64,000 nt of DNA from Corallococcus macrosporus (lineage in GTDB: Bacteria > Myxococcota > Myxococcia > Myxococcales > Myxococcaceae): positions 248,001-312,000 of the forward strand of contig NZ_JAFIMU010000002.1 in assembly GCF_017302985.1 (NCBI RefSeq). Reading direction: 5' to 3'. Every line of letters begins with the position of its first letter. Positions within the stretch are counted from its first letter, which is position 1. Shown here piece after piece: positions 1 to 64,000 of this stretch. The translations under genes and the position numbers were made by a program. A model generated the notes under the pieces. It was not told the DNA's origin. It did not search any database and saw only the letters and a program-made list of their open reading frames with translations.

Positions 1-391
1 CCAGCTCGGAGAAGCGGCCGTAGGCGTCGTCCCACTCCTTGAGGCGCTGGTGCGCGAGGCCCGCATTGTAGAGGGCCTGGCGGCGGTGCGGGCTGTTGGG
101 GTGGAAGTCCGCGAGCCGGCCGAAGTAGCGCGCCGCCTGCTTGAAGTCGTTGGCGGCGAACGCGGAGGTGCCGCCCGCGAAGAGCTCCTCGTCGTTGAGC
201 TTGTCCAGCTCCAGGTCCGCCGTCACCGTGACGGGGTCGAACTCCACGACCTGCTTGTTCGCCGTGGCGTCCGGCTTTCCCGCCGCGCCCGTGGTGCGGC
301 AGCCCGTGAGCGTCAGGCCCAGGCCCAGCACGCCCACCCACAGCCACCGCCGGGCGACTCCGGCTGCCTCCATCCGCTTGCTGCCGTCCAT
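1..391 (-). CDS. TPR-type lipoprotein, N-terminal part (runs off left edge)
   Basis: The frame opens at the ATG at 389-391 and reads to the window edge without a stop, giving the first 130 residues. A charged start and hydrophobic stretch end in a lipobox (LTGC), so this is an exported lipoprotein. After a linker, residues from about 75 on form tetratricopeptide-like helix pairs (for example FAANDFKQAARYFGRLADFH, then HRRQALYNAGLAHQRLKEW), which usually mediate protein contacts. An alternative ATG lies 6 codons downstream. It is 190 bases downstream of the ArsA pair on the same strand and could be read from the same transcript. The C-terminal part is missing, so no specific role can be given. 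Confidence 0.8.
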   Translation of the reverse strand, partial: MDGSKRMEAAGVARRWLWVGVLGLGLTLTGCRTTGAAGKPDATANKQVVEFDPVTVTADLELDKLNDEELFAGGTSAFAANDFKQAARYFGRLADFHPNSPHRRQALYNAGLAHQRLKEWDDAYGRFSEL

Positions 392-581
392 GCACCTGCT
401 CCCGTCCGGACACCGGCGTCACCCGGCGTGGCCCCGGACATCGACACCCCGGGGACCCGACAGGTTCCCCGGATGGCTCTCCCCGGAGGACTTCCAGGGC
501 ACGCCACTCTAACCAGGAACGACCGCGCGTGCCGGATATGCCCGGCGCGCACGGCGTGTCACTCGGGGTGGGGGAGGGCCC

Positions 582-1694
582 TCAGGCGAGGACGTCGTCG
601 CCCAGGAGGTAGCGGCCGGTGCCCCAGAGCGCGGTGAGGTCGTGCACGTCCAGCCCGAAGCGGGGCACCTGGATGAGGGGCGTGCCCGGACAGGCCGCGC
701 GCAATTGCGCCATGCCCTCCAGGTCCTGCTGCGCCAGCACCTGCGTCTCGCGCAGCGTCTCCTCCACCTTCGCGCGCCGGGTGGGCGTCAGCGTGGCCGC
801 GTCCTCCCACTGCGCCGGGGTGGGCATGGGGTGCACGCGGTTCACCACGATGGCCGTCATCTCCATGCGGTTCTGCCCGAGCAGCTTGTGGAAGTGGATG
901 GCCTCGTCCAGCCGCTCCGGGTTGGGGCTGGTCACGAGCACGAACCCCGTCGACTTGTCCTCCAAGAGCTCGCGCACGCCGCGGGCGCGCTCGCGGAAGC
1001 CCTCGTTCATGGAGGAGAGCGTCACCATGAAGGAGGACAGCTCCTGGAGCATCTCCGTGCCGGTGAAGCGCGACAGCGCGCGCGTCACGTAGCTGCCGCC
1101 CAGGTTGAAGAGGGACAGGCCCACCTTGCCGGCCTTCAGCGCGGGCGTGAGGAGCCACTTGGCCGCTTCGTTGTCCAGGAAGTCCAGCACCCGGTTGGGC
1201 GCGTCCAGGAAGTCCAGCGCGTGCGCGGTGGGCGGCGTGTCCAGCACCACCAGGTCGTAGTCGCTGCGCCGCCGCAGGTCCCAGACCTTCTCCATGGCGA
1301 TGTATTCCTGGCTGCCCGCCAGCGCCGTGGAGAGGGACTGGTAGAAGCGGTTGGCGAAGATCTTCTCGCGCTGCTCCGGCGGGGCCACGCGGGTGATGAG
1401 GTCGTCCCAGGTGGCCTTCATGTCCAGCATCATCGCGTGCAGGGCCGCCTTGGGCTTCACGCCCAGGGGCTCCAGCACGGACGCGGGGACTTCGGCCTCC
1501 GTGTTGCCCAGGCCGGACAGGCCCAGCGAGTTGGCCAGCCGCTTCGCCGGGTCGATGGTGCACACGATGCTGGGACGGCCATCCACCGCCGCGCGCAGCG
1601 CGAGCGTCGCCGCCACCGTCGTCTTGCCCACGCCACCGGAGCCCACGCAGATGAGCACGCGCTTGTTCGCGAGCGCCGTTTGCAGCGCCGTCAT
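582..1694 (-). CDS. ArsA-family ATPase, signature-lysine variant
   Basis: This 370-residue P-loop ATPase belongs to the ArsA/GET3 branch of the SIMIBI class. The Walker A at about residues 18-25 reads GSGGVGKTT; the family normally has GKGGVGKT, so the signature lysine, which contacts the nucleotide of the partner subunit in dimers, is replaced by Ser. The switch II-like segment LDTPPTAH is present near residue 150. The start ATG overlaps the stop of the upstream paralogue in an ATGA, so the two are translationally coupled. I infer a heterodimer in which only the partner supplies the signature lysine. The substrate is unknown; no arsenite pump (ArsB) is nearby. Similar two-ATPase pairs exist in actinobacteria (Rv3679/Rv3680). 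Confidence 0.88.
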   Translation of the reverse strand: MTALQTALANKRVLICVGSGGVGKTTVAATLALRAAVDGRPSIVCTIDPAKRLANSLGLSGLGNTEAEVPASVLEPLGVKPKAALHAMMLDMKATWDDLITRVAPPEQREKIFANRFYQSLSTALAGSQEYIAMEKVWDLRRRSDYDLVVLDTPPTAHALDFLDAPNRVLDFLDNEAAKWLLTPALKAGKVGLSLFNLGGSYVTRALSRFTGTEMLQELSSFMVTLSSMNEGFRERARGVRELLEDKSTGFVLVTSPNPERLDEAIHFHKLLGQNRMEMTAIVVNRVHPMPTPAQWEDAATLTPTRRAKVEETLRETQVLAQQDLEGMAQLRAACPGTPLIQVPRFGLDVHDLTALWGTGRYLLGDDVLA

Positions 1695-2611
1695 GCTCCC
1701 GCGCCTCCCTTCACCATCGCGTCCAGGTGCCCCATCACCGTCTCCACCGCGTCGCGTCCGAAGCGCGGCACGAACAGCCTGGGCACCGTGTACACCGGCG
1801 CGTGGAGGTTGCGCTCCAGCTTCGTGCCCGCGAGCACCGCCTGCGACGCGCGGTCATGGTGCGCCTGCGCCACGCGGCGCAGCTCCGGGTGGCCCGCGAG
1901 CGCCTCCAGGTCCGCTTCCGTGAAGCGCTGGGGGAAGGCCTGGTTGAGCACCGCCGCGTGCGTGCGGATGTGCACCCTGTCCCGCAGCGCGCCGTGCAGC
2001 TCCAGCGCCTCGTTCACCGGCATCTCCTCCGGCAGCGCCACCAGCACCGCGGCGGTGACGGTGGGGTCCACCAAGAGGTCGCGCATCTTCAGCGCCTCGC
2101 GCGTCATGGGCCCCGGCGGCACCGTCTGCAGCAGCACCTGCGGCACGCTCAGGAAGGAGATGGCGTGGCCGGTGGCGGGCGCGTCCAGCACCACCGTGTC
2201 GTACTTCCAGCGGCCGTCCGGCAGCTTCTCCTGGAGGTGGAAGAGGATCTTCCCCAGCAGCACCAGCTCCTGGAGCGACGGGATGAAGCGCAGGAAGTAG
2301 CGCACCAGCCGGTTCTCGAAGACCGTCTTGTAGAGGGTCTCGAAGCGCAGGACCATCAGGCCGTACTCGCGCATGGCCTCCTGGGGGCGCACGTCCACCG
2401 CCCAGAGGTTCTCCTCCAGGAGCTTCACCTCCGGGCCCGCTTCGGGCAGCTCCAGGAAGCGGCTGACGCGCTCCTGGGTGTTCACTTCACACACCAGGGT
2501 GCGCCGGCCCGCGCGCACCGAGGCAAGGGCCAGGGCGGCGGCGACGGTCGTCTTCCCCACGCCCCCCTTGCCAGAGACGATCCACAGGCGTTTGTCGAGC
2601 AGTCCGGCCAT
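1691..2611 (-). CDS. ArsA-family ATPase, canonical P-loop
   Basis: This 306-residue ArsA-like ATPase is the first gene of the pair. The deviant Walker A GKGGVGKTT lies at about residues 11-19 with the signature lysine intact, and the switch region LDAPATGHA matches the ArsA DTAPTGH motif. I chose the ATG at 2611 because it places the P-loop immediately after the N-terminus, as in the family; the frame extends 29 codons further upstream without homology. The stop overlaps the next start (ATGA). The length suits single-domain ArsA homologues rather than the duplicated E. coli ArsA. The role is probably ATP-driven handling of a client protein or small molecule. A divergent gene begins 198 bases away. 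Confidence 0.88.
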   Translation of the reverse strand: MAGLLDKRLWIVSGKGGVGKTTVAAALALASVRAGRRTLVCEVNTQERVSRFLELPEAGPEVKLLEENLWAVDVRPQEAMREYGLMVLRFETLYKTVFENRLVRYFLRFIPSLQELVLLGKILFHLQEKLPDGRWKYDTVVLDAPATGHAISFLSVPQVLLQTVPPGPMTREALKMRDLLVDPTVTAAVLVALPEEMPVNEALELHGALRDRVHIRTHAAVLNQAFPQRFTEADLEALAGHPELRRVAQAHHDRASQAVLAGTKLERNLHAPVYTVPRLFVPRFGRDAVETVMGHLDAMVKGGAGA

Positions 2612-2691
2612 AGAGGGCGCGCGAACCGTAGGGATGGCCTCCCGGAGAGTCAACGAGAGTCCACGAGGAGAAATCCCCATTGTTCCCCTGC

Positions 2692-2721
2692 TTGACACGT
2701 CGCGTTGGCCCCTCCCAGAGT
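2692..2721 (+). promoter_or_regulatory. Candidate sigma-70-type promoter for the 2810 gene
   Basis: A perfect -35 hexamer TTGACA at 2692-2697 is followed after 18 bases by CAGAGT (2716-2721), a weak -10 with 3 of 6 consensus positions. It lies in the divergent intergenic region and would give a leader of about 80 bases. The -35 is convincing and the -10 is not. Confidence 0.35.
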
Positions 2722-2809
2722 GCGGCGTCCTCTTCCTGACGTCCCGCCTGTCCCGAGGGCCATGACGCCCTGGCTTGCAGGTGGGCCGGACCTGAACGGT
2801 TCCAAGACC

Positions 2810-3127
2810 ATGCTCAAGAACAACCCGGTGATGAAGAAGCTCGTGGAGACAGGCGAGGAGCGCGTGGGCAAGCTCGCGCAGCAGCTGCTCTCCAACGAGA
2901 AGTTCGTGGCGGCGGTGCAGGGACTGGTGTCCCGCTCGCTCGCGGCGAAGGGGACGCTGGACGGCGCGCTGCGCACGGCGCTGTCCGCCATGAACCTGCC
3001 GTCCACGGGGGACCTGGAGCAGCTGCGCTCGAAGGTGGACGACCTGGAGCGGCTGCTCGCGTCCATCGAGGGCAAGGTGGACACGCTCGTGTCCAGCACG
3101 TCCACGTCCTCGAAGAAGAAGGCGTAA
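2810..3127 (+). CDS. Small coiled-coil, phasin-like protein
   Basis: This 105-residue protein starts at the ATG at 2810 (MLKNNPVMKK). The frame is open 35 codons further upstream, but that part is Pro/Arg-rich and non-homologous in look. The protein is mostly helical: an amphipathic N-terminal half, then a heptad-like region at about residues 65-95 (LEQLRSKVDDLERLLASIEGK) that should form a coiled coil, ending in a Ser/Thr/Lys tail. No signal peptide or membrane segment is visible. It is convergent with the PHA regulator gene, and its size and helicity fit a polyhydroxyalkanoate granule-associated (phasin-like) or PhaR-partner protein. That role rests on context; there is no diagnostic motif. 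Confidence 0.7.
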   Translation: MLKNNPVMKKLVETGEERVGKLAQQLLSNEKFVAAVQGLVSRSLAAKGTLDGALRTALSAMNLPSTGDLEQLRSKVDDLERLLASIEGKVDTLVSSTSTSSKKKA

Positions 3128-3151
3128 CGCGCGCTGTTCCCAAGGCCATGC

Positions 3152-3175
3152 GGCGCCCGCTTCCTCACGGGCGCC
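3152..3175. terminator. Hairpin between convergent genes
   Basis: A perfect 8-bp inverted repeat (ggcgcccg at 3152-3159, cgggcgcc at 3168-3175) with an 8-base loop lies between two convergent stops. No T-run follows on either strand. It probably serves as a bidirectional terminator or 3' stabiliser. Confidence 0.45.
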
Positions 3176-3192
3176 ACGTGCTTCAAGCCGCG

Positions 3193-3214
3193 CCAGCGCT
3201 TCAGGAAGCGCTGG
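3193..3214 (-). terminator. Ten-bp inverted repeat spanning the phaR stop
   Basis: Ccagcgcttc at 3193-3202 and gaagcgctgg at 3205-3214 are perfect complements with a 2-base centre; the usable stem is about 8 bp with a 6-base loop. It covers the stop codon of phaR and could act in 3'-end formation. There is no U-tract. Confidence 0.35.
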
Positions 3215-3872
3215 AGTCCTTCTTGTCGCCCTTCTCCACGGCGTCGAGCTTCTTCTCCAGCTCCTCCAGCCGCTGCGTGAGCGCCTGCATGTCGCGGCCC
3301 AGGGCGGGGAGGTTGCCGGTGAGGTTCTCCACCACCTGCTTCACCCGCTCGTCGATGCGGCGCTGGAAGTCCTCGAAGGCGCGCTGGCTGGCCTTGAGCA
3401 GCTCCGCCGGGTTGAGGCTGGCGTTGCCCTCCGCCTGCGGCGCGGGCGTGGCGGCGGCCGTGTCCGGGGTGGCCTCCTGGGGGCTGCCGTCCTCGCGGCG
3501 CAGCAGCTTGTCCAGCCGCTGCTCGGCCTCCTCGCGGATGGAGGCCACGCGCGGCGTGACCTCCTTCTGGATGAACCCGGAGATGGACTCGCCGGGGTGG
3601 CGGATGATCTCCCGCAGCACCGACAGCGGCATCTGGTTCTTCTTCTTCTCCTCCTCGAAGATGATCTGCGCGAGGGTGACGGAGGTCAGGTCTTCCTTCG
3701 TGCGGTTGTCGACAATCCGCACCTCGGTGCCCTCCTTGATCATCGCGGCGATCTCATCGAGCGTGACGTACCGGCTCTCCACGGTGTCGTAGAGCTTCCG
3801 GTTCGTGTAGCGCTTGATGATCTTCGGCTCCTTGTTGCTGCTGGGAGCGTTTGCTTGCTCGGCCTCGCTCAT
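3201..3872 (-). CDS. phaR: Polyhydroxyalkanoate synthesis regulator PhaR
   Basis: This 223-residue protein has the PHB/PHA accumulation regulator DNA-binding domain at about residues 18-80. It is recognised by IIKRYTNRKLYDT, then SRYVTLDEIA and VRIVDNRTKEDLTS, followed by the helical PHB-accumulation segment (LREIIRHPGESISGFI). The C-terminal half is acidic/Ala-rich with a coiled-coil end (MQALTQRLEELEKKLDAVEKG) that may oligomerise or bind granules. Family members repress phasin and their own genes and bind PHA polymer. I start at the ATG at 3872; the longer frame adds 27 codons of unrelated sequence. Two CAAAGGGG repeats 20 bp apart lie upstream and may be the operator. The convergent neighbour encodes a phasin-like protein. 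Confidence 0.9.
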   Translation of the reverse strand: MSEAEQANAPSSNKEPKIIKRYTNRKLYDTVESRYVTLDEIAAMIKEGTEVRIVDNRTKEDLTSVTLAQIIFEEEKKKNQMPLSVLREIIRHPGESISGFIQKEVTPRVASIREEAEQRLDKLLRREDGSPQEATPDTAAATPAPQAEGNASLNPAELLKASQRAFEDFQRRIDERVKQVVENLTGNLPALGRDMQALTQRLEELEKKLDAVEKGDKKDSSAS

Positions 3873-3930
3873 GTCTGTCGTCTCCGACCCCGGCTGCGCC
3901 TTGGCATTTACTGGTTTACTTCTTGATTTC

Positions 3931-3972
3931 CAAAGGGGCGAACCTCGTATCAAAGGGGTCGGAAGCGAGCAA
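3931..3972 (-). promoter_or_regulatory. Candidate phaR promoter with paired direct repeats
   Basis: On the minus strand TTGCTC (3967-3972) and TACGAG (3944-3949) are separated by 17 bases and could be a weak -35/-10 pair. The 8-bp direct repeat CAAAGGGG occurs at 3931-3938 and 3951-3958, exactly 20 bp (two helical turns) apart, one copy within the spacer and one just downstream of the -10. That arrangement suits a repressor, plausibly PhaR itself. Confidence 0.35.
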
Positions 3973-4040
3973 GTTACCCGGGCCCGACTCGCGGTGGTTG
4001 ACGGGTGGGCCTATGCTTCGAGTCCCCCCGACCCGACCCC

Positions 4041-6281
4041 ATGATCGTCCAGTGTGAACAGTGCCAGACGCGGTTCAAGATCCCCGACGAGAAGGTGACG
4101 GAAAAAGGGGTCAAGGTCCGCTGCACCAAATGCCAGAACACCTTCCGGGTGGCGCGTGAGCCCGCGCCCGCGCTGAGCGCCCCTCCGCCCGCTGCCCCTC
4201 CGGCCGTGCAGGCGGACCCGTTCCAGGCGTTCGGAGACGCTCCGGAGCCGACCGGGGAGGTCACCCGGCCTGGACCCGCGTACTACGCGCCCGGCGCGCC
4301 CGCGGTGAAGACCCCGGTGAAGACCTGGGGTGACGTGGACGTGGACATCGACGTGGACACGGGAGGGGCGACGATGCCGTTCGACCCGCCCGCGTCGTCC
4401 CCGGGCATCGCCGCCCGGCGGCAGGCGGCTCCGCCCTCGACCCCGCTGCCGTCGCCCACGAACCTGGCCGGGCTGGACCTGGAGGACCCGTTCGCGGACT
4501 TCATGTCGGATGCGCCCGCGCCCGCCGCTCCGGTGGCGCCGCCGCGGCCCGTGGCCTCTCCTGCGTCGGGGACCTTCCGCGCGGTGCCTCCGGGGGCCTT
4601 CGCGCCGCCGGCGGCCCGGGCCGCTCCTCCCGGGGCGTTCGCGGCGGGGCCCTCGGGTGCGGCCCGTCCGGCCGCCGTGGCTCCGGCGGGGGCCGCGCCC
4701 CTGGGGGGACCCTCCGCGCCCGGCTCACGTCCGGCCGCCGTGGCTCCGGGGGCCGGTGGAGCACGGCCGCCAGCGGTCGTAGACCTCGGTTCTGACTTCG
4801 GCTCCGTGGATGATCCGTCGTTCCTGGGCCTGGATGACTTCGGCGGGACTGATTCGCCTGGGCTGGGGCTTGAGGCCGCTTCGGCGCCTCCCGGGGCAAG
4901 GGCAGGGGCCCCGCCGGCAGCACCAGGAGTTCCCGCGGCTGCTCCGGCCCGTGCTCCCATTCAGCCGACTCCCGGCGCTGCTCCGGCCCGTGCCGCCATG
5001 TCCGCGACTCCGGGAGCCCCTGGGGCCGGGGGCGCGGCGCGCGCGGGCATGCCGCCGGCGGCTGGAGGCATCGCGGCCTCGGCGCGTCCCGGTTCGCCCG
5101 GGGGCCCTGCCGCGGCGGCTCGTCCGGGAGCCGCGCCTGTCGCCTCGCCGGGCCTTGCCGCGGGTTCGACGGCCCCCGCTCCGGATCCGCTCTTCGACTT
5201 CTCCCTCGACGCTCCCGCGGCTCCGGACGCGGTGTCGCTGCGCCATGCCGCGAACGTCGCCGTCGCGCCCTCTCCGAGCGGCGCCACGGCGGTGGGACCC
5301 GTCGTTCCGTCGCCGTCGACGGGCTTCGAGAGCGACGACCCGTTCGCCTCCATCGACGTCGCCGCTCCGGCGCCGGACCTGGCCGCCGCGCCCATGGACA
5401 CCGGTGCGGCTCCGGAGCCGATGGGCGACCTGTTCGACTTCTCCGGCGCGGGTGCCTCCGCAGAGGAGGGGATGGCTCCCACGGACACCGGCCGCGCCGC
5501 GCTCCTGGGCGACGTGCCCGCGGAGGCTGGCGCGGACGAGCCCGGCGGCATCTCCCTGCTGGGCGACGTGCCGGCCTACGACGACGGCGACCCGTTCAAG
5601 ATCACCACGCCCCGCCGCGAGGTGGTGGACCTGGCCAACATGCGCGGCGGCCCCGCCGTCACCGTGGCCAAGCCCTCCGCGCGCATCGAGGACGTGGGCA
5701 TGCCCCAGCGCCGGCTGCCCGGCCGCGCGCGGAAGGTGACGGGGCTGGTGCTCAACCTCGCCATCGCCACCGTCCTGGTGGTGGCCCTGGGCGCGCTGGG
5801 CACCGTGTACCTGCGCGATGGCAAGGTGGATCCGTCCACGCTGTCCCCGGACCGGCTGCGCACGCTGGTGATGCCCGCGTCCCGCCCGTTCGTCGCGAGC
5901 GACGTGTCCAACGGCCTCTATGAAACGCGCGACGGCCGCATGCTCTTCGTCGTGCGCGGCGAGGCGGAGAACCGCACCGGTGCCGCCGCGGCCGTGCGCG
6001 TGAAGGCCGCCCTGTTCGACGGCGACCAGCGGGTGCGCTCGGCGGAAGGGCTCGCGGGCGCGCTGGCCACGCCGGAGGAGCTCCACGCCGTCACCACCCG
6101 CGAGGCCGCCACCGCGCTCCGCCAGCGCATGGACGCGGCCGCGCTCCCGGTGCCGCCGGGCGGCAAGGTGCCCTTCCTGGTGATGTTCCAGGAGTTCCCC
6201 GCGGACCTCGCCGGCTTCCGGCTGGAGGTGACGCTGGAGCCCGTCCCCACCGAACCCACCGCTGACCGCACGGGAGGCTGA
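4041..6281 (+). CDS. Zinc-ribbon (MJ0042) / DUF3426 membrane protein
   Basis: This 746-residue protein starts at the ATG at 4041, which puts the zinc ribbon at the N-terminus. The ribbon has C5xxC8 and C28xxC31 (CEQC, CTKC) in the MJ0042 pattern. Residues of about 40-480 are a low-complexity Ala/Pro/Gly linker with repeated acidic-Phe patches (DPFADF, DLFDFS), likely disordered and protein-binding. A single transmembrane helix lies at about 567-590. The C-terminal 140 residues resemble the DUF3426 domain (GRMLFVVRGEAENRT, VPFLVMFQEFP). The topology is cytoplasmic ribbon and linker with an outside C-terminal domain. The next gene follows after 7 bases. The role is unknown; similar proteins are often linked to envelope or motility complexes in myxobacteria. 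Confidence 0.85.
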   Translation: MIVQCEQCQTRFKIPDEKVTEKGVKVRCTKCQNTFRVAREPAPALSAPPPAAPPAVQADPFQAFGDAPEPTGEVTRPGPAYYAPGAPAVKTPVKTWGDVDVDIDVDTGGATMPFDPPASSPGIAARRQAAPPSTPLPSPTNLAGLDLEDPFADFMSDAPAPAAPVAPPRPVASPASGTFRAVPPGAFAPPAARAAPPGAFAAGPSGAARPAAVAPAGAAPLGGPSAPGSRPAAVAPGAGGARPPAVVDLGSDFGSVDDPSFLGLDDFGGTDSPGLGLEAASAPPGARAGAPPAAPGVPAAAPARAPIQPTPGAAPARAAMSATPGAPGAGGAARAGMPPAAGGIAASARPGSPGGPAAAARPGAAPVASPGLAAGSTAPAPDPLFDFSLDAPAAPDAVSLRHAANVAVAPSPSGATAVGPVVPSPSTGFESDDPFASIDVAAPAPDLAAAPMDTGAAPEPMGDLFDFSGAGASAEEGMAPTDTGRAALLGDVPAEAGADEPGGISLLGDVPAYDDGDPFKITTPRREVVDLANMRGGPAVTVAKPSARIEDVGMPQRRLPGRARKVTGLVLNLAIATVLVVALGALGTVYLRDGKVDPSTLSPDRLRTLVMPASRPFVASDVSNGLYETRDGRMLFVVRGEAENRTGAAAAVRVKAALFDGDQRVRSAEGLAGALATPEELHAVTTREAATALRQRMDAAALPVPPGGKVPFLVMFQEFPADLAGFRLEVTLEPVPTEPTADRTGG

Positions 6282-6288
6282 AGCCGTC

Positions 6289-7080
6289 ATGTCCACGCTG
6301 GAGGAGGCCCGTGCGCTCGCGCGCAACCTGCACGCCCTGGGCGGGGGCGCCACCGTGCGCCGCAAGGCCGCCGCGCGCGAGCTGGCCCGTCGTGAGCCCT
6401 TCGACACGAACGAGCTCATCGGCCACCTGCTGACGCTGTCCCGCGCCGGGCAGGCCCCCGCCACCTGCGTGCTGTCCGACTTCCTGGCCGCGTTGGACCA
6501 GGAGGCCGAGCACATCCCCCACGTGGAGGCGCTGCGGCGCATGGCCCACGTGCAGTCACTGGAGGCGGTGGCGGACCTCTTCGCGCAGGGGCCCGCGCGC
6601 AAGGAGCTGGACGCGGACGCCGCCGCCCGCGCGGACGCGCTCGCCGCCAACCAGTCCCTGGGCCACCTGAAGCAGCAGGCCCGCCTCACGCGCGACCCGG
6701 ACGTGCTGTCGCGCCTGGCCACCGTCAGCAACCCGGCCGTGCTGCGCAACGTGCTCATCAACCCGCGCCTCACGGAGGACCTGGTGGTGCGCATCGCGGC
6801 GCGCAGGCCCGCGCGGCCGGAGCCGCTCGTCGAAATCTGGAAGACGCCGCGCTGGTCCGTGCGCCACAAGGTGCGCCGCGCGCTGGCCTTCAATCCGTAC
6901 CTGCCGCCAGAGGTGGGCGCGAAGCTGGTGCCGCTGCTCACCACCGCGGACCTGCGCGAAATGGTGGAGGCCACGGAGCTGCTGCCCGCGCTGAGGCAGC
7001 AGGCCGCGCGCCTGCTCCTGGCGCCAGCGCCCGGCAGTCCGCCCGGTCCGCTGGTCCTCTCGACGGGGGAGGAGTTCTAG
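6289..7080 (+). CDS. Helical-repeat (HEAT-like) hypothetical protein
   Basis: This 263-residue, soluble, all-helical protein has no signal peptide or membrane segment. Segments such as VLSRLATVSNPAVLRNVLINP and TEDLVVRIA look like HEAT or leucine-rich-variant repeats, which act as binding scaffolds. It sits 7 bases downstream of the zinc-ribbon/DUF3426 gene with a GGGAGG motif about 12 bases before the ATG, so they form a two-gene operon and may act together. The stop codon overlaps the stop of the convergent tatA-like gene within a CTAG palindrome. I recognise no catalytic motif and give no function. Confidence 0.75.
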   Translation: MSTLEEARALARNLHALGGGATVRRKAAARELARREPFDTNELIGHLLTLSRAGQAPATCVLSDFLAALDQEAEHIPHVEALRRMAHVQSLEAVADLFAQGPARKELDADAAARADALAANQSLGHLKQQARLTRDPDVLSRLATVSNPAVLRNVLINPRLTEDLVVRIAARRPARPEPLVEIWKTPRWSVRHKVRRALAFNPYLPPEVGAKLVPLLTTADLREMVEATELLPALRQQAARLLLAPAPGSPPGPLVLSTGEEF

Positions 7081-7301
7081 GAGCGGCGGTCCTTGTTGGG
7101 GCCTTCGGTGAAGTCCGCGTCGGTGTGGCCCCGGCGCGAGTGGGGCAGGTGCTTCACGTCCACCAGGTCCTCGCCGCGCGAGGCCTTGCGGAAGGAGTAG
7201 ACGAACTTGCCCACCGCGTTGCCCAACTGCCCCATCCGGGCGGCCGAGAAGACCACCAGCAGGATGAAGCCGAGGACGATGAATTCTCCGAGGCCCAGCA
7301 T
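7077..7301 (-). CDS. tatA: TatA/MttA-family protein
   Basis: This 74-residue protein begins MLGLGEF at 7301. A single N-terminal membrane helix (FIVLGFILLVVFSA) is followed by a hinge and an amphipathic helix (GQLGNAVGKFVYSFRKA), the layout of TatA, which forms the pore-like part of the twin-arginine translocase for folded proteins. The usual FG hinge is FS here. The polar C-tail is charged. No tatB or tatC lies in the window, so this is either the main TatA encoded alone or an extra copy. The stop shares CTAG with the convergent upstream gene, a 4-base overlap. Confidence 0.85.
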   Translation of the reverse strand: MLGLGEFIVLGFILLVVFSAARMGQLGNAVGKFVYSFRKASRGEDLVDVKHLPHSRRGHTDADFTEGPNKDRRS

Positions 7302-7420
7302 GCGGCGGACACTGCAATAAACCCACCCGCGAGGCAAGTTGCGCCCACGCGTCCACCCCCGGACGCCCGTCCCACGTGGGCGCTGCGCCGGGGGGCCGTT
7401 CCAGCGCACACTGCGCGCCC

Positions 7421-8137
7421 ATGCTCCTGCTCGCTCACCGTGGTGCCAGCGCCGACGCCCCCGAGAACACCCTGGAGGCCTTCACGGAGGCCGTGCGCCA
7501 GGGCGCCGACGGCGTGGAGCTGGACGCCATGGTGTGCGGCTCCGGCGAGGTCGTCGTCTGCCACGACGAGCGCCTGGACCGCCTGGCGGGACAGCCCTGG
7601 GAGGTGCGCACCACGCCCTGGTGGAAGCTCGCCCGCGCGGACGTGGGCTCGCCCCTGGGCTTCGCGCCCGCGCGCATCCCGCTGCTGGAGGAGGTGCTGG
7701 ACGCGCTGCCGGAGCACTTCCTGGTCAACATCGAGCTGAAGTGCGACCGCTTCGACGACGGAGGCCTGGCGGCGGGCGTGGCGCGGCTCCTGGGCGACCG
7801 CGACCTGGCGGGCCGCGTGGTGGTGTCCAGCTTCAACCCGCTGTGCCTCTTCCGGCTGGCGGCGGCGGCACCGGGCCTGCGCCGGGGCTTCCTCATCGAC
7901 CCGGACAAGCCCTGGGCGCTCCAGGCGTACGCGCTGAGCCCGCTGGTGTCGTCGCACTCGGTGCACCCGTTCCACGAGGCGTGCACGCCGGAGCGCGTGG
8001 GCGCGTGGCGGGATGCCGGACTGCGCGTGGCGGCGTGGACGGTGGACGACCCCCAGCGCGCCCGCGAGCTGCGGGACCTGGGGGTGTCCTACCTCATCAC
8101 CAACCGTCCGGGCCGCGTGCGCGAGGCCCTGCGCTGA
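7421..8137 (+). CDS. ugpQ: Glycerophosphodiester phosphodiesterase
   Basis: This 238-residue cytosolic-type GDPD hydrolyses glycerophosphodiesters to glycerol-3-phosphate and an alcohol. The start MLLLAHRG at 7421 places the catalytic AHRG motif at the N-terminus as in the family. Other signatures follow: PENTLEAF with its metal/catalytic Glu, DGVELDAMV, VCHDERLDR, and the C-terminal WTVDDP and LITNRP motifs. There is no signal peptide, so it acts inside the cell, like UgpQ. It is divergent from tatA across 119 bases that hold a perfect 10-bp palindrome. The following gene is convergent and begins at the very next base after the stop. Confidence 0.93.
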   Translation: MLLLAHRGASADAPENTLEAFTEAVRQGADGVELDAMVCGSGEVVVCHDERLDRLAGQPWEVRTTPWWKLARADVGSPLGFAPARIPLLEEVLDALPEHFLVNIELKCDRFDDGGLAAGVARLLGDRDLAGRVVVSSFNPLCLFRLAAAAPGLRRGFLIDPDKPWALQAYALSPLVSSHSVHPFHEACTPERVGAWRDAGLRVAAWTVDDPQRARELRDLGVSYLITNRPGRVREALR

Positions 8138-9046
8138 CTAGAAGTCCAGGCCCAGCGTGGTGTTGAAGGCGAAGACGGACGGCAGGTCGCGGCTGCTGGC
8201 GCCCTCCTGGTCGAAGCTGCCCAGGTTGGTGAGGGAGATCTCCGCGCCCAGCTGCAGCACGCCGCCAATGAAGCGCGCGCCCGCGTAGAAGCGCGGGGTG
8301 AGGTTGTCACCCGCGTTCACCCGCGAGTACGGCGCGGCGTTGGTCAGCGCATCGCGCGAGTCGTTGCCCTGCGAGTCCGCCACGGTGCGGCCGGGGTCGA
8401 AGTCCAGCGTGCGCGTGGTCGCGCTGACGAAGTTGAGGTCCAGGCCGCCGTAGGGCGTCAGCGTGACCATGCCGCCCAGGGGGAACTGCTTGCCCACGCC
8501 GATGTCCAGGCCCGTGGTGGTCAGGTCCAGGTTGTGCGCGCCGAACAGCTTCGTCACGTGCAAGCGCAGGCCCACGTCCGGCAGGTAGGTGAAGCCCTCG
8601 TTGACGGCCCACTTCAGCTCGCCCGTGGCCGTCACCATGCCGCTCTTCTCAATCCAGCCCACGCGCCCGCCCAGCTCCAGCGAGAAGGGCAGGCCCTTGC
8701 GCACGTGGAGCGACGGCACCAGCACGGAGCCGGGCTGCTCGGCCTCCGTGGGCAGCACCACGTCCTCCGGCAGCGACACCACGGACAGCTCCGCGTTGAA
8801 CGCGAAGCCTGAGTGGCCCGTCGTGCGCGGGGGCATCAGATTCGCCGACGTCATCACCGCGCCGAAGGTGCGCGCGAAGGCACGGAAGTCCGCGCTGGCT
8901 TCGGCGAACTGCGTGTCCGTGATGACGGAAGAAGTGCCCCGGCGCTCGACGCCGAAACGGGAAAGCTTCAGGTCGTTGTCGTCCGCATGGGCCGCGGCCC
9001 CGGACAGCGCCGTCGCGAGCAACAGGCACCGACTGAACGTCCGCAT
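8138..9046 (-). CDS. Outer-membrane beta-barrel protein
   Basis: This 302-residue exported protein starts at the ATG at 9046, which precedes a signal peptide (RTFSRCLLLATALSGAAAHA). The mature part alternates short hydrophobic strands and polar turns (LPDVGLRLHVTKL, GGMVTLTPYGGLDLNFV, FYAGARFIGGVLQLGAEI) and ends in a phenylalanine (LDF), the usual barrel-insertion signal. No enzymatic motif is seen; it could be a porin-like or structural barrel. A vegetative-type promoter and the terminator of the upstream protease gene lie just before it, so it is probably transcribed alone. Its stop abuts the stop of ugpQ. Confidence 0.82.
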   Translation of the reverse strand: MRTFSRCLLLATALSGAAAHADDNDLKLSRFGVERRGTSSVITDTQFAEASADFRAFARTFGAVMTSANLMPPRTTGHSGFAFNAELSVVSLPEDVVLPTEAEQPGSVLVPSLHVRKGLPFSLELGGRVGWIEKSGMVTATGELKWAVNEGFTYLPDVGLRLHVTKLFGAHNLDLTTTGLDIGVGKQFPLGGMVTLTPYGGLDLNFVSATTRTLDFDPGRTVADSQGNDSRDALTNAAPYSRVNAGDNLTPRFYAGARFIGGVLQLGAEISLTNLGSFDQEGASSRDLPSVFAFNTTLGLDF

Positions 9047-9103
9047 GGGGGAATCACGCCTCCAGGACGCATGCCGGCCAAGCGGGCGCCCACCTGCCGC
9101 GGA

Positions 9104-9132
9104 CCCTAAATCGGCCCTCGGTGAAGCGTCAA
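9104..9132 (-). promoter_or_regulatory. Vegetative-type promoter for the barrel gene
   Basis: On the minus strand TTGACG (9127-9132) and TTAGGG (9104-9109) are separated by 17 bases. TTAGGG is one base from the TAAGGG -10 described for the Myxococcus vegA promoter. The start site would be near 9097, about 50 bases before the ATG at 9046. Confidence 0.5.
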
Positions 9133-9182
9133 CAAAACGGGCGGCCCTCCTCCAGGGAAACGCCTGGAAGCGAGCCGCCCGT
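9133..9182 (-). terminator. Rho-independent terminator of the C-terminal protease gene
   Basis: Acgggcggc (9137-9145) pairs perfectly with gccgcccgt (9174-9182), with an inner 6-bp stem (tccagg/cctgga) and a GAAACG-type loop. On the minus strand the stem is followed at once by TTTTGTT. It lies 41 bases past the protease stop and ends directly at the -35 of the next promoter. Confidence 0.78.
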
Positions 9183-9223
9183 GGGTCAGGCACTCCGGGT
9201 CCGTGCCCGGAAGCCTGGAATGA

Positions 9224-12200
9224 CTACTGCTGGCGCGGCTTCACCGGCGTGGTGGCCGCGGCGGCGGGCGTCACGACCTTCTGCGCCACCTCCGCCGGAC
9301 GGCGGCGGATGACCAGGGTGCGGCGGCTGGCGAACTCGGTGCTCTCACGGGCCACCACCAGCACGTTGTTGTTGCCCTCCTTGAGCGTGAAGTCGGAGGT
9401 GAACTTCAGCGTGTTGGGCTCGCCGCCCTTGGGGTCCACGGCCTTGAAGTAGACCTTCTGGTCGTTGACCAGCACGTAGACGTCCAGGAGGCCGTTGGGG
9501 TCCTTCACCACGCCGGAGAGGGTGAACTTGTCGCCGTTCACCACCACGCCGCCGTGCGACGGATCCACGTCCAGCTTGATGTCCGGCGGCTGGCGCGACG
9601 TGTTGTACGCCACCGTCTTGGGCGCCACGGCCTTGCCGGTCTTCACTTCCTTCGCGTCCTGCGTGCGAACGAAGGCGAAGCGGTCCTTCTCCAGCGCGAC
9701 CTTGTAGTAGCCCTTGGTGGTGGCCTCCAGGGCCAGCGTCGCACCCTGCGGCAGCTTCGCCACCGGACGGGCGTCCGCGGTGGGGGAAGCGAACAGCTCC
9801 GCCTTGTCCGACAGCTTCACCAGGCCCTTCTTCGCCTCCAGCGAGGCCACGGGGCCGTCCTTCACCGGCAGCTGGAGCTTCTCCAGGACGAACTCCTCCA
9901 GGGGCTCGTCGAGGATGGCCAGCTTCAGCGGGAAGGTGTCGCCCTTGAAGGCCTTCTTCAGGGACACCTGGAAGCGCGCCGTCTTCGTCTCACCGGGCTT
10001 GATCTCCCCCAGTTTGAAGCGGCCCTTCTCGATGAAGATGTTCGCGTCGCCGCCGTTCTTGATCTGCGCGAAGGAGTCCAGCGCCGGGCCCACGCCCGTG
10101 TTGGTGACGTCCATCACCACCGTGACGTCCTCGCCGCGCTGCACGACGCCGTCGCCGTTGCAGTCCGCGCAGTCATCCACCACCTGCCAGTTGAAGGCGA
10201 ACGTCGGGCGGGGCAGCTCCACGAAGGACAGCTCCGACACCAGCGTGTCGCGCAGCGGGCCGTTGTCGTCGAACAGCTTCACCTTCACGTCGTCGCGGCG
10301 GCTGGTGAGGTCCTTGGGCAGGCGCACCTGCACCTTCCAGGACTTCTTTTCACCCGGGGCGATGGCGCCGAAGAGGAACTCGCGGCGGTCGAGGAACGCG
10401 TTGTCGCTCTCCGTCCAGCCACGCACGCGCTTGAGCGGCTCCGTGCCCTTGTTCTCCACGTGGATGACCATGTCCAGCTGCTCGCCGGCGATGATCTTGG
10501 CGTCGGCGCCCGGGGTGAAGCTGGCGTCCAGCTGCACGTTCTTCGGCGTGGGACCGGGGCTCCAGTCCAGGCCCAGGGCGGCGATGGCGTTGTTGATGCG
10601 CTGCTCCTCCTCGTTGCGCTTCTGCTCCACGAAGGCCTTGCCCTTGGCGATCTGCTCGCCGCGCTTGATGGCCGGCACCTTCAGCACGAAGTCGCGCGCG
10701 AACTGGACCTCGAAGTCCTCCTTGATCTCCTCCTGGGACTCCGCGTCCAGCTGGTCGTCCAGGTCCTCGCCCTGGCCGGCCACGTCCACGTCCAGGAGCG
10801 GATCATTCTGGCCGTGCTCCTTCTTGGCGTCCTTGCCGGTGCCCGGCTTGGCGGCGACCTTCTCCTTGGGCTCTTCCTTCTTGGCGGTGGCCTGGGCGGC
10901 CTTCTCGTCCACCTTGAGGTACTTGAGGCTGGTGCCCGGCTTCTCGCGGTCCAGGACCTCCTCGCGCTTCTTGGCGACGGTGGAGGACTCCGGGTTGCCG
11001 AAGTGCTGATCCAGGTCCGCCTCGCCCATGGACTTGCGCGGCGCGAACACGTCCACCCGGTCCGCGGTGACGCGCGTGGGCACAAGCTGGATGTCCGGAA
11101 CGATGCCGACCTCCTGGATGGAGACGTCACCCGGGGTGAGGTACTTGGCGATGGTCAGCTTGAGCGCGCTGTCGTCCGGGAAGTCGTAGAGCACCTGCAC
11201 GCTGCCCTTGCCGAACGTCTGGCGCCCGATGATGACCGCGCGGTCCAGGTTCTTGAGCGCGCCCGCCACGATTTCAGACGCAGACGCGCTGCCCGCGTTC
11301 ACCAGCACCGCGATGGGGTAGGACTCCTCGCCCTCCGTGGGGCGCGCGCGCTTCTCCTCGCGCAGCTTGTCGCTGAAGCCCACCGTCGCGACGATGTTGC
11401 CCTTGGACAGGAACGTGTCCGACACCTGGATGGCCTGCTCCAGGAGGCCGCCCGGGTTGCCGCGCAGGTCGAGCACGAGGCCCTTGAAGCCGCCCTTGGC
11501 CTCCGCCTGCTTGCGGATGTCCGCCAGCGCCGCCTCCAGGTCGCGCGTGGTGTTGCCCTGGAAGTTCTTCAGGCGCACGTAGCCCACGCCGCCCGCGAGC
11601 AGCTTGTGCTGCACGGACTCAATGGAAATCATGGCGCGCGCCACCGTCATGTTGCGCGGCTTGTCCCAGCCGTCGCGCTCCACGGTGATGGTGATGCGGC
11701 TGTCCACCGGACCGCGCAGCTTGGACACGGCCTCGTTGAGGTCCATGTTGACGGTGGACTCCTCACCAATCTTCTTGATGCGGTCGTCCTTCTGGATGCC
11801 GGCGCGCGCCGCGGGCGTCTTGGGCAGCACCTTCACCACGGTGAGGTTGCCCTCCTTCATCTGGATGACGAAGCCCAGGCCGCCGAACTCACCCTTGGTG
11901 GACAGCTTCATCTCCCGGTACAGCTCCGGGCGCAGCAGCACCGAGTGCGGGTCCAGCGTGGAGAGCATGCCGTTGACGGCCGCGTACTCGATGTCGCGCG
12001 TCTCCTCGATGGGACGCATGTTCTTCGACAGGAAGTCGAACACGTCCTTCAGCGCGAAGGACATCTTCCACAGGGAGTCGACGTGGGAGATGTCGAACTC
12101 CTTCTGCTTGCCGTTGACGTTGACGTTGAGCTTTCCCGTCTCCGGGTTGCCGTCCACGAGCACGTCCGGGACGCTCTTCTCCACGTACTCCAGGGAGGCG

Positions 12201-12475
12201 ATCATCATCTCCTTGGGCTTCACCCGCTTGGGGTCGACGTAGTTCTCCTTCACGTAAAGGATGACCTTCGTCAGGACGCGGAGGCTGTTGAGGTCGTGCG
12301 GGGCCTTCTCGCCCTTGTTGGCGGAAGGCAGCGCGCCGTCCCAGGAGTCCTGCCCCGCCTCCGCCGCTCCCACGGTGAGCGGGAGGGGGGCGCGGTCACT
12401 GCCTGCGAATGCCCAGGCCCCACACAGAACGGCGACGGCGGTGATGCGGCGGAAGATACGCGGCATGCGGTTCAT
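9224..12475 (-). CDS. S41 C-terminal processing protease with long C-terminal extension
   Basis: This 1083-residue exported protease of the Prc/CtpA family follows a signal peptide. ATG 12475 was chosen; ATG 12466 has a better-placed GGGA. A PDZ domain lies at about 185-270 (GEFGGLGFVI, AARAGIQKDDRI). The S41 core has GNPGGLL and the catalytic dyad Ser398 (in GSASASE) and Lys423 (FGKGSVQ), with the family's 25-residue spacing. It continues far beyond the usual 400-450 residues: a charged Lys/Glu linker, two CARDB-like beta domains (about 650-870, with a CADCNGDG Asp-rich loop), an SH3-like domain (about 880-940) and a final Ig-like domain. The added domains probably bind cell wall or protein substrates. 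It is monocistronic with its own terminator. Confidence 0.9.
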   Translation of the reverse strand: MNRMPRIFRRITAVAVLCGAWAFAGSDRAPLPLTVGAAEAGQDSWDGALPSANKGEKAPHDLNSLRVLTKVILYVKENYVDPKRVKPKEMMIASLEYVEKSVPDVLVDGNPETGKLNVNVNGKQKEFDISHVDSLWKMSFALKDVFDFLSKNMRPIEETRDIEYAAVNGMLSTLDPHSVLLRPELYREMKLSTKGEFGGLGFVIQMKEGNLTVVKVLPKTPAARAGIQKDDRIKKIGEESTVNMDLNEAVSKLRGPVDSRITITVERDGWDKPRNMTVARAMISIESVQHKLLAGGVGYVRLKNFQGNTTRDLEAALADIRKQAEAKGGFKGLVLDLRGNPGGLLEQAIQVSDTFLSKGNIVATVGFSDKLREEKRARPTEGEESYPIAVLVNAGSASASEIVAGALKNLDRAVIIGRQTFGKGSVQVLYDFPDDSALKLTIAKYLTPGDVSIQEVGIVPDIQLVPTRVTADRVDVFAPRKSMGEADLDQHFGNPESSTVAKKREEVLDREKPGTSLKYLKVDEKAAQATAKKEEPKEKVAAKPGTGKDAKKEHGQNDPLLDVDVAGQGEDLDDQLDAESQEEIKEDFEVQFARDFVLKVPAIKRGEQIAKGKAFVEQKRNEEEQRINNAIAALGLDWSPGPTPKNVQLDASFTPGADAKIIAGEQLDMVIHVENKGTEPLKRVRGWTESDNAFLDRREFLFGAIAPGEKKSWKVQVRLPKDLTSRRDDVKVKLFDDNGPLRDTLVSELSFVELPRPTFAFNWQVVDDCADCNGDGVVQRGEDVTVVMDVTNTGVGPALDSFAQIKNGGDANIFIEKGRFKLGEIKPGETKTARFQVSLKKAFKGDTFPLKLAILDEPLEEFVLEKLQLPVKDGPVASLEAKKGLVKLSDKAELFASPTADARPVAKLPQGATLALEATTKGYYKVALEKDRFAFVRTQDAKEVKTGKAVAPKTVAYNTSRQPPDIKLDVDPSHGGVVVNGDKFTLSGVVKDPNGLLDVYVLVNDQKVYFKAVDPKGGEPNTLKFTSDFTLKEGNNNVLVVARESTEFASRRTLVIRRRPAEVAQKVVTPAAAATTPVKPRQQ

Positions 12476-12702
12476 CCCAGCTGAGGCGCGAGGGGCGCCC
12501 CGGGTGATGCGTGAAAAGCCCTGTGAATCCGAACGGTTCAACGGGTGCCAAGGGACCTGGCAGCGGCCGGGCAAGCCTAATCACGGCTTCCAGGTGCTTC
12601 AAGGCGTGGCCTTGTCACTAGCGACCGAGAACGTCTGCCGCAGGCAATGCGTTCCCGGGCGGCCTGCACGGATGGACACCCGGCATGCCCCTTTATTTCG
12701 TG

Positions 12703-13533
12703 TCAGGGGCTGCCACCGGACGATGGGCTCCCGGCGCGGATCGCATCCGGCGGCGGAGGCAGGTCCCCGGCCTCCCGCAGGCCCCGGTACAGGAGGGTGC
12801 CTCCGATGATGGCCACCGGGAGGAAGAAGGTGTTGAGGATGGGAACCCAGAGCAGCAGGTAGACGCCCGCGCCGAAGCCCAGGCAGAGGGCCCGGCGCTC
12901 GCGCAGCATGCGGCGCACCTGGGCGAAGGGGTACAGGTGGCGCGTCATGGGCGCGGCCAGGTGCTCCGCCGCCATCCAGAGCATGGTCCACAGGCTGGCC
13001 AGCACGGTGAACGCGATGCTGCCCAGGCCCGGGACGAAGTTCAGCGGCAAGAGCACCGCCAGCCCCAGGAAGAGCAGCGCCATGCGGGCGAGCGTGTGCA
13101 ACAGCCCTGTCGTCATGCCGCGCAGGAAGGAGGCGGGGGAGAGGACGGCGTCCGCTTGCGCACACTCGGCCTCCGTCGCCTCCGACAGCGGGTCCTGCAG
13201 CGGCGTCAGCAGGAGGGGCGGCACCACGTTGGCGCCCACCACCCAGGCGACCAGCGAGCCCAGCACGAGCGCGGCGTACCAGCCGGCGCGGCCGTACCAG
13301 GTCTCGGGCCGGGCCCACACGGACTCCAGGAGGCCGGGCGCGTAGCGGTAGAGCAGGACGGCCAGGGCCACCAGGGCCACGGCGGTGAGGACCGCGCACA
13401 GGCTGGACAGGAGGAAGAGGCGGCGCGAGCGGAAGATCAGCCGGAAGGCGCGGCCGAGCACGCCCACCCCCTGGAAGAAATCCGACAGACGGGGCTGGGG
13501 GGAGAGCGTGGGGACGGGGGATGCAGGACGCAT
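12703..13533 (-). CDS. EI24/CysZ-like membrane protein
   Basis: This 276-residue integral membrane protein of the EI24 domain family includes CysZ, a sulfate permease of cysteine synthesis. Membrane segments appear at about 40-65 (LFLLSSLCAVLTAVALVALA), 85-110, 145-185 (including FVPGLGSIAFTVLASLWTM) and 215-245. The internal PLNFVPGLGSIAF loop is typical of the family. I use the ATG at 13533; a TTG 9 codons upstream also extends the frame. It is divergent from glutamate-cysteine ligase with about 60 bases between starts, so a sulfur or thiol link is attractive. EI24 proteins are not all sulfate transporters, however, so the substrate is inferred. Confidence 0.8.
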   Translation of the reverse strand: MRPASPVPTLSPQPRLSDFFQGVGVLGRAFRLIFRSRRLFLLSSLCAVLTAVALVALAVLLYRYAPGLLESVWARPETWYGRAGWYAALVLGSLVAWVVGANVVPPLLLTPLQDPLSEATEAECAQADAVLSPASFLRGMTTGLLHTLARMALLFLGLAVLLPLNFVPGLGSIAFTVLASLWTMLWMAAEHLAAPMTRHLYPFAQVRRMLRERRALCLGFGAGVYLLLWVPILNTFFLPVAIIGGTLLYRGLREAGDLPPPPDAIRAGSPSSGGSP

Positions 13534-13576
13534 GGGGTCGGGGTGCTCAAATGAGGGCAAGGCCAGCGGGCCTCGT

Positions 13577-13582
13577 TATATA
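13577..13582. promoter_or_regulatory. Symmetric TATATA element between divergent starts
   Basis: TATATA reads the same on both strands and sits 11 bases before the gshA ATG and 44 bases before the EI24-family ATG. It is the only AT-rich element in this 59-base divergent gap and could serve as a -10 in either direction. No matching -35 is clear. Confidence 0.3.
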
Positions 13583-13592
13583 GGGCGCCCTC

Positions 13593-14930
13593 ATGTCCCT
13601 CGACCTCAAGCGCGTGGCCTCCGAGCCCCTCACTTCCACCGCCCCCCTGGTGGAGGAGCTTCGCAAGGCGGAGAAGCCCCGGGCCCAGCACCGGCTGGGG
13701 CTGGAGCACGAAAAGTTCATCTATCCCGTGGGGTCCGCCCAACCCCCGACCTACGAGGGACCGAACGGAATTGGCGCCCTCCTGGAGCGCATCGCCCCAG
13801 GCGGCTACGACCGCTTCCGGGAGACGCCCGAGTCGCCGGTCATCGCGTTGCAGCGCGGCATGGCGGCCATCTCCCTGGAGCCGGGCGGGCAGTTCGAGCT
13901 GTCCGGCAGCCCGTTCTCCACGGCCCGCGAGGCGCACCAGGAGAACCTCCAGCACCTGAAGGAGACGAAGGCTGCGGCGTCCGCGCTGGGCCTGCGGCTG
14001 GTGGCGCTGGGCTACCGGCCGGTGGGCACGACGGGAGAGATGCCCTGGATGCCCAAGACGCGCTACCAGGTGATGCGCCGCACGCTGCCGGAGCGCGGCC
14101 GGCTGGCGCTGAACATGATGTTGATGACGTCCACCGGGCAGGTGTCGCTGGACTGGGCGGACGAAGCGGACTGCGTGCGCAAGACGGTGACGGTGGCGCG
14201 CCTGTCGCCGCTGCTCGTGGCGCTGTACGCGAACAGCCCGCTCGTGGAAGGCAAGCCGTCCGGCTACATGTCCTTCCGCAGCCGCGTCTGGGAAGAGGTG
14301 GACCCCACGCGGTGCGGCTACCTGCCGTCCTGGTTCGACGGCTCGTTCTCCTACAAGGCCTACGTGGACTGGGCGCTGGACGCGCCGCTCCTGTTCCTGC
14401 GCCGTCACGGCGAGTACCGCCACCCGAAGCTCACCTTCCGCCAGCTGATGCAGGAGGGCTACGAGGGCAAGCCGCCGGACATGGGGGACTGGACGGACCA
14501 CCTGTCCACGCTCTTCCCGGAGGTGCGGCTCAAGAAGGTGCTGGAGGTGCGCGGCGCGGACTGTTCCAGCGCGGCGATGACGGGGGCGCTGGGCGCGCTC
14601 TGGCGCGGCATCCTCTACGACGCGCAGGCGCTGGAGGAGGCGGAGCTGCTCTTGCCGCGGCTGACCTTCACCGAGCACCTGGCGTTCCACGACACCGCGC
14701 GCCGCGAGGGCCTGGCCGGGAGGCTGGGGCCGCGCGAGCTGCACCGGCTGGCCGGGGAGATGGTGGCCATCGCGAAGCGGGGCCTGATGCGGCTGGACCC
14801 CGAGGACGCGCCGCTGCTGGCGCCGCTGGAGGCGGTGGCTGCTTCGGGCCGCTCTCCGGCGCAGGCGGTGCTGGATGCGTGGAAGGAAGATCCGCGTCCG
14901 GAAGTGCTGATGACGCGCTTCGAGCTGTGA
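13593..14930 (+). CDS. gshA: Glutamate-cysteine ligase, plant/alpha-proteobacterial type
   Basis: This 445-residue GCS2-type ligase makes gamma-glutamylcysteine from Glu, Cys and ATP, the first step of glutathione synthesis (EC 6.3.2.2). Signatures of the plant-like class include LGLEHEKFIYP, ISLEPGGQFELSG, LGYRPVG with TGEMPWMPK, and MLMTSTGQVSLDW. A later FRSRVWEEVDPTRCGY segment is also typical. The length matches the class (about 440-460). It is cytosolic. No gshB lies nearby. The start ATG at 13593 lies only 59 bases from the divergent gene. A 7-bp hairpin follows the stop. Confidence 0.93.
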   Translation: MSLDLKRVASEPLTSTAPLVEELRKAEKPRAQHRLGLEHEKFIYPVGSAQPPTYEGPNGIGALLERIAPGGYDRFRETPESPVIALQRGMAAISLEPGGQFELSGSPFSTAREAHQENLQHLKETKAAASALGLRLVALGYRPVGTTGEMPWMPKTRYQVMRRTLPERGRLALNMMLMTSTGQVSLDWADEADCVRKTVTVARLSPLLVALYANSPLVEGKPSGYMSFRSRVWEEVDPTRCGYLPSWFDGSFSYKAYVDWALDAPLLFLRRHGEYRHPKLTFRQLMQEGYEGKPPDMGDWTDHLSTLFPEVRLKKVLEVRGADCSSAAMTGALGALWRGILYDAQALEEAELLLPRLTFTEHLAFHDTARREGLAGRLGPRELHRLAGEMVAIAKRGLMRLDPEDAPLLAPLEAVAASGRSPAQAVLDAWKEDPRPEVLMTRFEL

Positions 14931-14932
14931 AG

Positions 14933-14952
14933 CGCGTCCCCTCGCGGACGCG
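14933..14952 (+). terminator. Hairpin after gshA
   Basis: Cgcgtcc (14933-14939) and ggacgcg (14946-14952) form a 7-bp stem with a 6-base loop two bases past the stop codon. No U-run follows, so this is a possible terminator only. Confidence 0.4.
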
Positions 14953-14959
14953 GACCTGC

Positions 14960-14985
14960 GTGGGCGGCTAGAAGCGGCCGCCCAC
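14960..14985 (-). terminator. Hairpin over the stop of the 15.0-kb barrel gene
   Basis: Gtgggcggc (14960-14968) pairs perfectly with gccgcccac (14977-14985) around an 8-base loop that contains most of the stop codon. With the neighbouring hairpin at 14933-14952 it separates the convergent genes. Confidence 0.4.
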
Positions 14986-15591
14986 GGTGATGTTGCCGTT
15001 GAAGAGGCTGCCCTTCGCGTCGTCGTTGGTGCCGGGGCGCTCGACCAGCTCCTCGCCGCCGACGAGGCGGTAGGTGGCGCGCACGCCGGCGGTCAGGGCG
15101 CCCAGGCGGTACTCGATGCCCGCGGCCAGGGGCAGCTCCGTCTGCCAGTCATTGTTGTAGACGTCCTGGGAGCCCGAGGACGCGTGCAGGTAGCTCAGGC
15201 CCAGGCCCGCGCCCACGAAGGGGTGCCACTTCTGGTCGACGATGGGGCCCAGCTTGCCCAGCAGCGTGCCGTTGTTGCGCCAGATGTGGTTGCCGCCGGC
15301 CACGCGGGCGTCGTCGATGGGGATGTTCTGGCCTTCGTAGCCGGCCTCCACGCCGATGTACTTGTAGGGCTGGGCGTTGGCGGTGATGTTGAAGAGCCCG
15401 CCCACGCCCGTCTCATCGCCCAGGTCGCCGGTGAAGCCGCCCAGGCCGATGCCCACGTCCAGGCCGGCCTGGACGTCCTGCTCGCTGTAGCTGAGCCGGC
15501 GTGACACTTCCGTCGCATCCACCGCGAACGCGGGGCCTGCCACGCAGACACCGGCCACCACCAGTCCTGCCACCCTCGAAGTCCTTCTCAT
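14968..15591 (-). CDS. Small outer-membrane beta-barrel protein
   Basis: This 207-residue exported protein starts at the ATG at 15591, just before a signal peptide (RRTSRVAGLVVAGVCVAGPAFA). The mature protein has alternating strands with Gly-rich turns (VGIGLGGFTGDLGD, FVGAGLGLSYLHASSG, LPLAAGIEYRLGALTAGV, GNITVGGRF) and ends in Arg-Phe, typical of an 8-stranded OmpA/OmpW-like barrel. No motif for a ligand or enzyme is visible. It is 104 bases downstream of the Hsp70-fusion gene on the same strand and convergent with gshA. Confidence 0.8.
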   Translation of the reverse strand: MRRTSRVAGLVVAGVCVAGPAFAVDATEVSRRLSYSEQDVQAGLDVGIGLGGFTGDLGDETGVGGLFNITANAQPYKYIGVEAGYEGQNIPIDDARVAGGNHIWRNNGTLLGKLGPIVDQKWHPFVGAGLGLSYLHASSGSQDVYNNDWQTELPLAAGIEYRLGALTAGVRATYRLVGGEELVERPGTNDDAKGSLFNGNITVGGRF

Positions 15592-15695
15592 GTCCAGGCT
15601 CCTCCTGCTTGAAGTGCATGACCTGGAATGGAAGCTGGGGCGGTGGGGCTGGACGGTGCACCTGCCCTGGGAGCGGAGCCAGGAGGCCGAGGGCC

Positions 15696-18600
15696 TCAGC
15701 GCCGGCCGAAGAGCTTCTTCAAGCCGGACAGCAGGCCGCTCGGCCGGGCCTCCGGTTCGGTGTGGAAGGGCGAGCGGGCGATGAGCGCGTCGCGGGAGGC
15801 GTCGTCCAGGTCCTCCGTCGCGAGCGTGACGGGCTGCCGCTTCGCGCCGGGCAGGGTGGCGCTGAAGGCCAGGGTGCCGTCGGTGGACAGCTCCAGGTGG
15901 AGCTCCACCTCGCCGGGGCGCTCCACGGTGAGGGTGAGGGCGCCGAGCCATTCGTTCTCCACGGCGGTGGCGGCGGTGCCCTGGAAGAAGGCGAGCGCCA
16001 GCGGACCTGGAGCGGTGACGGGGATGACGAGCGTCTTGGCGGTGGGCAGGCGGGTGTTGCGCTCCAGCACGCGGCGGAAGGTGCCGGAGTCCTCGGCGAC
16101 GCCGATGGGCGCGGTGAGGACTTCGGAGACGCTGGCTGCGGGCTTGCCGGTCTCCGACAGCAGCAGTGCGTGGCCGAGCAGCGCGGCGCCGCGGACCACG
16201 GCGGTGCGGGCGTCCACGTCGTCCTCGCGCACGGGCACGCCCAGGCTCTCCTCCAGGCGGCGGCGCACGAGGGGCGCGCGGGACTGGCCGCCCACGAGGA
16301 GCACGGCGTCCAGGCCTTGAGGGGAGAGGGCGTTGGACTCCAGCACCTCGCGGGTGACGGAGACGACGCGCTGGGCGAGGTCGGCGGTGAGTGCCTCCAC
16401 GCGCTCGCGGTCGAGCGTGGGGCCGGGGCCGGTGGGCAGGGTGACTTCCACGGAGTCCTTCGTGGAGAGGGACTCCTTGGTGGACTCGGCGAGGGTGCGC
16501 AGGGGGCCCCAGTCGAGCGGGTGTTCGGGGCGGGGGTGGCCCTGTTCGGAGAGGTCGCTGACGAGCGCCTCGGCGATGCGGCCGTCGAAGTCCATGCCGC
16601 CCAGGGTGGGGTCGCCGCCGGTGGTGACGACCTCGAGGTCATCGCCGGTGACCTGCACGACGCAGACCTCCAGGCCGCCGCCGCCCAGGTCCACGACGAG
16701 GACGCGCTTGCGGGCCAGGCCCCGGCCGTGTGCGTACGCGAGCGCAGCGGCGGCGCTGTTGGTGAGCACGCGGGGCACGTCCAGGCCGGCCATGGTGGCG
16801 GCCTCGCGCAGGGCGGCGCGCTGGCGTTCGGTGAAGTGGGACGGAGCGCAGAGGACGGCGCGCGTCACCTTGCGGCCAAGGAACGAGGTGGCGGCCTCGC
16901 GCAGCTCGCGAAGCAGCATCGCGGTGAAGAGGGTGGCTGCCACGACGCGGCCACCGAGTTCCACGCCCGCGTCGCCGTGGAGGTCGGTGGCGATGGGGAA
17001 GGGGAGCTGCGGGGACAGCCAGCGCAGGTTCGGGGAGCGGGCGCGCATGCCGAGCAGGCGCTTGAGGCCGGCCGCGGCGCGGCGGGGCGCACGCGAGGCT
17101 TCAACGAGCGCGGCGGCGCCGACCTGGAGCTCCCCGGTGCTGGCCACCGCGATGACGGAGGGGATGCCCGAGCCGTCGGTGCCGGGGATGGGGATGGGCG
17201 TGGCGACGCCGTTGATGAACGCGGCGACGCGGGCGTGTGAGGTGCCCACGTCGATGCCGAGCACGACCTCCGCCGCCGCCGGAGCGGGGACGGGCACGGC
17301 GGGAGTCAGGTCGAAGAGCGTGCGGCGACGGCTGCGCGCGGTGGCGGCACTGCTCTGTGCGTCGGTGGAGGCCGACGGGGTGACTTCGTCGCGTGCTGGG
17401 GTGGATGTCCGTGATGCGGCCGTGCTGACGGCAGCTGTGGCTTCGCTGGCCTGGGACGGCTGTGACGAGGCCGTGCTGAGCGGGGTCGTGGCTTCGCTGG
17501 TCTGGGACGTCTGTGACGAGGCCGTGCTGAGCGGAGGCGTAGCTTCGCTGGCCTGGGACGTCTGTGATGCGGCCGTGCTGAGCGGAGGCGTAGCTTCGCT
17601 GGCCTGGGACGTCTGTGATGCGGCCGCGCTGAGCGGAGGCGTAGCTTCGCTGGCCAGGGACGTCTGTGACGAGGCTGTGCTGAGTGGCGCCGTGGCTTCG
17701 CTGGCTTGAGAGGACTGTGACGAGGCTGTGCTGCGCGGAGCCTTGGATTCGCTGGCCTGGGACGTCTGTGACGAGGCCGTGCTGAGTGGCGCCGTGGCTT
17801 CGCTGACTTGAGAGGACTGTGACGAGGCCGTGCTGAGCGGAGCCTTGGATTCGCTTGTGCTGGAGGACTGTGTCGCAGCAGTGCGAAGTGGTGCCGTGGC
17901 TTCGCTGGCCTGGGAGGACTGTGTCGCAGCAGTGCCAAGTGGCGCCGTGGCTTCGCTGGCCTGGGAGGACTGTGACGCGGCCGTGCCGAGCGGAGTCGTG
18001 GCTTCGCTGATGCGCGAGGGTTGTGTCGCGGCCGTGCTGACGGGCGCTGTGGCTTCGCTGACGCGAGAGGGCTGCTCCGTGGTCAGAGGCTGTGACGAAG
18101 CCGCACTGGGTGGCGCCGTGGATCCACTGGCTGCCGATTGTGAGGCGGCAGGGCCGCCTGGCTCAGTGGCTTCACTGACGCTCGATGGCTGAACCGTGGC
18201 CACCGGCTGTGACGAGGCGGGGCTGTCTGGAGCAGTGGCTTCAGTGGCGCGAGAGGTCGGCTCCGTGGCCAGCGGCTGCGACGGGGCTGTACTGATGGGC
18301 GCCGTGGCTTCACTGGCGTGGGAGGACGGCTCCGTGGCCTGCGGCTGGGGCAAGGCCGTGCTGAGCGCAGCCGTGCCTTCGCTGTCGCTAGAGTGGTGCT
18401 CAGCCGTGTCTGGCTGTGACGCGGTCGTGCTGACGGATGCGGCTGTTTCGCTGTCGCGGGAGGACTGCTCCGCGGAGAGCGGTTGCGGCGAGGCCACGCG
18501 GGTGTGCGCGGCGGCTTCGCTGTCGCTCAAGGGCTCCGTCGCACCGGATGCTTGAGAGGGTGTTTGTTGCGAGTTCTCGTTGGGACTGGATGGGTGCGCG

Positions 18601-20858
18601 GCAGCGGCCTGCGTGGCTTCGTCCGAAACCGGCTGTGAATCGATGACCGGTGGAACGGAGGTTCCAATCGGAACCTGGAGCGCCGTTGTTTCGCCCGGGG
18701 ACTGCTCAATGGACGCCTGCGTGTCGGATGCGAGCGCAACAGAAGCGTCCTCGGGCAGTCCCGGAGTGGGGGCCACCGGCGATGCGGATGGCGTCTCTTC
18801 GAGGAACACGCTCGACGCAGCCGTGGAGCGCGCTCCCGCTTCTTCCAGAGGCGACTCCCCGTCGGGAGCGAAAGGGGAAGGGGACGCAGCATCCGCCTCG
18901 AAGGGCCTCTCCGCTTCGGCTGCTGCCGTGTCGCTGGCTGATGGAGGCTCAGCCGATCCGACAAGCGCCGTCCATGCATCCTCTGTCGGCAGTTCGACCA
19001 CGACGACTGTCGACGAATCCTCCTCGTCCTGCGGAGAGTCGAGCACTGGCTCCGTGTTCGACCTGTGCCCTGATTCATCAGCGAGTGACGTGGAGACGTC
19101 TTCGCTCGCGGTCGGCGCCGTGGCTTCAACAGCCTGCTCAAGCGCCGCGCTGAACGGGTCCACGTCCTCCGAAGCCGTGCTGAACTCGTGCGGCAGGGAG
19201 TCCGGGTCGATGCCCCACGCGCGAAGGCGATCAGCCTCCCGTTGGCTTGGCGTCGCAACCGGTTCGGTGGCAGGAGGCGTCTCCTCCGAAGCGACTGGAG
19301 TGTCCTCGGTGGAGAAGGGCTCCGCCGGAGGGAGCGTTGCATCAACCGCGTCGGCGTTCAGTGCGGCAGAGACGCTGTGCTCTTCGAGCGGCAACGACGC
19401 TGCAGTGGAAGCTTCCTCGGAGCTGGAGTCCGTTGCTGCCCAGGAGTGGCTCTCGTCCTCAGGCGGCGTTGCTCCAACTGCATCGGAGTCCTGAGCAGCC
19501 GAGACAGCATGCTGCTCATCCTGCGGAGGAAGCGTCGCGTCTGGGGCGCCTTTCGCCGTGTTGAAATCCGGTGCGGAAGAAGACCCAGCGGGTTCCTCCT
19601 CCGACTCCATGTTGAGGTCGACGTCGAAATCGAACGACGCATCGGAGGTGGCCGCTGCTTCGACGCGTTCGGCTTCGCCTGAAGTGCCACCGGCTGCAGA
19701 CGCGGAGGCCCACTCGGAATGCTCGGGAGCGTGCGGGGCTCCGAGCACGGCGTTCGGATCAAACGCCTCCACCGACGCCGGAGTGAAACCGGCTGCCGCC
19801 CCTGTCTCCAGCGGGAGCGCTTCGTCCGCTCGTGCATCCGGCGCGAAGGCATCCCACTCCGATGCCGAGGACCTCGCTTCCGTGGAGGACTGCTCCCAAG
19901 ACGATGCTTCCGCGCGGCCTTCATCGACAGGTGCGCTTGTCGCTGCGGCCTCGGCGGTTCCAGATGCCTCCCAGGAAGGCGCATCCGTTCCGGCCTCACC
20001 AGCGGCCTCCACCGGTGGCTGATCCGCAGGCGGCTCAGGCGTCCACCCGGCCTCCACCGGAGGCGGCATCACGGCCGCGAAGGTGCCCGAAGCCGCGACA
20101 GGCCGCGTCTCCGTGGGGTTCGGCACCTTCGGCTGGACCGTGAACATCTCCTGGGTCGCCCGTTGTGCCCCTTCGCCCGGCGGGTTCCTCCGCGCCTTCC
20201 TCGAAAGGCCCACCGACGGAAGGGGCGCGAGGTCCTCATCCTCCTCTGCCGGGCCCTCCGGAAAGAGCGACACCGGCTCATCCGGTTCAGCCAGGTCCGG
20301 CGGTGTGACCGCGTCGGGCACCGTCACGGCCGGCAACGTCATGGACGCTCTTGGCGTCGCGGCGCTCGTCCCGGGTTCCTCGCGCGAAGCCTTCGCCGGA
20401 GGCTCCGGCGGCACAGGCGCCGTGGGCACTGCCTCCGTCCCGGCGCGTGCGGCAGGCCGTGACGGATTCACAGCCGCGGTCCGCCGGACGAGCCCTGGCG
20501 GCAATGGCGCGGCAGGCGGCGTCACCGCCGCTTCCGTCCCGCTCCGCCGCGTGACGATGCGATCGATGAGCGCCTTGCTCGCGGCGTCCAGCTTGGTGAA
20601 GCGCACCGTCATCCCGGTGCGCGCACCGCCCGCGTCCGGCTGCGCCCTGGCCACCACGCCTTCACCGCGCAGCAGCCGCGTGCCGTCCGCGAGCACGAAC
20701 TCGAACGCCAGCCCCGTGCCCTCTGGCTTGAGCGCCTTCGTGGCCACGAAGACCCCACCGCGCCCCACGTTCGAGCCATACCGCTCGATGAACTCCTCCT
20801 CCGCCGTGTACGGAAGTCGGATCCGCAGGGGGAGGAGCTTGGGGGCCGGCCCGGTCAT
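15696..20858 (-). CDS. PilZ-like / repeat linker / Hsp70 fusion protein
   Basis: This 1720-residue protein starts at the ATG at 20858, which overlaps the upstream stop (ATGA). Residues of about 5-100 form a PilZ-like domain of the TIGR02266 type (LRIRLPYTAEEEF, SNVGRGGVFVAT). About 100-1190 is an acidic, then Ser/Thr/Ala/Gln-rich disordered linker ending in tandem 23- and 17-residue repeats (consensus close to SQTSQASEATPPLSTA). From about 1199 an Hsp70/actin-fold ATPase follows: phosphate-1 GIDVGTSHARVA, phosphate-2 VVDLGGGGLEV, adenosine VLLVGGQSRAP, then a shortened beta-rich substrate-binding-like part and a basic tail (LKKLFGRR). It has no J-domain partner nearby. Third gene of the alaS operon. 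It may be a c-di-GMP-type or structural scaffold with chaperone-like ATPase, but its function is unknown. Confidence 0.87.
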   Translation of the reverse strand: MTGPAPKLLPLRIRLPYTAEEEFIERYGSNVGRGGVFVATKALKPEGTGLAFEFVLADGTRLLRGEGVVARAQPDAGGARTGMTVRFTKLDAASKALIDRIVTRRSGTEAAVTPPAAPLPPGLVRRTAAVNPSRPAARAGTEAVPTAPVPPEPPAKASREEPGTSAATPRASMTLPAVTVPDAVTPPDLAEPDEPVSLFPEGPAEEDEDLAPLPSVGLSRKARRNPPGEGAQRATQEMFTVQPKVPNPTETRPVAASGTFAAVMPPPVEAGWTPEPPADQPPVEAAGEAGTDAPSWEASGTAEAAATSAPVDEGRAEASSWEQSSTEARSSASEWDAFAPDARADEALPLETGAAAGFTPASVEAFDPNAVLGAPHAPEHSEWASASAAGGTSGEAERVEAAATSDASFDFDVDLNMESEEEPAGSSSAPDFNTAKGAPDATLPPQDEQHAVSAAQDSDAVGATPPEDESHSWAATDSSSEEASTAASLPLEEHSVSAALNADAVDATLPPAEPFSTEDTPVASEETPPATEPVATPSQREADRLRAWGIDPDSLPHEFSTASEDVDPFSAALEQAVEATAPTASEDVSTSLADESGHRSNTEPVLDSPQDEEDSSTVVVVELPTEDAWTALVGSAEPPSASDTAAAEAERPFEADAASPSPFAPDGESPLEEAGARSTAASSVFLEETPSASPVAPTPGLPEDASVALASDTQASIEQSPGETTALQVPIGTSVPPVIDSQPVSDEATQAAAAHPSSPNENSQQTPSQASGATEPLSDSEAAAHTRVASPQPLSAEQSSRDSETAASVSTTASQPDTAEHHSSDSEGTAALSTALPQPQATEPSSHASEATAPISTAPSQPLATEPTSRATEATAPDSPASSQPVATVQPSSVSEATEPGGPAASQSAASGSTAPPSAASSQPLTTEQPSRVSEATAPVSTAATQPSRISEATTPLGTAASQSSQASEATAPLGTAATQSSQASEATAPLRTAATQSSSTSESKAPLSTASSQSSQVSEATAPLSTASSQTSQASESKAPRSTASSQSSQASEATAPLSTASSQTSLASEATPPLSAAASQTSQASEATPPLSTAASQTSQASEATPPLSTASSQTSQTSEATTPLSTASSQPSQASEATAAVSTAASRTSTPARDEVTPSASTDAQSSAATARSRRRTLFDLTPAVPVPAPAAAEVVLGIDVGTSHARVAAFINGVATPIPIPGTDGSGIPSVIAVASTGELQVGAAALVEASRAPRRAAAGLKRLLGMRARSPNLRWLSPQLPFPIATDLHGDAGVELGGRVVAATLFTAMLLRELREAATSFLGRKVTRAVLCAPSHFTERQRAALREAATMAGLDVPRVLTNSAAAALAYAHGRGLARKRVLVVDLGGGGLEVCVVQVTGDDLEVVTTGGDPTLGGMDFDGRIAEALVSDLSEQGHPRPEHPLDWGPLRTLAESTKESLSTKDSVEVTLPTGPGPTLDRERVEALTADLAQRVVSVTREVLESNALSPQGLDAVLLVGGQSRAPLVRRRLEESLGVPVREDDVDARTAVVRGAALLGHALLLSETGKPAASVSEVLTAPIGVAEDSGTFRRVLERNTRLPTAKTLVIPVTAPGPLALAFFQGTAATAVENEWLGALTLTVERPGEVELHLELSTDGTLAFSATLPGAKRQPVTLATEDLDDASRDALIARSPFHTEPEARPSGLLSGLKKLFGRR
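17441..18103. repeat. Thirteen 51-bp tandem repeats inside the Hsp70-fusion gene
   Basis: The marker cttcgctgg (or attcgctgg) recurs at 17441, 17492, 17543 and every 51 bp to 18053, twelve exact intervals. Each unit encodes 17 residues. Units near 17.5-17.65 kb are almost identical; the outer ones are diverged. The frame is kept throughout. Confidence 0.9.
18104..18560. repeat. Diverged 69-bp tandem repeats adjoining the 51-bp tract
   Basis: Beyond 18053 the same marker recurs with mostly 69-bp spacing (18170, 18239, 18308, 18377, 18446, 18515), encoding 23-residue units of the form SQPxATEPSSxASEATAPxSTA. They look like an older, longer form of the 51-bp unit. Confidence 0.8.
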
Positions 20859-21519
20859 CGCAAGGGGATCCGCACGTCCCCGCCGGAGCCCTGCACCACG
20901 AGCGCCAGCCCATCGTCTTGCACGGCGTCCTGCGGCACCTCGAACAGCAGCACCACTTCCGTGCGCTGCTCGGGTGCCCATGTGGTGGGCAGGGGCTTCG
21001 TGCCGGCCACCGCCTGCGCGTCACGCGCCAGCGGGTACGTCTGCCCCTTCGCGTCCGTCACCTTCGCGCCGTCCAGCGTCAGCGGCGCGGGCATCCCGCC
21101 CACGTTCTGGGTGAGGAGCGTCACGCGCAGGAACAGGTCCTCCGTCGTGAGTCCCAGCCCCACCTTGCCGGAGCTGCCCTTCACCGAGTGCGATGCCTCC
21201 AGCCCCGTCACCTTCACCGCCACCGTGTCCACGTGCACGGTGTCGTTGCGCTCGGGCAGCCGCAGCTTGCGCGGCCCGGAGTCCCCCATGCCCGCGGCAA
21301 GCCCCGCGAGCTTCGAGTCCTCCGGCTCGCGCTGGGCCGGCTGCGGGCGCGTGGCTACGGCGCCGCCCTGCTTCACCCGGTCCGCCTCCGCGCGCAGCTT
21401 CTGGAGCGTGCGCGCTTCGGCTTCCTGGCCCCCTTCGGACGTGGAGGCTTCCTTCGAGCAGCCCCCCAGGAGGAGGGCCGCCGTCAGGAACGCCAGGGAG
21501 CGGGATGAAGCGCGGGGAC

Positions 21520-21523
<4 letters not shown>
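20855..21523 (-). CDS. Lipoprotein with DUF4352-like domain
   Basis: This 222-residue lipoprotein has a signal ending in LLGGC. It starts with GTG at 21523, overlapping the alaS stop as GTGA. After a charged helical linker, residues of about 95-220 form an immunoglobulin-like domain similar to DUF4352/telokin-like extracellular domains (VTGLEASHSV, EDLFLRVTLLTQNVG, TTWAPEQRTEVVLLFEVP). It lies between alaS and the PilZ/Hsp70 fusion, both junctions overlapping, so its synthesis is coupled to both. Its role is unknown; the exported position makes a direct interaction with the cytosolic neighbours unlikely unless through a membrane complex. Confidence 0.82.
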
Positions 21524-24213
<2,690 letters not shown>

Positions 24214-24369
24214 GGTGTGGGTATATGCCACAAGAGGGCCGGGCGCAGCAGTTCCTGGACGGGTCATCCCCTGTGGGACGGGGCATGTAGGCAGGGCTGA
24301 CGACCGCAGGGCAGGGGAGCAGCCGGGGCCCGGCCAGGTGCCCTGTCCAAGACGCTTGGGGCTCCAGCT

Positions 24370-25770
24370 TCAGGCCCTGGGGCCTCCGCGATGCGACGGG
24401 AGCGAGACCTTGAAGGTCGTTCCCGCTCCCGGCTTGCTGTCCAGCTCGATGCTCCCGCCGTGCGCGTCCACGATGCTCCGGACGATCCACAGCCCCAGCC
24501 CGAAACCTCCGGCGTGGGACTTCGGCGACAGCTGCACGAACCGCTCGAAGACACGCTGCTGCGCTTCCTCGGGGATGCCCGGGCCGCCGTCGCGGACGAC
24601 CAGCGTCGCGCCGTCCTTGGCAGGCTGGACCGCCAGCTCCACCTCGGTTCCCGGGGCGTACTTGATGGCGTTGGACAGCAGGTTCGTCACCACCTGCTCC
24701 AGCCGCATCCGGTCCCAGTGGCCGACAGCGGGGTGGTCCGCCTGCACGCGCAGCTCGCAGCCCGCGCGCTGGAGTCCTTCGGCGAAGACCTCGCCCACGC
24801 TCCTCGCCACCTCCGCGAGGTCCACCGGTTCCACTTCGATGGGCAGTGGATCATCCGACGCGGTGGCGCGTGAGACGTCGAGCAACTTGTTGATGAGGTT
24901 CTCCAGCCGCCCGCACTGCTCCTTGGCCTTGAGGAGCTTGGGCGCTACCTGCGCGGGCGTCAGCGTGCCGCGCTGATTCGCGCGCAGCAGGCTCTCCATG
25001 TAGAGCTGGAGCGAGGTGATGGGCGTCTTCAGCTCATGCGATGCGACGGAGAGGAACTCCTCGCGCATCTGGAGCGCGTGCTGGAGCTCCGCCGTCCGCT
25101 CCCGCACGCGCTGCTCGAGTTCTCCGTTGAGCTTGTGCAGGTCCGCCTTCGCGCTCTTCAGCGACGCGCTCTCGATGAGCTCCCATTCGCCCGCCTGCCG
25201 GATGAGCGCGAACTGGTGGTTGCGGACGACGTTGAGCACATCCATCGGGCCACACCGCTCCAGGCAGTAGCTGCACATCCCGATGATGTTGTGGCTCTTG
25301 AAGGTGCCGGTGACGCGGGCCTCGTATTCGACGAAGCCGGACCAGTCCTGACGCTCCAGCCAGTAGGTGTTCCCCGTCAGGCGCAGCCCGGCGTAGCCCT
25401 GCGCGAGCGCCCGGCCGTGCCGGTCCACCCAGCCCTGGAGCACTTCGTCCGCGCTCTTGCCCCCGGCCTTCATGTACCAGTCGCGATGGTCGATGATCTC
25501 GATCTGCCCCCGGCTCATCCGCTGATCCAGGTCGGGCACCGCGTTGCGCAGCAGGGTCCGCGCATCCGAGGCTCCAAAGGGCTCGGACGTGACCCACAGG
25601 CAGTGCTCGTTGTTCTCCAGCCCCGCCTTGAAGTAGGGGACCAGCGAGTCCACGAGGTCCTCCCGGTCGCCGTAGAACTGGCAGAAGTGGGAACCCCAGG
25701 GCAGGTCTCCCACCGCGGGGATTCCACTCGGACGCAACGGGATGGGCATGGGGGTTGGTACCTTGAACAT
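24370..25770 (-). CDS. MEDS-domain sensor histidine kinase
   Basis: This 466-residue protein (502 bases further out another ATG at 25809 adds 13 residues) carries an N-terminal MEDS sensory domain at about 15-170 (GSHFCQFYGDREDLVDSLVPY, CLWVTSEP, EIIDHRDWY), found with DcmR-type methylotroph and methanogen sensors. A coiled coil leads to HisKA with the phospho-His in SVASHELKTPI (about residue 243) and a complete HATPase domain: N box LLSNAIKYAP, G1 DGGPGIP, G2 GLGLWIV. No transmembrane segment, so a cytosolic sensor, probably of small molecules or redox; CSYCLERC in the MEDS domain could bind metal. No response regulator adjoins it. Confidence 0.9.
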   Translation of the reverse strand: MFKVPTPMPIPLRPSGIPAVGDLPWGSHFCQFYGDREDLVDSLVPYFKAGLENNEHCLWVTSEPFGASDARTLLRNAVPDLDQRMSRGQIEIIDHRDWYMKAGGKSADEVLQGWVDRHGRALAQGYAGLRLTGNTYWLERQDWSGFVEYEARVTGTFKSHNIIGMCSYCLERCGPMDVLNVVRNHQFALIRQAGEWELIESASLKSAKADLHKLNGELEQRVRERTAELQHALQMREEFLSVASHELKTPITSLQLYMESLLRANQRGTLTPAQVAPKLLKAKEQCGRLENLINKLLDVSRATASDDPLPIEVEPVDLAEVARSVGEVFAEGLQRAGCELRVQADHPAVGHWDRMRLEQVVTNLLSNAIKYAPGTEVELAVQPAKDGATLVVRDGGPGIPEEAQQRVFERFVQLSPKSHAGGFGLGLWIVRSIVDAHGGSIELDSKPGAGTTFKVSLPSHRGGPRA

Positions 25771-25801
25771 GGGGCACCAACAACACGACGGCGCCGCGAA
25801 T

Positions 25802-25843
25802 CCGTTCATCCTTGAACGGTCCGCCCGGCTGCCTTACGGGCGG
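25802..25843. promoter_or_regulatory. Two adjacent inverted repeats in the kinase/lipase divergent region
   Basis: Ccgttca (25802-25808) and tgaacgg (25813-25819) form a 7-bp dyad with a 4-base centre. Two bases later ccgcccg (25821-25827) and cgggcgg (25837-25843) form a second 7-bp dyad with a 9-base centre. They lie between divergent starts and could be operators or transcript hairpins. Confidence 0.35.
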
Positions 25844-25984
25844 CTGCGTCATGCCCGGACTCCGAGTGGAACTCTCGGGTTCTCACGGGCTTGGAACGGA
25901 GCACGCAACTCCTGGCGCCATTTGCCGACAATGTAGGCAAGCCTCCCTGCTGCTCCACTCGGCTCCCCCTCCCGAGGTCCCCTC

Positions 25985-27043
25985 ATGGTCCAGGTCACGC
26001 GTCCTTCCAGCCTCACGCCGTCCACCCAGGCGCGGGTCGCTCCGGAGGCCCCTGTCCGGGCCAGGGGCGCGCAGGGCTTCAACGCCATCGTGAAGGGCGA
26101 CAGCTTCAGCTCGGCCGCTCCGGCGGGTTCGCAGCAGGTCAATGCGCTGCGCCTTCCCATCCCGTGGCCGGGCAAGGGCGAGGCCGACAAGATCGGCTGG
26201 ATCCAGAAGGCGTATCCGCCCGCGAAGGACTCCACCGCGGAGTTCATGAAGCTGAACCAGGCGGTGCGCGCGGGCCAGAACGTGATGCCTCCCGAAGCCA
26301 AGAACTGCGTGTTCCTGGCGGTGGGCGGACTGCTCTCGGAGGCGGCGCCCAAGCAGTTCTACTTCGACAAGAACCTGGACGCGCTGGAGGCGCAGGGGCT
26401 CCAGGTCGGCCGCGTGCCGGTGGACACGGACATGGGCGTGGAGCACAACGCGGCCATCGTCCGCCAAGCGGTGCTGGAGGCTTCGAAGAACGGCAAGCAG
26501 GTGGTGCTGATTGGCCACAGCAAGGGCGGCCTGGACTCCGCGGCGGCGCTGTCGATGTACCCGGAGCTGAAGGAGCACGTGCGCGCGCTGGTGACCATCC
26601 AGTCGCCGTACGGCGGCTCGCCCATGGCGCAGGACCTGCTGGACAACCCGCTGGTGCGCTACGGCGTGGGCGGCGCGGTCGAGGCGCTCGGCGGCAGCAT
26701 CCAGGCCGGTGAGGACCTGACGTACGACTCGCGCAAGGAGTTCCTGAAGAAGCACCCGATGCCCGCGGGCATCCCCACGGTGTCGATGGCCTCCACCACC
26801 GCGAACCCGACGTCGCCGCTGTTCGCGATGCAGGAGTACATGCACCAGCGCTACGGCGTGAAGTCAGACGGCCTGGTGTTGCCGCAGGACGCGTTCATCC
26901 CGGGCTCCAAGTCCGTGACCCTGTCCGGCCTGGACCACCTGGACTCCACCGGGACGACGCTGAACCCGTTCAAGCCCTACCAGCCCGAGGACCTGACCCT
27001 CTCGCTGGTCGCGATGGCGCTGAACATGCCCAAGGGCAGCTGA
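25985..27043 (+). CDS. Alpha/beta-hydrolase, lipase-like
   Basis: This 352-residue protein has an alpha/beta-hydrolase core. The nucleophile elbow GHSKGG lies at about 177-182 (Ser179) after a strand QVVLIG. An acidic candidate lies in KSDGLVLPQDAF and a histidine in GLDHLDST near the C-terminus, the order expected for a Ser-Asp-His triad. NCVFLAVGGL near residue 100 would form the oxyanion region. The N-terminal 40 residues are low-complexity with no clear signal peptide. The family includes triacylglycerol lipases and PGAP1-like esterases; the substrate is unknown. Its last codons contain the left copy of a 17-bp direct repeat that recurs at 34047-34063. Confidence 0.82.
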   Translation: MVQVTRPSSLTPSTQARVAPEAPVRARGAQGFNAIVKGDSFSSAAPAGSQQVNALRLPIPWPGKGEADKIGWIQKAYPPAKDSTAEFMKLNQAVRAGQNVMPPEAKNCVFLAVGGLLSEAAPKQFYFDKNLDALEAQGLQVGRVPVDTDMGVEHNAAIVRQAVLEASKNGKQVVLIGHSKGGLDSAAALSMYPELKEHVRALVTIQSPYGGSPMAQDLLDNPLVRYGVGGAVEALGGSIQAGEDLTYDSRKEFLKKHPMPAGIPTVSMASTTANPTSPLFAMQEYMHQRYGVKSDGLVLPQDAFIPGSKSVTLSGLDHLDSTGTTLNPFKPYQPEDLTLSLVAMALNMPKGS

Positions 27044-27055
27044 AGCCTCACGTCC
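27039..27055 (+). repeat. Left 17-bp direct repeat of the RHS module
   Basis: Gctgaagcctcacgtcc spans the stop codon of the lipase-like gene and is repeated exactly at 34047-34063. Everything between the two copies is the RHS toxin module, so the pair may mark its insertion ends. Confidence 0.55.
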
Positions 27056-27245
27056 GAAAAGCATCACGGTGAGAAGGACAACGCCTCTCGGCCCCTGACG
27101 CCTGCATGGGGGCAACTCCCTAGACACTCACTGCGATTGTGCACGCGGAGTGAGCGAGCTTCGTGGTATGTCCGTTTGTGAATAGACGGACTGCGACCGG
27201 GCTGTCCGGTCCTGTGTAAAAGTACAGACGGGGCACAAACTCAAA

Positions 27246-27635
27246 ATGTGGCATGATTGTCTGCGAGCTGAACCGAAGGGTTCGAGCCGAAGGAGAAGGC
27301 TCGCCCTGTTGATGGCGCTGATGGGTGGGGTGATGGGGTGCAGCGAAACCCCTGCCAAGCCCGCTGCAGTCAAGAGTACCCCGGCAACCGCAGCGGTCCT
27401 GTCGGAGCATCGGTTCAAGGCCAATGCTTCGAGCAATGGGTTCCCACTGGGACATGATTGCTCCACGGGCGGCGTCTCCGACTGTGCGTCCGGGCTCTGT
27501 GTGCACGTCGGCGCGCAGCGGGATGCAGGCTATGTCTGCACGGAGCCGTGTGACGCCAGGCGCCCCTGTTCCAATGGTTGGCGATGCGCGCAGGTTCACC
27601 CCACGGATCCTTCGGCTCGCGTCTGTCTTCCCTGA
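27246..27635 (+). CDS. Cys-rich small lipoprotein
   Basis: This 129-residue protein has an Arg-rich n-region and a hydrophobic stretch ending in the lipobox GVMGC (Cys at about 32). The mature C-terminal half carries nine cysteines in a pattern typical of myxobacterial secreted Cys-rich modules (DCSTGG, DCASGLC, CTEPC, PCSNGWRC, VCLP), likely disulfide-bonded outside the cell. It stands 96 bases before the RHS frame start that I prefer, in the same orientation, and the RHS protein also begins with a Cys-rich region. It may be a surface partner or accessory of the RHS protein. The start codon is uncertain because no Shine-Dalgarno is visible. Confidence 0.7.
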   Translation: MWHDCLRAEPKGSSRRRRLALLMALMGGVMGCSETPAKPAAVKSTPATAAVLSEHRFKANASSNGFPLGHDCSTGGVSDCASGLCVHVGAQRDAGYVCTEPCDARRPCSNGWRCAQVHPTDPSARVCLP

Positions 27636-27731
27636 AGGCAGAACCGCTGCACGTTGAAGCGCAATCCGGTTCGCCGGTCAGGCCAAATTATTATGTCGAG
27701 ATGGATTTCAATGGGTTTCTCTAGAAACACG

Positions 27732-30700
27732 ATGAGTCAGCGCGTTCCGTACTTCATGGGTCTGCTGCTGGCAGGCCTCCTGCTCATGCCAGACACCGTC
27801 CTGGCCTACGGCACGTTCAGTTTCTGCGCGCCTCCCCCCAGTGGTGGGAACACACTGGTTCAGTGGGCTTGCACCTGTCCTGATGCCAACGGCAATACAG
27901 GAACGCTGTACTGCAATGGCAATGACCCGAATGGGGGATGTCATCTGCAGACATGCCTCTATCCTCCGAATGGAAGTCAGACGGATATTGGCAACTATAC
28001 ATGCTGCCCTACCGGCATCACCTGTGGATCGAGCTATACGGCGTTCAAGGTCCTCAATGAAAGCTGCTACGGACCGGACTGGGAGTGCGATCTCGGCACC
28101 GAGTGCACGGCTCCGGATGATGTCTGCAAGACGGGGTACTGTGAGGCGAAGGTTGATGATGTTCTTCCCTCGGGGGAGCCCATCAACGACAGGGCTGAAT
28201 GCAAGTACAGCGACTACTCCGCCTGCGATGACGAGGACGATGTATGTGACGGCGTGGGGGGCCCTGGCTGGGTCGGAGATCCGGTCGTCGTGGCGTCCCG
28301 GGGGACCCGCCACCCGGTGACCGACGTGGAGATCCAGGGGACGGTGGGGGGGCTCTCGCTGGAGCGCACCTATGCCTCATCCGTGAGACTGTGGGCCAAC
28401 CAGAAGAGCCTGGGGGAGGCCGGAGGCTCTTATCTGGCACGACCGTTCGGAGCCGCCGCGGAGAACCGCGAGTCGCTGCACTGGTGGCATGATTTCTACA
28501 GTTTCGTCCATCCCGTGGGCAGCGGTGGCGGCGAAACCTGGAAGCTGCGTGAGGGAAACGGGAGGTTGCTTGAGTTCACGGGGTGCACCCGGTCCGCGAC
28601 GTCGTGCCTTGCTCAGCCCGCCTCCGGCTCCAAGGAAACCCCAGCGCGGCTGGTCTGGGAGAGCACCGGTAGCGGCGCCGGTTATTTCGTCCTGCACAAG
28701 CCTGGCGAAGGGCGCTTCTTCTTCGAAGCGGTCTGGAGCCCCACGGGCAGCGCCAGTTCGTCTGACACCCGCTACTTCCTGACGCGAATCGAGGATGCTC
28801 AGCACCCGGCTCCAGGTGGTCTGCCCCGGACTCGTGCCACCTTGAGCTATGCCGTGCCCGCGGGCCTGACGTGTCCTGGCGTGGGCGCTGGACCGACGGC
28901 AGGTGTTCCCTTTCTTTACGAGGTCAGCTCCTTGGAGGGGACCCGCCTGCGATTCATCTACAAGAAGCTGCCGAGCGCACGTGCTGAAATCGGAGAGGAA
29001 TGCGTCCTCGCGAGTGTGTCACTCGTGGGCGACGCCGGCGTGTTGATGCCCCTCGTGGAATACACCTATGCACCCACCGGCTCCGTGAGCGAAGTCGGAG
29101 GGCGCATCGCCCAGGCGAAGTGGCCTCAGCGCGGGGGGATGATCGAGAAGTATGAGTACAAGGACAGCACGGGTGCTCCTGCCTGGAAGGTCAGTCGAGA
29201 CAGTACTCCCCAGACGCTGCACACCTACCAGAATGGCTATGTCACGTATGATTCCGAGTCCTTGACTGGCTGGTTCGAGATCAACGTGCAGATGGCCACC
29301 CGCACCACCGGGGCATGTGATTCCAGCTCCTCGCCGGAGTGCCTGGAGCGGATCATGAGCACGGTGGTGAAGCATGGCTACCTGGGGAACGGCGGCGGGT
29401 ACGCGGGTTACGAGGGGCGGAGCTACGTCCAGGAGCGGACGGGCTTCGCGAGAGCCCCCCGGGTCAAGAGCATTGGGGTGGGCTGTTCCGGGACCAGCTG
29501 CACCCGGATGCAGGAGTATGTCTGGAGCACCCTGTCCAACGGCGTCGTCGTCAACCGTGCGAAGAAGGACTGGAATGGCGCCTGGACGGCCCGTGACTGG
29601 GTGGTTCCCACGGGGGCGACCTCGTCCACGCTGCCGGAGCTCCGCACGCTGGCCGTCGGCGCGACCGCCGCGGACGGGACAGGGGCCCTGGAGACCACCC
29701 ACTATACGTACGAGGAAAGCACCGCCGGAGCCGGGATCGTTCTGGGAGAGCGCCTGCGCGTCGAGGAGAAGAAGGTATCGCTTCTCCAATCTGGCGCCGA
29801 CGCTGTTCAGCGCAATGTGTACGACCCCCTGACGAATCGGCTCCAGGCGGTCATCCGAAGTGGCTACACGGAGGGGCTGGGCTCGGGTGGCGCGGCTCCG
29901 GTGCCAGTGCTGAAGCATCAGGCGACCTTCTATTTCACGCGTCAGGTGTGTTCGGGAGGAACCACCGATGATGCCCTGGGCCGGGTGCTGGAGGTTCATG
30001 GCCCGTGCTGGGTGAGTGGCCCCACTGCCACGGATTGCTCGGCAACACTCAACGCGACGATTCCTGTCACCCAGTATGAGTACTGGTCCGCAGGGACGGG
30101 CAACTCCAATGCCAACCGCCTGAAGAAGGTCTCCCGGTATCCGCAGGTGACCTCCGTGACGGGGTGCTCGGGGCAGACGGCCCTGGAGACCCAGTATGCG
30201 AACTACGACGTGCGGGGGAATCCCCGGAGCGTCACGGACGCCAATGGCATTGAGACGACCTATGCCTATGAGGAGGACCGGGTCACTTCCATCACGACGC
30301 AGGGGGCGACCTGGGAATACCTTTATGACAACGGAATGATGACGGCCATTCACTTCCCCCGGGGTGACTACGAGCGTTTCTGCTACCGCGGTTCAGGGTT
30401 CGGCCATTGTACGAGCGGCTGGATGGGGAAGCTCACGCTGCGAGCCAAGCAGGCGTTCTTGAACAGCTACACCTGGAGCGAGGAAGTCCAGTACGACTAC
30501 GGGCTGGACCGGCAACCGCAGCGGGAGACGTTCCATTCCAACGATGGCTCGGATCTCGAGCGCAGGCAGCGCAGCCTCCGGGTGGACATGAATGGAAATC
30601 CTGCCTACGAGTTGGTGGGAGGGCGCGGCGGCGGCTATCCTCCCTATTACATCCGTCCGAAGCTGTTTGACGGAGCGAACCGATTGATGGGTGTGGGCCT

Positions 30701-33686
30701 CGCCTACAACTCGCCTCCCGCGTTGTGTGGCGGATTGGATGTCGACGGACGGCCCGTGTCACCGCTTTGTAATGCGATGAGTTACGACCGGGCGGACCGG
30801 TTGACCGGCGTGGATGAGTATCCGGAGATTGGAACGCGAACCGGGGGAACACGGACGTGCATGTCTTACGACGCGCACGGAAACATGGCGACGGTGCGCA
30901 CGGGGTGTCCAGCCACAGGCGCGGGTGGGGACTGCACTGCTTGCGCTCAGCCTGAGTCCACCTATCGATACGACGACTTCGGGCGCGTCATCGCGGTCAA
31001 GCTGCCTTGGCAGGGGGGCGATGGGTGGACGCGCTACGACCATGACGCTGCCGGCAATCTCCTGGCGAAGCAGACGCCGCAGATGCGCGCGGATGGAGAG
31101 CACCTGGCCTATGCCTACGATGCGATGGGGCGACGTTTGTCCGCGACGCGTGTCGTGGGCGGCTCCTCGCCGCTCACGGAGACGCTCTACACGCTGGGCT
31201 ACGACAACTCCGCGACACCAGATTCGAGTTGCCCGCAGCCTGTGAATACCCTGGGCAGGACGCTCTTCCGGAATGACTCCTTCGGCCAGACCTGGCTGTC
31301 ATATGACGCCTGGGGGCGGGTCACGAAGGAAATCAGGGTGAGGCGTTCCGCGGGGAACACGTTCACGTGCCCGAGTGATACGCCAGCAAGCACGCTGCAT
31401 ACGAGTTACGCGTATTCCACGTCAGGTGACCTGTTGTCCGTGACCTACCCCTATGGGCATCGTGTCACCTACGGGTATCGCCTCTACCCCAACACCACGG
31501 TGCCTTCGGACCGGGTTGGAACTGTCACGGTCGAGCGTTGGAGCGGGAGTGCATGGACGGCGCTCGCCAGTGTGTCGGACATCCTGTGGGAGCCCTATGC
31601 GGGGCTGCGTTCCTACAAGATCAATTCCCCAGGGGCTGCGAATCCCCTCTACGTGGAATACGCGCTCGGAAACAACAGTGATGCCCCGCCTGTGTCGCCA
31701 TGTTCGGAAGCGGCGCCTCCCTATTCGGATTTTACGGGGCGGCTGCGCAATGTCTGGGTTTCGTCCGCGGGGTTCTCCTGGTCGGGAGGCACGGGGAATC
31801 TGTACCGGCGGGTCAATACCTGGAAGGGAGACGAGATCATCCAGGAGGATACGTGCCTCCTGGGAGGGCCGACTCCCACGACCGTGAAGTATGAGTATGA
31901 CGGACTTGGGCGGCTCAAGAACGTTACCCGTCCCGCTGGGAATGTTGCCGCGGTGGGTGGGACAGTCAGCTCCCGGAGCTACGGGTATGACGGGCGTGGA
32001 AACCGGATCAGTCAGGTCGAGGATGGAACAGCGCTGACCTTGACCCATGGCACGGGGGCTCTGGTCGACCGGCTTGAGCGCAGGCAGGGAAGCGCCGCTG
32101 GTTCGATGCTGGATTACCAGTATTCGTATGACCTGGACGGCCGCGCCATGGGGAAGCGCTGGGTAGAGGTTGCCGGGACGCCTGTGTACCAGCTGCAGTT
32201 CAACCACGGTGCGTCCGTGGGTGGTGCGTCGGAGACGGTGTTTCGCTCCGTGGACGTCAATGGAAGTACCTACGAGTACTTCTACGACGCGATGAATCGG
32301 CGGCGGCTCAAGCGCTATCCGACCACGGCGGAAGATGAGTTCTTCTACGACCTTGACCATTCGCTTCTGGTTGATCGGGGTAATCCATCTGTGTCACCAC
32401 CGGTGGGAGGATTCACTCAATACGTGGATGACACCTATGTGTGGCTGGATAATCGGCCAATCATGGTGGTTCGGGGGCAGTTGACATCTGGGATGTCGCG
32501 AGTCGTGAGCCCGGTGGGAGGTTGCACCCGAAATGGGGAGGCCGCGCCGTGCGGTGTGTACTTCCCGGTAACAGATGCCATTGGTAAGCCAATTGTGATG
32601 TTTGACTCCTCGGCCAAGGTAGCTGGAACTGCGGACTACGATCCGTTTGGCCACGTCAACCGGGTAGCGCTAGGCCAGGAGTCGTCTCATCCGCTGCTTG
32701 GAACGGATGGGGGCGCCGTTCAGGAAAGCCTGCTGGCTGAAATGAGCCAACCAGTCTCGGAGGACGGCGGGGTCATGATTCGTGAGCGTGCGCTTTTCCA
32801 CTTACTGGACACAGGAGATATGGCGCGTGTGGAGTTGCGCAATCAGACCGATGGCGGGGTCCTGTCCAGTGTACTGACCGCGACGGCAGCGGGACAGGTT
32901 TGGTCTCCCTGGGTTGAGCCTCCTGAGGGAAAGTCCTCAGTTGTATTGGTGACGACAGGCCCGTCAGCGCCTCAGGCCTCAGAGGGGGTCGTGGCAGAAG
33001 GGTATGAGTACCAGCGGTTCCAACGAGGTGGGCAGCCCTATTGGGTGCCGCTGCGGTTCCCGGGCCAATACCATGATGCTGAGACAGACTTGTTTGAGAA
33101 CTGGAACCGGTACTACGAGGCTGCCACATCCATTTACCTGCAGCCAGAGCCGCTTCTTCAGAGCCCCAGTTTTGTGATGGGCATGGCGATGCAGGGGGTG
33201 AGCATCCCAATGTATGCCTACGCGAACAGCAATCCATTGCGTTTTGCTGATATGACTGGGTTGTTCACGGTAGACACGCGATCGATGCGGGCCTGTCTCG
33301 GGGCAAACCAGTGGAAGTGGACCAAAGCCTATGAAATACTCAGGAGGATGGCGAACAGTCCACGTTGTTCTTCGGAGTTTAGGACCAAGTATGGTGCAGA
33401 TCTGAACCAACTTCTAGATTACTGGCGACCGGGTGCCACTTTGAAGTTTGGTGACATACGGCCGTCCCTGGCAGGGCAGCAGCAAGGAGACGACATCACC
33501 GTGCAGTGTAGCCTTTGGGCAGGAGCTGCAACACCCAAAGCACTTGCCGCTACGGTCGTTCATGAACTTGCGCACTACGCGAACATGAAAGCCGGAGAGC
33601 CTCTGTCGGAAGTTGCTCCTTCTCACGGTGGAGCCAACATTACCGAATTCGAGTGCGTAGATGAGTGCCAGTGGGGAGAAGACTAG
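27732..33686 (+). CDS. RHS/YD-repeat protein with C-terminal metalloprotease toxin domain
   Basis: This 1984-residue protein (start ATG 27732, before the hydrophobic signal MGLLLAGLLLMPDTVLA) has a Cys-rich segment at about 20-170, an RHS entry region (GDPVVVASRGTRHPVTDVE, LSLERTYASS), then many YD repeats (YDDFGRVIAV, YDHDAAGNLL, YDAMGRRLSA, YDGRGNRI) forming the beta-cocoon that encloses a toxin. The core ends with the hallmark YAYANSNPLRFADMTGLF near residue 1845. The last 139 residues differ in composition and contain HELAH at 1944-1948, a zinc-protease motif. It is therefore a polymorphic toxin delivered outside the cell. The frame is intact. A small lipoprotein follows immediately and may be its immunity protein. 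Confidence 0.92.
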   Translation: MSQRVPYFMGLLLAGLLLMPDTVLAYGTFSFCAPPPSGGNTLVQWACTCPDANGNTGTLYCNGNDPNGGCHLQTCLYPPNGSQTDIGNYTCCPTGITCGSSYTAFKVLNESCYGPDWECDLGTECTAPDDVCKTGYCEAKVDDVLPSGEPINDRAECKYSDYSACDDEDDVCDGVGGPGWVGDPVVVASRGTRHPVTDVEIQGTVGGLSLERTYASSVRLWANQKSLGEAGGSYLARPFGAAAENRESLHWWHDFYSFVHPVGSGGGETWKLREGNGRLLEFTGCTRSATSCLAQPASGSKETPARLVWESTGSGAGYFVLHKPGEGRFFFEAVWSPTGSASSSDTRYFLTRIEDAQHPAPGGLPRTRATLSYAVPAGLTCPGVGAGPTAGVPFLYEVSSLEGTRLRFIYKKLPSARAEIGEECVLASVSLVGDAGVLMPLVEYTYAPTGSVSEVGGRIAQAKWPQRGGMIEKYEYKDSTGAPAWKVSRDSTPQTLHTYQNGYVTYDSESLTGWFEINVQMATRTTGACDSSSSPECLERIMSTVVKHGYLGNGGGYAGYEGRSYVQERTGFARAPRVKSIGVGCSGTSCTRMQEYVWSTLSNGVVVNRAKKDWNGAWTARDWVVPTGATSSTLPELRTLAVGATAADGTGALETTHYTYEESTAGAGIVLGERLRVEEKKVSLLQSGADAVQRNVYDPLTNRLQAVIRSGYTEGLGSGGAAPVPVLKHQATFYFTRQVCSGGTTDDALGRVLEVHGPCWVSGPTATDCSATLNATIPVTQYEYWSAGTGNSNANRLKKVSRYPQVTSVTGCSGQTALETQYANYDVRGNPRSVTDANGIETTYAYEEDRVTSITTQGATWEYLYDNGMMTAIHFPRGDYERFCYRGSGFGHCTSGWMGKLTLRAKQAFLNSYTWSEEVQYDYGLDRQPQRETFHSNDGSDLERRQRSLRVDMNGNPAYELVGGRGGGYPPYYIRPKLFDGANRLMGVGLAYNSPPALCGGLDVDGRPVSPLCNAMSYDRADRLTGVDEYPEIGTRTGGTRTCMSYDAHGNMATVRTGCPATGAGGDCTACAQPESTYRYDDFGRVIAVKLPWQGGDGWTRYDHDAAGNLLAKQTPQMRADGEHLAYAYDAMGRRLSATRVVGGSSPLTETLYTLGYDNSATPDSSCPQPVNTLGRTLFRNDSFGQTWLSYDAWGRVTKEIRVRRSAGNTFTCPSDTPASTLHTSYAYSTSGDLLSVTYPYGHRVTYGYRLYPNTTVPSDRVGTVTVERWSGSAWTALASVSDILWEPYAGLRSYKINSPGAANPLYVEYALGNNSDAPPVSPCSEAAPPYSDFTGRLRNVWVSSAGFSWSGGTGNLYRRVNTWKGDEIIQEDTCLLGGPTPTTVKYEYDGLGRLKNVTRPAGNVAAVGGTVSSRSYGYDGRGNRISQVEDGTALTLTHGTGALVDRLERRQGSAAGSMLDYQYSYDLDGRAMGKRWVEVAGTPVYQLQFNHGASVGGASETVFRSVDVNGSTYEYFYDAMNRRRLKRYPTTAEDEFFYDLDHSLLVDRGNPSVSPPVGGFTQYVDDTYVWLDNRPIMVVRGQLTSGMSRVVSPVGGCTRNGEAAPCGVYFPVTDAIGKPIVMFDSSAKVAGTADYDPFGHVNRVALGQESSHPLLGTDGGAVQESLLAEMSQPVSEDGGVMIRERALFHLLDTGDMARVELRNQTDGGVLSSVLTATAAGQVWSPWVEPPEGKSSVVLVTTGPSAPQASEGVVAEGYEYQRFQRGGQPYWVPLRFPGQYHDAETDLFENWNRYYEAATSIYLQPEPLLQSPSFVMGMAMQGVSIPMYAYANSNPLRFADMTGLFTVDTRSMRACLGANQWKWTKAYEILRRMANSPRCSSEFRTKYGADLNQLLDYWRPGATLKFGDIRPSLAGQQQGDDITVQCSLWAGAATPKALAATVVHELAHYANMKAGEPLSEVAPSHGGANITEFECVDECQWGED

Positions 33687-33691
33687 TTTCA

Positions 33692-33904
33692 ATGCGTCTG
33701 ATTTATTGGGCGATTGTGTTGGTTGGTACGGGGTGTGCCCGGTCTACGAGAGTAGATCACTTCAATGACATTCTTCCTGGATGCCAGGGGGCACCTCCGG
33801 TTTCCTCTCCGTGTGAATGCCCTCCCTCGTCCCTGAGAGACGAGTTCTGTCCAGAAGACGCAGGTGAACGGTCTGGAAGCCCGCCACTCCAAACACAGAA
33901 GTAG
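33692..33904 (+). CDS. Small lipoprotein, candidate immunity protein
   Basis: This 70-residue protein starts at the ATG 5 bases after the RHS stop. It has a short signal peptide with lipobox LVGTGC, so it would sit in a membrane facing the periplasm. The mature 50 residues include five cysteines (the lipid Cys, GCQGAP, PCECPP, FCPED) and no known domain. Its position directly after the toxin C-terminus, lower GC than the genome and small size are what is expected of the immunity gene of a polymorphic toxin. It is short, so a role as an accessory lipoprotein cannot be excluded. A 9-bp hairpin follows. Confidence 0.65.
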   Translation: MRLIYWAIVLVGTGCARSTRVDHFNDILPGCQGAPPVSSPCECPPSSLRDEFCPEDAGERSGSPPLQTQK

Positions 33905-33914
33905 TGATGGCTTT

Positions 33915-33941
33915 GTGCAGAGAAATGCCTCGTCTCTGCAC
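33915..33941 (+). terminator. Hairpin after the RHS/lipoprotein pair
   Basis: Gtgcagaga (33915-33923) pairs perfectly with tctctgcac (33933-33941) around a 9-base loop, 11 bases past the stop of the small lipoprotein gene. No U-tract follows; a likely end of the RHS transcript. Confidence 0.5.
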
Positions 33942-34046
33942 CGTGCTCCTATGGCGGGCCGGAGCATTCTCGTTCTTCGCGTGTCGTAGATGTGAAAATT
34001 GAATTTGGTGATTGTGGCTGCCACGCCCGCGAAGAAGACGAGGGAG

Positions 34047-34063
34047 GCTGAAGCCTCACGTCC
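34047..34063 (+). repeat. Right 17-bp direct repeat of the RHS module
   Basis: An exact copy of the sequence at 27039-27055, same orientation, overlapping the 3' end of the minus-strand acetyltransferase gene. The match stops at once on the right side and is only partial (aggg) on the left. Confidence 0.55.
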
Positions 34064-34493
34064 CCGTGGGGGGAGCCTGGCGCTTGAGTTCGCGCGCGGG
34101 AATCCCCGCCACGGTGGCTCCTGGCGCCACGTCCTCCATCACGAGGGCGTTGGCGCCAATCTTCGCTCCGTCTCCAATCGTCACCGGGCCCAACACCTGC
34201 GCGCCCACGCCGATGTAGACGTCCTTGCCCACTCGGGGCACTCCGGCCACGCCGGGCAGGGGCTCCAGGCTCACGTTCTGGGAGATGAAGCTCCGCTCTC
34301 CAATCTCCACTCCCGGCGCGATGATGACGCCGATGCCTCCGTAGCCCAGCTCCACCGTGGGGTGCAGCGCGGCCCTCGTGTCCACGTGGCTGTTGTGGAT
34401 GCGGTCGCCCACCGTGGCCACCATGCTCGCGAGCCTGGGGTGCGCCTGGAGCCGCTTCGCGGCCCGGTAGAACGTCAGCGCCGTCGGACCCAT
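34056..34493 (-). CDS. Hexapeptide-repeat acetyltransferase (CysE/WcaB-like)
   Basis: This 145-residue protein has left-handed beta-helix hexapeptide repeats (GVIIAPGVEIGERSFIS, VGKDVYIGVGAQVLGPVTIGDGAKIGANALV) and the C-terminal VAGIPAREL loop that closes acetyl-CoA sites in serine O-acetyltransferase relatives. The central H.S.V.. segment (DRIHNSHVDTRAALHP) supplies the catalytic-type His. It is too short for full CysE and is closer to polysaccharide O-acetyltransferases. The start ATG 34493 lies inside the end of the upstream GNAT-type gene (19-base overlap), so it is the last gene of the CapB/C operon and could modify the polymer or its precursor. Confidence 0.82.
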   Translation of the reverse strand: MGPTALTFYRAAKRLQAHPRLASMVATVGDRIHNSHVDTRAALHPTVELGYGGIGVIIAPGVEIGERSFISQNVSLEPLPGVAGVPRVGKDVYIGVGAQVLGPVTIGDGAKIGANALVMEDVAPGATVAGIPARELKRQAPPTGT

Positions 34494-35668
34494 CTGCCCA
34501 CCATCCTCTTCGCGACCGGTGCCCAGCGGAACTTCGACCGCTGCAGCGTCTGCCCCATCCAGGTGTCCCGGTAGATGAACAGCCAGTGGTGCTGCCGCAC
34601 CTGCTCCGTCCACTCGCGCTTGTAGGGGGCGTCATCCCCCAGCAAGTCCAGCTCGCCCAAGCCCCTCCCAATGCAGTCCTGGACCAGGCTCTCCGTCAAG
34701 AGATGCCCCGGGCTCACTTCCGACAACGTCTCGTCGTAGCCCGGCTTCATCGCCAGATATCGGCCGCTGTACTCAAGGCCGTACTGGAAGGCGATGGGCC
34801 GCCCGTCCAACCGCAGGAAATACAATCCCAGCCAACCGCGCTCCGCCGCCGTGCGCGCCAGGCCCGTGTAGAAGCCGCGGCGGTGCTCCGCCTGCGCGAT
34901 CGCCGTGCCTTCCTGTGCCTTCCAGCCGCTCTGTTCCAGTGCGAAGGCCTCCTCCAACTTCGACCCCAGGCCCTCCACTTCGGCCACGCGCTCCACCTCC
35001 ACGCGGCCCTTCTCTTCCAGGCGCCTGCGCCTCCTCCGCAGCGGCTTCGCGTTGCTGCGTCCCTTCGTCCACGCCGCCACCGTGGTGGGCAGCACCAGGT
35101 ACGGGGAGCGCGCGCTCGGCCACGCGCCCCAGGGCATTCCCGCGCCCTTCGCCGCGTGCACCAGCTCCCAGGCCGCGCCGCCTTCGGGCACGTCCGACAG
35201 CCGGAGCACCTCCCAGCTCGGGTCGCCCATCAGGTGCGACAGGAAGGCCACCGCCGCGCGCTTCGGCTCCTCGGCTACGAGGTCGAAGCGGCAGGAGTGC
35301 TTGTTCGTCAGCGACACCAACTGCCGCACCGGCAGGCCGTACTGATGGCCCTGTTCCTCCTTGAGGCCCAGCACCGCCACCAACGTGCCCAGCGCGTTCC
35401 TCGCGGTGAGGATTCGCAGGGTGGCTCCGGGCGCGAAGTGCTCCATCCAGCAGCGCACGAACTCGTGCCGGTAGAACACCTGGTCGTCCACGCGCTTCAC
35501 CAGCGCGTTCCACTCGGACTCCAGCGCGTCGAAGGCCGGAAGGCTCCGGACCTCCTCCACGCACAGGGGCTCCACGCGCTTGCGCGGCGCGGGCTCCACG
35601 GCGTTGTGCCGCGAAAGGGTAGGGACGCGCTCCCCGAGCATCGCGTCCGTGATGGGAATGTCCTCCAT
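34475..35668 (-). CDS. GNAT/FemAB-like acyltransferase (BioF2/CelD type)
   Basis: This 397-residue cytosolic protein has the Acetyltransf_6 (BioF2-like) domain at about 150-340, with the diagnostic stretch LEQSGWKAQEGTAI, then GWLGLYFLRLDGRPIAFQYGLEYSGRYLAMKPGYD and LLTESLVQDCIGRGLGELDLLG. Relatives include CelD/BcsL and FemAB proteins that join acyl or aminoacyl groups to envelope polymers. It lies 35 bases downstream of the CapB-like ligase and overlaps the next acetyltransferase. In this operon it could acylate or cap the polymer, or attach an amino acid. The donor and acceptor cannot be told from sequence. Confidence 0.82.
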   Translation of the reverse strand: MEDIPITDAMLGERVPTLSRHNAVEPAPRKRVEPLCVEEVRSLPAFDALESEWNALVKRVDDQVFYRHEFVRCWMEHFAPGATLRILTARNALGTLVAVLGLKEEQGHQYGLPVRQLVSLTNKHSCRFDLVAEEPKRAAVAFLSHLMGDPSWEVLRLSDVPEGGAAWELVHAAKGAGMPWGAWPSARSPYLVLPTTVAAWTKGRSNAKPLRRRRRRLEEKGRVEVERVAEVEGLGSKLEEAFALEQSGWKAQEGTAIAQAEHRRGFYTGLARTAAERGWLGLYFLRLDGRPIAFQYGLEYSGRYLAMKPGYDETLSEVSPGHLLTESLVQDCIGRGLGELDLLGDDAPYKREWTEQVRQHHWLFIYRDTWMGQTLQRSKFRWAPVAKRMVGRWVRRR

Positions 35669-35703
35669 GTACGTCTCTCCTCGGGTCTCGCGCTCAGGGG
35701 GAC

Positions 35704-38700
35704 TCAGGACAGCGGCTCGCCCGCGTCATCCACCGCTTCGGGGGCGGGGAGGTCCGGTCCCTGCTTCTTCAAAGGCTCGTCACGCACCAGCACGGGCCCT
35801 TCGCCCTTCGTCAACGCGTTGATGTCCAGGGGAACGTGGTGCACCGGCACCTTCGTGCTGGGGAGCTCCACGCTCGTCTTGAACACCGCCTCCGCGGACG
35901 CCGGCAGCGACGCCTCCTCCATCGCGGGCACGGGCGCCTCCACCACCGGCACCGGCGCCAGCCGCTTCGGCTGCTTCTTGAGGCCGCGGAAGAGCCAGCC
36001 GCCCTTCTGGCGCTCGTACAGCTTGCGCGTCTCCACGGCCGCCCGCGCGTGCGACACGCGGCCCGACTCCAGGTCCTCCAGCAGCATCTCGCTCAGCCGG
36101 CGGCGCGTCACGCTGTCCAGGTAGTCGAACACCTTCTCCAGCTTGCGCACCACCACCTGCGTCGCGCCGCCCGCCGCCGTGTGCGTGAGCGCGTTGATCT
36201 TCAGTTCGTGCCGCGCCCGGGCGCGCTCGGCCAGCTTGCGCAGCCGGTCCGCTTCGTCCGGCGAGCTGGCCTTGCCGACGAGCCCCGGCAGCACCGTGCG
36301 CGCCAGGCCCGCGTCCACGAAGCCCGAGTCGTCGAACGTCTCCAGCGACTCCAGCGCCCGCCGCCGCGCCTCCACCGACGTGCCCTCCAGCGCCTTGAGC
36401 GCCGTCGTCACGCGGTCCAGCGCCATCCAGCGGTACACCCAGTCCAGGCCCGTGCCCTTGATGTTCTGCGCACCCATGATGCTCACCTGCATCCCGGGCG
36501 GCACCGCGCGGGCGCACGCGTCCACCACCTGGTCGCCCGTCGCCTGCGAGTCGGACACCGGCACCAACTGCTCCAGCATCATGGCCTTGTAGGCGTCACG
36601 GAACTTCGCGTGGAACGCCTTCACGCGGCCCTGCGCATCCGCTTCGCCCCGGGGCAGGAGCGCCTTCAGCCGCGCGTGCACCGCCATGCGCGCCAGCAGG
36701 TACAGCGCGTGCTCGCGCACCTCGTCCTTCGTCGCGGCAGTCAGCACCTCCGGCAGCGGCGAAGGCTGCGCGCGCGACACCGGCGACAGCGCCTCGTCGA
36801 TGAGCGGGCCCACCTCGCGCTCCAGCGCGCGGCGGATCTTCTCCACGCCCACCTCGTCGTCGCCGCCCTCCAGCGCCTTGCCCACCGCCGCCGTCAGCGC
36901 CAGCGTGGCCGTGGACTGGAGCCCCGCGCCAGCCGCGTACCGCTCCAGCCGGTCCATGAACGTCGCCATCGTGGGACGCGGCACCTTCAGCTTCGCCAGC
37001 TCCTTCGCGAGCCGTGCCTCCGCGCGGGCCTGACCCTCGGGGCTCGAGACCTCTTCCGCCGCGACGACCTCCGTGCTCAGCAGGTGCCGGTCCAGCGCGT
37101 CGCGCACGTACTTCTGGAGGCCCTCCAGGTTCGTGCCGATGAGCACGTGCCGGTCCGCGGGCGCGTCCTCCACCATGATGCGCGCGAAGACTTCCGAGCG
37201 GGACACGCGGTCCCAGCGGTTGTTGATGACCGTGATGACGGCGCGCTCCGGGTTCGCGTCCGGATCCACGTCCCCCAGGCCCGTGCGGATCCAGTTGTTC
37301 ATGAAGCCCGTGCGCTCGTTCGCCGAGTGCCCGTTGATGAACTGGAGCTGGCGGCCGCGCACCAGCGCCGGCGGGAAGACCTTCAGCACGCCGATTTCCG
37401 GCTGCACGTGCTCGGCCATCAGCGCCAGCGCGTACGGCCGCGACACGCCGAGCTGCTCGGCCAGCGTGGCCACCAGCGCCATGTTGCGCGGGTGCTCGCG
37501 GTAGGGGAACAGCGCGAGGAACTCCTCGGGGATGAGCTCCGCCTCCCACCACGCGCTGTGCAGCAGCGTCGTGTCCTTCTCCTTCGCCGCCTGCTTGAAG
37601 AGCGGCAGGAAGTGGTCCTCCGTCGTCACCACCCGGCCGCCCTTGGGCATGAAGTTGGTGATGACGGACGCGACGTTGATGCCCGCCGGGCCCTGGATGT
37701 CCTCATGGTCCGGATAGGCGTTGGTCAGCGTGGCGAAGTCGTCCTTCATCCAGTCGTTCTGGAGCAGTTCGACGAAGTTGGGCTGGAGCGCCATGCACTC
37801 CCAGAGGAAGACCTCCGTGCCCAGGCGCGCGCCCAGCTCCACCATGTCCTTCTGCTCCCAGATGGTGGCCTTGTCGTAGGGGCGGAAGATGAAGAACTCG
37901 GACGGCCCGGCGCCCGGGGCGCTGTGCACGAACATCGCTTCGGAGCCCGTCGTCTTCGCGAAGACCTCGAAGCCCATGCCGGAGAAGAGCGCCGCCTTCA
38001 GGCGCTCCGTGCCGGACTTGCCGCGCGTGCCCCAGCCGCCGATGACGAGCGGAATCTTCTCCCGCGACTTGCGCACGTTCTGGCGCTTCACGTACGTGTC
38101 GCCCAGGAAGATGGAGAAGAGCGCCGCGGTGAAGAGGCCCAGCGCCGCGATGCCGTTGCCTCCCATGCCGAGGAAGTAGCCCTCGTTCTCCATGATGCGC
38201 TCGGTGAGGAGCGCCAGGAACCCGCTCTGCAGGCCCACGAGCGCGGGCGTGTGCAGCGTGGACGTCGGCTTCGGCGCGGCCTCCGGCTCGTGGAAGAGCG
38301 TGGCGAGCGGCGAGGGGACCTGCTTGTTCTGACCGTATGGCGTGAAGTGCACCTGGACGCCCAGGTCCTTCTCCACGTGCTCCACGAAGCGGCGGCGCTC
38401 GCGGGGCTCCTCGCCTCCCAGCGAGTCGAGCCGCAGCGACGCGAGCTTGCGGTAGTCCTTGGACACCTTCAGGCGGTTCGTCAGCCGGCGCAGGCGCGAC
38501 GCGGGCGGCACCAGCACCGTCTCGCCGTGGCTGCTGAAGAGGTGGACCTTGCCGTCCTTGGACAGCGGCATGTCCAGCAGGTCGTCCACGGTGGGCAGGT
38601 GGCGGCCCCAGCTGCCCTGGCTCGCCACGTGGACGCGCTCGCCGGGGACCAGCGTCTCCGTGATTTCATCCAGGTGGCCCGGGTGCGCACGCAGCGTGCC

Positions 38701-40323
38701 GGACATCACGCGGCCGGTGGTGTGCAGGAACGCCTGGCGCTTGTTCGGCGCGGGGCGGCCCAGCTCGTGCCACATGCGCCACAGGCGGCGCTCCTGCCGG
38801 TCGCCGTGCCACAGCGTCAGCGTCTTGTCCGTGCGCTCCGCGTAGAGGCCGTGCCCGTCCTGCGACAGGTCCGCGAGGATGGCGCCCAGCCACGCGGGGC
38901 CCTCCGGCATCGGCGGCAGGTTCTCCGGCGCGGGCTGGAGCGGGATGCGCGTGCGGCTGCCCGGACGGAGCTTGGAGACACGGCCGGCGAGGAACGCCGT
39001 CCACGCCTGGCGCGCCGGATCCTTCACCCGGCGGAGCACCTGCGCCGCGGTGGCCGCTGCCTCCACCACCGGGCCCGAGGCGCCCGGCTGCGTCGTCAGC
39101 GACTCCACGGCATCCAGCAGCGCCGCGTGCGCGGGACCGAGGCCCGCGGCTCCCAGCGCTTCGGCCAGCGCGGCGGCGCGCTCGCACGACACGCGCAGCA
39201 CGAGCGGCGCGGTGTCACGGCCGAGCACGTCCACCAGCACCTGGAGGGCGGGACCCTTCACCTTCGGCGATGCGAGCGCCGCGTCCACCGCGGCCAGCAC
39301 GGCGGCGGTGCGCACGCGCGGGCTCGGCTCCGACAGGGCCTGTCCCGCGACGGCGGGCATGGGCTCCAGGCCCGCGAGACGGCGCAGCAGGGATTGACCA
39401 TCCGGACGCTGCGCGATGAGGGCGCACAGGCCCATGCGCACGTACTCGCTGGGGTCGTTGTGCGCGACCTCGGTGAGCAGCGGCATGCGGTGCTCTTCGG
39501 AGAGCAGCGGCGCGCACTGCTCCAGCACCTGACGGCGGAAGAGGAAGTCCTTGTCCGACGGGGCCTTCGCGCGCAGCCGCTGGCGCAGCAGGGTGATGCC
39601 CTCGAGCACGTCCACCGTGAGCAGCGCGCGCAGGGCCTCCGCCTGGAAGAACGGGCTCACGTCCTCCTGGCCCGCGAGGCTCGTCAGCGTGGGGCCCACT
39701 TCGGGCAGCGACGCGGCGACACCCGGCACGGTCTGCGCGAGCTGCCGGAAGGCCTCCAGCGCGGCGAAGCGGTTCTGCGCTCGGGGTGCGTCCACCGCGC
39801 GGTCCAGGAGCTGCCTCGCCAGCGGCACGGCGGCGGGCTGGAGCTCCTTGGGGGGGGCCGTGGCCAGCACGCCCGTCAGCGCGCGCAGCGCCGTCTCTTC
39901 TTCGATCAACAGCTTGTGGCGGCGCTTCTCCTGCCGCTCGCGCAGGGCGTCGAAGCCCATCCACCGGTCCAGGGCACGCAGGTCCTCCTTGCGGTCCTTG
40001 CGGTCCTTCACCGTGGCCTTGATGTGATCCACCAGGACCTGGCGGCGCGCGGCGTCATCCACCGCCTCGTTGTGCTGGCGGGTGAACTGGACGATCTCCG
40101 CGTGGATCGCCGCCAGCTCCGTCTCCAGGGCCTCCAGGGCCACGCCCAGCCACGGGGCCAGCCCTTCCAGGCCCGCGGGGCGGGGACAGGTTTCCGTCAG
40201 CCGCTGGGCCAGGACCTCGACCGAGGCCCCCCGCACACGCCGGTGCAGGGGGGGCAGGGCTTCCAGCAGCTGGGATTCGAGTGGTTCGTTCGCCGGGTGC
40301 ATGTCGCGGCCAGAGCTATTCAT
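35704..40323 (-). CDS. capB: CapB/PgsB-type amide ligase with HEAT-rich N-terminal region
   Basis: This 1539-residue protein (start ATG 40323; ATG 40302 is an alternative) ends in a Mur-ligase-like region homologous to CapB/PgsB, the ATP-dependent poly-gamma-glutamate synthase subunit. A transmembrane helix (GLFTAALFSIFLGD, about 730-745) is followed by the P-loop GGWGTRGKSGTE near 760, then KTTGSEA, WECMALQPNF, DHEDIQGP, LFKQAAKEKDT, FINGHSANERTGFMNNW and INNRWDRVSRSEVF, all with clear counterparts in PgsB (about 390 residues). The first 700 residues are helical HEAT-like repeats with a beta insert near 530-640. About 400 helical residues follow the ligase. It works at the inner membrane with the CapC homologue encoded upstream. 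Confidence 0.9.
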   Translation of the reverse strand: MNSSGRDMHPANEPLESQLLEALPPLHRRVRGASVEVLAQRLTETCPRPAGLEGLAPWLGVALEALETELAAIHAEIVQFTRQHNEAVDDAARRQVLVDHIKATVKDRKDRKEDLRALDRWMGFDALRERQEKRRHKLLIEEETALRALTGVLATAPPKELQPAAVPLARQLLDRAVDAPRAQNRFAALEAFRQLAQTVPGVAASLPEVGPTLTSLAGQEDVSPFFQAEALRALLTVDVLEGITLLRQRLRAKAPSDKDFLFRRQVLEQCAPLLSEEHRMPLLTEVAHNDPSEYVRMGLCALIAQRPDGQSLLRRLAGLEPMPAVAGQALSEPSPRVRTAAVLAAVDAALASPKVKGPALQVLVDVLGRDTAPLVLRVSCERAAALAEALGAAGLGPAHAALLDAVESLTTQPGASGPVVEAAATAAQVLRRVKDPARQAWTAFLAGRVSKLRPGSRTRIPLQPAPENLPPMPEGPAWLGAILADLSQDGHGLYAERTDKTLTLWHGDRQERRLWRMWHELGRPAPNKRQAFLHTTGRVMSGTLRAHPGHLDEITETLVPGERVHVASQGSWGRHLPTVDDLLDMPLSKDGKVHLFSSHGETVLVPPASRLRRLTNRLKVSKDYRKLASLRLDSLGGEEPRERRRFVEHVEKDLGVQVHFTPYGQNKQVPSPLATLFHEPEAAPKPTSTLHTPALVGLQSGFLALLTERIMENEGYFLGMGGNGIAALGLFTAALFSIFLGDTYVKRQNVRKSREKIPLVIGGWGTRGKSGTERLKAALFSGMGFEVFAKTTGSEAMFVHSAPGAGPSEFFIFRPYDKATIWEQKDMVELGARLGTEVFLWECMALQPNFVELLQNDWMKDDFATLTNAYPDHEDIQGPAGINVASVITNFMPKGGRVVTTEDHFLPLFKQAAKEKDTTLLHSAWWEAELIPEEFLALFPYREHPRNMALVATLAEQLGVSRPYALALMAEHVQPEIGVLKVFPPALVRGRQLQFINGHSANERTGFMNNWIRTGLGDVDPDANPERAVITVINNRWDRVSRSEVFARIMVEDAPADRHVLIGTNLEGLQKYVRDALDRHLLSTEVVAAEEVSSPEGQARAEARLAKELAKLKVPRPTMATFMDRLERYAAGAGLQSTATLALTAAVGKALEGGDDEVGVEKIRRALEREVGPLIDEALSPVSRAQPSPLPEVLTAATKDEVREHALYLLARMAVHARLKALLPRGEADAQGRVKAFHAKFRDAYKAMMLEQLVPVSDSQATGDQVVDACARAVPPGMQVSIMGAQNIKGTGLDWVYRWMALDRVTTALKALEGTSVEARRRALESLETFDDSGFVDAGLARTVLPGLVGKASSPDEADRLRKLAERARARHELKINALTHTAAGGATQVVVRKLEKVFDYLDSVTRRRLSEMLLEDLESGRVSHARAAVETRKLYERQKGGWLFRGLKKQPKRLAPVPVVEAPVPAMEEASLPASAEAVFKTSVELPSTKVPVHHVPLDINALTKGEGPVLVRDEPLKKQGPDLPAPEAVDDAGEPLS

Positions 40324-40385
40324 TGCTTGAGAAACCTGCCCGGCCCCCCCAGGCACGCGTTCGGATCAGGACAGCTCGGGACGTC

Positions 40386-43300
40386 TCAGGGCTGCAAACG
40401 TCGTTCATCCAGCAGCTCTTCGAACTCCTCCTCGGTGGGCGTGACGTCCTGCAACCCACGTCCACCCGTCCAATCCCACCGCGCTCCGAGTGAAAAGACG
40501 TTCTGCGTGCCGTACGGGCCGGAGAGGAACGCGCGGTCTTCCGCGAAGAGCATGAGGCGGTTGCCGCCCTTGCCCATCCACACGTTCCAATCCAGACGGC
40601 CCGACACGCGGTGGCGCAGGTACGCGGTGGCGCGGTGATCATCCTGGAAGCGCTGCGACGCGCCGTAGCCCAGCTCCACGCGCGTGCCCTGGAGCTTGCC
40701 GCCCAGCAGCGCCGCCCAGCTCGCGTAGGCGCCCGCGTTGTCCACGGTGTAGAGGTTCGCGTTGCTCACCGCGGACATGCCCAGCGTGGCCACGTGGTCC
40801 TGGAAGGGCTGCCAGCGCAAGGACAGACGGGGCGACAGGCGTTGCGGGTGGTCCTTGCCGTAGAGCCAGTAGACGTTCTGGTCGTAGCGGCTGGCCTCCA
40901 CCGCGCTGCCGCCCTGCATGGACTCCACCGTCAGGCCCAGGCCGGGGATGAGGCCCACGTCCGGGGACAGGCGGAAGTAGCGGTCCGCGGCGATGCGGCC
41001 TCTCGCGCTCCAGCGCATGGCGCCGTCGATGGTCTGCGAGAACACGCTGCCCTGCATGGACAGACGCAGGTCACCGGGGAGCTGGTTCACGTAGCCGGCC
41101 ACGGTGCCGCCGAGCACGGCGGTCTGGTTGAGCGGGTAGCGCGCCTCGGGCGTGAAGCGCAGCCACGCGCGGCCCGGGGACAGCTCGCGGCGCAGGGACA
41201 GGCGGACCTCCAGGCCTGTCTGGAGCGGGCGGTTGAGCAGCTCGCCTTCCTCCACGTCCTCGCTGCGGTAGCCCATCTCCGCGGACACCATGCCCAGGCC
41301 GCCGGTGCGCGTTTCCGGAGGCATGCCCTCCGGCAGGAGCGACAGGCTGGGCGGCAGCGCGGGCCAGGGCAGGGGCTCCAGACCCGTGCTGCCCTGCGCC
41401 CACGACGGGGCCGCGAGCGCGCTCGGATCCGAGGCGACACCCAGTTGCACCTGCACCAGGGCTTCACCTTCAGGCGACTCCAGGCTCACGCGGTGCGGAC
41501 CGCGCGAGGGCAGGAGCAGCCACGTCTCACCCATGCGGCCCAGCGGCTGGGACGCGCCCTGGAGGCCGGGGTCGGCGTCCGCGGGCAGGCCCAGGTGCAT
41601 GAGCGGGCCTTCCTCCGCGCTGGAGCCGCCCGTGCCGTCACCGGACGGCAGCGGCGTGCTGCGCAGGAGCAGCTCTCGGCCCGACGAGGGGGCCAGGGCG
41701 GAGGCGCGCACGCGCAGGGCGGTGGGGCCCAGCACGGTCATCACGACGGGCGCGCCAGGACGGCTGCGCAGCAGGGACAGCGGCTGCGGGGCGGCCACGA
41801 CGCGGGCGTTGGCGCTGGCTTCCTCGGACTCCACGAAGCGCACCAGGCCGGTCTGCTGCGTGTCGGCGCGCGCCATGACGACTTCCACCTGGTGGCGGCC
41901 GGGGACGTCCAGGCGCGTGCCCAGGATGGCGGTTTCGCCTTCAGCGACCTTCAGCTCGCGCACCACGCGGCCATCCACGCGGAGCGCGAAGGCGCAGGTG
42001 CCGGCGGCGTCCACGCCCGGACGCGGGGTGGTGCCGCAGAGGACCTCGGCGCCCAGGGGCCGGGGCTGTTTCACGACCAGGCTCATGACACGCGAGGCCC
42101 CGGCGGGCAGCAGCTTCGCCTCGGAGAGCTTCCACGGCGGCGCGAGCAGGGCCTTGCGCACGGACATGGCGACGTCCTCGTCATCCGTGCCGGCCTCCGA
42201 CGTGGCGACGAGCGACCCGGCGGTCTCCTCCGCGTCGCGCAGGCCTTCCCAGCGCGTCCAGCGGCCCGCGGTGAAGCGCATGCGGCGCACGTCGGGATGA
42301 TCCGCCCAGGCCTGGAGCTGACCCGCGAGCGCCGCACCGAGCGGAGCACCGCCGTCCTTCCACGCCTGCGGCGAGTCCTGCAGCCGCTCCAGCATGGCGA
42401 GTGCTTCCAGGCCCACCTGCGGCAGGCCCGTCTCGCGGTACAGCGCGGCCATGGCCAGCGCACCCGCCGCGTCCTCACCGGAGGCCGACAGGAGACGGGC
42501 GCGCAGGTAGCGGCCCTGAAGGCTCTTGTCGCCCGATACCGCCGCGAGCGCCGCGTCCGCGTGTCCCTCACGGACCTGGGCGCTGGTGGCCGTGAGCTCC
42601 GCACCGTCCGTGCCCAGCGCCGGAAAGGCGGGGGACACAAGCGTGGGCTGCGTGATGGCCTGGGCGAAGCGCACCGTGCGCGGGGAAGCCTGTGACAGAC
42701 GATCCATCAGCGCGAGCAGCCGCCGCTGCTGCTCCGGCGTCAGCTTCGCCTGCGCGTCCAGCAGCCGGCCCACGTCCGCACGGGCGAAGCCGTCTTCCTG
42801 CAACGACGAGAGCAGTTCGGCGCGCGCGAGGCGCGGCTCCGTGTCATCAGGCTGGGTGCGCAGCGTGCGCGAAAGCGCCTGGAGCGTTTCGTACGCCGTG
42901 CCTGCCTGCGGCTGCTGCGCCGGGGCAGGGGACTCCTCGGGCGTGGCCACCTCCGCGCGGCGCACCGCCAGCGAGACGGCGAGCTGAGCCTTCGGATCCT
43001 CGGGCTCGAACCAGACTTCGCGCGCCTGCGCGGGCAGCGTCACCACCGCGGACACCGGCGCGGAGGACGTGCCCTTCGCACCCTCCAGCGCGACGTGGCT
43101 CGGGCTGGCGGTGCCCGGCATCAGCACCAGGCGGCGCGGATGGCCCACGTCGGTGTTCATGCGCACCACGATGGGCTTGCCGGCTTGCGCGTTCAGCGGA
43201 CGGAACTGCACTCGCACCGGCGATGGCAGCTTCGCGTCCGGCACCCGGAAGCGCACCGCCTTCGCGTCCACCTTCACCGGCCACTGCGAGCGCACGTAGC

Positions 43301-45380
43301 CCACTTCACCCGGCGCACCCTCCGCCTTCGCGGGCGCGAGCGACAGGAACGCGCGCGTGCCCTCCGCGCCCTCCAGCTTCAAGGCGTGCTCGCCCGGAGG
43401 CAGGGCAATCTCCACCGGCTCCACCGCCGACAGCGGCAGCAGCGGGAAGGTGTTGTTCCCCACGCGCAGCACCGGGTTCGCCTTCGCGCCCGGCGGCGTC
43501 ATCACGTAGGCGCGCAGCAGGGTGGGGGCCTCCGCGAGCCCCGTGGCCTGCACGCGCGTGGTGCCTCCCACGGCGAGCGGCCACAGCGCGCTGCCCGCCA
43601 TCGAGGCGTCGGCCTCCACGCCCTGGAGGTCCAGCCACTGCGACGCCTTCACCTCGGTCCCATCCTCGCGGGGCGCGGGCGCCACCTGCGACCAGCGGCT
43701 CGCGCGCCACCACGCGGCGCGGTAGCTCCGGCGGATGTCCTCCGACAGCGGCTCCGCGCGCCACGCCAGCTCCAGCGCGGCCAGCTCACGGCTGCGCAGC
43801 GGGTCGCCCAGCGGGAGGCGGGACACCAGCTCCGACGCCTCGGCGGTGAGGAAGCCCGCGTCCGGCAGCGCGGGCGCGGTGCCCAAGAGCGCGTGCGCGA
43901 CGTCCGGCTTGCCCGCGTCCAGCAGCTTCTTCGCGGTGAGCAGCCGCAGGTGCCACGCGAGCGGCGACGCATCCGCGCTCTTCAGCTTCTCCACCGCGAC
44001 GTCCGTGTCGCCGTCAACCAGGGCGGCCATCGCATGCAGCAGCGGCGGCAGGCCCTCCGTCTTGATGCGTCCGTACGTGCCGCGCGCCAGGTCCGGCATC
44101 AGCGCCACCAGCCGCTGACGCAGCAGCGACGGACGCGCGGCGGTGTCCTGCTTCACCACCTCCCACGCCTTCTCCGCCAGCTCCGTCCAGTGCGTCTGGT
44201 GCGACAGCGCCTCGGACAGCGTGGGGCGGCGCGTGGCGATGCGCGCGCGCACCATGGGCGCGGGGCCCTTCCAGCTCACGCGGTAGTTGTGCTTGCCCGG
44301 AGGCAGCGCCACGCGCATCTCCTCCACGATGCCCACGCGCTCACCCGACGCGAGCACCCGCGCGGTGCGCCCGTCTGGCAGCGCCGCGCCCTCGGGCGCC
44401 TCCGCCCACGCCGGCTGCGGCGTGAGCTGCGCCTGCGCGAGCACCCCGCCCACGCCGTAGACCTCCACCGTCGGTGCCTCGGCGGGCGCGCCATTGCCCA
44501 GCACGGCGCGCGCCTCCAGCGCGAACACCCCCGGGCCTTCCAGCTCCAGCGCCCAGACCGAACCCTTCACCTCCGGGCGGATCCACGGCGTGTCCATCCC
44601 GTCCAGCACCACCTCCGTGCCGGTGGGACGCGGACGCTCCACGCGCACCGCCTGGCCGTAGAGCGGCGACACCAGCGCCCACTCGCGCAGCGCCGAGGCC
44701 TTGCGCCAGTCGCGCACCGCGGTCCGGAAGGGCGAGGACTCAGGCTCGTCCTTCACGAGCTCCGCCTCCAGCGCCGCGTCCACGTCCAGCCGCGCGCGCG
44801 TGGCCGCGTCGAACGCGAGCGCCGGACGCGGGCCCTTGCCGTCCACCCACTTGAGGAGGGCGTCGCGCATCCGCTCCTCGGTGCGCGCCGTGGACGTGTG
44901 CGTCGGGCGCTCCACCACGATGCGGGCGTTCTTCGTCGCCGTGACCCACCAGATGCTGCCGGCGCCCATGGGCTCCGCCAGGTACCAGCGGCCCGGACGC
45001 TCGGACACGCCCTCTTCCTCCACGCGCAGCTCGGGCGCCTCGGTGCCCTCCGACAGCGGCACGCGGGTGAAGCGCAGCGCTCCGGCGGGGCCGGTGACGC
45101 GCACCACGTCCAGCGGGCCCAGCCACACGGCGGCGCCCTTCTTCGCGGACACCTCCACCGCGCCCGTCACCTGGGGGACGCCGGAAGGCACGTAGGGCGC
45201 GTGGCCCCGCAAGTCCTCCAGCGCCACCGGGCCGCGGATGGCGCGCGGCTGCCACGTCATGCCCTCTTCGCTGCGGGCGATGACGGACGGCTGCGAAACG
45301 GCGGGCTGCGCGATGACGGGCAGCGCCGCGAGCGCTCCCACGAGCAGGGTGTAACGGGCGCGGCGTCGAACAGGAAACAT
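40386..45380 (-). CDS. Giant exported protein with TPR-like middle and C-terminal barrel-like region
   Basis: This 1664-residue protein has a signal peptide (YTLLVGALAALPVIAQPAVSQ). The first 800 residues are beta-sandwich-like, with repeated PPGKHNYRVSW, LPPGEHALKLEG and VPGRHQVEVVM segments. Helical TPR-like repeats lie near 430-560 and 827-900. From about 1366 to the end come alternating amphipathic strands (LEVRLSLRRELSPGRAWLRFTPEARYPL, PGDLRLSMQGSVF, LSPRLSLRWQPF, TRVELGYGASQRF, VFSLGARWDWTGG) typical of outer-membrane barrels. TPR plus barrel recalls PgaA/BcsC exporters. The gene follows the hydrolase by 6 bases with GGAGGA in the overlap. I infer the outer-membrane exit for the polymer; no homologue is recognised. 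Confidence 0.8.
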   Translation of the reverse strand: MFPVRRRARYTLLVGALAALPVIAQPAVSQPSVIARSEEGMTWQPRAIRGPVALEDLRGHAPYVPSGVPQVTGAVEVSAKKGAAVWLGPLDVVRVTGPAGALRFTRVPLSEGTEAPELRVEEEGVSERPGRWYLAEPMGAGSIWWVTATKNARIVVERPTHTSTARTEERMRDALLKWVDGKGPRPALAFDAATRARLDVDAALEAELVKDEPESSPFRTAVRDWRKASALREWALVSPLYGQAVRVERPRPTGTEVVLDGMDTPWIRPEVKGSVWALELEGPGVFALEARAVLGNGAPAEAPTVEVYGVGGVLAQAQLTPQPAWAEAPEGAALPDGRTARVLASGERVGIVEEMRVALPPGKHNYRVSWKGPAPMVRARIATRRPTLSEALSHQTHWTELAEKAWEVVKQDTAARPSLLRQRLVALMPDLARGTYGRIKTEGLPPLLHAMAALVDGDTDVAVEKLKSADASPLAWHLRLLTAKKLLDAGKPDVAHALLGTAPALPDAGFLTAEASELVSRLPLGDPLRSRELAALELAWRAEPLSEDIRRSYRAAWWRASRWSQVAPAPREDGTEVKASQWLDLQGVEADASMAGSALWPLAVGGTTRVQATGLAEAPTLLRAYVMTPPGAKANPVLRVGNNTFPLLPLSAVEPVEIALPPGEHALKLEGAEGTRAFLSLAPAKAEGAPGEVGYVRSQWPVKVDAKAVRFRVPDAKLPSPVRVQFRPLNAQAGKPIVVRMNTDVGHPRRLVLMPGTASPSHVALEGAKGTSSAPVSAVVTLPAQAREVWFEPEDPKAQLAVSLAVRRAEVATPEESPAPAQQPQAGTAYETLQALSRTLRTQPDDTEPRLARAELLSSLQEDGFARADVGRLLDAQAKLTPEQQRRLLALMDRLSQASPRTVRFAQAITQPTLVSPAFPALGTDGAELTATSAQVREGHADAALAAVSGDKSLQGRYLRARLLSASGEDAAGALAMAALYRETGLPQVGLEALAMLERLQDSPQAWKDGGAPLGAALAGQLQAWADHPDVRRMRFTAGRWTRWEGLRDAEETAGSLVATSEAGTDDEDVAMSVRKALLAPPWKLSEAKLLPAGASRVMSLVVKQPRPLGAEVLCGTTPRPGVDAAGTCAFALRVDGRVVRELKVAEGETAILGTRLDVPGRHQVEVVMARADTQQTGLVRFVESEEASANARVVAAPQPLSLLRSRPGAPVVMTVLGPTALRVRASALAPSSGRELLLRSTPLPSGDGTGGSSAEEGPLMHLGLPADADPGLQGASQPLGRMGETWLLLPSRGPHRVSLESPEGEALVQVQLGVASDPSALAAPSWAQGSTGLEPLPWPALPPSLSLLPEGMPPETRTGGLGMVSAEMGYRSEDVEEGELLNRPLQTGLEVRLSLRRELSPGRAWLRFTPEARYPLNQTAVLGGTVAGYVNQLPGDLRLSMQGSVFSQTIDGAMRWSARGRIAADRYFRLSPDVGLIPGLGLTVESMQGGSAVEASRYDQNVYWLYGKDHPQRLSPRLSLRWQPFQDHVATLGMSAVSNANLYTVDNAGAYASWAALLGGKLQGTRVELGYGASQRFQDDHRATAYLRHRVSGRLDWNVWMGKGGNRLMLFAEDRAFLSGPYGTQNVFSLGARWDWTGGRGLQDVTPTEEEFEELLDERRLQP

Positions 45381-45386
45381 CGGCGC

Positions 45387-46493
45387 TCAGTCCTCCAAGG
45401 GTGCGAACAGAATCTGGGCCAGCCGGTCCAGACGCGCCGGGCTGGCCAGCGCTTTGCGCGTACGGGATGACATTTCCAGGTGCAGGAAGCGGGCGAGCGG
45501 GTAGGCCTGGAGCAGCCGGGCCTGCGCGTTCTGTGTTCCACCGAGCACCCGGACTCCATCCGGGAACAACTTCACTCCGGGACCGAGCGCCTCCTCCAGC
45601 GGTGTGGCCACCTTCCGGGCCCACGTGCCGGGCTTGCGCGTCCCGTCGCTCACCACGGCCGCGAGCATCTCCGTGCGGCCCTTCTGGACCTTCGATTCGC
45701 CGAAGCCGTGCAGCTGCGCCACGCGAGGAGCGCGGAGCTGGCGCGCGGCCAGGTCGGTCACGGTCTGGAAGAGATGATCCGGGTTGTGCGCGACGTCCGC
45801 CGGGTGCTCCGGATCCTCGGGCGTCTCACCGGGCGCGCCCTTGTAGCGGTGCGCGGTGGCGGTCATGAACAGGCGCGGCGCGTGGCCCTGCGGCGGGCAG
45901 GAGAAGACGCTGGCGCCGATGTCCTCCGTGCCGATGTCGAAGTACGGATGGGGCACCTGCACCACGTCGTCGGTGGCCTCGCCCGTGCGGATCACATACG
46001 CGCCCGCGCCGTGGAAGTTGTCCGGGCGCTCGCGCAGGACCCAGAAGGTGTCGCGCGGCGTCGTCCACGTCTCCAGGAAGAAGCCCGCGGACGCGGCGAC
46101 GTTCGTGAGTTCCGGCGGGACGTCCTTCTGCGTGGGCGCCGCCGCCAGCAGCGCGGGGATGAGCTTCGAGAACGCCGCCCGTTCCTCCAGCGTGGTGGGG
46201 TGGAACGTCACGGCGTCCAGGCGCGGCCACAGCCCGGAGAAGCGCGCGTCCACGCGGCACCCCGAGTGCTCGGGCACGTTCACGGATGGATCCTCCTGCG
46301 GCACGCGCTCCGGGGGAGGGTGCGTCGCGGCCTTCGGGCGCTGCCGGGATGGCTTCGCTGCCTTCGCGGAGTCCGAAGCCGTCTCAGCGCCCGGGGCCGT
46401 CTGCGCGTGGGCGCTGATGCCAGCGCCCAGCACGGACACGACTCCCGCGGCCACGAGCGGGCGCCACGACCCGGTCATCCCACGGGACTTCAC
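45387..46493 (-). CDS. Exported zinc-hydrolase, poly-gamma-glutamate-hydrolase-like
   Basis: This 368-residue protein starts with GTG 46493 in a GTGA overlap (ATG 46478 is the alternative). A signal peptide ends near AHAQ. The folded part has, in order, VPHPYFDIGTED (His182), DVAHNPDHLF, QLHGFGE (His262), VVSDGT, GGTQNAQAR and FLHLEMSSRTR (His338, Glu340). From memory these match the order of motifs in zinc-dependent poly-gamma-glutamate hydrolases (PHGGxIExGT, SIHG, N-x-R, QLExSxxxR). The lipoprotein at 52526-53806 is a paralogue sharing every motif. In the CapB/C operon it would cut or release the polymer, a job done by CapD/PgsS in Gram-positives. The assignment is by motif, not by search. 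Confidence 0.75.
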   Translation of the reverse strand: MKSRGMTGSWRPLVAAGVVSVLGAGISAHAQTAPGAETASDSAKAAKPSRQRPKAATHPPPERVPQEDPSVNVPEHSGCRVDARFSGLWPRLDAVTFHPTTLEERAAFSKLIPALLAAAPTQKDVPPELTNVAASAGFFLETWTTPRDTFWVLRERPDNFHGAGAYVIRTGEATDDVVQVPHPYFDIGTEDIGASVFSCPPQGHAPRLFMTATAHRYKGAPGETPEDPEHPADVAHNPDHLFQTVTDLAARQLRAPRVAQLHGFGESKVQKGRTEMLAAVVSDGTRKPGTWARKVATPLEEALGPGVKLFPDGVRVLGGTQNAQARLLQAYPLARFLHLEMSSRTRKALASPARLDRLAQILFAPLED

Positions 46494-49117
46494 AGCAGGT
46501 CCTCGTCGGGCTGCCAGCCGCCCCGGTTCCACATGCGCGGCGCGGTGTTCTCCACCGACTGGCCGAACATGAAGAACCGCGCCCACATGGGCTCGGAGCC
46601 CAGCGCCTGGATGCGCACGGTGTGCACGCCCGGCGCGATGTCCTCGCCCAGCGTCACCGGCACCGTGCGCGCGTACCACTTCACGCCCGGGCGGCCCGCC
46701 GGCATCGCCGGGTCGCGCTCGGAGGCCGGCAGCACCACCGTGCGCTCGGCGCGGGTGACGTGCGGCACCAGCACGCTGGCGCGGCGCACGGGGTTGCCGC
46801 CGTCCACCGTCACCGTCAGCTGGGGCTCCTTCGCGCCCTCCGCCACCGGCGTGTAGACGACCACGTTGAGCGTCACGGCGCCCGGGCCCGTCTTGCGCAC
46901 CGGCACGCGCAGACCACCCTGGCCCACCGGATACACCGTGCGCGAGCGCAGACCGCTGCCCGCCGCGGGAGGCCGGTTGAGCATCGCCGTCAGCCCCGGC
47001 GCGGTGGAGCGCAGCTCCACCTCGTGCTCGCCCGGCGGCAGCGGAGGCAGCAGCTCCCGCGCCCGCGTGGAGCGCACGGTGAAGCGGTGCAGGGGCTCGC
47101 CGTCGAGCAGCACCTCCACCTCGTTGCCCAGCGCCGCCGCGTCCTTCAGCGACAGGCGCACCTCCGGACGGGTGGGCGTGCGCGCATCGAAGCGCGCCCG
47201 CACCGCGCGGCCCGGCTCCAGCACCGTGGACAGCGCCTTCACCATGTCCACCGTGTCCGCCTGCGCGGACTCCAGCACCTCCACCACCGCGGGCGAGCCG
47301 TAGGGGCGCACCACCACCGCGTCACCCGACGGCGGCAGGCGCTCCTCCACCGGACCCACGGGCTCCAGGCGCACCTGGCTCAGCAGCTCCAGCCGGGCGC
47401 CCGCCTGCAGCAGCGCCGGCAGGTTCGCCGGACGCATCGGGTGCCACGCGCGGGAGTCCACGGGCGCGTTGCGCCAGCGCACGGCCGTGAGCGCGTCGTT
47501 CGTGTACGGCGCCGACGCCGCGATGGGCTGGCCGCTGGAGAGGAAGCTGTAGAGCTGCACGATGGTCGCGCGCGGCGCCTCCACGCGCAGCTTGCGAGCC
47601 CCCATCGGCAGGAACACCCGAGCGCTCGCCGTGCCCGACACCCAGGCCGGCAGGTCCGTCACTTCTCCGGAGCCCCCGTCCTGCGCCACCTGCGCCATCG
47701 GCGTGCACGGCAGCGCGCCTCCGGGCAGCGGGGCCAGGGCCGCGCTCTCGAACGGGGCGGGCTCCGGCGTGGCGTCCAGCGAGGCCTGGCCCAGCGCCTG
47801 GCCCTGCTCATCCAGCACCGTGAGGCTCAGGTGCAGCGGCTCACGCGAGGGCGCGCGGTCCAGCGAGCGCGCGTCGATGCGCACCAGCCGCCCCACCGCG
47901 TCCATGCGCGGGTCGATGTCCAGCTCCAGCACCGGGCACGCCGGGCCGGTGGCGAACGCCTCCGTGCGGCGCGTGTCCGGCAGGAAGGCCACGCGGCCCT
48001 CCGACGCGACGCTGGAGGAAGGACGCGACTCGGCGGGCAGCAGCCACGACTCGAACGGGCCCTCCACCGTGTAGCGCAGGTCCTCCTGGCCGTCGTTGCG
48101 CACCATCACCGTGTGCACGCCCTCCGGCAGCTCCAGCGGATGCGACATGGGCGAGCCCGCCACGGGGCCCGGCAGCTCCAGCGTGTGCGCCGAGCCGTCC
48201 GCGGACAGCGTCTGCACCGTCACGGGCCCGTGCGGCTGGGCCTTCGCGTCCGTCGCGTCGCTCCACAGCCACAGCACCGGCTTCGAGGGGCCGGTGACGT
48301 TGAGGGCCACGGCGCGGCCGGCGCCCAGGCGCTCCTGCACGGACTCGGTGGCCTCCACCAGCGGCAGCCGGTACGGGGTGCGGTAGACGGGTTCAATCTG
48401 GTAGTCGGTGCCCGCCTCGCCTTCCGCGTTGAGGCGCTCCCAGTGCTCCTCGGCCAGCCAGCGGCGCGTGTCGGCGGAGAGCTTCTCGAAGGGCTCGAAG
48501 GTGGCGCGGCCGGCGCGCACCTCCGCGCGGGCCAGGGCCAGCTTCTGCGACGCGAGCAGCGGCAGCGTGCGGTGCGCGCGGACGTAGACGCGCGCGAGCA
48601 GCGTGTCGTTCGTGCCCGCGGGGCGCAGGTAGAGCACGGAGTACTCCGGCCGCTCCTCGGGCAGGCGCAGCACGAACTCGCGCTCGTCCGTCACCTGCTG
48701 ATCCGCGTGCGTGGTGAAGGCGCTCTCCTGCAGGAACGTGCCGTCCTCCTGCGGCTGGCCCTTGCTCTGGCGCGTGCGCGTGAAGATGGCGCGCTCCAGC
48801 AGCACGCCGTCCGGGCCGCGAAGGATGGCCTTGAGGCCGTACTGGTACTGCTTCTCCGGCGCGTAGGGCGTGCCGTCGGGGAGCAGCTCGTGCGTGACGA
48901 TGAGCAGCTCCTCCGCGTCGGCGGGGACGCGCACGCGCATCTCCCGGCCCGGCTCCAGGCGGTAGAAGATGAGGCGCTCGGCGTTGACGAACTTCGCGTC
49001 GCGCCGGGCGGTGGGCGTGTCGGTGTTGCCGAGCACGGCGAGGCTCGCGCCCCAGATGAGGGCCAGGCCCACCATCAGGCCAAGGAGCGCCACGAGGGCG
49101 CGGCTGCGGGTCTTCAT
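46490..49117 (-). CDS. Large membrane-anchored periplasmic protein of unknown function
   Basis: This 875-residue protein begins with a single N-terminal helix (ALVALLGLMVGLALIWGASLAVLG, residues about 7-30) that serves as anchor or uncleaved signal; the rest is periplasmic. It is rich in beta-strands in repeated sandwich-like units (LPEGVHTVMVRNDGQEDLRYTVEG, LPPGEHEVELRSTAPGL, VPVTLGEDIAPGVHTVRIQALG), the same style as the N-terminal part of the 1664-residue protein, so the two may pack together. Start and stop both overlap neighbours (ATGA with the CapC homologue, GTGA with the hydrolase). No catalytic motif is recognised. It is not similar to CapA/PgsA, the usual third subunit, but may fill its place. 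Confidence 0.78.
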   Translation of the reverse strand: MKTRSRALVALLGLMVGLALIWGASLAVLGNTDTPTARRDAKFVNAERLIFYRLEPGREMRVRVPADAEELLIVTHELLPDGTPYAPEKQYQYGLKAILRGPDGVLLERAIFTRTRQSKGQPQEDGTFLQESAFTTHADQQVTDEREFVLRLPEERPEYSVLYLRPAGTNDTLLARVYVRAHRTLPLLASQKLALARAEVRAGRATFEPFEKLSADTRRWLAEEHWERLNAEGEAGTDYQIEPVYRTPYRLPLVEATESVQERLGAGRAVALNVTGPSKPVLWLWSDATDAKAQPHGPVTVQTLSADGSAHTLELPGPVAGSPMSHPLELPEGVHTVMVRNDGQEDLRYTVEGPFESWLLPAESRPSSSVASEGRVAFLPDTRRTEAFATGPACPVLELDIDPRMDAVGRLVRIDARSLDRAPSREPLHLSLTVLDEQGQALGQASLDATPEPAPFESAALAPLPGGALPCTPMAQVAQDGGSGEVTDLPAWVSGTASARVFLPMGARKLRVEAPRATIVQLYSFLSSGQPIAASAPYTNDALTAVRWRNAPVDSRAWHPMRPANLPALLQAGARLELLSQVRLEPVGPVEERLPPSGDAVVVRPYGSPAVVEVLESAQADTVDMVKALSTVLEPGRAVRARFDARTPTRPEVRLSLKDAAALGNEVEVLLDGEPLHRFTVRSTRARELLPPLPPGEHEVELRSTAPGLTAMLNRPPAAGSGLRSRTVYPVGQGGLRVPVRKTGPGAVTLNVVVYTPVAEGAKEPQLTVTVDGGNPVRRASVLVPHVTRAERTVVLPASERDPAMPAGRPGVKWYARTVPVTLGEDIAPGVHTVRIQALGSEPMWARFFMFGQSVENTAPRMWNRGGWQPDEDLL

Positions 49118-52100
49118 CGACGGGCCTCTTCGCGGGAGACTTCCCCGGTCAACACCACAGGACGGCGGTGCCGCAGCGCCAGGTCCACCGTGCTCGCGAG
49201 CTCCGCGTCACCCGCGGTCAGCTCCGCGCGCTTCGCCGGCGACGGGTGCTGCTGAAGGAAATAGACGGCGCGCAGCACCTGCTTGCCCTGCCGCGCTTCC
49301 ACCAGGAGGAAGGGCAGGCCGTATTCGGCGCTGTAGCCGGACTTCACCGAACGCGTCACGTTGCCCACGCGCTTCGTCTGCGCCAGCGCCCGCAGGTCGT
49401 GCACGTTCTGCTGCGCGACGTAGCGCTCCGCGCTGGCGGTCAGCTCCGCGAAGTGCTCCTTCAGCGCGGAGGACACCGGCTGCGTGGGCGCCACCAGCCG
49501 GTCCGCCAGCAGCGCGCGCTCGGGAGACTCGCGCGGCTCCTCGGGCAGCAGCCCCGTGAGCGCCAGCTCCTCGGCCGCCAGCCTCGGGCCCACGAAGGCG
49601 CCGCGCAGCGGCTCGGACAGCCACAGCGTGGCCAGCCGCGCTCCGCCGAAGGTGCGGGAGAAGACCTGCTGCGGGCTCGCGTCGTTGAGGCCCGTCAGCT
49701 CCGGGGAGCCGTCGTGGTAGCGCACGCGCTGCCCCAGCCAGCCCAGCGGGCCCTCTTGCGACAACAGCTTCTCCAGGTCCGCCGGCCGCTGCGCCGGCGT
49801 CAGCACCGGGCTGCCCACGTCCACCAGCACGTCCGCTTCCACGGAGGGCCGGCCGGAGAAGCCGCGCAGGTGCAGCACCCAGCCCTGCTCCTTCGGCAGC
49901 GCGCGGTGCACCGCCTGGTGGAACGCCTGGAAGCTCGTGCGCAGCTCACCGAAGGTGGCCGGGTGGGGCAGGTCGCCCGACGCGGTGGCGAACACCATCG
50001 CGGTGGCGCGCGACTCGTGCCACACCTCGGCGGCCACCGGCAGCGTGCCCGCCTCGCGGGCCGGCGACGGCACCTCCAGCGCCAGCGGCGAGCCGCCCGG
50101 CCGCACCATCAGCCCCGCGCCCAGCCGGCCCGGCGTCTCTTGCGCGTCCGTCACCCACCAGCACCCGGCCGCGCCCGCGCACTCCGTCACCGGGTGCACC
50201 CGCAGGCCCAGCAGCGCCGCCATGGCCCCGGCCCAGCGCGTGCGCAGCTCCACCGGCACGTCCGCCGTGCCGCCGCCCAGGAGCGGCGAGGCCACCTGCT
50301 GCTCCAGCACCAGCAGCTCCGCGTCCGAAGGCTGCACCGCCGGCACGCGCGCCACCTCCGGCGTCACCATCAGCGTGCCCAGCGCGTCGCGCTCCGTCAT
50401 CGGCTCGGCCAGCCCGGGGGCCTGCGCCAGCACCAGCGCGGCCAGGTCGAAGGCGCCCGCGCGCAGCACGCTCACCCGCGACTCACCCCAGTTGCCACCG
50501 GGCTCCGGCGGAGCCTCCGCCGTCACCTTCGCGCCCGGCCACAGCGCGTCCAGCCCGCGAGGCGCCTTGCCGTCCGGCGTGTGCAGCACCGCCTGGCCCG
50601 GCTTCAGCGAAGGATCCACGCGCAGCTGCACGCGCTCCCGCGACGACAGCGCGTCGTGCGCGTGGCGCAGCGGCGTTTCCGACTGCGACAGCGCGTCACC
50701 CAGCACCAGGCCCGCGCGGTGCGAGTCCACACCGCTCACGATGACGGCGCGGCAGCTCACGCGCTCGCACAGGAGCGCGGCGGCCTCGGCGCTCGGCGCC
50801 TCCGTCAGCGGCCGCGGCACCTCCAGCACGGGGCCCTGCGCGCCGGGCACGAGCAGCGCCGTGTCCCAGCCCGCCTTGCCCTCGCCCTCCACGCGCTCCA
50901 CCAGCGCGTAGCGCGCGGGCGCGCCGTCCTGCTTCGGCAGCTCGCGAAGCTCCAGCCCCAGCGCCACCGCCTGCGTGCGCAGCGAGGACACGGCCTCCGC
51001 GCGGCCCGACTCCAGCCACGCGTCCAGCCCGTTCCACAGCCCGGTGTACGCGCGCAGGTCGCCGTGCTTCAGCCGCAGCGAGCCGCCCACATCGCTCTCA
51101 CGCGCGGTGGCGCGGCCCATCACCATCAGGCCCAGCGGAGACCGGTCCAGGCCCAGCCCGGGCACGTGCTCGTGCGGCGCCTCCGCCGTCAGCGCGGTGG
51201 CCGGACGCGGTTCGATGAGCGACAGCCCGAAGCCCGCGAGGCTGCCGATGAGGAAGCCCGCCAGCGACGTGTGCAGCGTGGGCAGCAGCACGCGCGCGAT
51301 GACCTGCTTCTGGAGCATCTTCACCGCCAGCAGCGTGGGCACCAGGTAGCCGAAGCCGAAGAGGTCCGTGACCTTCAGGCCCGGGATGCGCGCGCCCATG
51401 GCCCAGCCGATGGTCCACTTCACGAGGAAGCCCAGGCAGAAGACGAGCACCGTCTTGCGAGGGCCCTCCAGGTTGAGCGTGCGCAGCCCCGGCACCGACA
51501 GCACCGCCTTCGCGGCCAGCACCAGCAGCAGCACCTCCGCCATCGTGGCCACGAGCTTCAGGGGCTCCAGCCACGTGAGCGCCAGCAGCGCGGGCACGAG
51601 GATGCCGTTGAAGTCCCAGCCGTACTTGAGGTTGAAGCGCGCGGCGAGGAACGCCGTCGTCAGCAGGATGATGTAGGCCTTGGGGCTGGACAGGAAGTCC
51701 TGCGCCACGTCCTCGTACATCAGCTCCAGACTGGAGAAGGACAGGTTGGTGCCGGGCAGCAGCACGAAGCGGAGGATGACGTACGTCAGCGCCACCGGCA
51801 CGGCGACCTGCCACAGGCCGCGGCGCAGCTTCAGCTTCCAGAAGGCGTTCGCGGTGAGCGGCACCAGCACCAGGCCGATGCTGTGCAGGCTGCGGTCGAC
51901 GATGAAGGACGTGCCCCAGCGCTCGTCCATCCAGTGGCCCAGGACGGGCAACAGCCACGTCTCACTCACCGCGCGCACCACCACGCTGGCGAGCACCACG
52001 GCGAAGAAGCGGTCGCGTCCGAAGAACTCGCTCCAGGCCCCCGTGCGGGACAGTCCACTGGAGAACGCCAGCGCCAGGCCGTAGGTGAGCAGCGACTCCG

Positions 52101-52296
52101 CCACCACGGTGCAGCCGGCCTCCGGGTGGATGACGAACACCGAGGCCAGGTAGCCGGGGACGACGAGGCCCACGAAGACCCACCCCAGCGTCTCCGTGAG
52201 GAGCGCCAGGATGAGCACGCCCACGAGCACCGCCACCAGGATGGAGGTGTCGAGGGAGTAAGCCGGAAACAGTGTCAGGGTCGAAAGGAGCGGCAT
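49114..52296 (-). CDS. capC: CapC/PgsC-type membrane protein, tandem duplicated, with long soluble domain
   Basis: This 1060-residue protein starts at ATG 52296 before the first membrane helix; the frame runs 162 codons further upstream without protein-like sequence. Residues of about 10-365 contain two PgsC-like units. Unit 1 has GLVVPGYLASVF, FFGRDRFFAVVLASVVVRA and GLVLVPLTANAF; unit 2 has GILVPALLAL, LEGPRKTVLVFCLGFLVKW and GYLVPTLLAVKMLQKQVIARV. Each matches the whole of Bacillus PgsC (about 150 residues). Residues of about 370-1060 are a soluble region with no known domain. First gene of the operon, overlapping the next by ATGA. PgsC partners PgsB in making and moving gamma-glutamyl chains. 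Confidence 0.88.
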   Translation of the reverse strand: MPLLSTLTLFPAYSLDTSILVAVLVGVLILALLTETLGWVFVGLVVPGYLASVFVIHPEAGCTVVAESLLTYGLALAFSSGLSRTGAWSEFFGRDRFFAVVLASVVVRAVSETWLLPVLGHWMDERWGTSFIVDRSLHSIGLVLVPLTANAFWKLKLRRGLWQVAVPVALTYVILRFVLLPGTNLSFSSLELMYEDVAQDFLSSPKAYIILLTTAFLAARFNLKYGWDFNGILVPALLALTWLEPLKLVATMAEVLLLVLAAKAVLSVPGLRTLNLEGPRKTVLVFCLGFLVKWTIGWAMGARIPGLKVTDLFGFGYLVPTLLAVKMLQKQVIARVLLPTLHTSLAGFLIGSLAGFGLSLIEPRPATALTAEAPHEHVPGLGLDRSPLGLMVMGRATARESDVGGSLRLKHGDLRAYTGLWNGLDAWLESGRAEAVSSLRTQAVALGLELRELPKQDGAPARYALVERVEGEGKAGWDTALLVPGAQGPVLEVPRPLTEAPSAEAAALLCERVSCRAVIVSGVDSHRAGLVLGDALSQSETPLRHAHDALSSRERVQLRVDPSLKPGQAVLHTPDGKAPRGLDALWPGAKVTAEAPPEPGGNWGESRVSVLRAGAFDLAALVLAQAPGLAEPMTERDALGTLMVTPEVARVPAVQPSDAELLVLEQQVASPLLGGGTADVPVELRTRWAGAMAALLGLRVHPVTECAGAAGCWWVTDAQETPGRLGAGLMVRPGGSPLALEVPSPAREAGTLPVAAEVWHESRATAMVFATASGDLPHPATFGELRTSFQAFHQAVHRALPKEQGWVLHLRGFSGRPSVEADVLVDVGSPVLTPAQRPADLEKLLSQEGPLGWLGQRVRYHDGSPELTGLNDASPQQVFSRTFGGARLATLWLSEPLRGAFVGPRLAAEELALTGLLPEEPRESPERALLADRLVAPTQPVSSALKEHFAELTASAERYVAQQNVHDLRALAQTKRVGNVTRSVKSGYSAEYGLPFLLVEARQGKQVLRAVYFLQQHPSPAKRAELTAGDAELASTVDLALRHRRPVVLTGEVSREEARR

Positions 52297-52525
52297 TGGT
52301 GGCCGCTCGAATCTAGGGAGGCTCCCGTCCCCGACCAGGGTTGCCCCTCTCAGGGGATGAGAAGCGTCCGCTGCCCAACCGATGCTCCGGGCCTCCAGTC
52401 CCACTGAATGCCCAACCCCGGACAGTGGAATTGGCCCCCTGAACCGGATCAGCCTGTGTGCTTCACGGGAGGAAAAGCCGGGCTGAACGCCGCGTGTGGC
52501 CGCCTTACGCGGGCAGCCAGAGGGC

Positions 52526-53806
52526 CTACGGGCAGTCCTGCGCCGCCACGGCCTGGCAGCCCAGGCCGGAGCCGGCGAGCGTGCAGGGCACGGTGTCCGC
52601 GAGCGCCTGCATGACGGCCCTGGACGACGCGCCGGTGCCGCGCAGCGTGGCGGACTGCTCCAGGTGGATGAAGCGGTCGGACGCGGCGGCGGCCTCCGTG
52701 AAGCACGCGTCCCCGGCGCCGTTGTCGATGCGGCCCTGCACGTTGCTGGTGCCGCACAGCGCGCGGTGCTTGCCGGAGTCATCCACCGCGTTGCAGGAGA
52801 AGGCCTTCTTCGTGCCCACCAGGTGGGTGTTGAGCGCGTCGCGCAGGCGGTTGGAGATCGACTCCGGCCGCAGCACGCTGGTGCCGTCGCTCACCACGGC
52901 GGCCTCCGGGCCGGTGCCCGCGTCCATGCCGTGGATGCTGGCGGCGATGGCGTCCGGGTAGGTGGCGCGCAGCGCGCGGTGCGCGGCGGTGAAGAAGTTG
53001 TTGCCGTAGTGCGCGGCGTCGGAGATGCGCAGGCCCTTCGTGCCGCACACGCTGGTGGTGCCGCTGCACGGGCTGGCGGTGGTGACGGCGCAGCGGTTGC
53101 TGCCGGTGATCAGCAGCGCGCGCGCGCCCAGCGTCACCAGCTGCGTGGCCGTCTGACGCAGCGTGCCCTCATCAGAGTCCGCGTGCGGCGCCTCCAGCCA
53201 CAGGTTTCGTGCGGGGAACAGGTTGATGATGAAGGTGCCGCCGCCGCGCGCCAGCAGCCCCTGCTCGCGCACCACCAGCCAGCCGCCGCCCGTGGCGTTG
53301 CGGAAGGTGGACACGCCGTAGCCCATCCCCGCCAGGTCCTGCACCACCTGCGGGGTGGGACCTTCGGTGAGCAGCGTGCGGAAGGCGCCCTCGAACGCGG
53401 CCAGCTCCGTGCCGCCCGGCTCCTTGAAGCCGCCGCTGTTGGCCAGGGCGATGGGCGCCGTCTGGAGCCACGTCGTCAGGTCGCCCGTCAGGCTGGACAG
53501 CGAGGTGAGCGGCGCGCACACGCTTGCTGACTGCCCGGGCGTGCTGACGACCGGCGCCTCGGCGGTGGGCGTCTCGCCGGGCGTCACCGTGTCGGTGGGC
53601 GTCGGCGTGGTGGGCACCTGGCCCACGTCTTCGGCGGGCGCGGTGGGCTCGGTCGGAGAGGCCGGGGCCTGGCCCACGCTCCCGGGCGCGTTGATGGAAG
53701 AGGGGTTCTCCGCCACCGCGTCACTCGGTCCAGCGACGGCATTGCTGCACGCGGCTGCGAGGAGCAGGAGGCAGGAAAGGGACGTGCGCAGGGGGGACAA
53801 AGACAT
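52526..53806 (-). CDS. Lipoprotein paralogue of the poly-gamma-glutamate-hydrolase-like enzyme
   Basis: This 426-residue protein starts at ATG 53806; its signal ends LLAAAC, a plausible lipobox. A Pro/Thr/Glu-rich linker (about 25-110) leads to a domain that aligns with the operon-borne hydrolase: WLVVREQ, EAPHADSDEGT (His208), LLITGSNR, DAAHYGNNFF, SIHGMDAG (His292), AAVVSDGT, LCGTSNVQGR and FIHLEQSATLR (His381, Glu383). It adds three Cys-rich inserts (NRCAVTTASPCSGTTSVCG, AFSCN, ACFTEA), likely disulfides. It is 230 bases upstream of the CapC gene on the same strand. A surface-anchored zinc amidohydrolase acting on gamma-glutamyl polymer is the inference. Confidence 0.75.
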   Translation of the reverse strand: MSLSPLRTSLSCLLLLAAACSNAVAGPSDAVAENPSSINAPGSVGQAPASPTEPTAPAEDVGQVPTTPTPTDTVTPGETPTAEAPVVSTPGQSASVCAPLTSLSSLTGDLTTWLQTAPIALANSGGFKEPGGTELAAFEGAFRTLLTEGPTPQVVQDLAGMGYGVSTFRNATGGGWLVVREQGLLARGGGTFIINLFPARNLWLEAPHADSDEGTLRQTATQLVTLGARALLITGSNRCAVTTASPCSGTTSVCGTKGLRISDAAHYGNNFFTAAHRALRATYPDAIAASIHGMDAGTGPEAAVVSDGTSVLRPESISNRLRDALNTHLVGTKKAFSCNAVDDSGKHRALCGTSNVQGRIDNGAGDACFTEAAAASDRFIHLEQSATLRGTGASSRAVMQALADTVPCTLAGSGLGCQAVAAQDCP

Positions 53807-53914
53807 GGTCCTGTCCCGAACAGCATGCCCTGCGCATGCATTCGCATCCCGTCAATCCGGGATGACAGCCGGAACAGCGCCCGCACGCCTGTCCGCTCTA
53901 TGTCGCCTGCCTGC

Positions 53915-55684
53915 TCAGGGCAGGGTCCGCAACAGTCCCTCCGCGTCGGGTGCGCCCCAGCCGGTGGGGATGTCCCAGCCCGGCCCGGCTTCGTACTGAC
54001 GGTCGGTCATGCCCACGGTGATGTCTCGGAAGGTGTCCTGCACGTCGGGCAGCGTGTAGAGCTGCGAGTTGAGCCAGCCCACCGGCGGCTTCGCGGCTTG
54101 CGCGCGCGCGCCGTTCACCACGGAGATGAGCCCCGCGAAGATGGGCGAGGAGAACGACGTGCCGGTGTTGGGCGTGGTGACGCCCAGCCACGTGTACCAG
54201 TAGCCCGTGTCCGCGTTGAGCGCGACGTCCACCACCGCGCGCTTGGCGGGCATCGGGTAGAGGCCCTTCTGCCACTCGGGCGTGGCGAAGGTGCGGGTGA
54301 TGCCGGAGCCGGAGTAGTACCAGGCCGTCTCGCCCGTCACCGTCATGCCGTTCATCTTCAACTGCGTGCCGCCCACGGCGGTGACGTAGGGGCTGTTGCC
54401 CGGCACGTCCACGCCCGCGGAGTCACCGCTCGCGGCGGCGATGGTGATGCCCAGCGCGGCGGCCATGGTGCTGGAGTGGCTGTACGCCTCGTGCACTGCC
54501 TTCGGCTCGGAGTCCTCGCGGTGCGCGAAGGACGTGGTGATGACGCTCACCTCGCCGCGCGAGATGGCCTCGTTGTAGGTGTAGAGGATGGACGTGTTGC
54601 GCGCGTCCGGGCCCATGTAGACGAGCACCTCCGCCTTGGGCGCCATCGCCGCGGCCCACTCCACGTCCAGCGTGCCCTCGCGGTAGCGCGTGACGGGCGG
54701 CTCCATGGTCTGGATGACCTTGGGGTCCTCGCGCTCGATGCCCCACATCTTCCAGAAGGCGCGCACGTCCTTCCACCGGAAGCCGGCGCCAATCACCACG
54801 CCCAGCTTCGTGCCCTGGCCCTGGTGGCCCTGCTGGTAGAGCGAGTCCACGTTGTACGCGCGCGCCACCTGCTGCGGCGTGAGGCCCCGGCTGACGGGGT
54901 TGGGTGGCTCCGTGGACGGCTGACCGAACTCGCCGGGCATCGTGCCTGTCGGCACGGGCAGGTCCAGCGCGACGACCGCGTGGATGCGCTTCTGCACGAA
55001 CGCCGGCGCGTTGACGCTCTCCGTGAGGCCGTAGACGTCGTGCGGATCATTGCCGCCCTGGGGCGACTTGCGCTCCAGGACGCGCAGCTTCACGCCGAAG
55101 GCCTTGTTGAACTGGCCCACCGTCCCCACGAACTGCACCAGCAGCCGGTTGGTGGCGACGAAGGGCACCTGCATGCCCTCGGACTTCAGCCAGTCGGTGA
55201 CGATGGTGACGTCCTTCTCCAGCGGAGCGTGCTTCGTCATCCACTCGGCGGGCGTCATGTACTGGCGGAAGCGGGAGCCGCCCGGCTTGTAGATGTCCGC
55301 GATGCGCTGCTCCAGCGCGTCCTTGTCGCGGATGGGGAAGGACACGAGCCCCCGGATGAGGTCCGTCTCCGGCGCCTCGCCCTTGTCCGTGTAGACGCCC
55401 GGCAGGGGCCCGGGGACACCGTCCGTCGTCGGGACGGGCGTGGGGTCCAGCACCTCCTCTTCCGGATCCGGCGGCGGTGGTGGCTCCACGACCTCGGGTG
55501 CCGGTGGCGGCTTGCCGGGCGGCGGCTGGGAGTTCTCGGAGTCGGGCAGGGTGGGCGTGGACTCCACCGGCGTTGGCCCGGGAGGCCGCGGCTTGCCCAC
55601 CGACGTCAGACGGTCCGAGTCACGGCAACCGCCCAACCAACCCGCCAGCAGCAGAACACCCGTCAGGATGACTCCGCGTTTCAT
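53915..55684 (-). CDS. Sedolisin/kumamolisin-type (S53) serine-carboxyl protease lipoprotein
   Basis: This 589-residue exported enzyme starts at ATG 55684 (MKRGVIL), with lipobox LGGC. A Pro/Glu-rich linker (about 30-95) precedes the pro-kumamolisin domain (about 100-240; QYMTPAEWMTKHAP, VQFVGTVGQFNKAFGVKL). The catalytic domain follows: Glu and Asp in REGTLDVEWA, the oxyanion Asp in AASGDSAG, and the nucleophile Ser in NTGTSFSSPIFAG. The C-terminal DITVG and GPGWDIPTGWG match the calcium-binding end. All residues needed for activity appear present. Such enzymes work at low pH outside the cell and self-activate. It is divergent from the HEAT-repeat gene at 55856. Confidence 0.92.
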   Translation of the reverse strand: MKRGVILTGVLLLAGWLGGCRDSDRLTSVGKPRPPGPTPVESTPTLPDSENSQPPPGKPPPAPEVVEPPPPPDPEEEVLDPTPVPTTDGVPGPLPGVYTDKGEAPETDLIRGLVSFPIRDKDALEQRIADIYKPGGSRFRQYMTPAEWMTKHAPLEKDVTIVTDWLKSEGMQVPFVATNRLLVQFVGTVGQFNKAFGVKLRVLERKSPQGGNDPHDVYGLTESVNAPAFVQKRIHAVVALDLPVPTGTMPGEFGQPSTEPPNPVSRGLTPQQVARAYNVDSLYQQGHQGQGTKLGVVIGAGFRWKDVRAFWKMWGIEREDPKVIQTMEPPVTRYREGTLDVEWAAAMAPKAEVLVYMGPDARNTSILYTYNEAISRGEVSVITTSFAHREDSEPKAVHEAYSHSSTMAAALGITIAAASGDSAGVDVPGNSPYVTAVGGTQLKMNGMTVTGETAWYYSGSGITRTFATPEWQKGLYPMPAKRAVVDVALNADTGYWYTWLGVTTPNTGTSFSSPIFAGLISVVNGARAQAAKPPVGWLNSQLYTLPDVQDTFRDITVGMTDRQYEAGPGWDIPTGWGAPDAEGLLRTLP

Positions 55685-55855
55685 TGCGCCCCCAGCCCAC
55701 GGTGACCCGCCTCGGGTCCGCCGCACCCCAGCCGTCCTCCCCCCTGGAGGACGTCGCCCATTGTGCGCCTGCAAGGTGTGCGCGATTGCCCTGAGAGGCA
55801 ACTGTCATGGACAGGTAAATCGCGGCTACACTGTTGGCACTTCTTTGCCCATCCC

Positions 55856-56605
55856 ATGCGGCTGCCGACAGCACTCCTGCTCCTCTTCTTCCTGCTGCCG
55901 AGCGCTGCGCTGGCGCAGGGAGACACGCGCATCACCTTCCTGGGCCGTCAGCTGGAAAAGGGAAGGGATCCGCGTGCCCGCTCACAAGCCGCGCTCGTGT
56001 TGGGCGCCACCGAGGATCCCGAGGCGGTGACGCCTTTGTGCGGCGGCCTCAAGGACCCCAGCGAGCTGGTGCGCGCGGCGGTGGCGAAGGGCCTGGGCGC
56101 CCTCCTGGAGCCGGGCGGGCTCGACTGCCTCCAGGCGGTGAAGGGAGAGACGGACACCACGGTGCAGGCGGCGGTGGCGGAGTCCATCAAGGCCATCAAG
56201 GCCTACCAGGCGCGCCGGCCGCGCTTCTACCTGTCGCTGGACACGCTGAAGGACAAGACGGGCAGCGTGCCCGCGGAGCTGGTGAAGGTGACGGAGGCGC
56301 GGCTTCGCTCCAAGCTGGTGCGCCGGGGCGCGCAGCTGGCGCCGGAGAAGGAGTCCAAGGCCGGGGCGAAGGGCGTGCTCAAGAAGCTGGGTGTGCACGG
56401 CTACCGCATCACGGCGGAGATCCAGAAGACGGACAGTGGAGGCCTGCGCCTGGCGCTCCTGTGCATGACGTACCCGGAGCAGTCCCTGATGGGACAGGTG
56501 GAAGTGAACGCCGCGGGAGCTCCGCCCGCGGACCTGTTGAAGGCCCTGATCCCCCGAGCCATCGAGGAAGCCGCCGCGACCTTCGACTGGAGCAGCGAGA
56601 CATGA
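55856..56605 (+). CDS. Exported HEAT-repeat protein
   Basis: This 249-residue protein starts at ATG 55856, before a signal peptide (RLPTALLLLFFLLPSAALAQG). Residues of about 25-120 are HEAT repeats (DPRARSQAALVLGATEDPEAVTPL, DPSELVRAAVAKGLGALL, VQAAVAESIKAIKAY). The C-terminal half is an alpha/beta region with repeated strands (YRITAEIQKTD, LRLALLCMTYPEQSLMGQVEV) that may resemble a small periplasmic domain seen in other myxobacterial HEAT proteins. The stop overlaps the next ATG (ATGA), so it is coupled to the HAMP protein. No enzyme motif; probably a periplasmic binding or scaffold protein for its membrane partner. Confidence 0.8.
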   Translation: MRLPTALLLLFFLLPSAALAQGDTRITFLGRQLEKGRDPRARSQAALVLGATEDPEAVTPLCGGLKDPSELVRAAVAKGLGALLEPGGLDCLQAVKGETDTTVQAAVAESIKAIKAYQARRPRFYLSLDTLKDKTGSVPAELVKVTEARLRSKLVRRGAQLAPEKESKAGAKGVLKKLGVHGYRITAEIQKTDSGGLRLALLCMTYPEQSLMGQVEVNAAGAPPADLLKALIPRAIEEAAATFDWSSET

Positions 56606-57339
56606 CGACGACCACGGCCCAGGCCCCGACGACGAAGCGCCGCTGGCGCAACTACCTGCTCGACGCGCCCTTCCAGCTGAAGCTCACCGCGTACATCGTC
56701 GGTGTGTCGCTGGTGATGGCGGCGCTGCTGGGCATCTTCCTGGTGCGCGCGGCGAACTCGCTGATGCACGAGACGGCGACGGCGGTGGACGCCCGCTCGG
56801 CGGCGGCGGAGGTGAGCCGCGAGCTGTCCGGCGCCACGCTCTCCAACGAGCTGATGGCCCACATGAACGACCCGGCGTTCGAGAAGCAGTTCCGGGAGCA
56901 GGCGCAGGCCATCGACGCCAAGTACGAGGCGGAGCGCTCGGCCATCGTCGCGCAGCGCGCGGAGCTGGAGCGCCACCAGCACCTGACGTGGTGGGTGCTG
57001 GGCGGCTGCCTGCTGACGTTCATCGTGGTGGTGGCGCTGGCGACCATCGTGGTGACGCACCGGATGGCGGGCCCGCTCTTCCGCATCAAGCGCATGATGC
57101 GCGAGGTGGCCGACGGCAGCCTGAACCCGCCGCAGCACGGCCTGCGTGAAGGCGACGAACTGCAGGACGTCTTCGAGGCCGCGCGGGACATGACCCAGCG
57201 GCTGCGCGCGCGGCAGACCGAGGACTCGCGCGCGCTGTCGGAGGCCCTGGCGCAGGCACGCGCGAGCGGCGCCACGGGCCCCTGGGTGGACGAACTCAGC
57301 GCCCTGGAAGCGCGCTACCGCGAGCGGCTGGCTCGATAG
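56602..57339 (+). CDS. HAMP-domain membrane protein without output domain
   Basis: This 245-residue protein starts at ATG 56602 in an ATGA overlap. Two membrane helices (about 31-52 and 132-158) frame a short periplasmic helical region of about 75 residues with a coiled-coil look (FREQAQAIDAKYEAERSAIVAQRAELERH). A HAMP linker follows (TIVVTHRMAGPLFRIKRMMREVADG), then a coiled coil to the end (DELQDVFEAARDMTQRLRARQ). No kinase, cyclase or chemoreceptor tip is attached, so it must signal by contact with another protein. The upstream periplasmic HEAT protein is the obvious candidate on the outside. It is convergent with the DinG-type helicase, 15 bases between stops. Confidence 0.82.
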   Translation: MTTTTAQAPTTKRRWRNYLLDAPFQLKLTAYIVGVSLVMAALLGIFLVRAANSLMHETATAVDARSAAAEVSRELSGATLSNELMAHMNDPAFEKQFREQAQAIDAKYEAERSAIVAQRAELERHQHLTWWVLGGCLLTFIVVVALATIVVTHRMAGPLFRIKRMMREVADGSLNPPQHGLREGDELQDVFEAARDMTQRLRARQTEDSRALSEALAQARASGATGPWVDELSALEARYRERLAR

Positions 57340-57354
57340 GGAAGAGCTGGGGGC

Positions 57355-60285
57355 TCACACCCGCGCGGTATCGGCGGTGAGCCCCATCTGCATCAGCTCC
57401 GAGTGCAGCAGCAGCCGCGCCTGCGCCCACGGCAGCGCGACGACGCGGTAGCCCGCGAGCGCCTGGAGCAGCATGGGCCGGTAGCTGGCGTGTCCGGGGT
57501 CGGCGATGACGACGATGCCCCGGTCCGTGGTGGAGCGGATGAGCCGCCCGACGCCCTGGCGCATGAGCAGCAACGCGCGCGGCAGCCGGTACTGGAGGAA
57601 GCCCAGGTACTCGTTGCCCGCCTTCGCCAGCGGCTCCTCGCGCGCGGCCACCAGCGGCCGGGACGCCGGCTCCAGCGGCAGCTTGTCGATGAAGACACAC
57701 CCCACGCCGCGCCCGGGGATGTCCACGCCCTGCCAGAAGCTCTTGGTGCCCAAGAGCACCGTGCCCGTGTCGCGCTCCTGCCGCGCCGCCAGCGACCGGC
57801 CGTGCCCGCGCGACTGGCGCAGCACTTCGATGCCGTGCGGCTCCAGCCGCGCCTGCACCTCGCGCGACACCCGCTCCAGCCGCCGCGTGGACGCGAACAG
57901 GCCCAGCACCCGGCCGCCCATCACCTGCGCCAATCCGGAGATGCGCCCGGAGGCCCAGTCGATGAACGGCTCCTCGTGCGCGCGCGGCGCGTCGGTGACG
58001 AGCACCACCAGCGCCTGCTGTCCCAGGTGGAAGGGCGACGGTGCGCGCAGGAGCGGCGGCTTCAGCCCCAGCCGCTTCAGCACGAAGGGCACGCCGTCCC
58101 CGGTGCCCAGCGTGGCGGACGCCATCACCAGCGCGCGTTTGTTCGCGGCGAAGTCCTTGGCCACGGCCTCGGACACGTCCACCGGCTGCGCGCCCACGCT
58201 CCAGCGCCCCTTGCGAGGCTCCGCCCGCGCCGCGTAGCAGCGCTTCGCGTCCGGCTCTCCGGCCAGCTCTCCCGCGAGCACCGACAGCTCACCCAGCTCC
58301 GTGGTGGCGCCGGCCAGCTCCCGCTCCAGCGACGGCTGCTTCACCGCCAGCTCCGGCAGCGCCGCCAGCACGCGCACCGCCAGCAGCGTGTGCACGCGCT
58401 GCAGCGCCGTGCGCACCGCCACCAGCCCCTCGCGCACGGGCTCCCAGGCGGGCAGGGCGCGCACCGCGTCCGTCACCCGCAGCTCCGGCGCGTACGCCGC
58501 GTCGTCCGCGTCCTCACCGGGCATCGCGGACGCGGGCTCGCACAGGGCCGTCACCTGCTCGCCCAGCGCGCGCGCCTCTTGAAGCAGCGTGCGCAGGGCG
58601 TCGTCCACTTCGGACATCAGCACGCGGGACTCATCCCGGCGCGTGGCCGCGAGCGCGCGGCGCAGCTCCGCGAAGAGGCCCCGGCGCCCGTCGCGCCCGT
58701 GCAGCCGCTCCGTGAGGCGCAGGAAGGCCAGGTCGGACAGCTCCACCGTGAGCGCGGTGGTGGCCACGTCCTCCAGCTCGTGCGCCTCGTCCAGCACCAG
58801 GTGGTCCAGGCGCCCGTAGCGCGCGGGCCACGCGAACGCGAGCGACTGGTTGATGACCAGCACGTCCGCCTCGCGCGCCTGCGCCACCGCCGAGTGGTAG
58901 AAGCACTTGTGGTGATGCGGGCAGCGCTCGCCCAGCGTCGTCGCCGCCTCGGAGCGCACCGACGGCACCAGCCCGTGCATCCCCGGGAAGCGCTCGCGGA
59001 ACCAGTGGCTCAGCCGGTCCAGGTCTCCGTCCAGGCTGCGGCGCAGGTACGCGCGCACGTAGGCCCGGGGCGCTCGCGCGGTGTGGTTCATCCCCGGCTC
59101 CACGCGCGTGGCCTCCAGCGCGCGGCGGCGGCACAGGTAGTTCGTCTGGCCCTTGAGCAGCGCATAGCCGAACGCGCCGCCCGTGGCCTGGTGCAGCCGG
59201 GGCAGGTCCTTCTCCAGGAGCTGGTCCTGGAGCGTCTTCGTGTGCGGCGCCACGCCGACCTTCAGGCCGTTGCGCGCGGCGAACAGCGCGGCGGGCGTGA
59301 GGTACGCCAGCGACTTGCCCGTGCCCGTGCCGGCCTCCACCGCCACCTGCCCGCCGTCCGACAGCGTGCGCGCCACCGCGTGCGCCATCTCCAGTTGCGC
59401 GGGCCGGGACAGGAACCCGCCCCCGCGCTCCAGCGCGCCGCCGGGGCCCAGGATTTGCGCCACCTCGTCCGGCCGCACCGGCAGTGGCGTCGCGTCCAGC
59501 TCGGGTTCGGGAGGCGGCCTGCCGCCATTGGCGCGCTTGCGCTCCGGCCGCGCGCGCAGGAAGCCGCCCGTCGTCTCCAGGTTCAGCGGCACCGGCGTCG
59601 CCCGGCACGCCTCCCACAGCCGCGACAGCAGTCCCAGGAGGGGCCGCGCCTCCGCGTCCGCCGCCAGGTCGCGAGCGTCCTCCTCCGTCAGCGTGTCCAG
59701 CAGCGGCGTGGGCCCCAGCGCCGCGCGCGCGCGCGGATCCAGGGTGGCCAGCAGGTCCGCCACGTCCTCCGCGCGGCCGTCCCGCACGCAGCCGTCCAGC
59801 GCGTGCACCAGCACCGCGTGCACCGCCACGCAGTCGTGGAGCGCGCGGTGCGGCTGCTGCGAGCCCAGCTTCGCCCACCGCATCAGCGACTCCAGCGAGT
59901 GGCTGGGCAGCTCCGGGTGCAGGTAGTGCATGAGCTCGCACGAGTCGAGCACCGGCACGCCGCCGAGCACGTCCGGGAGGAAGCCCTTCTCGAACGGGGC
60001 GTTGTGCGCCACCACCGTCCAGCCCTTCAGCCGCTCCCGCAGCTCCGCGCGCTCCGCGTCGAAGCGGGGCTGTCCGGCGAGCTGCGCATCGGAGAGGCCG
60101 GTGAGCCGGCGGATGGTGAGGTTCAGCGGGCGCGACGCCGAGTACAGCCGGGAGAAGCGGTCCACCTCCCGGCCATGCTCGAAGAAGAGGCAGCCCACTT
60201 CGATGACCTCATCCACGCGGGGGTCGAGCCCCGTCGTTTCGAGGTCCAGGAAGACGTGCCGGGTGAAGAGCTCCGAGCTGCCCAT
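57355..60285 (-). CDS. dinG: DinG-type helicase with N-terminal DEDD exonuclease domain
   Basis: This 976-residue fusion has a DnaQ/epsilon-like exonuclease at about 8-175 (motif I FLDLETTGLD; motif II AHNAPFEKGFL, where the usual Asp is Glu; motif III HRALHD). An XPD/DinG superfamily-2 helicase follows: Walker A EAGTGTGKS (about 315), DEAH box VLDEAHELEDVA, MASATLG, FASTRRL, GTKSFWQGVDIPG and motif VI QGVGRLIRS. Three Cys (NYLC, GERC, HHKC) stand where DinG has a four-Cys iron-sulfur cluster; the fourth is not evident. Such proteins act in repair and removal of RNA-DNA hybrids. It is 66 bases downstream of the cupredoxin gene. Confidence 0.92.
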   Translation of the reverse strand: MGSSELFTRHVFLDLETTGLDPRVDEVIEVGCLFFEHGREVDRFSRLYSASRPLNLTIRRLTGLSDAQLAGQPRFDAERAELRERLKGWTVVAHNAPFEKGFLPDVLGGVPVLDSCELMHYLHPELPSHSLESLMRWAKLGSQQPHRALHDCVAVHAVLVHALDGCVRDGRAEDVADLLATLDPRARAALGPTPLLDTLTEEDARDLAADAEARPLLGLLSRLWEACRATPVPLNLETTGGFLRARPERKRANGGRPPPEPELDATPLPVRPDEVAQILGPGGALERGGGFLSRPAQLEMAHAVARTLSDGGQVAVEAGTGTGKSLAYLTPAALFAARNGLKVGVAPHTKTLQDQLLEKDLPRLHQATGGAFGYALLKGQTNYLCRRRALEATRVEPGMNHTARAPRAYVRAYLRRSLDGDLDRLSHWFRERFPGMHGLVPSVRSEAATTLGERCPHHHKCFYHSAVAQAREADVLVINQSLAFAWPARYGRLDHLVLDEAHELEDVATTALTVELSDLAFLRLTERLHGRDGRRGLFAELRRALAATRRDESRVLMSEVDDALRTLLQEARALGEQVTALCEPASAMPGEDADDAAYAPELRVTDAVRALPAWEPVREGLVAVRTALQRVHTLLAVRVLAALPELAVKQPSLERELAGATTELGELSVLAGELAGEPDAKRCYAARAEPRKGRWSVGAQPVDVSEAVAKDFAANKRALVMASATLGTGDGVPFVLKRLGLKPPLLRAPSPFHLGQQALVVLVTDAPRAHEEPFIDWASGRISGLAQVMGGRVLGLFASTRRLERVSREVQARLEPHGIEVLRQSRGHGRSLAARQERDTGTVLLGTKSFWQGVDIPGRGVGCVFIDKLPLEPASRPLVAAREEPLAKAGNEYLGFLQYRLPRALLLMRQGVGRLIRSTTDRGIVVIADPGHASYRPMLLQALAGYRVVALPWAQARLLLHSELMQMGLTADTARV

Positions 60286-60351
60286 GCAGGGCGTCGAGCC
60301 TACCCGGCCGGGGGGACATCGCCAGTTAACGGGCGGCGGCCCCCCACCGGC

Positions 60352-60774
60352 TCAGTCCACGACGAAGGTGCCGGCGATCATCTTCCCCATCGCGCAGCCG
60401 TACTTCAGCGTCCCGGACTGGTTCGGCGTGAACGCAATCTCCACCGGCGTGTCCAGGGGCAGCTTCGTGTCGATCTTGTACTCGTCCATCACCAGCTCGG
60501 TGGCGCACGTCATGTCCGTCTTGCGCGTCACCACCAGCTTCACCGGCTCGCCCTTCTTGAGCTGCACCGGGGAGGGCTCGTAGCCCTTCTCCGTCACGGC
60601 CAGCTCCACCACGTGCACGCCGTTCTCCCGCCGTCCCACCTCCTGCGCGGCGGGCGCGGACGGCTCCTTCGCGGAGGACTCCTTGGAGCACGCCTGCTGG
60701 GACGCTCCCGCGAGGACCGCCGCCGCGGTGAGCGCGAGCCAGGGCTTGATGATGCGGGAGAAGAAGGGGCGCAT
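60352..60774 (-). CDS. Cupredoxin-domain exported protein
   Basis: This 140-residue protein starts at ATG 60774 with a signal sequence (PWLALTAAAVLAGASQQAC) whose final Cys may be lipidated. The mature part is a cupredoxin_1/EfeO-like domain (VVELAVTEKGYEPSPVQLKKGEPVKLVVTRK, then TPNQSGTLKYGCAMGKMIAGTFVV). The C-terminal loop has Cys and Met in copper-ligand positions (GCAMGKM), and a further MTCATELVM motif lies earlier. The His ligands seen in classical cupredoxins are not evident, so copper binding may be Cys/Met-based as in metal-chaperone types. It may carry copper or electrons in the periplasm. The next gene downstream is the DinG-type helicase, with no functional link seen. Confidence 0.82.
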   Translation of the reverse strand: MRPFFSRIIKPWLALTAAAVLAGASQQACSKESSAKEPSAPAAQEVGRRENGVHVVELAVTEKGYEPSPVQLKKGEPVKLVVTRKTDMTCATELVMDEYKIDTKLPLDTPVEIAFTPNQSGTLKYGCAMGKMIAGTFVVD

Positions 60775-60868
60775 GGACGGGGCTCCTTGTCGGAGGAGGG
60801 GAAGGAAGAAGGGCGGCCCGCCCGTGAAGGCGAAGGCCGCCCGGAAGTAACGGCACCGCGCGCGGATG

Positions 60869-62182
60869 TCAGCTCGCGGCGTCGGGCTTCGAGTCGTCCG
60901 CGTCGTCGGAGTCGTCCTCGGCGGGGGCCGGGGGCGCCTCGAAGCGCAGGAGCGCGTGCAGCGGGACGAACAGCTCGTGCCCGGCCTCACCCAGCAGCAC
61001 GTCGAAGCGGCCCACGCGCAGGAGCGGCGCCTCCACCGTGATGCCGTTGCGCAGGGTGAGCTTCACCGTCTGCCCGATGTGCGGCAGGAACGGGCGCGGG
61101 TCCGAGTAGGGCCGCTTGTCCGGCTGCCGCGCCACCTGCGCCGGCTTCTGCGTGAGCTTCGCGTCGCGCTCCAGGTTCGGCATCAGCCGCTCCCAGTCAC
61201 CCCTGCGCGCGATGAGCACCACCTGGAGCTTCTCCAGCCGGCCCGTGCGCTCGAAGGTGAAGGCGATGGGCTCCTCCGCCAGCAGCGTGTCCAGCAGCGA
61301 CCGCTCCGCCAGCACCACGGACAGCTCGGTCTTCTGCTCGATGAACGCGCCCAGGAAGTCCGCGACGAGCGCGTTGTCCACCTGGCCGCGCGCCTGCTTG
61401 ATGGCCGCCTTGCGCTGGCTGCGCTCCTTGCGCGCCATGAACTCCTGCACCGTCAGGCCGCTCTGGAGGATGCCGAACGCGTCTCCCAGCGACAGGCCCG
61501 GCGTCTGGCCCATGAGCTCGTAGACCTGGTCGAAGCGCTTCGCCTCCTCGGCGTGCAGCTTGCGCCAGATGCGCGCCTTCATCTTGCCTTCCAGCTCACC
61601 CTTGGCGATGCGCGCCGGCACGTGCTCGCGCGTGGCCAGCGCCAGGATCTGCTCCGGCGTGGGCGGCGGACGCGGCGTGCTGGGGCGCGCGAAGCGGCCC
61701 GGAGGCCCGCCCGCGCGTGGAGGCCCACCCATCCCGGGACCCCGGGGCGGGGGACGCGACGCGGCGCCCGGCGTGAAACCCGCCGCCGGAGGACCGGACG
61801 GCCGGGGAGGCGCCGAGGGGGCCGTCGACACCGGACCTGACGCACCCACCGCGCCCGGCGTGGTCCGGGGCGTGGGAGCGGACAGGCCCGCGGGGGCCAC
61901 GGGGGTGGCCGGCCGGGGAGGCGTGGGCGCCAGCCCGGCGGGCTTGGGCGTGGGCGCGACCCCCGGGGTCGGGCGCGGGGCCGTCGTCGGGCGAGGTGCG
62001 CCTTCGGCGCTGGTGGGGGCCACCGGGGCGGAGGGCGCCACCGGCGTGGGCCGGGGCGTGGGCCTCGGCGTGGGGGAGGGGGTGGGGGCGGCCGAGGACG
62101 GAGTCACCGGGGCGCCGGGCGAACCCGGCCGCCGGATGACTTCGACTGCGGGGAGCACCCGCCGTGTCTTCCTGTCGTTCAC
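60869..62182 (-). CDS. Pro-rich protein with C-terminal Hfq/Sm-like domain
   Basis: This 437-residue protein starts with GTG 62182. Residues of about 15-175 are Pro/Ala/Thr-rich and disordered. A helical region follows (about 180-350; LATREHVPARIAKGELEGKMKARIWRKLHAEEA, MGQTPGLSLGDAFGILQSG, FMARKERSQRKAAIKQARGQ). The end, about 365-415, reads IGQTVKLTLRNGITVEAPLLRVGRFDVLLG then HELFVPLHALLRF, which follows the Sm1/Sm2 pattern of Hfq (NG..v.g.l...d.f.vlL....HAl..v). It closes with an acidic tail. An RNA-binding role is the natural inference. The Hfq YKHA motif is LHAL here. It is followed by the cupredoxin gene after 94 bases. Confidence 0.78.
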   Translation of the reverse strand: MNDRKTRRVLPAVEVIRRPGSPGAPVTPSSAAPTPSPTPRPTPRPTPVAPSAPVAPTSAEGAPRPTTAPRPTPGVAPTPKPAGLAPTPPRPATPVAPAGLSAPTPRTTPGAVGASGPVSTAPSAPPRPSGPPAAGFTPGAASRPPPRGPGMGGPPRAGGPPGRFARPSTPRPPPTPEQILALATREHVPARIAKGELEGKMKARIWRKLHAEEAKRFDQVYELMGQTPGLSLGDAFGILQSGLTVQEFMARKERSQRKAAIKQARGQVDNALVADFLGAFIEQKTELSVVLAERSLLDTLLAEEPIAFTFERTGRLEKLQVVLIARRGDWERLMPNLERDAKLTQKPAQVARQPDKRPYSDPRPFLPHIGQTVKLTLRNGITVEAPLLRVGRFDVLLGEAGHELFVPLHALLRFEAPPAPAEDDSDDADDSKPDAAS

Positions 62183-62225
62183 GGTTGTACGTTACCTGAT
62201 GCGCGGGGTCCGGGCATGCCCGGGC

Positions 62226-62639
62226 TCACGGCTGGGGGGATGCTGAAAAGTCCACCTTCCACCCGGACGGCTCCCTCACCATCCGGACCTCGCCCGACCT
62301 TCCCGCCGAGCGCACGACCAAGGTCGCCACGTCGCCCTCCTGGCGGAGCAGCGAAACCTCTTGAACATCGGGCGGCACGGGAACATTCGCGAAGAACAAC
62401 GCGAGCGGCTCCGGCTTCACCATGCCTCCGGACGCGTCGCTCACCTGCTGGGCCCGCGTCTTCAGGACCTGCTGGGTCGGTTGCGACAGCACCGCGTACG
62501 CCTTGGGCAGCTCACCGCGCTGCACGTGCCGGTGGAACGTCTGGTAGGCCCCCACGGGGGAGTCCGGCTGGAGCCGGTTGCAGCCGCCCAGGGCGAGGAG
62601 GGCGAACAGCAGCCAGGTCGTCGTCGCGAGCGGGCGCAT
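62226..62639 (-). CDS. Small lipoprotein with NTF2/DUF4878-like fold
   Basis: This 137-residue lipoprotein has a clear signal ending LGGC (Cys20). The mature domain (about 28-130) begins with a helix pair typical of DUF4878/NTF2-like proteins (DSPVGAYQTFHRHVQRGELPKAYAVLS) and continues with strands EVSLLRQEGDVATLVVR and GEVRMVREPSGWKVDF. These domains bind ligands or proteins and have no fixed function. It lies 43 bases upstream of the Hfq-like gene and 50 bases downstream of the diguanylate cyclase gene, all on the minus strand, so the three may share a transcript. Confidence 0.82.
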   Translation of the reverse strand: MRPLATTTWLLFALLALGGCNRLQPDSPVGAYQTFHRHVQRGELPKAYAVLSQPTQQVLKTRAQQVSDASGGMVKPEPLALFFANVPVPPDVQEVSLLRQEGDVATLVVRSAGRSGEVRMVREPSGWKVDFSASPQP

Positions 62640-62689
62640 GGAGCCTCCGGTTTAGGTCAAACCGCAGCCGTGGGGAAGCGCGAGGTGCG

Positions 62690-63712
62690 TCACGCCGCAT
62701 GCTGGTGGACGCGGTTGCGGCCCGTCCCCTTGGCTGAATAGAGGCTCGCGTCCGCCGCGCGCAGCAGCGCCTCCGTGCCCGGCAGGTCGTCCGCGGGCAC
62801 CGTCGCCACGCCCAGCGACGCGGTCAGCTTCACCTCCTGGGAGCCTCCTCCGTCCGGCGCCTTCCACGTCAGCTCCAGCCGCTCGATGGCCTCGCGCACC
62901 CGCTCGCACGCCCGGAGCGCGTCCTGGGGGGCCGCCTCCGGCAGCAGGGCGATGAACTCCTCGCCGCCATAGCGGGCCAGCAGGTCCACCTCCCGCAGTG
63001 TCGCGCGGGCCGTCTGCGCCACCGCGCGCAGCACTTCATCTCCGAAGGGGTGGCCGAAGGTGTCGTTGATGCGCTTGAAGTGGTCGATGTCCAGCATCAC
63101 CAGCGACAGCGGGGAGCGGTAGCGGCGCGAGCGCATGAACTCCTCGCTCAGCCGCTCCTCGAAGTAGCGCCGGTTGAACAGCCCCGTGAGCGCGTCCGTG
63201 CGGCTGAGCGCGAGCAGCTCCTGGCGGCGGCGGTCCAGCTCCCGGTTGGCCCACTCCAGCTCGCGGTTCTTCTCCAGCAGCGCGTCCTGCAGCGCCTTGA
63301 GCCGCAGCATGGACTTCACGCGCGCGCCCAGCTCCAGCATGTCGAAGGGCTTCACCAGGTAGTCGTCCGCGCCCAGCTCCAGCCCCTCCACCTTGCCCGC
63401 CGCCTGCCGGGCCGTCATCAGGATGACCGGGATGAAGCCGAAGCCGCCCTCGCCCGCGTTCGCCTTGACGATGCGGCACACCTCCACGCCGCCCAGGCCC
63501 GGCATCTCCACGTCCATCACGATGAGGTCGGGCCGTCCCGCGCGGATGGCGGACAGCGCCTGCGCGCCGTCCAGCGCTTCCTTGAACACGTAGCCGTGCG
63601 GGGCCAGGCCCTCGCGCACGTGCTTCACCTGCGCCGGATCATCGTCCACGATGAGCACGGTGCGTCCGGAGAAGTCATTCGCGGGTCCGCTCCGGCGCGC
63701 GCCCTCCGCCAT
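62690..63712 (-). CDS. Response-regulator diguanylate cyclase (REC-GGDEF)
   Basis: This 340-residue PleD-like protein starts at ATG 63712, chosen for its AAAGGA Shine-Dalgarno at 6 bases; ATG 63736 is the alternative. The REC domain (about 16-135) has the acidic pair VDDD, phospho-acceptor Asp in LIVMDVEMPG, Thr in LMTAR and Lys in YLVKPF. A coiled coil leads to the GGDEF domain (about 175-335): DALTGLFNRRYFE, DIDHFKRINDTFGH and the active site GGEEF. An RxxD inhibitory site (REVD) stands five residues before GGEEF, so product feedback is expected. It makes c-di-GMP when phosphorylated. No partner kinase is adjacent. Confidence 0.95.
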   Translation of the reverse strand: MAEGARRSGPANDFSGRTVLIVDDDPAQVKHVREGLAPHGYVFKEALDGAQALSAIRAGRPDLIVMDVEMPGLGGVEVCRIVKANAGEGGFGFIPVILMTARQAAGKVEGLELGADDYLVKPFDMLELGARVKSMLRLKALQDALLEKNRELEWANRELDRRRQELLALSRTDALTGLFNRRYFEERLSEEFMRSRRYRSPLSLVMLDIDHFKRINDTFGHPFGDEVLRAVAQTARATLREVDLLARYGGEEFIALLPEAAPQDALRACERVREAIERLELTWKAPDGGGSQEVKLTASLGVATVPADDLPGTEALLRAADASLYSAKGTGRNRVHQHAA

Positions 63713-63912
63713 CCGCTTCCTTTCGGCATCCGGCATGAAGCGCCCACCCCCCCAACAGGCTGCGGTCGTGGCCAACGTCGCGAGTGTCCCCCGGGGCGGG
63801 AACCCCGTGGGTGGATTCTCCCTTGGGTGGCGGGCGCTGCCAAGGGCCTCCACGGACTCCGCGAGGGGCCAGCGCCCCCCTTGCGTCCACGGCCTGACAG
63901 GCTTTGAGCGGA

Positions 63913-64000
63913 CTACGGCGCGGGTTTCACCAGACGTGCGCGGTAGACGGGTTCTCCGGACGCCAGGTAGCGCCGCTCGCGGGTGGAGGGCACCTCCTCC
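63913..64000 (-). CDS. trmB: C-terminal end of a TrmB-like tRNA methyltransferase (runs off right edge)
   Basis: Reading from the right edge on the minus strand gives about 28 residues ending at a TAG at 63913-63915. The segment STRERRYLASGEPVYRARL resembles the C-terminus of tRNA (guanine-46-N7)-methyltransferase, for example TEYEEKFSALGQPIYRAEV in Firmicutes TrmB. It is the only part visible, so the name rests on a short match. Confidence 0.55.
   Translation of the reverse strand, partial: EEVPSTRERRYLASGEPVYRARLVKPAP

What the first reader, a model, noticed from the sequence alone, without database searches (positions are those of the whole stretch)
33262..33904. RHS C-terminal metalloprotease toxin with an adjacent lipoprotein as likely immunity
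Seen: right after the RHS core end (NPLRFADMTGLF) comes a 139-residue tail with HELAH at 1944-1948 and visibly lower GC, then a 70-residue lipoprotein 5 bases downstream, then a hairpin. Known: polymorphic RHS toxins carry variable C-termini followed by immunity genes. A lipoprotein immunity partner would fit a toxin acting in the periplasm.
Basis: partly seen in the sequence, partly recalled or inferred. Interest (0 to 1): 0.65.

Follow-up and report, generated by a model that had tools for sequence, protein, structure and literature searches.

The report
RHS zinc-peptidase toxin with lipoprotein partner
A myxobacterium carries a large exported RHS protein whose swappable tail looks like a protein-cutting toxin, followed by a small lipoprotein that probably protects the cell that makes it; related genomes suggest that this pairing follows a wider pattern and that a second, conserved lipoprotein gene accompanies these toxins.

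Summary
The RHS ORF (27654-33686) ends in a 139-residue tail (33267-33683) with HELAH; a 70-residue lipoprotein-like gene follows 5 bp later.
(1) Site: two relatives have nothing between the flanking genes; a third has the same RHS beside the same right-hand gene, with another tail and partner. P0004, RHS and lipoprotein form one insert between 23-nt direct repeats.
(2) Tail relatives occur in two others of 96 family genomes, both RHS tails with HExxH and a different lipoprotein-like gene overlapping the stop by 4 bp.
(3) Of 101 RHS tails examined, 31 have HExxH. Their downstream gene has an export signal in 26 of 29 scorable cases, against 23 of 60 for other tails (p=3e-6; tail clusters 13 of 13 versus 18 of 45, p=7e-5).
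(4) The lipoprotein has five stand-alone relatives not seen beside RHS, one near a relative of another RHS partner.
Unexpected: the upstream gene (27246-27635) belongs to an 8-cysteine lipoprotein family; 77 of 90 strong hits lie 4.3-7.5 kb upstream of an RHS core end.
Enzyme activity, toxicity and neutralisation are untested; the structure model was uninformative.

The parts
27033..27055 (.). left direct repeat (23 nt, 21 identical; 17-nt perfect core 27039-27055) at the left end of the insert
   Evidence: homology with empty-site genomes G016 and G027 ends at 27055
27246..27635 (+). P0004: upstream companion lipoprotein, lipobox cysteine plus 8 conserved cysteines; conserved RHS partner
   Evidence: family; linkage 76 of 93 and 77 of 90; no Pfam/NCBIfam hit at E up to 1 and no PADLOC/PHROGs hit at E up to 0.1
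27654..33686 (+). RHS polymorphic toxin ORF, 2010 codons; true start probably one of the in-frame ATGs at 27693, 27711 or 27732
   Evidence: PF05593 E 1.9e-23; TIGR03696 43.5 bits, cut-off 32.5
27732..27806 (+). Sec signal peptide, type I by eye, followed by a cysteine-rich N-terminal region
   Evidence: sequence; same pattern in related RHS N-termini
33039..33266 (+). RHS core end (76 aa); departs from YYDPSxGRY (YYEAATSIY)
   Evidence: A3; counts
33267..33683 (+). toxin tail, 139 aa, putative zinc metallopeptidase
   Evidence: relatives; profile comparison
33561..33575 (+). HELAH (HExxH) motif
   Evidence: invariant H99, E100, H103 in A1/A2
33692..33904 (+). P0002: lipoprotein-like gene, probable immunity protein
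   Evidence: relatives; context
33915..33941 (+). hairpin, 9-bp stem, without T-run
34041..34063 (.). right direct repeat, overlaps the 3' end of the resident acyltransferase-like gene

Best explanation
The locus is an RHS polymorphic toxin cassette of the exported, myxobacterial kind. Shown by comparison: an RHS protein with a Sec-type start carries a variable 139-residue tail with a conserved HExxH, and tail plus downstream gene lie within one inserted unit. Inferred: the tail is a zinc metallopeptidase that cuts an envelope protein of a neighbouring cell; the lipoprotein P0002 is its immunity protein, held in the periplasm by its lipid anchor, where it binds and blocks the incoming tail (and the producer's own, which itself passes through the periplasm). 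Further inferred: the conserved 8-cysteine lipoprotein P0004, encoded just before the RHS, helps to export, fold or anchor the RHS protein, whatever its tail.
For: RHS models reach their cut-offs. HExxH conserved in all 3 known members of the tail family, each followed by a lipoprotein-like gene at +5, -4, -4 nt. Profile comparison with 64 other RHS tail clusters: the ten best are all HExxH clusters; the best (9 members, 113 columns, probability 91, E 1e-6) and the second (107 columns) run over most of the tail. HExxH tails: exported partner in 26 of 29 scored (2 of 31 had no candidate) versus 23 of 60 (10 of 70 none), p=3e-6; clusters 13 of 13 versus 18 of 45, p=7e-5. Site comparison and empty sites. 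A P0002 relative (66%) lies in G024 0.3 kb from a gene 64% identical over 186 aa to the partner of another RHS tail. Precedent: the VgrG2b metallopeptidase is toxic in the periplasm, not the cytoplasm, and its immunity family includes an outer-membrane lipoprotein (PMC6899460, abstract and passages).
Against: No family model reaches its cut-off for the tail (SprT-like E 0.09, Tox-MPTase3 E 0.23). In the profile ranking, places 5-10 rest on 10-39 columns around HExxH only. The AlphaFold model is weak (mean pLDDT 61) and matches no solved structure (best E 1.2). P0002 is beside an RHS tail in this genome only; its 5 clear relatives were not found next to RHS (one, in G022, is cut by a contig end), and in G054 and G070 it sits at one shared chromosomal place like an ordinary gene. 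G090 has both a tail relative with a different lipoprotein and a P0002 relative elsewhere. The window's RHS core departs from the conserved YYDPSxGRY, so release of the tail may be impaired. Export signals were judged by a hydrophobicity rule, not a trained predictor, and the rule was revised after a first result.
Confidence: 0.68

Rival explanations
1. P0002 is not the immunity protein but a passenger: a generic myxobacterial lipoprotein gene picked up with the insert. The true immunity is elsewhere or unnecessary, because the RHS cage hides the tail.
For: 5 clear relatives without an adjacent RHS; shared place in G054 and G070. The gene is short, has low codon bias and an imperfect lipobox.
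Against: It lies 5 bp after the tail, inside the insert, and the position is filled by a lipoprotein-like gene in both tail relatives too. The G024 relative is near a relative of another RHS partner.
Confidence: 0.17
2. The HExxH tail is a processing peptidase that releases or matures the RHS protein, or is inactive, rather than a toxin.
For: Zhang et al. 2012 describe releasing metallopeptidases in polymorphic toxins (PMC3482391, passages). The window core has an altered DPSxGRY motif, so another release route could be needed.
Against: The position is that of the variable toxin tail, and RHS orthologues have unrelated tails there. HExxH tails come with variable exported partners, as toxins do.
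Confidence: 0.1
3. The upstream lipoprotein P0004 is the protecting protein, a general guard against the RHS tails.
For: P0004 is an envelope lipoprotein by its sequence and is linked to RHS genes.
Against: Its relatives in G021 and G028 stand before RHS genes with unrelated tails; immunity proteins are usually tail-specific. Its profile matched none of the downstream candidate partners at E up to 1.
Confidence: 0.05

Closest known systems
Large signal-peptide Rhs proteins of Myxococcus xanthus (Rhs4, Rhs5), reviewed in PMC10433427
   Same: Large RHS protein with signal sequence, variable C-terminal toxin, kin discrimination; delivery independent of type VI secretion (passages read)
   Different: Rhs4/5 are about 4000 aa and on Mx-alpha prophage; here about 2000 aa, in an insert between two resident genes, with a zincin-like tail and a conserved 8-Cys lipoprotein upstream, which the passages read do not mention
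VgrG2b C-terminal metallopeptidase and PA0261/Tpi1 immunity (PMC6899460)
   Same: HExxH toxin acting in the periplasm, immunity exported, in one species an outer-membrane lipoprotein (abstract and passages)
   Different: Type VI spike fusion, not RHS; the PDB sequence search with the tail returned one unrelated chain only, E 0.17
Tox-MPTase1-5 of polymorphic toxins (PMC3482391)
   Same: Small zincin-like domains with HExxH, typically behind RHS repeats (passages)
   Different: The tail scores 12.1 bits against Tox-MPTase3, cut-off 25; that survey names Imm65, partner of another toxin, as its only lipoprotein immunity
Bacterial teneurin-like proteins (PMC13018210)
   Same: YD/RHS cage, variable toxin, immunity gene immediately downstream, common in Myxococcaceae (passages)
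   Different: Those have FN-plug and NHL domains and, in Myxococcota, predicted lipoprotein (SPII) signals; no Pfam model of such domains matched here and the signal is type I by eye
SitA/SitI toxins of myxobacteria (PMC5562445, start of abstract in a search listing only)
   Same: Polymorphic toxin-immunity pairs for kin discrimination
   Different: SitA toxins are lipoproteins (PMC10047993 legend); here the toxin is an RHS protein

Membership tests
RHS polymorphic toxin | RHS/YD repeats and RHS-associated core | tested here: met
   PF05593 82.7 bits (cut-off 22), TIGR01643 50 bits (15.8), TIGR03696 43.5 bits (32.5); PF03527 falls short, 25.8 of 27.9:
RHS polymorphic toxin | C-terminal tail variable behind a conserved core | tested here: met
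   101 tails in 65 clusters
RHS polymorphic toxin | immunity gene directly downstream that neutralises the tail | tested here: inconclusive
   gene present at +5 nt; neutralisation cannot be computed
RHS polymorphic toxin | self-cleavage site at the core end | tested here: inconclusive
   D of DxxG kept (D in 99 of 100 parsed of 101 cores); YYDPSxGRY changed to YYEAATSIY (pos. 28 D in 83 and E in 6 of 95 parsed, pos. 32 G in 92 of 95). Which residues are catalytic is recalled, not tested
Tox-MPTase families | score above the curated cut-off | tested here: not met
   Tox-MPTase3 12.1 of 25 bits; no other Tox-MPTase model listed at E up to 1
zincin metallopeptidase (HExxH) | conserved HExxH | tested here: met
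   3 of 3 members
zincin metallopeptidase (HExxH) | third zinc ligand and fold | tested here: inconclusive
   candidate acidic residue before the last cysteines by eye; model pLDDT 61, no PDB match
VgrG2b/PA0261-type effector pair | fusion to a type VI spike protein | tested here: not met
   the protein is Sec-type start plus RHS
teneurin-like proteins | FN-plug, NHL propeller and YD shell | tested here: not met
   only RHS repeat, RHS and DUF6531 models at E up to 1

The most novel reading that the evidence does not exclude
The Sec-exported RHS toxins of this myxobacterial family form a module with a dedicated, so far unnamed 8-cysteine lipoprotein (P0004 family) encoded just upstream, which displays or anchors the RHS protein in the envelope whatever its tail. 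Within the module, the address of the immunity protein follows the toxin chemistry: zincin tails carry envelope-anchored or exported immunity proteins.
Probability: 0.45. Interest if true: 0.72.

Novelty: new variant of a known kind. Interest (0 to 1): 0.55.

Why it matters
[quoted passage not shown] A conserved lipoprotein gene directly upstream of many of these RHS genes is a concrete candidate for a missing display component and can be deleted and tested. The link between zincin-like tails and exported partners predicts the site of action of about 30 toxins from sequence alone.

Tried and rejected
Weak tail hits L005 and L006 are spurious: their reading frames belong to a histidine-kinase-like protein. 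L071 and L072 lie in unrelated frames. Search of genome contigs with the single tail gave nothing; with the 3-row profile only the two loci already known; viral contigs none. Plasmids: none for P0004, P0006, P0002; phages: none for P0004, the only one tried there. The structure model was too weak for fold search; the second structure job was not used.

The first partner classifier (Fisher: 25 of 31 versus 27 of 67, p 2e-4; clusters 10 of 13 versus 20 of 49, p 0.03) picked wrong frames in several cases. I saw this in the HExxH group and then replaced it with one rule applied to both groups; the new rule was thus written after seeing results, and both versions are reported. Three start windows gave p between 3e-6 and 2e-5.

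Idea that RHS proteins without P0004 carry their own lipobox: not supported; the two readable cases, L196 and L197, have type I signals by eye. Idea that RHS inserts generally sit between direct repeats: not supported. Of 16 other RHS loci, 15 had no exact repeat above 15 nt within 2.5 kb on either side, and one (L219) lies in a long duplication. Idea that the Cys-rich downstream partners are P0004 relatives: no match of the A4 profile at E up to 1. The regex found 12 of 30 P0004-family loci, two of them wrong; the 10 good ones made A4. As that regex required eight cysteines, their invariance in A4 is by construction; one search checked the other 20 loci without it. The core regex failed for the YYDPS motif and was redone.
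Full report
WHAT IS THERE. The window is bases 248001-312000 of contig C2 of a 9.8 Mb genome. Its family has 96 genomes in the collection; two loci found again in named records are titled Myxococcus sp. and Myxococcaceae bacterium. The ORF 27654-33686 encodes a 2010-codon RHS protein: RHS repeats E 1.9e-23 and the RHS-associated core at 43.5 bits, above its cut-off of 32.5. By eye it begins with a type I Sec signal (cleavage after VLA) and a cysteine-rich region. The core ends at 33266; the tail 33267-33683 contains HELAH at 33561-33575. After 5 bases follows P0002 (33692-33904), a 70-residue lipoprotein-like protein. The 9-bp hairpin at 33915-33941 has no T-run and was not reported by the terminator scan.

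THE SITE. Left and right of the unit lie an alpha/beta-hydrolase-like gene (25985-27043) and an acyltransferase-like gene (minus strand, from 34056), both named by eye. The right-hand gene matched in 16 of 16 genus genomes. In G016 and G027 the matches of the two genes are about 10-14 bp apart, so the site is empty; in G019 they are about 0.4 kb apart with no likely gene; in G018, G020 and G029 other genes lie between. In G021 a P0004 relative (61%) and the same RHS (70-75% identity) lie beside the right-hand gene, but with an HEAVH tail and a different membrane-anchored partner that ends about 30 bp before that gene; the hydrolase-like gene was not found in the 2.3 kb of contig upstream, so only the right flank is shown to be shared. 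G028 has the orthologous P0004-RHS pair on the other side of the hydrolase-like gene, with another tail and partner. In the remaining seven genomes the contig ends or the hydrolase-like gene is not in the fetched stretch. Window homology to the empty sites stops at 27055 and resumes at 34041. The ends are a direct repeat of 23 nt (21 identical, 17 perfect), spacing 7008. P0004, RHS, tail and P0002 therefore probably arrived as one unit. Such a repeat is not general: of 16 other RHS loci, 15 have no exact one above 15 nt and one lies in a long duplication.

THE TAIL FAMILY. In 96 family genomes the single tail gave five genomes with a match at E up to 0.01: its own, two real relatives (G090, 28%, HELYH; G094, 25%, HELGH) and two spurious frames. 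A profile found the same three in 195 genomes of the phylum. Both relatives are RHS tails, and both have a gene with a lipobox-like start overlapping the stop by 4 bp. These two partner proteins show no blastp match to P0002 at E up to 1, and only E 0.06 to each other. Invariant in all three tails: H, E and H of HExxH, four cysteines and other residues. Pfam gives only sub-threshold SprT-like (E 0.09) and Tox-MPTase3 (E 0.23) matches. Against 64 other RHS tail clusters, the ten best profile matches are all HExxH clusters. The best, with 9 members, aligns over 113 columns (probability 91, E 1e-6) and the second over 107; places 5-10 rest on 10-39 columns around the motif. These E-values rest on small alignments. 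The AlphaFold model (3 sequences) is weak, pLDDT 61, and no PDB structure matches.

DO ZINCIN TAILS GO WITH EXPORTED PARTNERS? I fetched part of the listed places and, with the loci already held, obtained 101 distinct core-plus-tail stretches ending in a stop; the G090 tail relative is not among them. HExxH occurs in 31 of 101; shuffled tails give a mean of 0.3, at most 3. With one rule for both groups (nearest ORF of at least 60 aa starting -45 to +30 nt from the RHS stop; N-terminal uncharged hydrophobic stretch), 26 of 29 HExxH tails have an exported partner versus 23 of 60 others; 2 and 10 tails had no candidate. Fisher p=3.3e-6; lipobox 11 of 29 versus 5 of 60, p=0.002. Counted once per cluster of related tails: 13 of 13 versus 18 of 45, p=7e-5. 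An earlier, cruder rule gave weaker results in the same direction. The rule is a heuristic and was revised after the first result was seen.

THE LIPOPROTEIN. P0002 has five clear relatives outside this genome, E below 1e-7: G024 66%, G022 67%, G054 45%, G070 44%, G090 43% (the many further hits at E above 0.004 look like noise). In the 11.9-19 kb fetched around each, no RHS core was found; the G022 copy is cut by a contig end. In G024 it lies among small cysteine-rich exported proteins (by eye) and 0.3 kb from a gene 64% identical over 186 residues to the partner of another RHS tail, L161. That looks like an orphan-immunity cluster. In G054 and G070 it occupies one shared place beside ordinary-looking genes. 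So P0002 belongs to a lipoprotein family of which, among those found, only the window copy is tied to an RHS tail; it may have been recruited from, or shed into, stand-alone copies.

THE UPSTREAM COMPANION. Searching P0004 in the family gave 93 places in 55 of 96 genomes. In 76 of 93 an RHS core end lies 4.3-6.5 kb downstream on the same strand. With a 10-row profile, 77 of 90 hits at E up to about 7e-12 are so placed, 4.3-7.5 kb. Of the 13 others, two lie outside the family, where RHS was not searched, and at least three run into a contig end. Conversely, of 111 core hits that I entered from the capped list, 76 had a P0004 hit upstream; many of the other 35 are short open frames or cut by contig ends. 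The 10 rows of the profile were picked by a pattern that demands eight cysteines; in the 20 other loci, taken without that pattern, all eight are present in 20 of 20 and the lipobox cysteine in 18 of 20. No hit in Pfam or NCBIfam at E up to 1, nor in PADLOC or PHROGs at E up to 0.1. RHS N-termini downstream of P0004 look by eye like type I signals in the 28 readable of 30 loci, and 21 of 28 are followed by a region with at least 13 cysteines in 180 residues. A display, folding or anchoring role is my inference. A prediction of the anchoring idea, that RHS proteins without P0004 carry their own lipobox, failed in the two readable cases (L196, L197).

KNOWN AND NEW. Large signal-peptide Rhs proteins in kin discrimination of Myxococcus xanthus are known (PMC10433427, passages), and whether their targets must be recognised is marked unknown (PMC10047993, legend). 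Small zincin tails of RHS proteins are known (Tox-MPTase1-5; PMC3482391, passages); that survey names Imm65, partner of another toxin, as its only lipoprotein immunity. A periplasmic zincin toxin whose immunity family includes an outer-membrane lipoprotein is known for type VI secretion (PMC6899460, abstract and passages). Not found in the searches (listings, and passages of the papers named here): this tail family, the link between zincin-like tails and exported partners in myxobacterial RHS, and the P0004 companion. Absence there is weak evidence, as most subscription papers are not held.

VERDICT. The locus itself is a new member; the conserved companion and the compartment rule make it a new variant worth testing.

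Noticed in passing
window 27246-27635; family-wide: 8-cysteine lipoprotein family encoded directly upstream of RHS genes (77 of 90 strong hits).
   Followed up: yes
window 33114-33140 (YYEAATSIY in the RHS core): The window's RHS departs from the conserved YYDPSxGRY: 83 of 95 parsed cores have D and 92 of 95 have G at these positions. Possible effect on tail release.
   Followed up: partly
L073 8346-10802 (G024): Orphan-immunity-like cluster: P0002 relative, two small cysteine-rich exported proteins, a HEAT-repeat-like protein (by eye) and a relative of another RHS partner.
   Followed up: partly
L201 / G070:C2:971300-971548: Decayed P0004 relative with four stop codons, about 6 kb upstream of an RHS core end: a possible natural loss case.
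   Followed up: no
L031 (G094): Two RHS core ends with different tails in a row about 0.8 kb apart, the first in a 417-codon open frame: displaced tail modules.
   Followed up: no
L113 7696-14132 (G029), L110, L111: The same hydrolase/acyltransferase gap holds other cargo in relatives, by eye an ATP-synthase operon (G029) and nuclease- or regulator-like genes (G018, G020): an insertion hotspot.
   Followed up: no
L050, L051, L130, L140 downstream genes: Several HExxH tails are followed by small cysteine-rich exported proteins, not matched by the P0004 profile; possible disulfide-rich protease inhibitors.
   Followed up: partly
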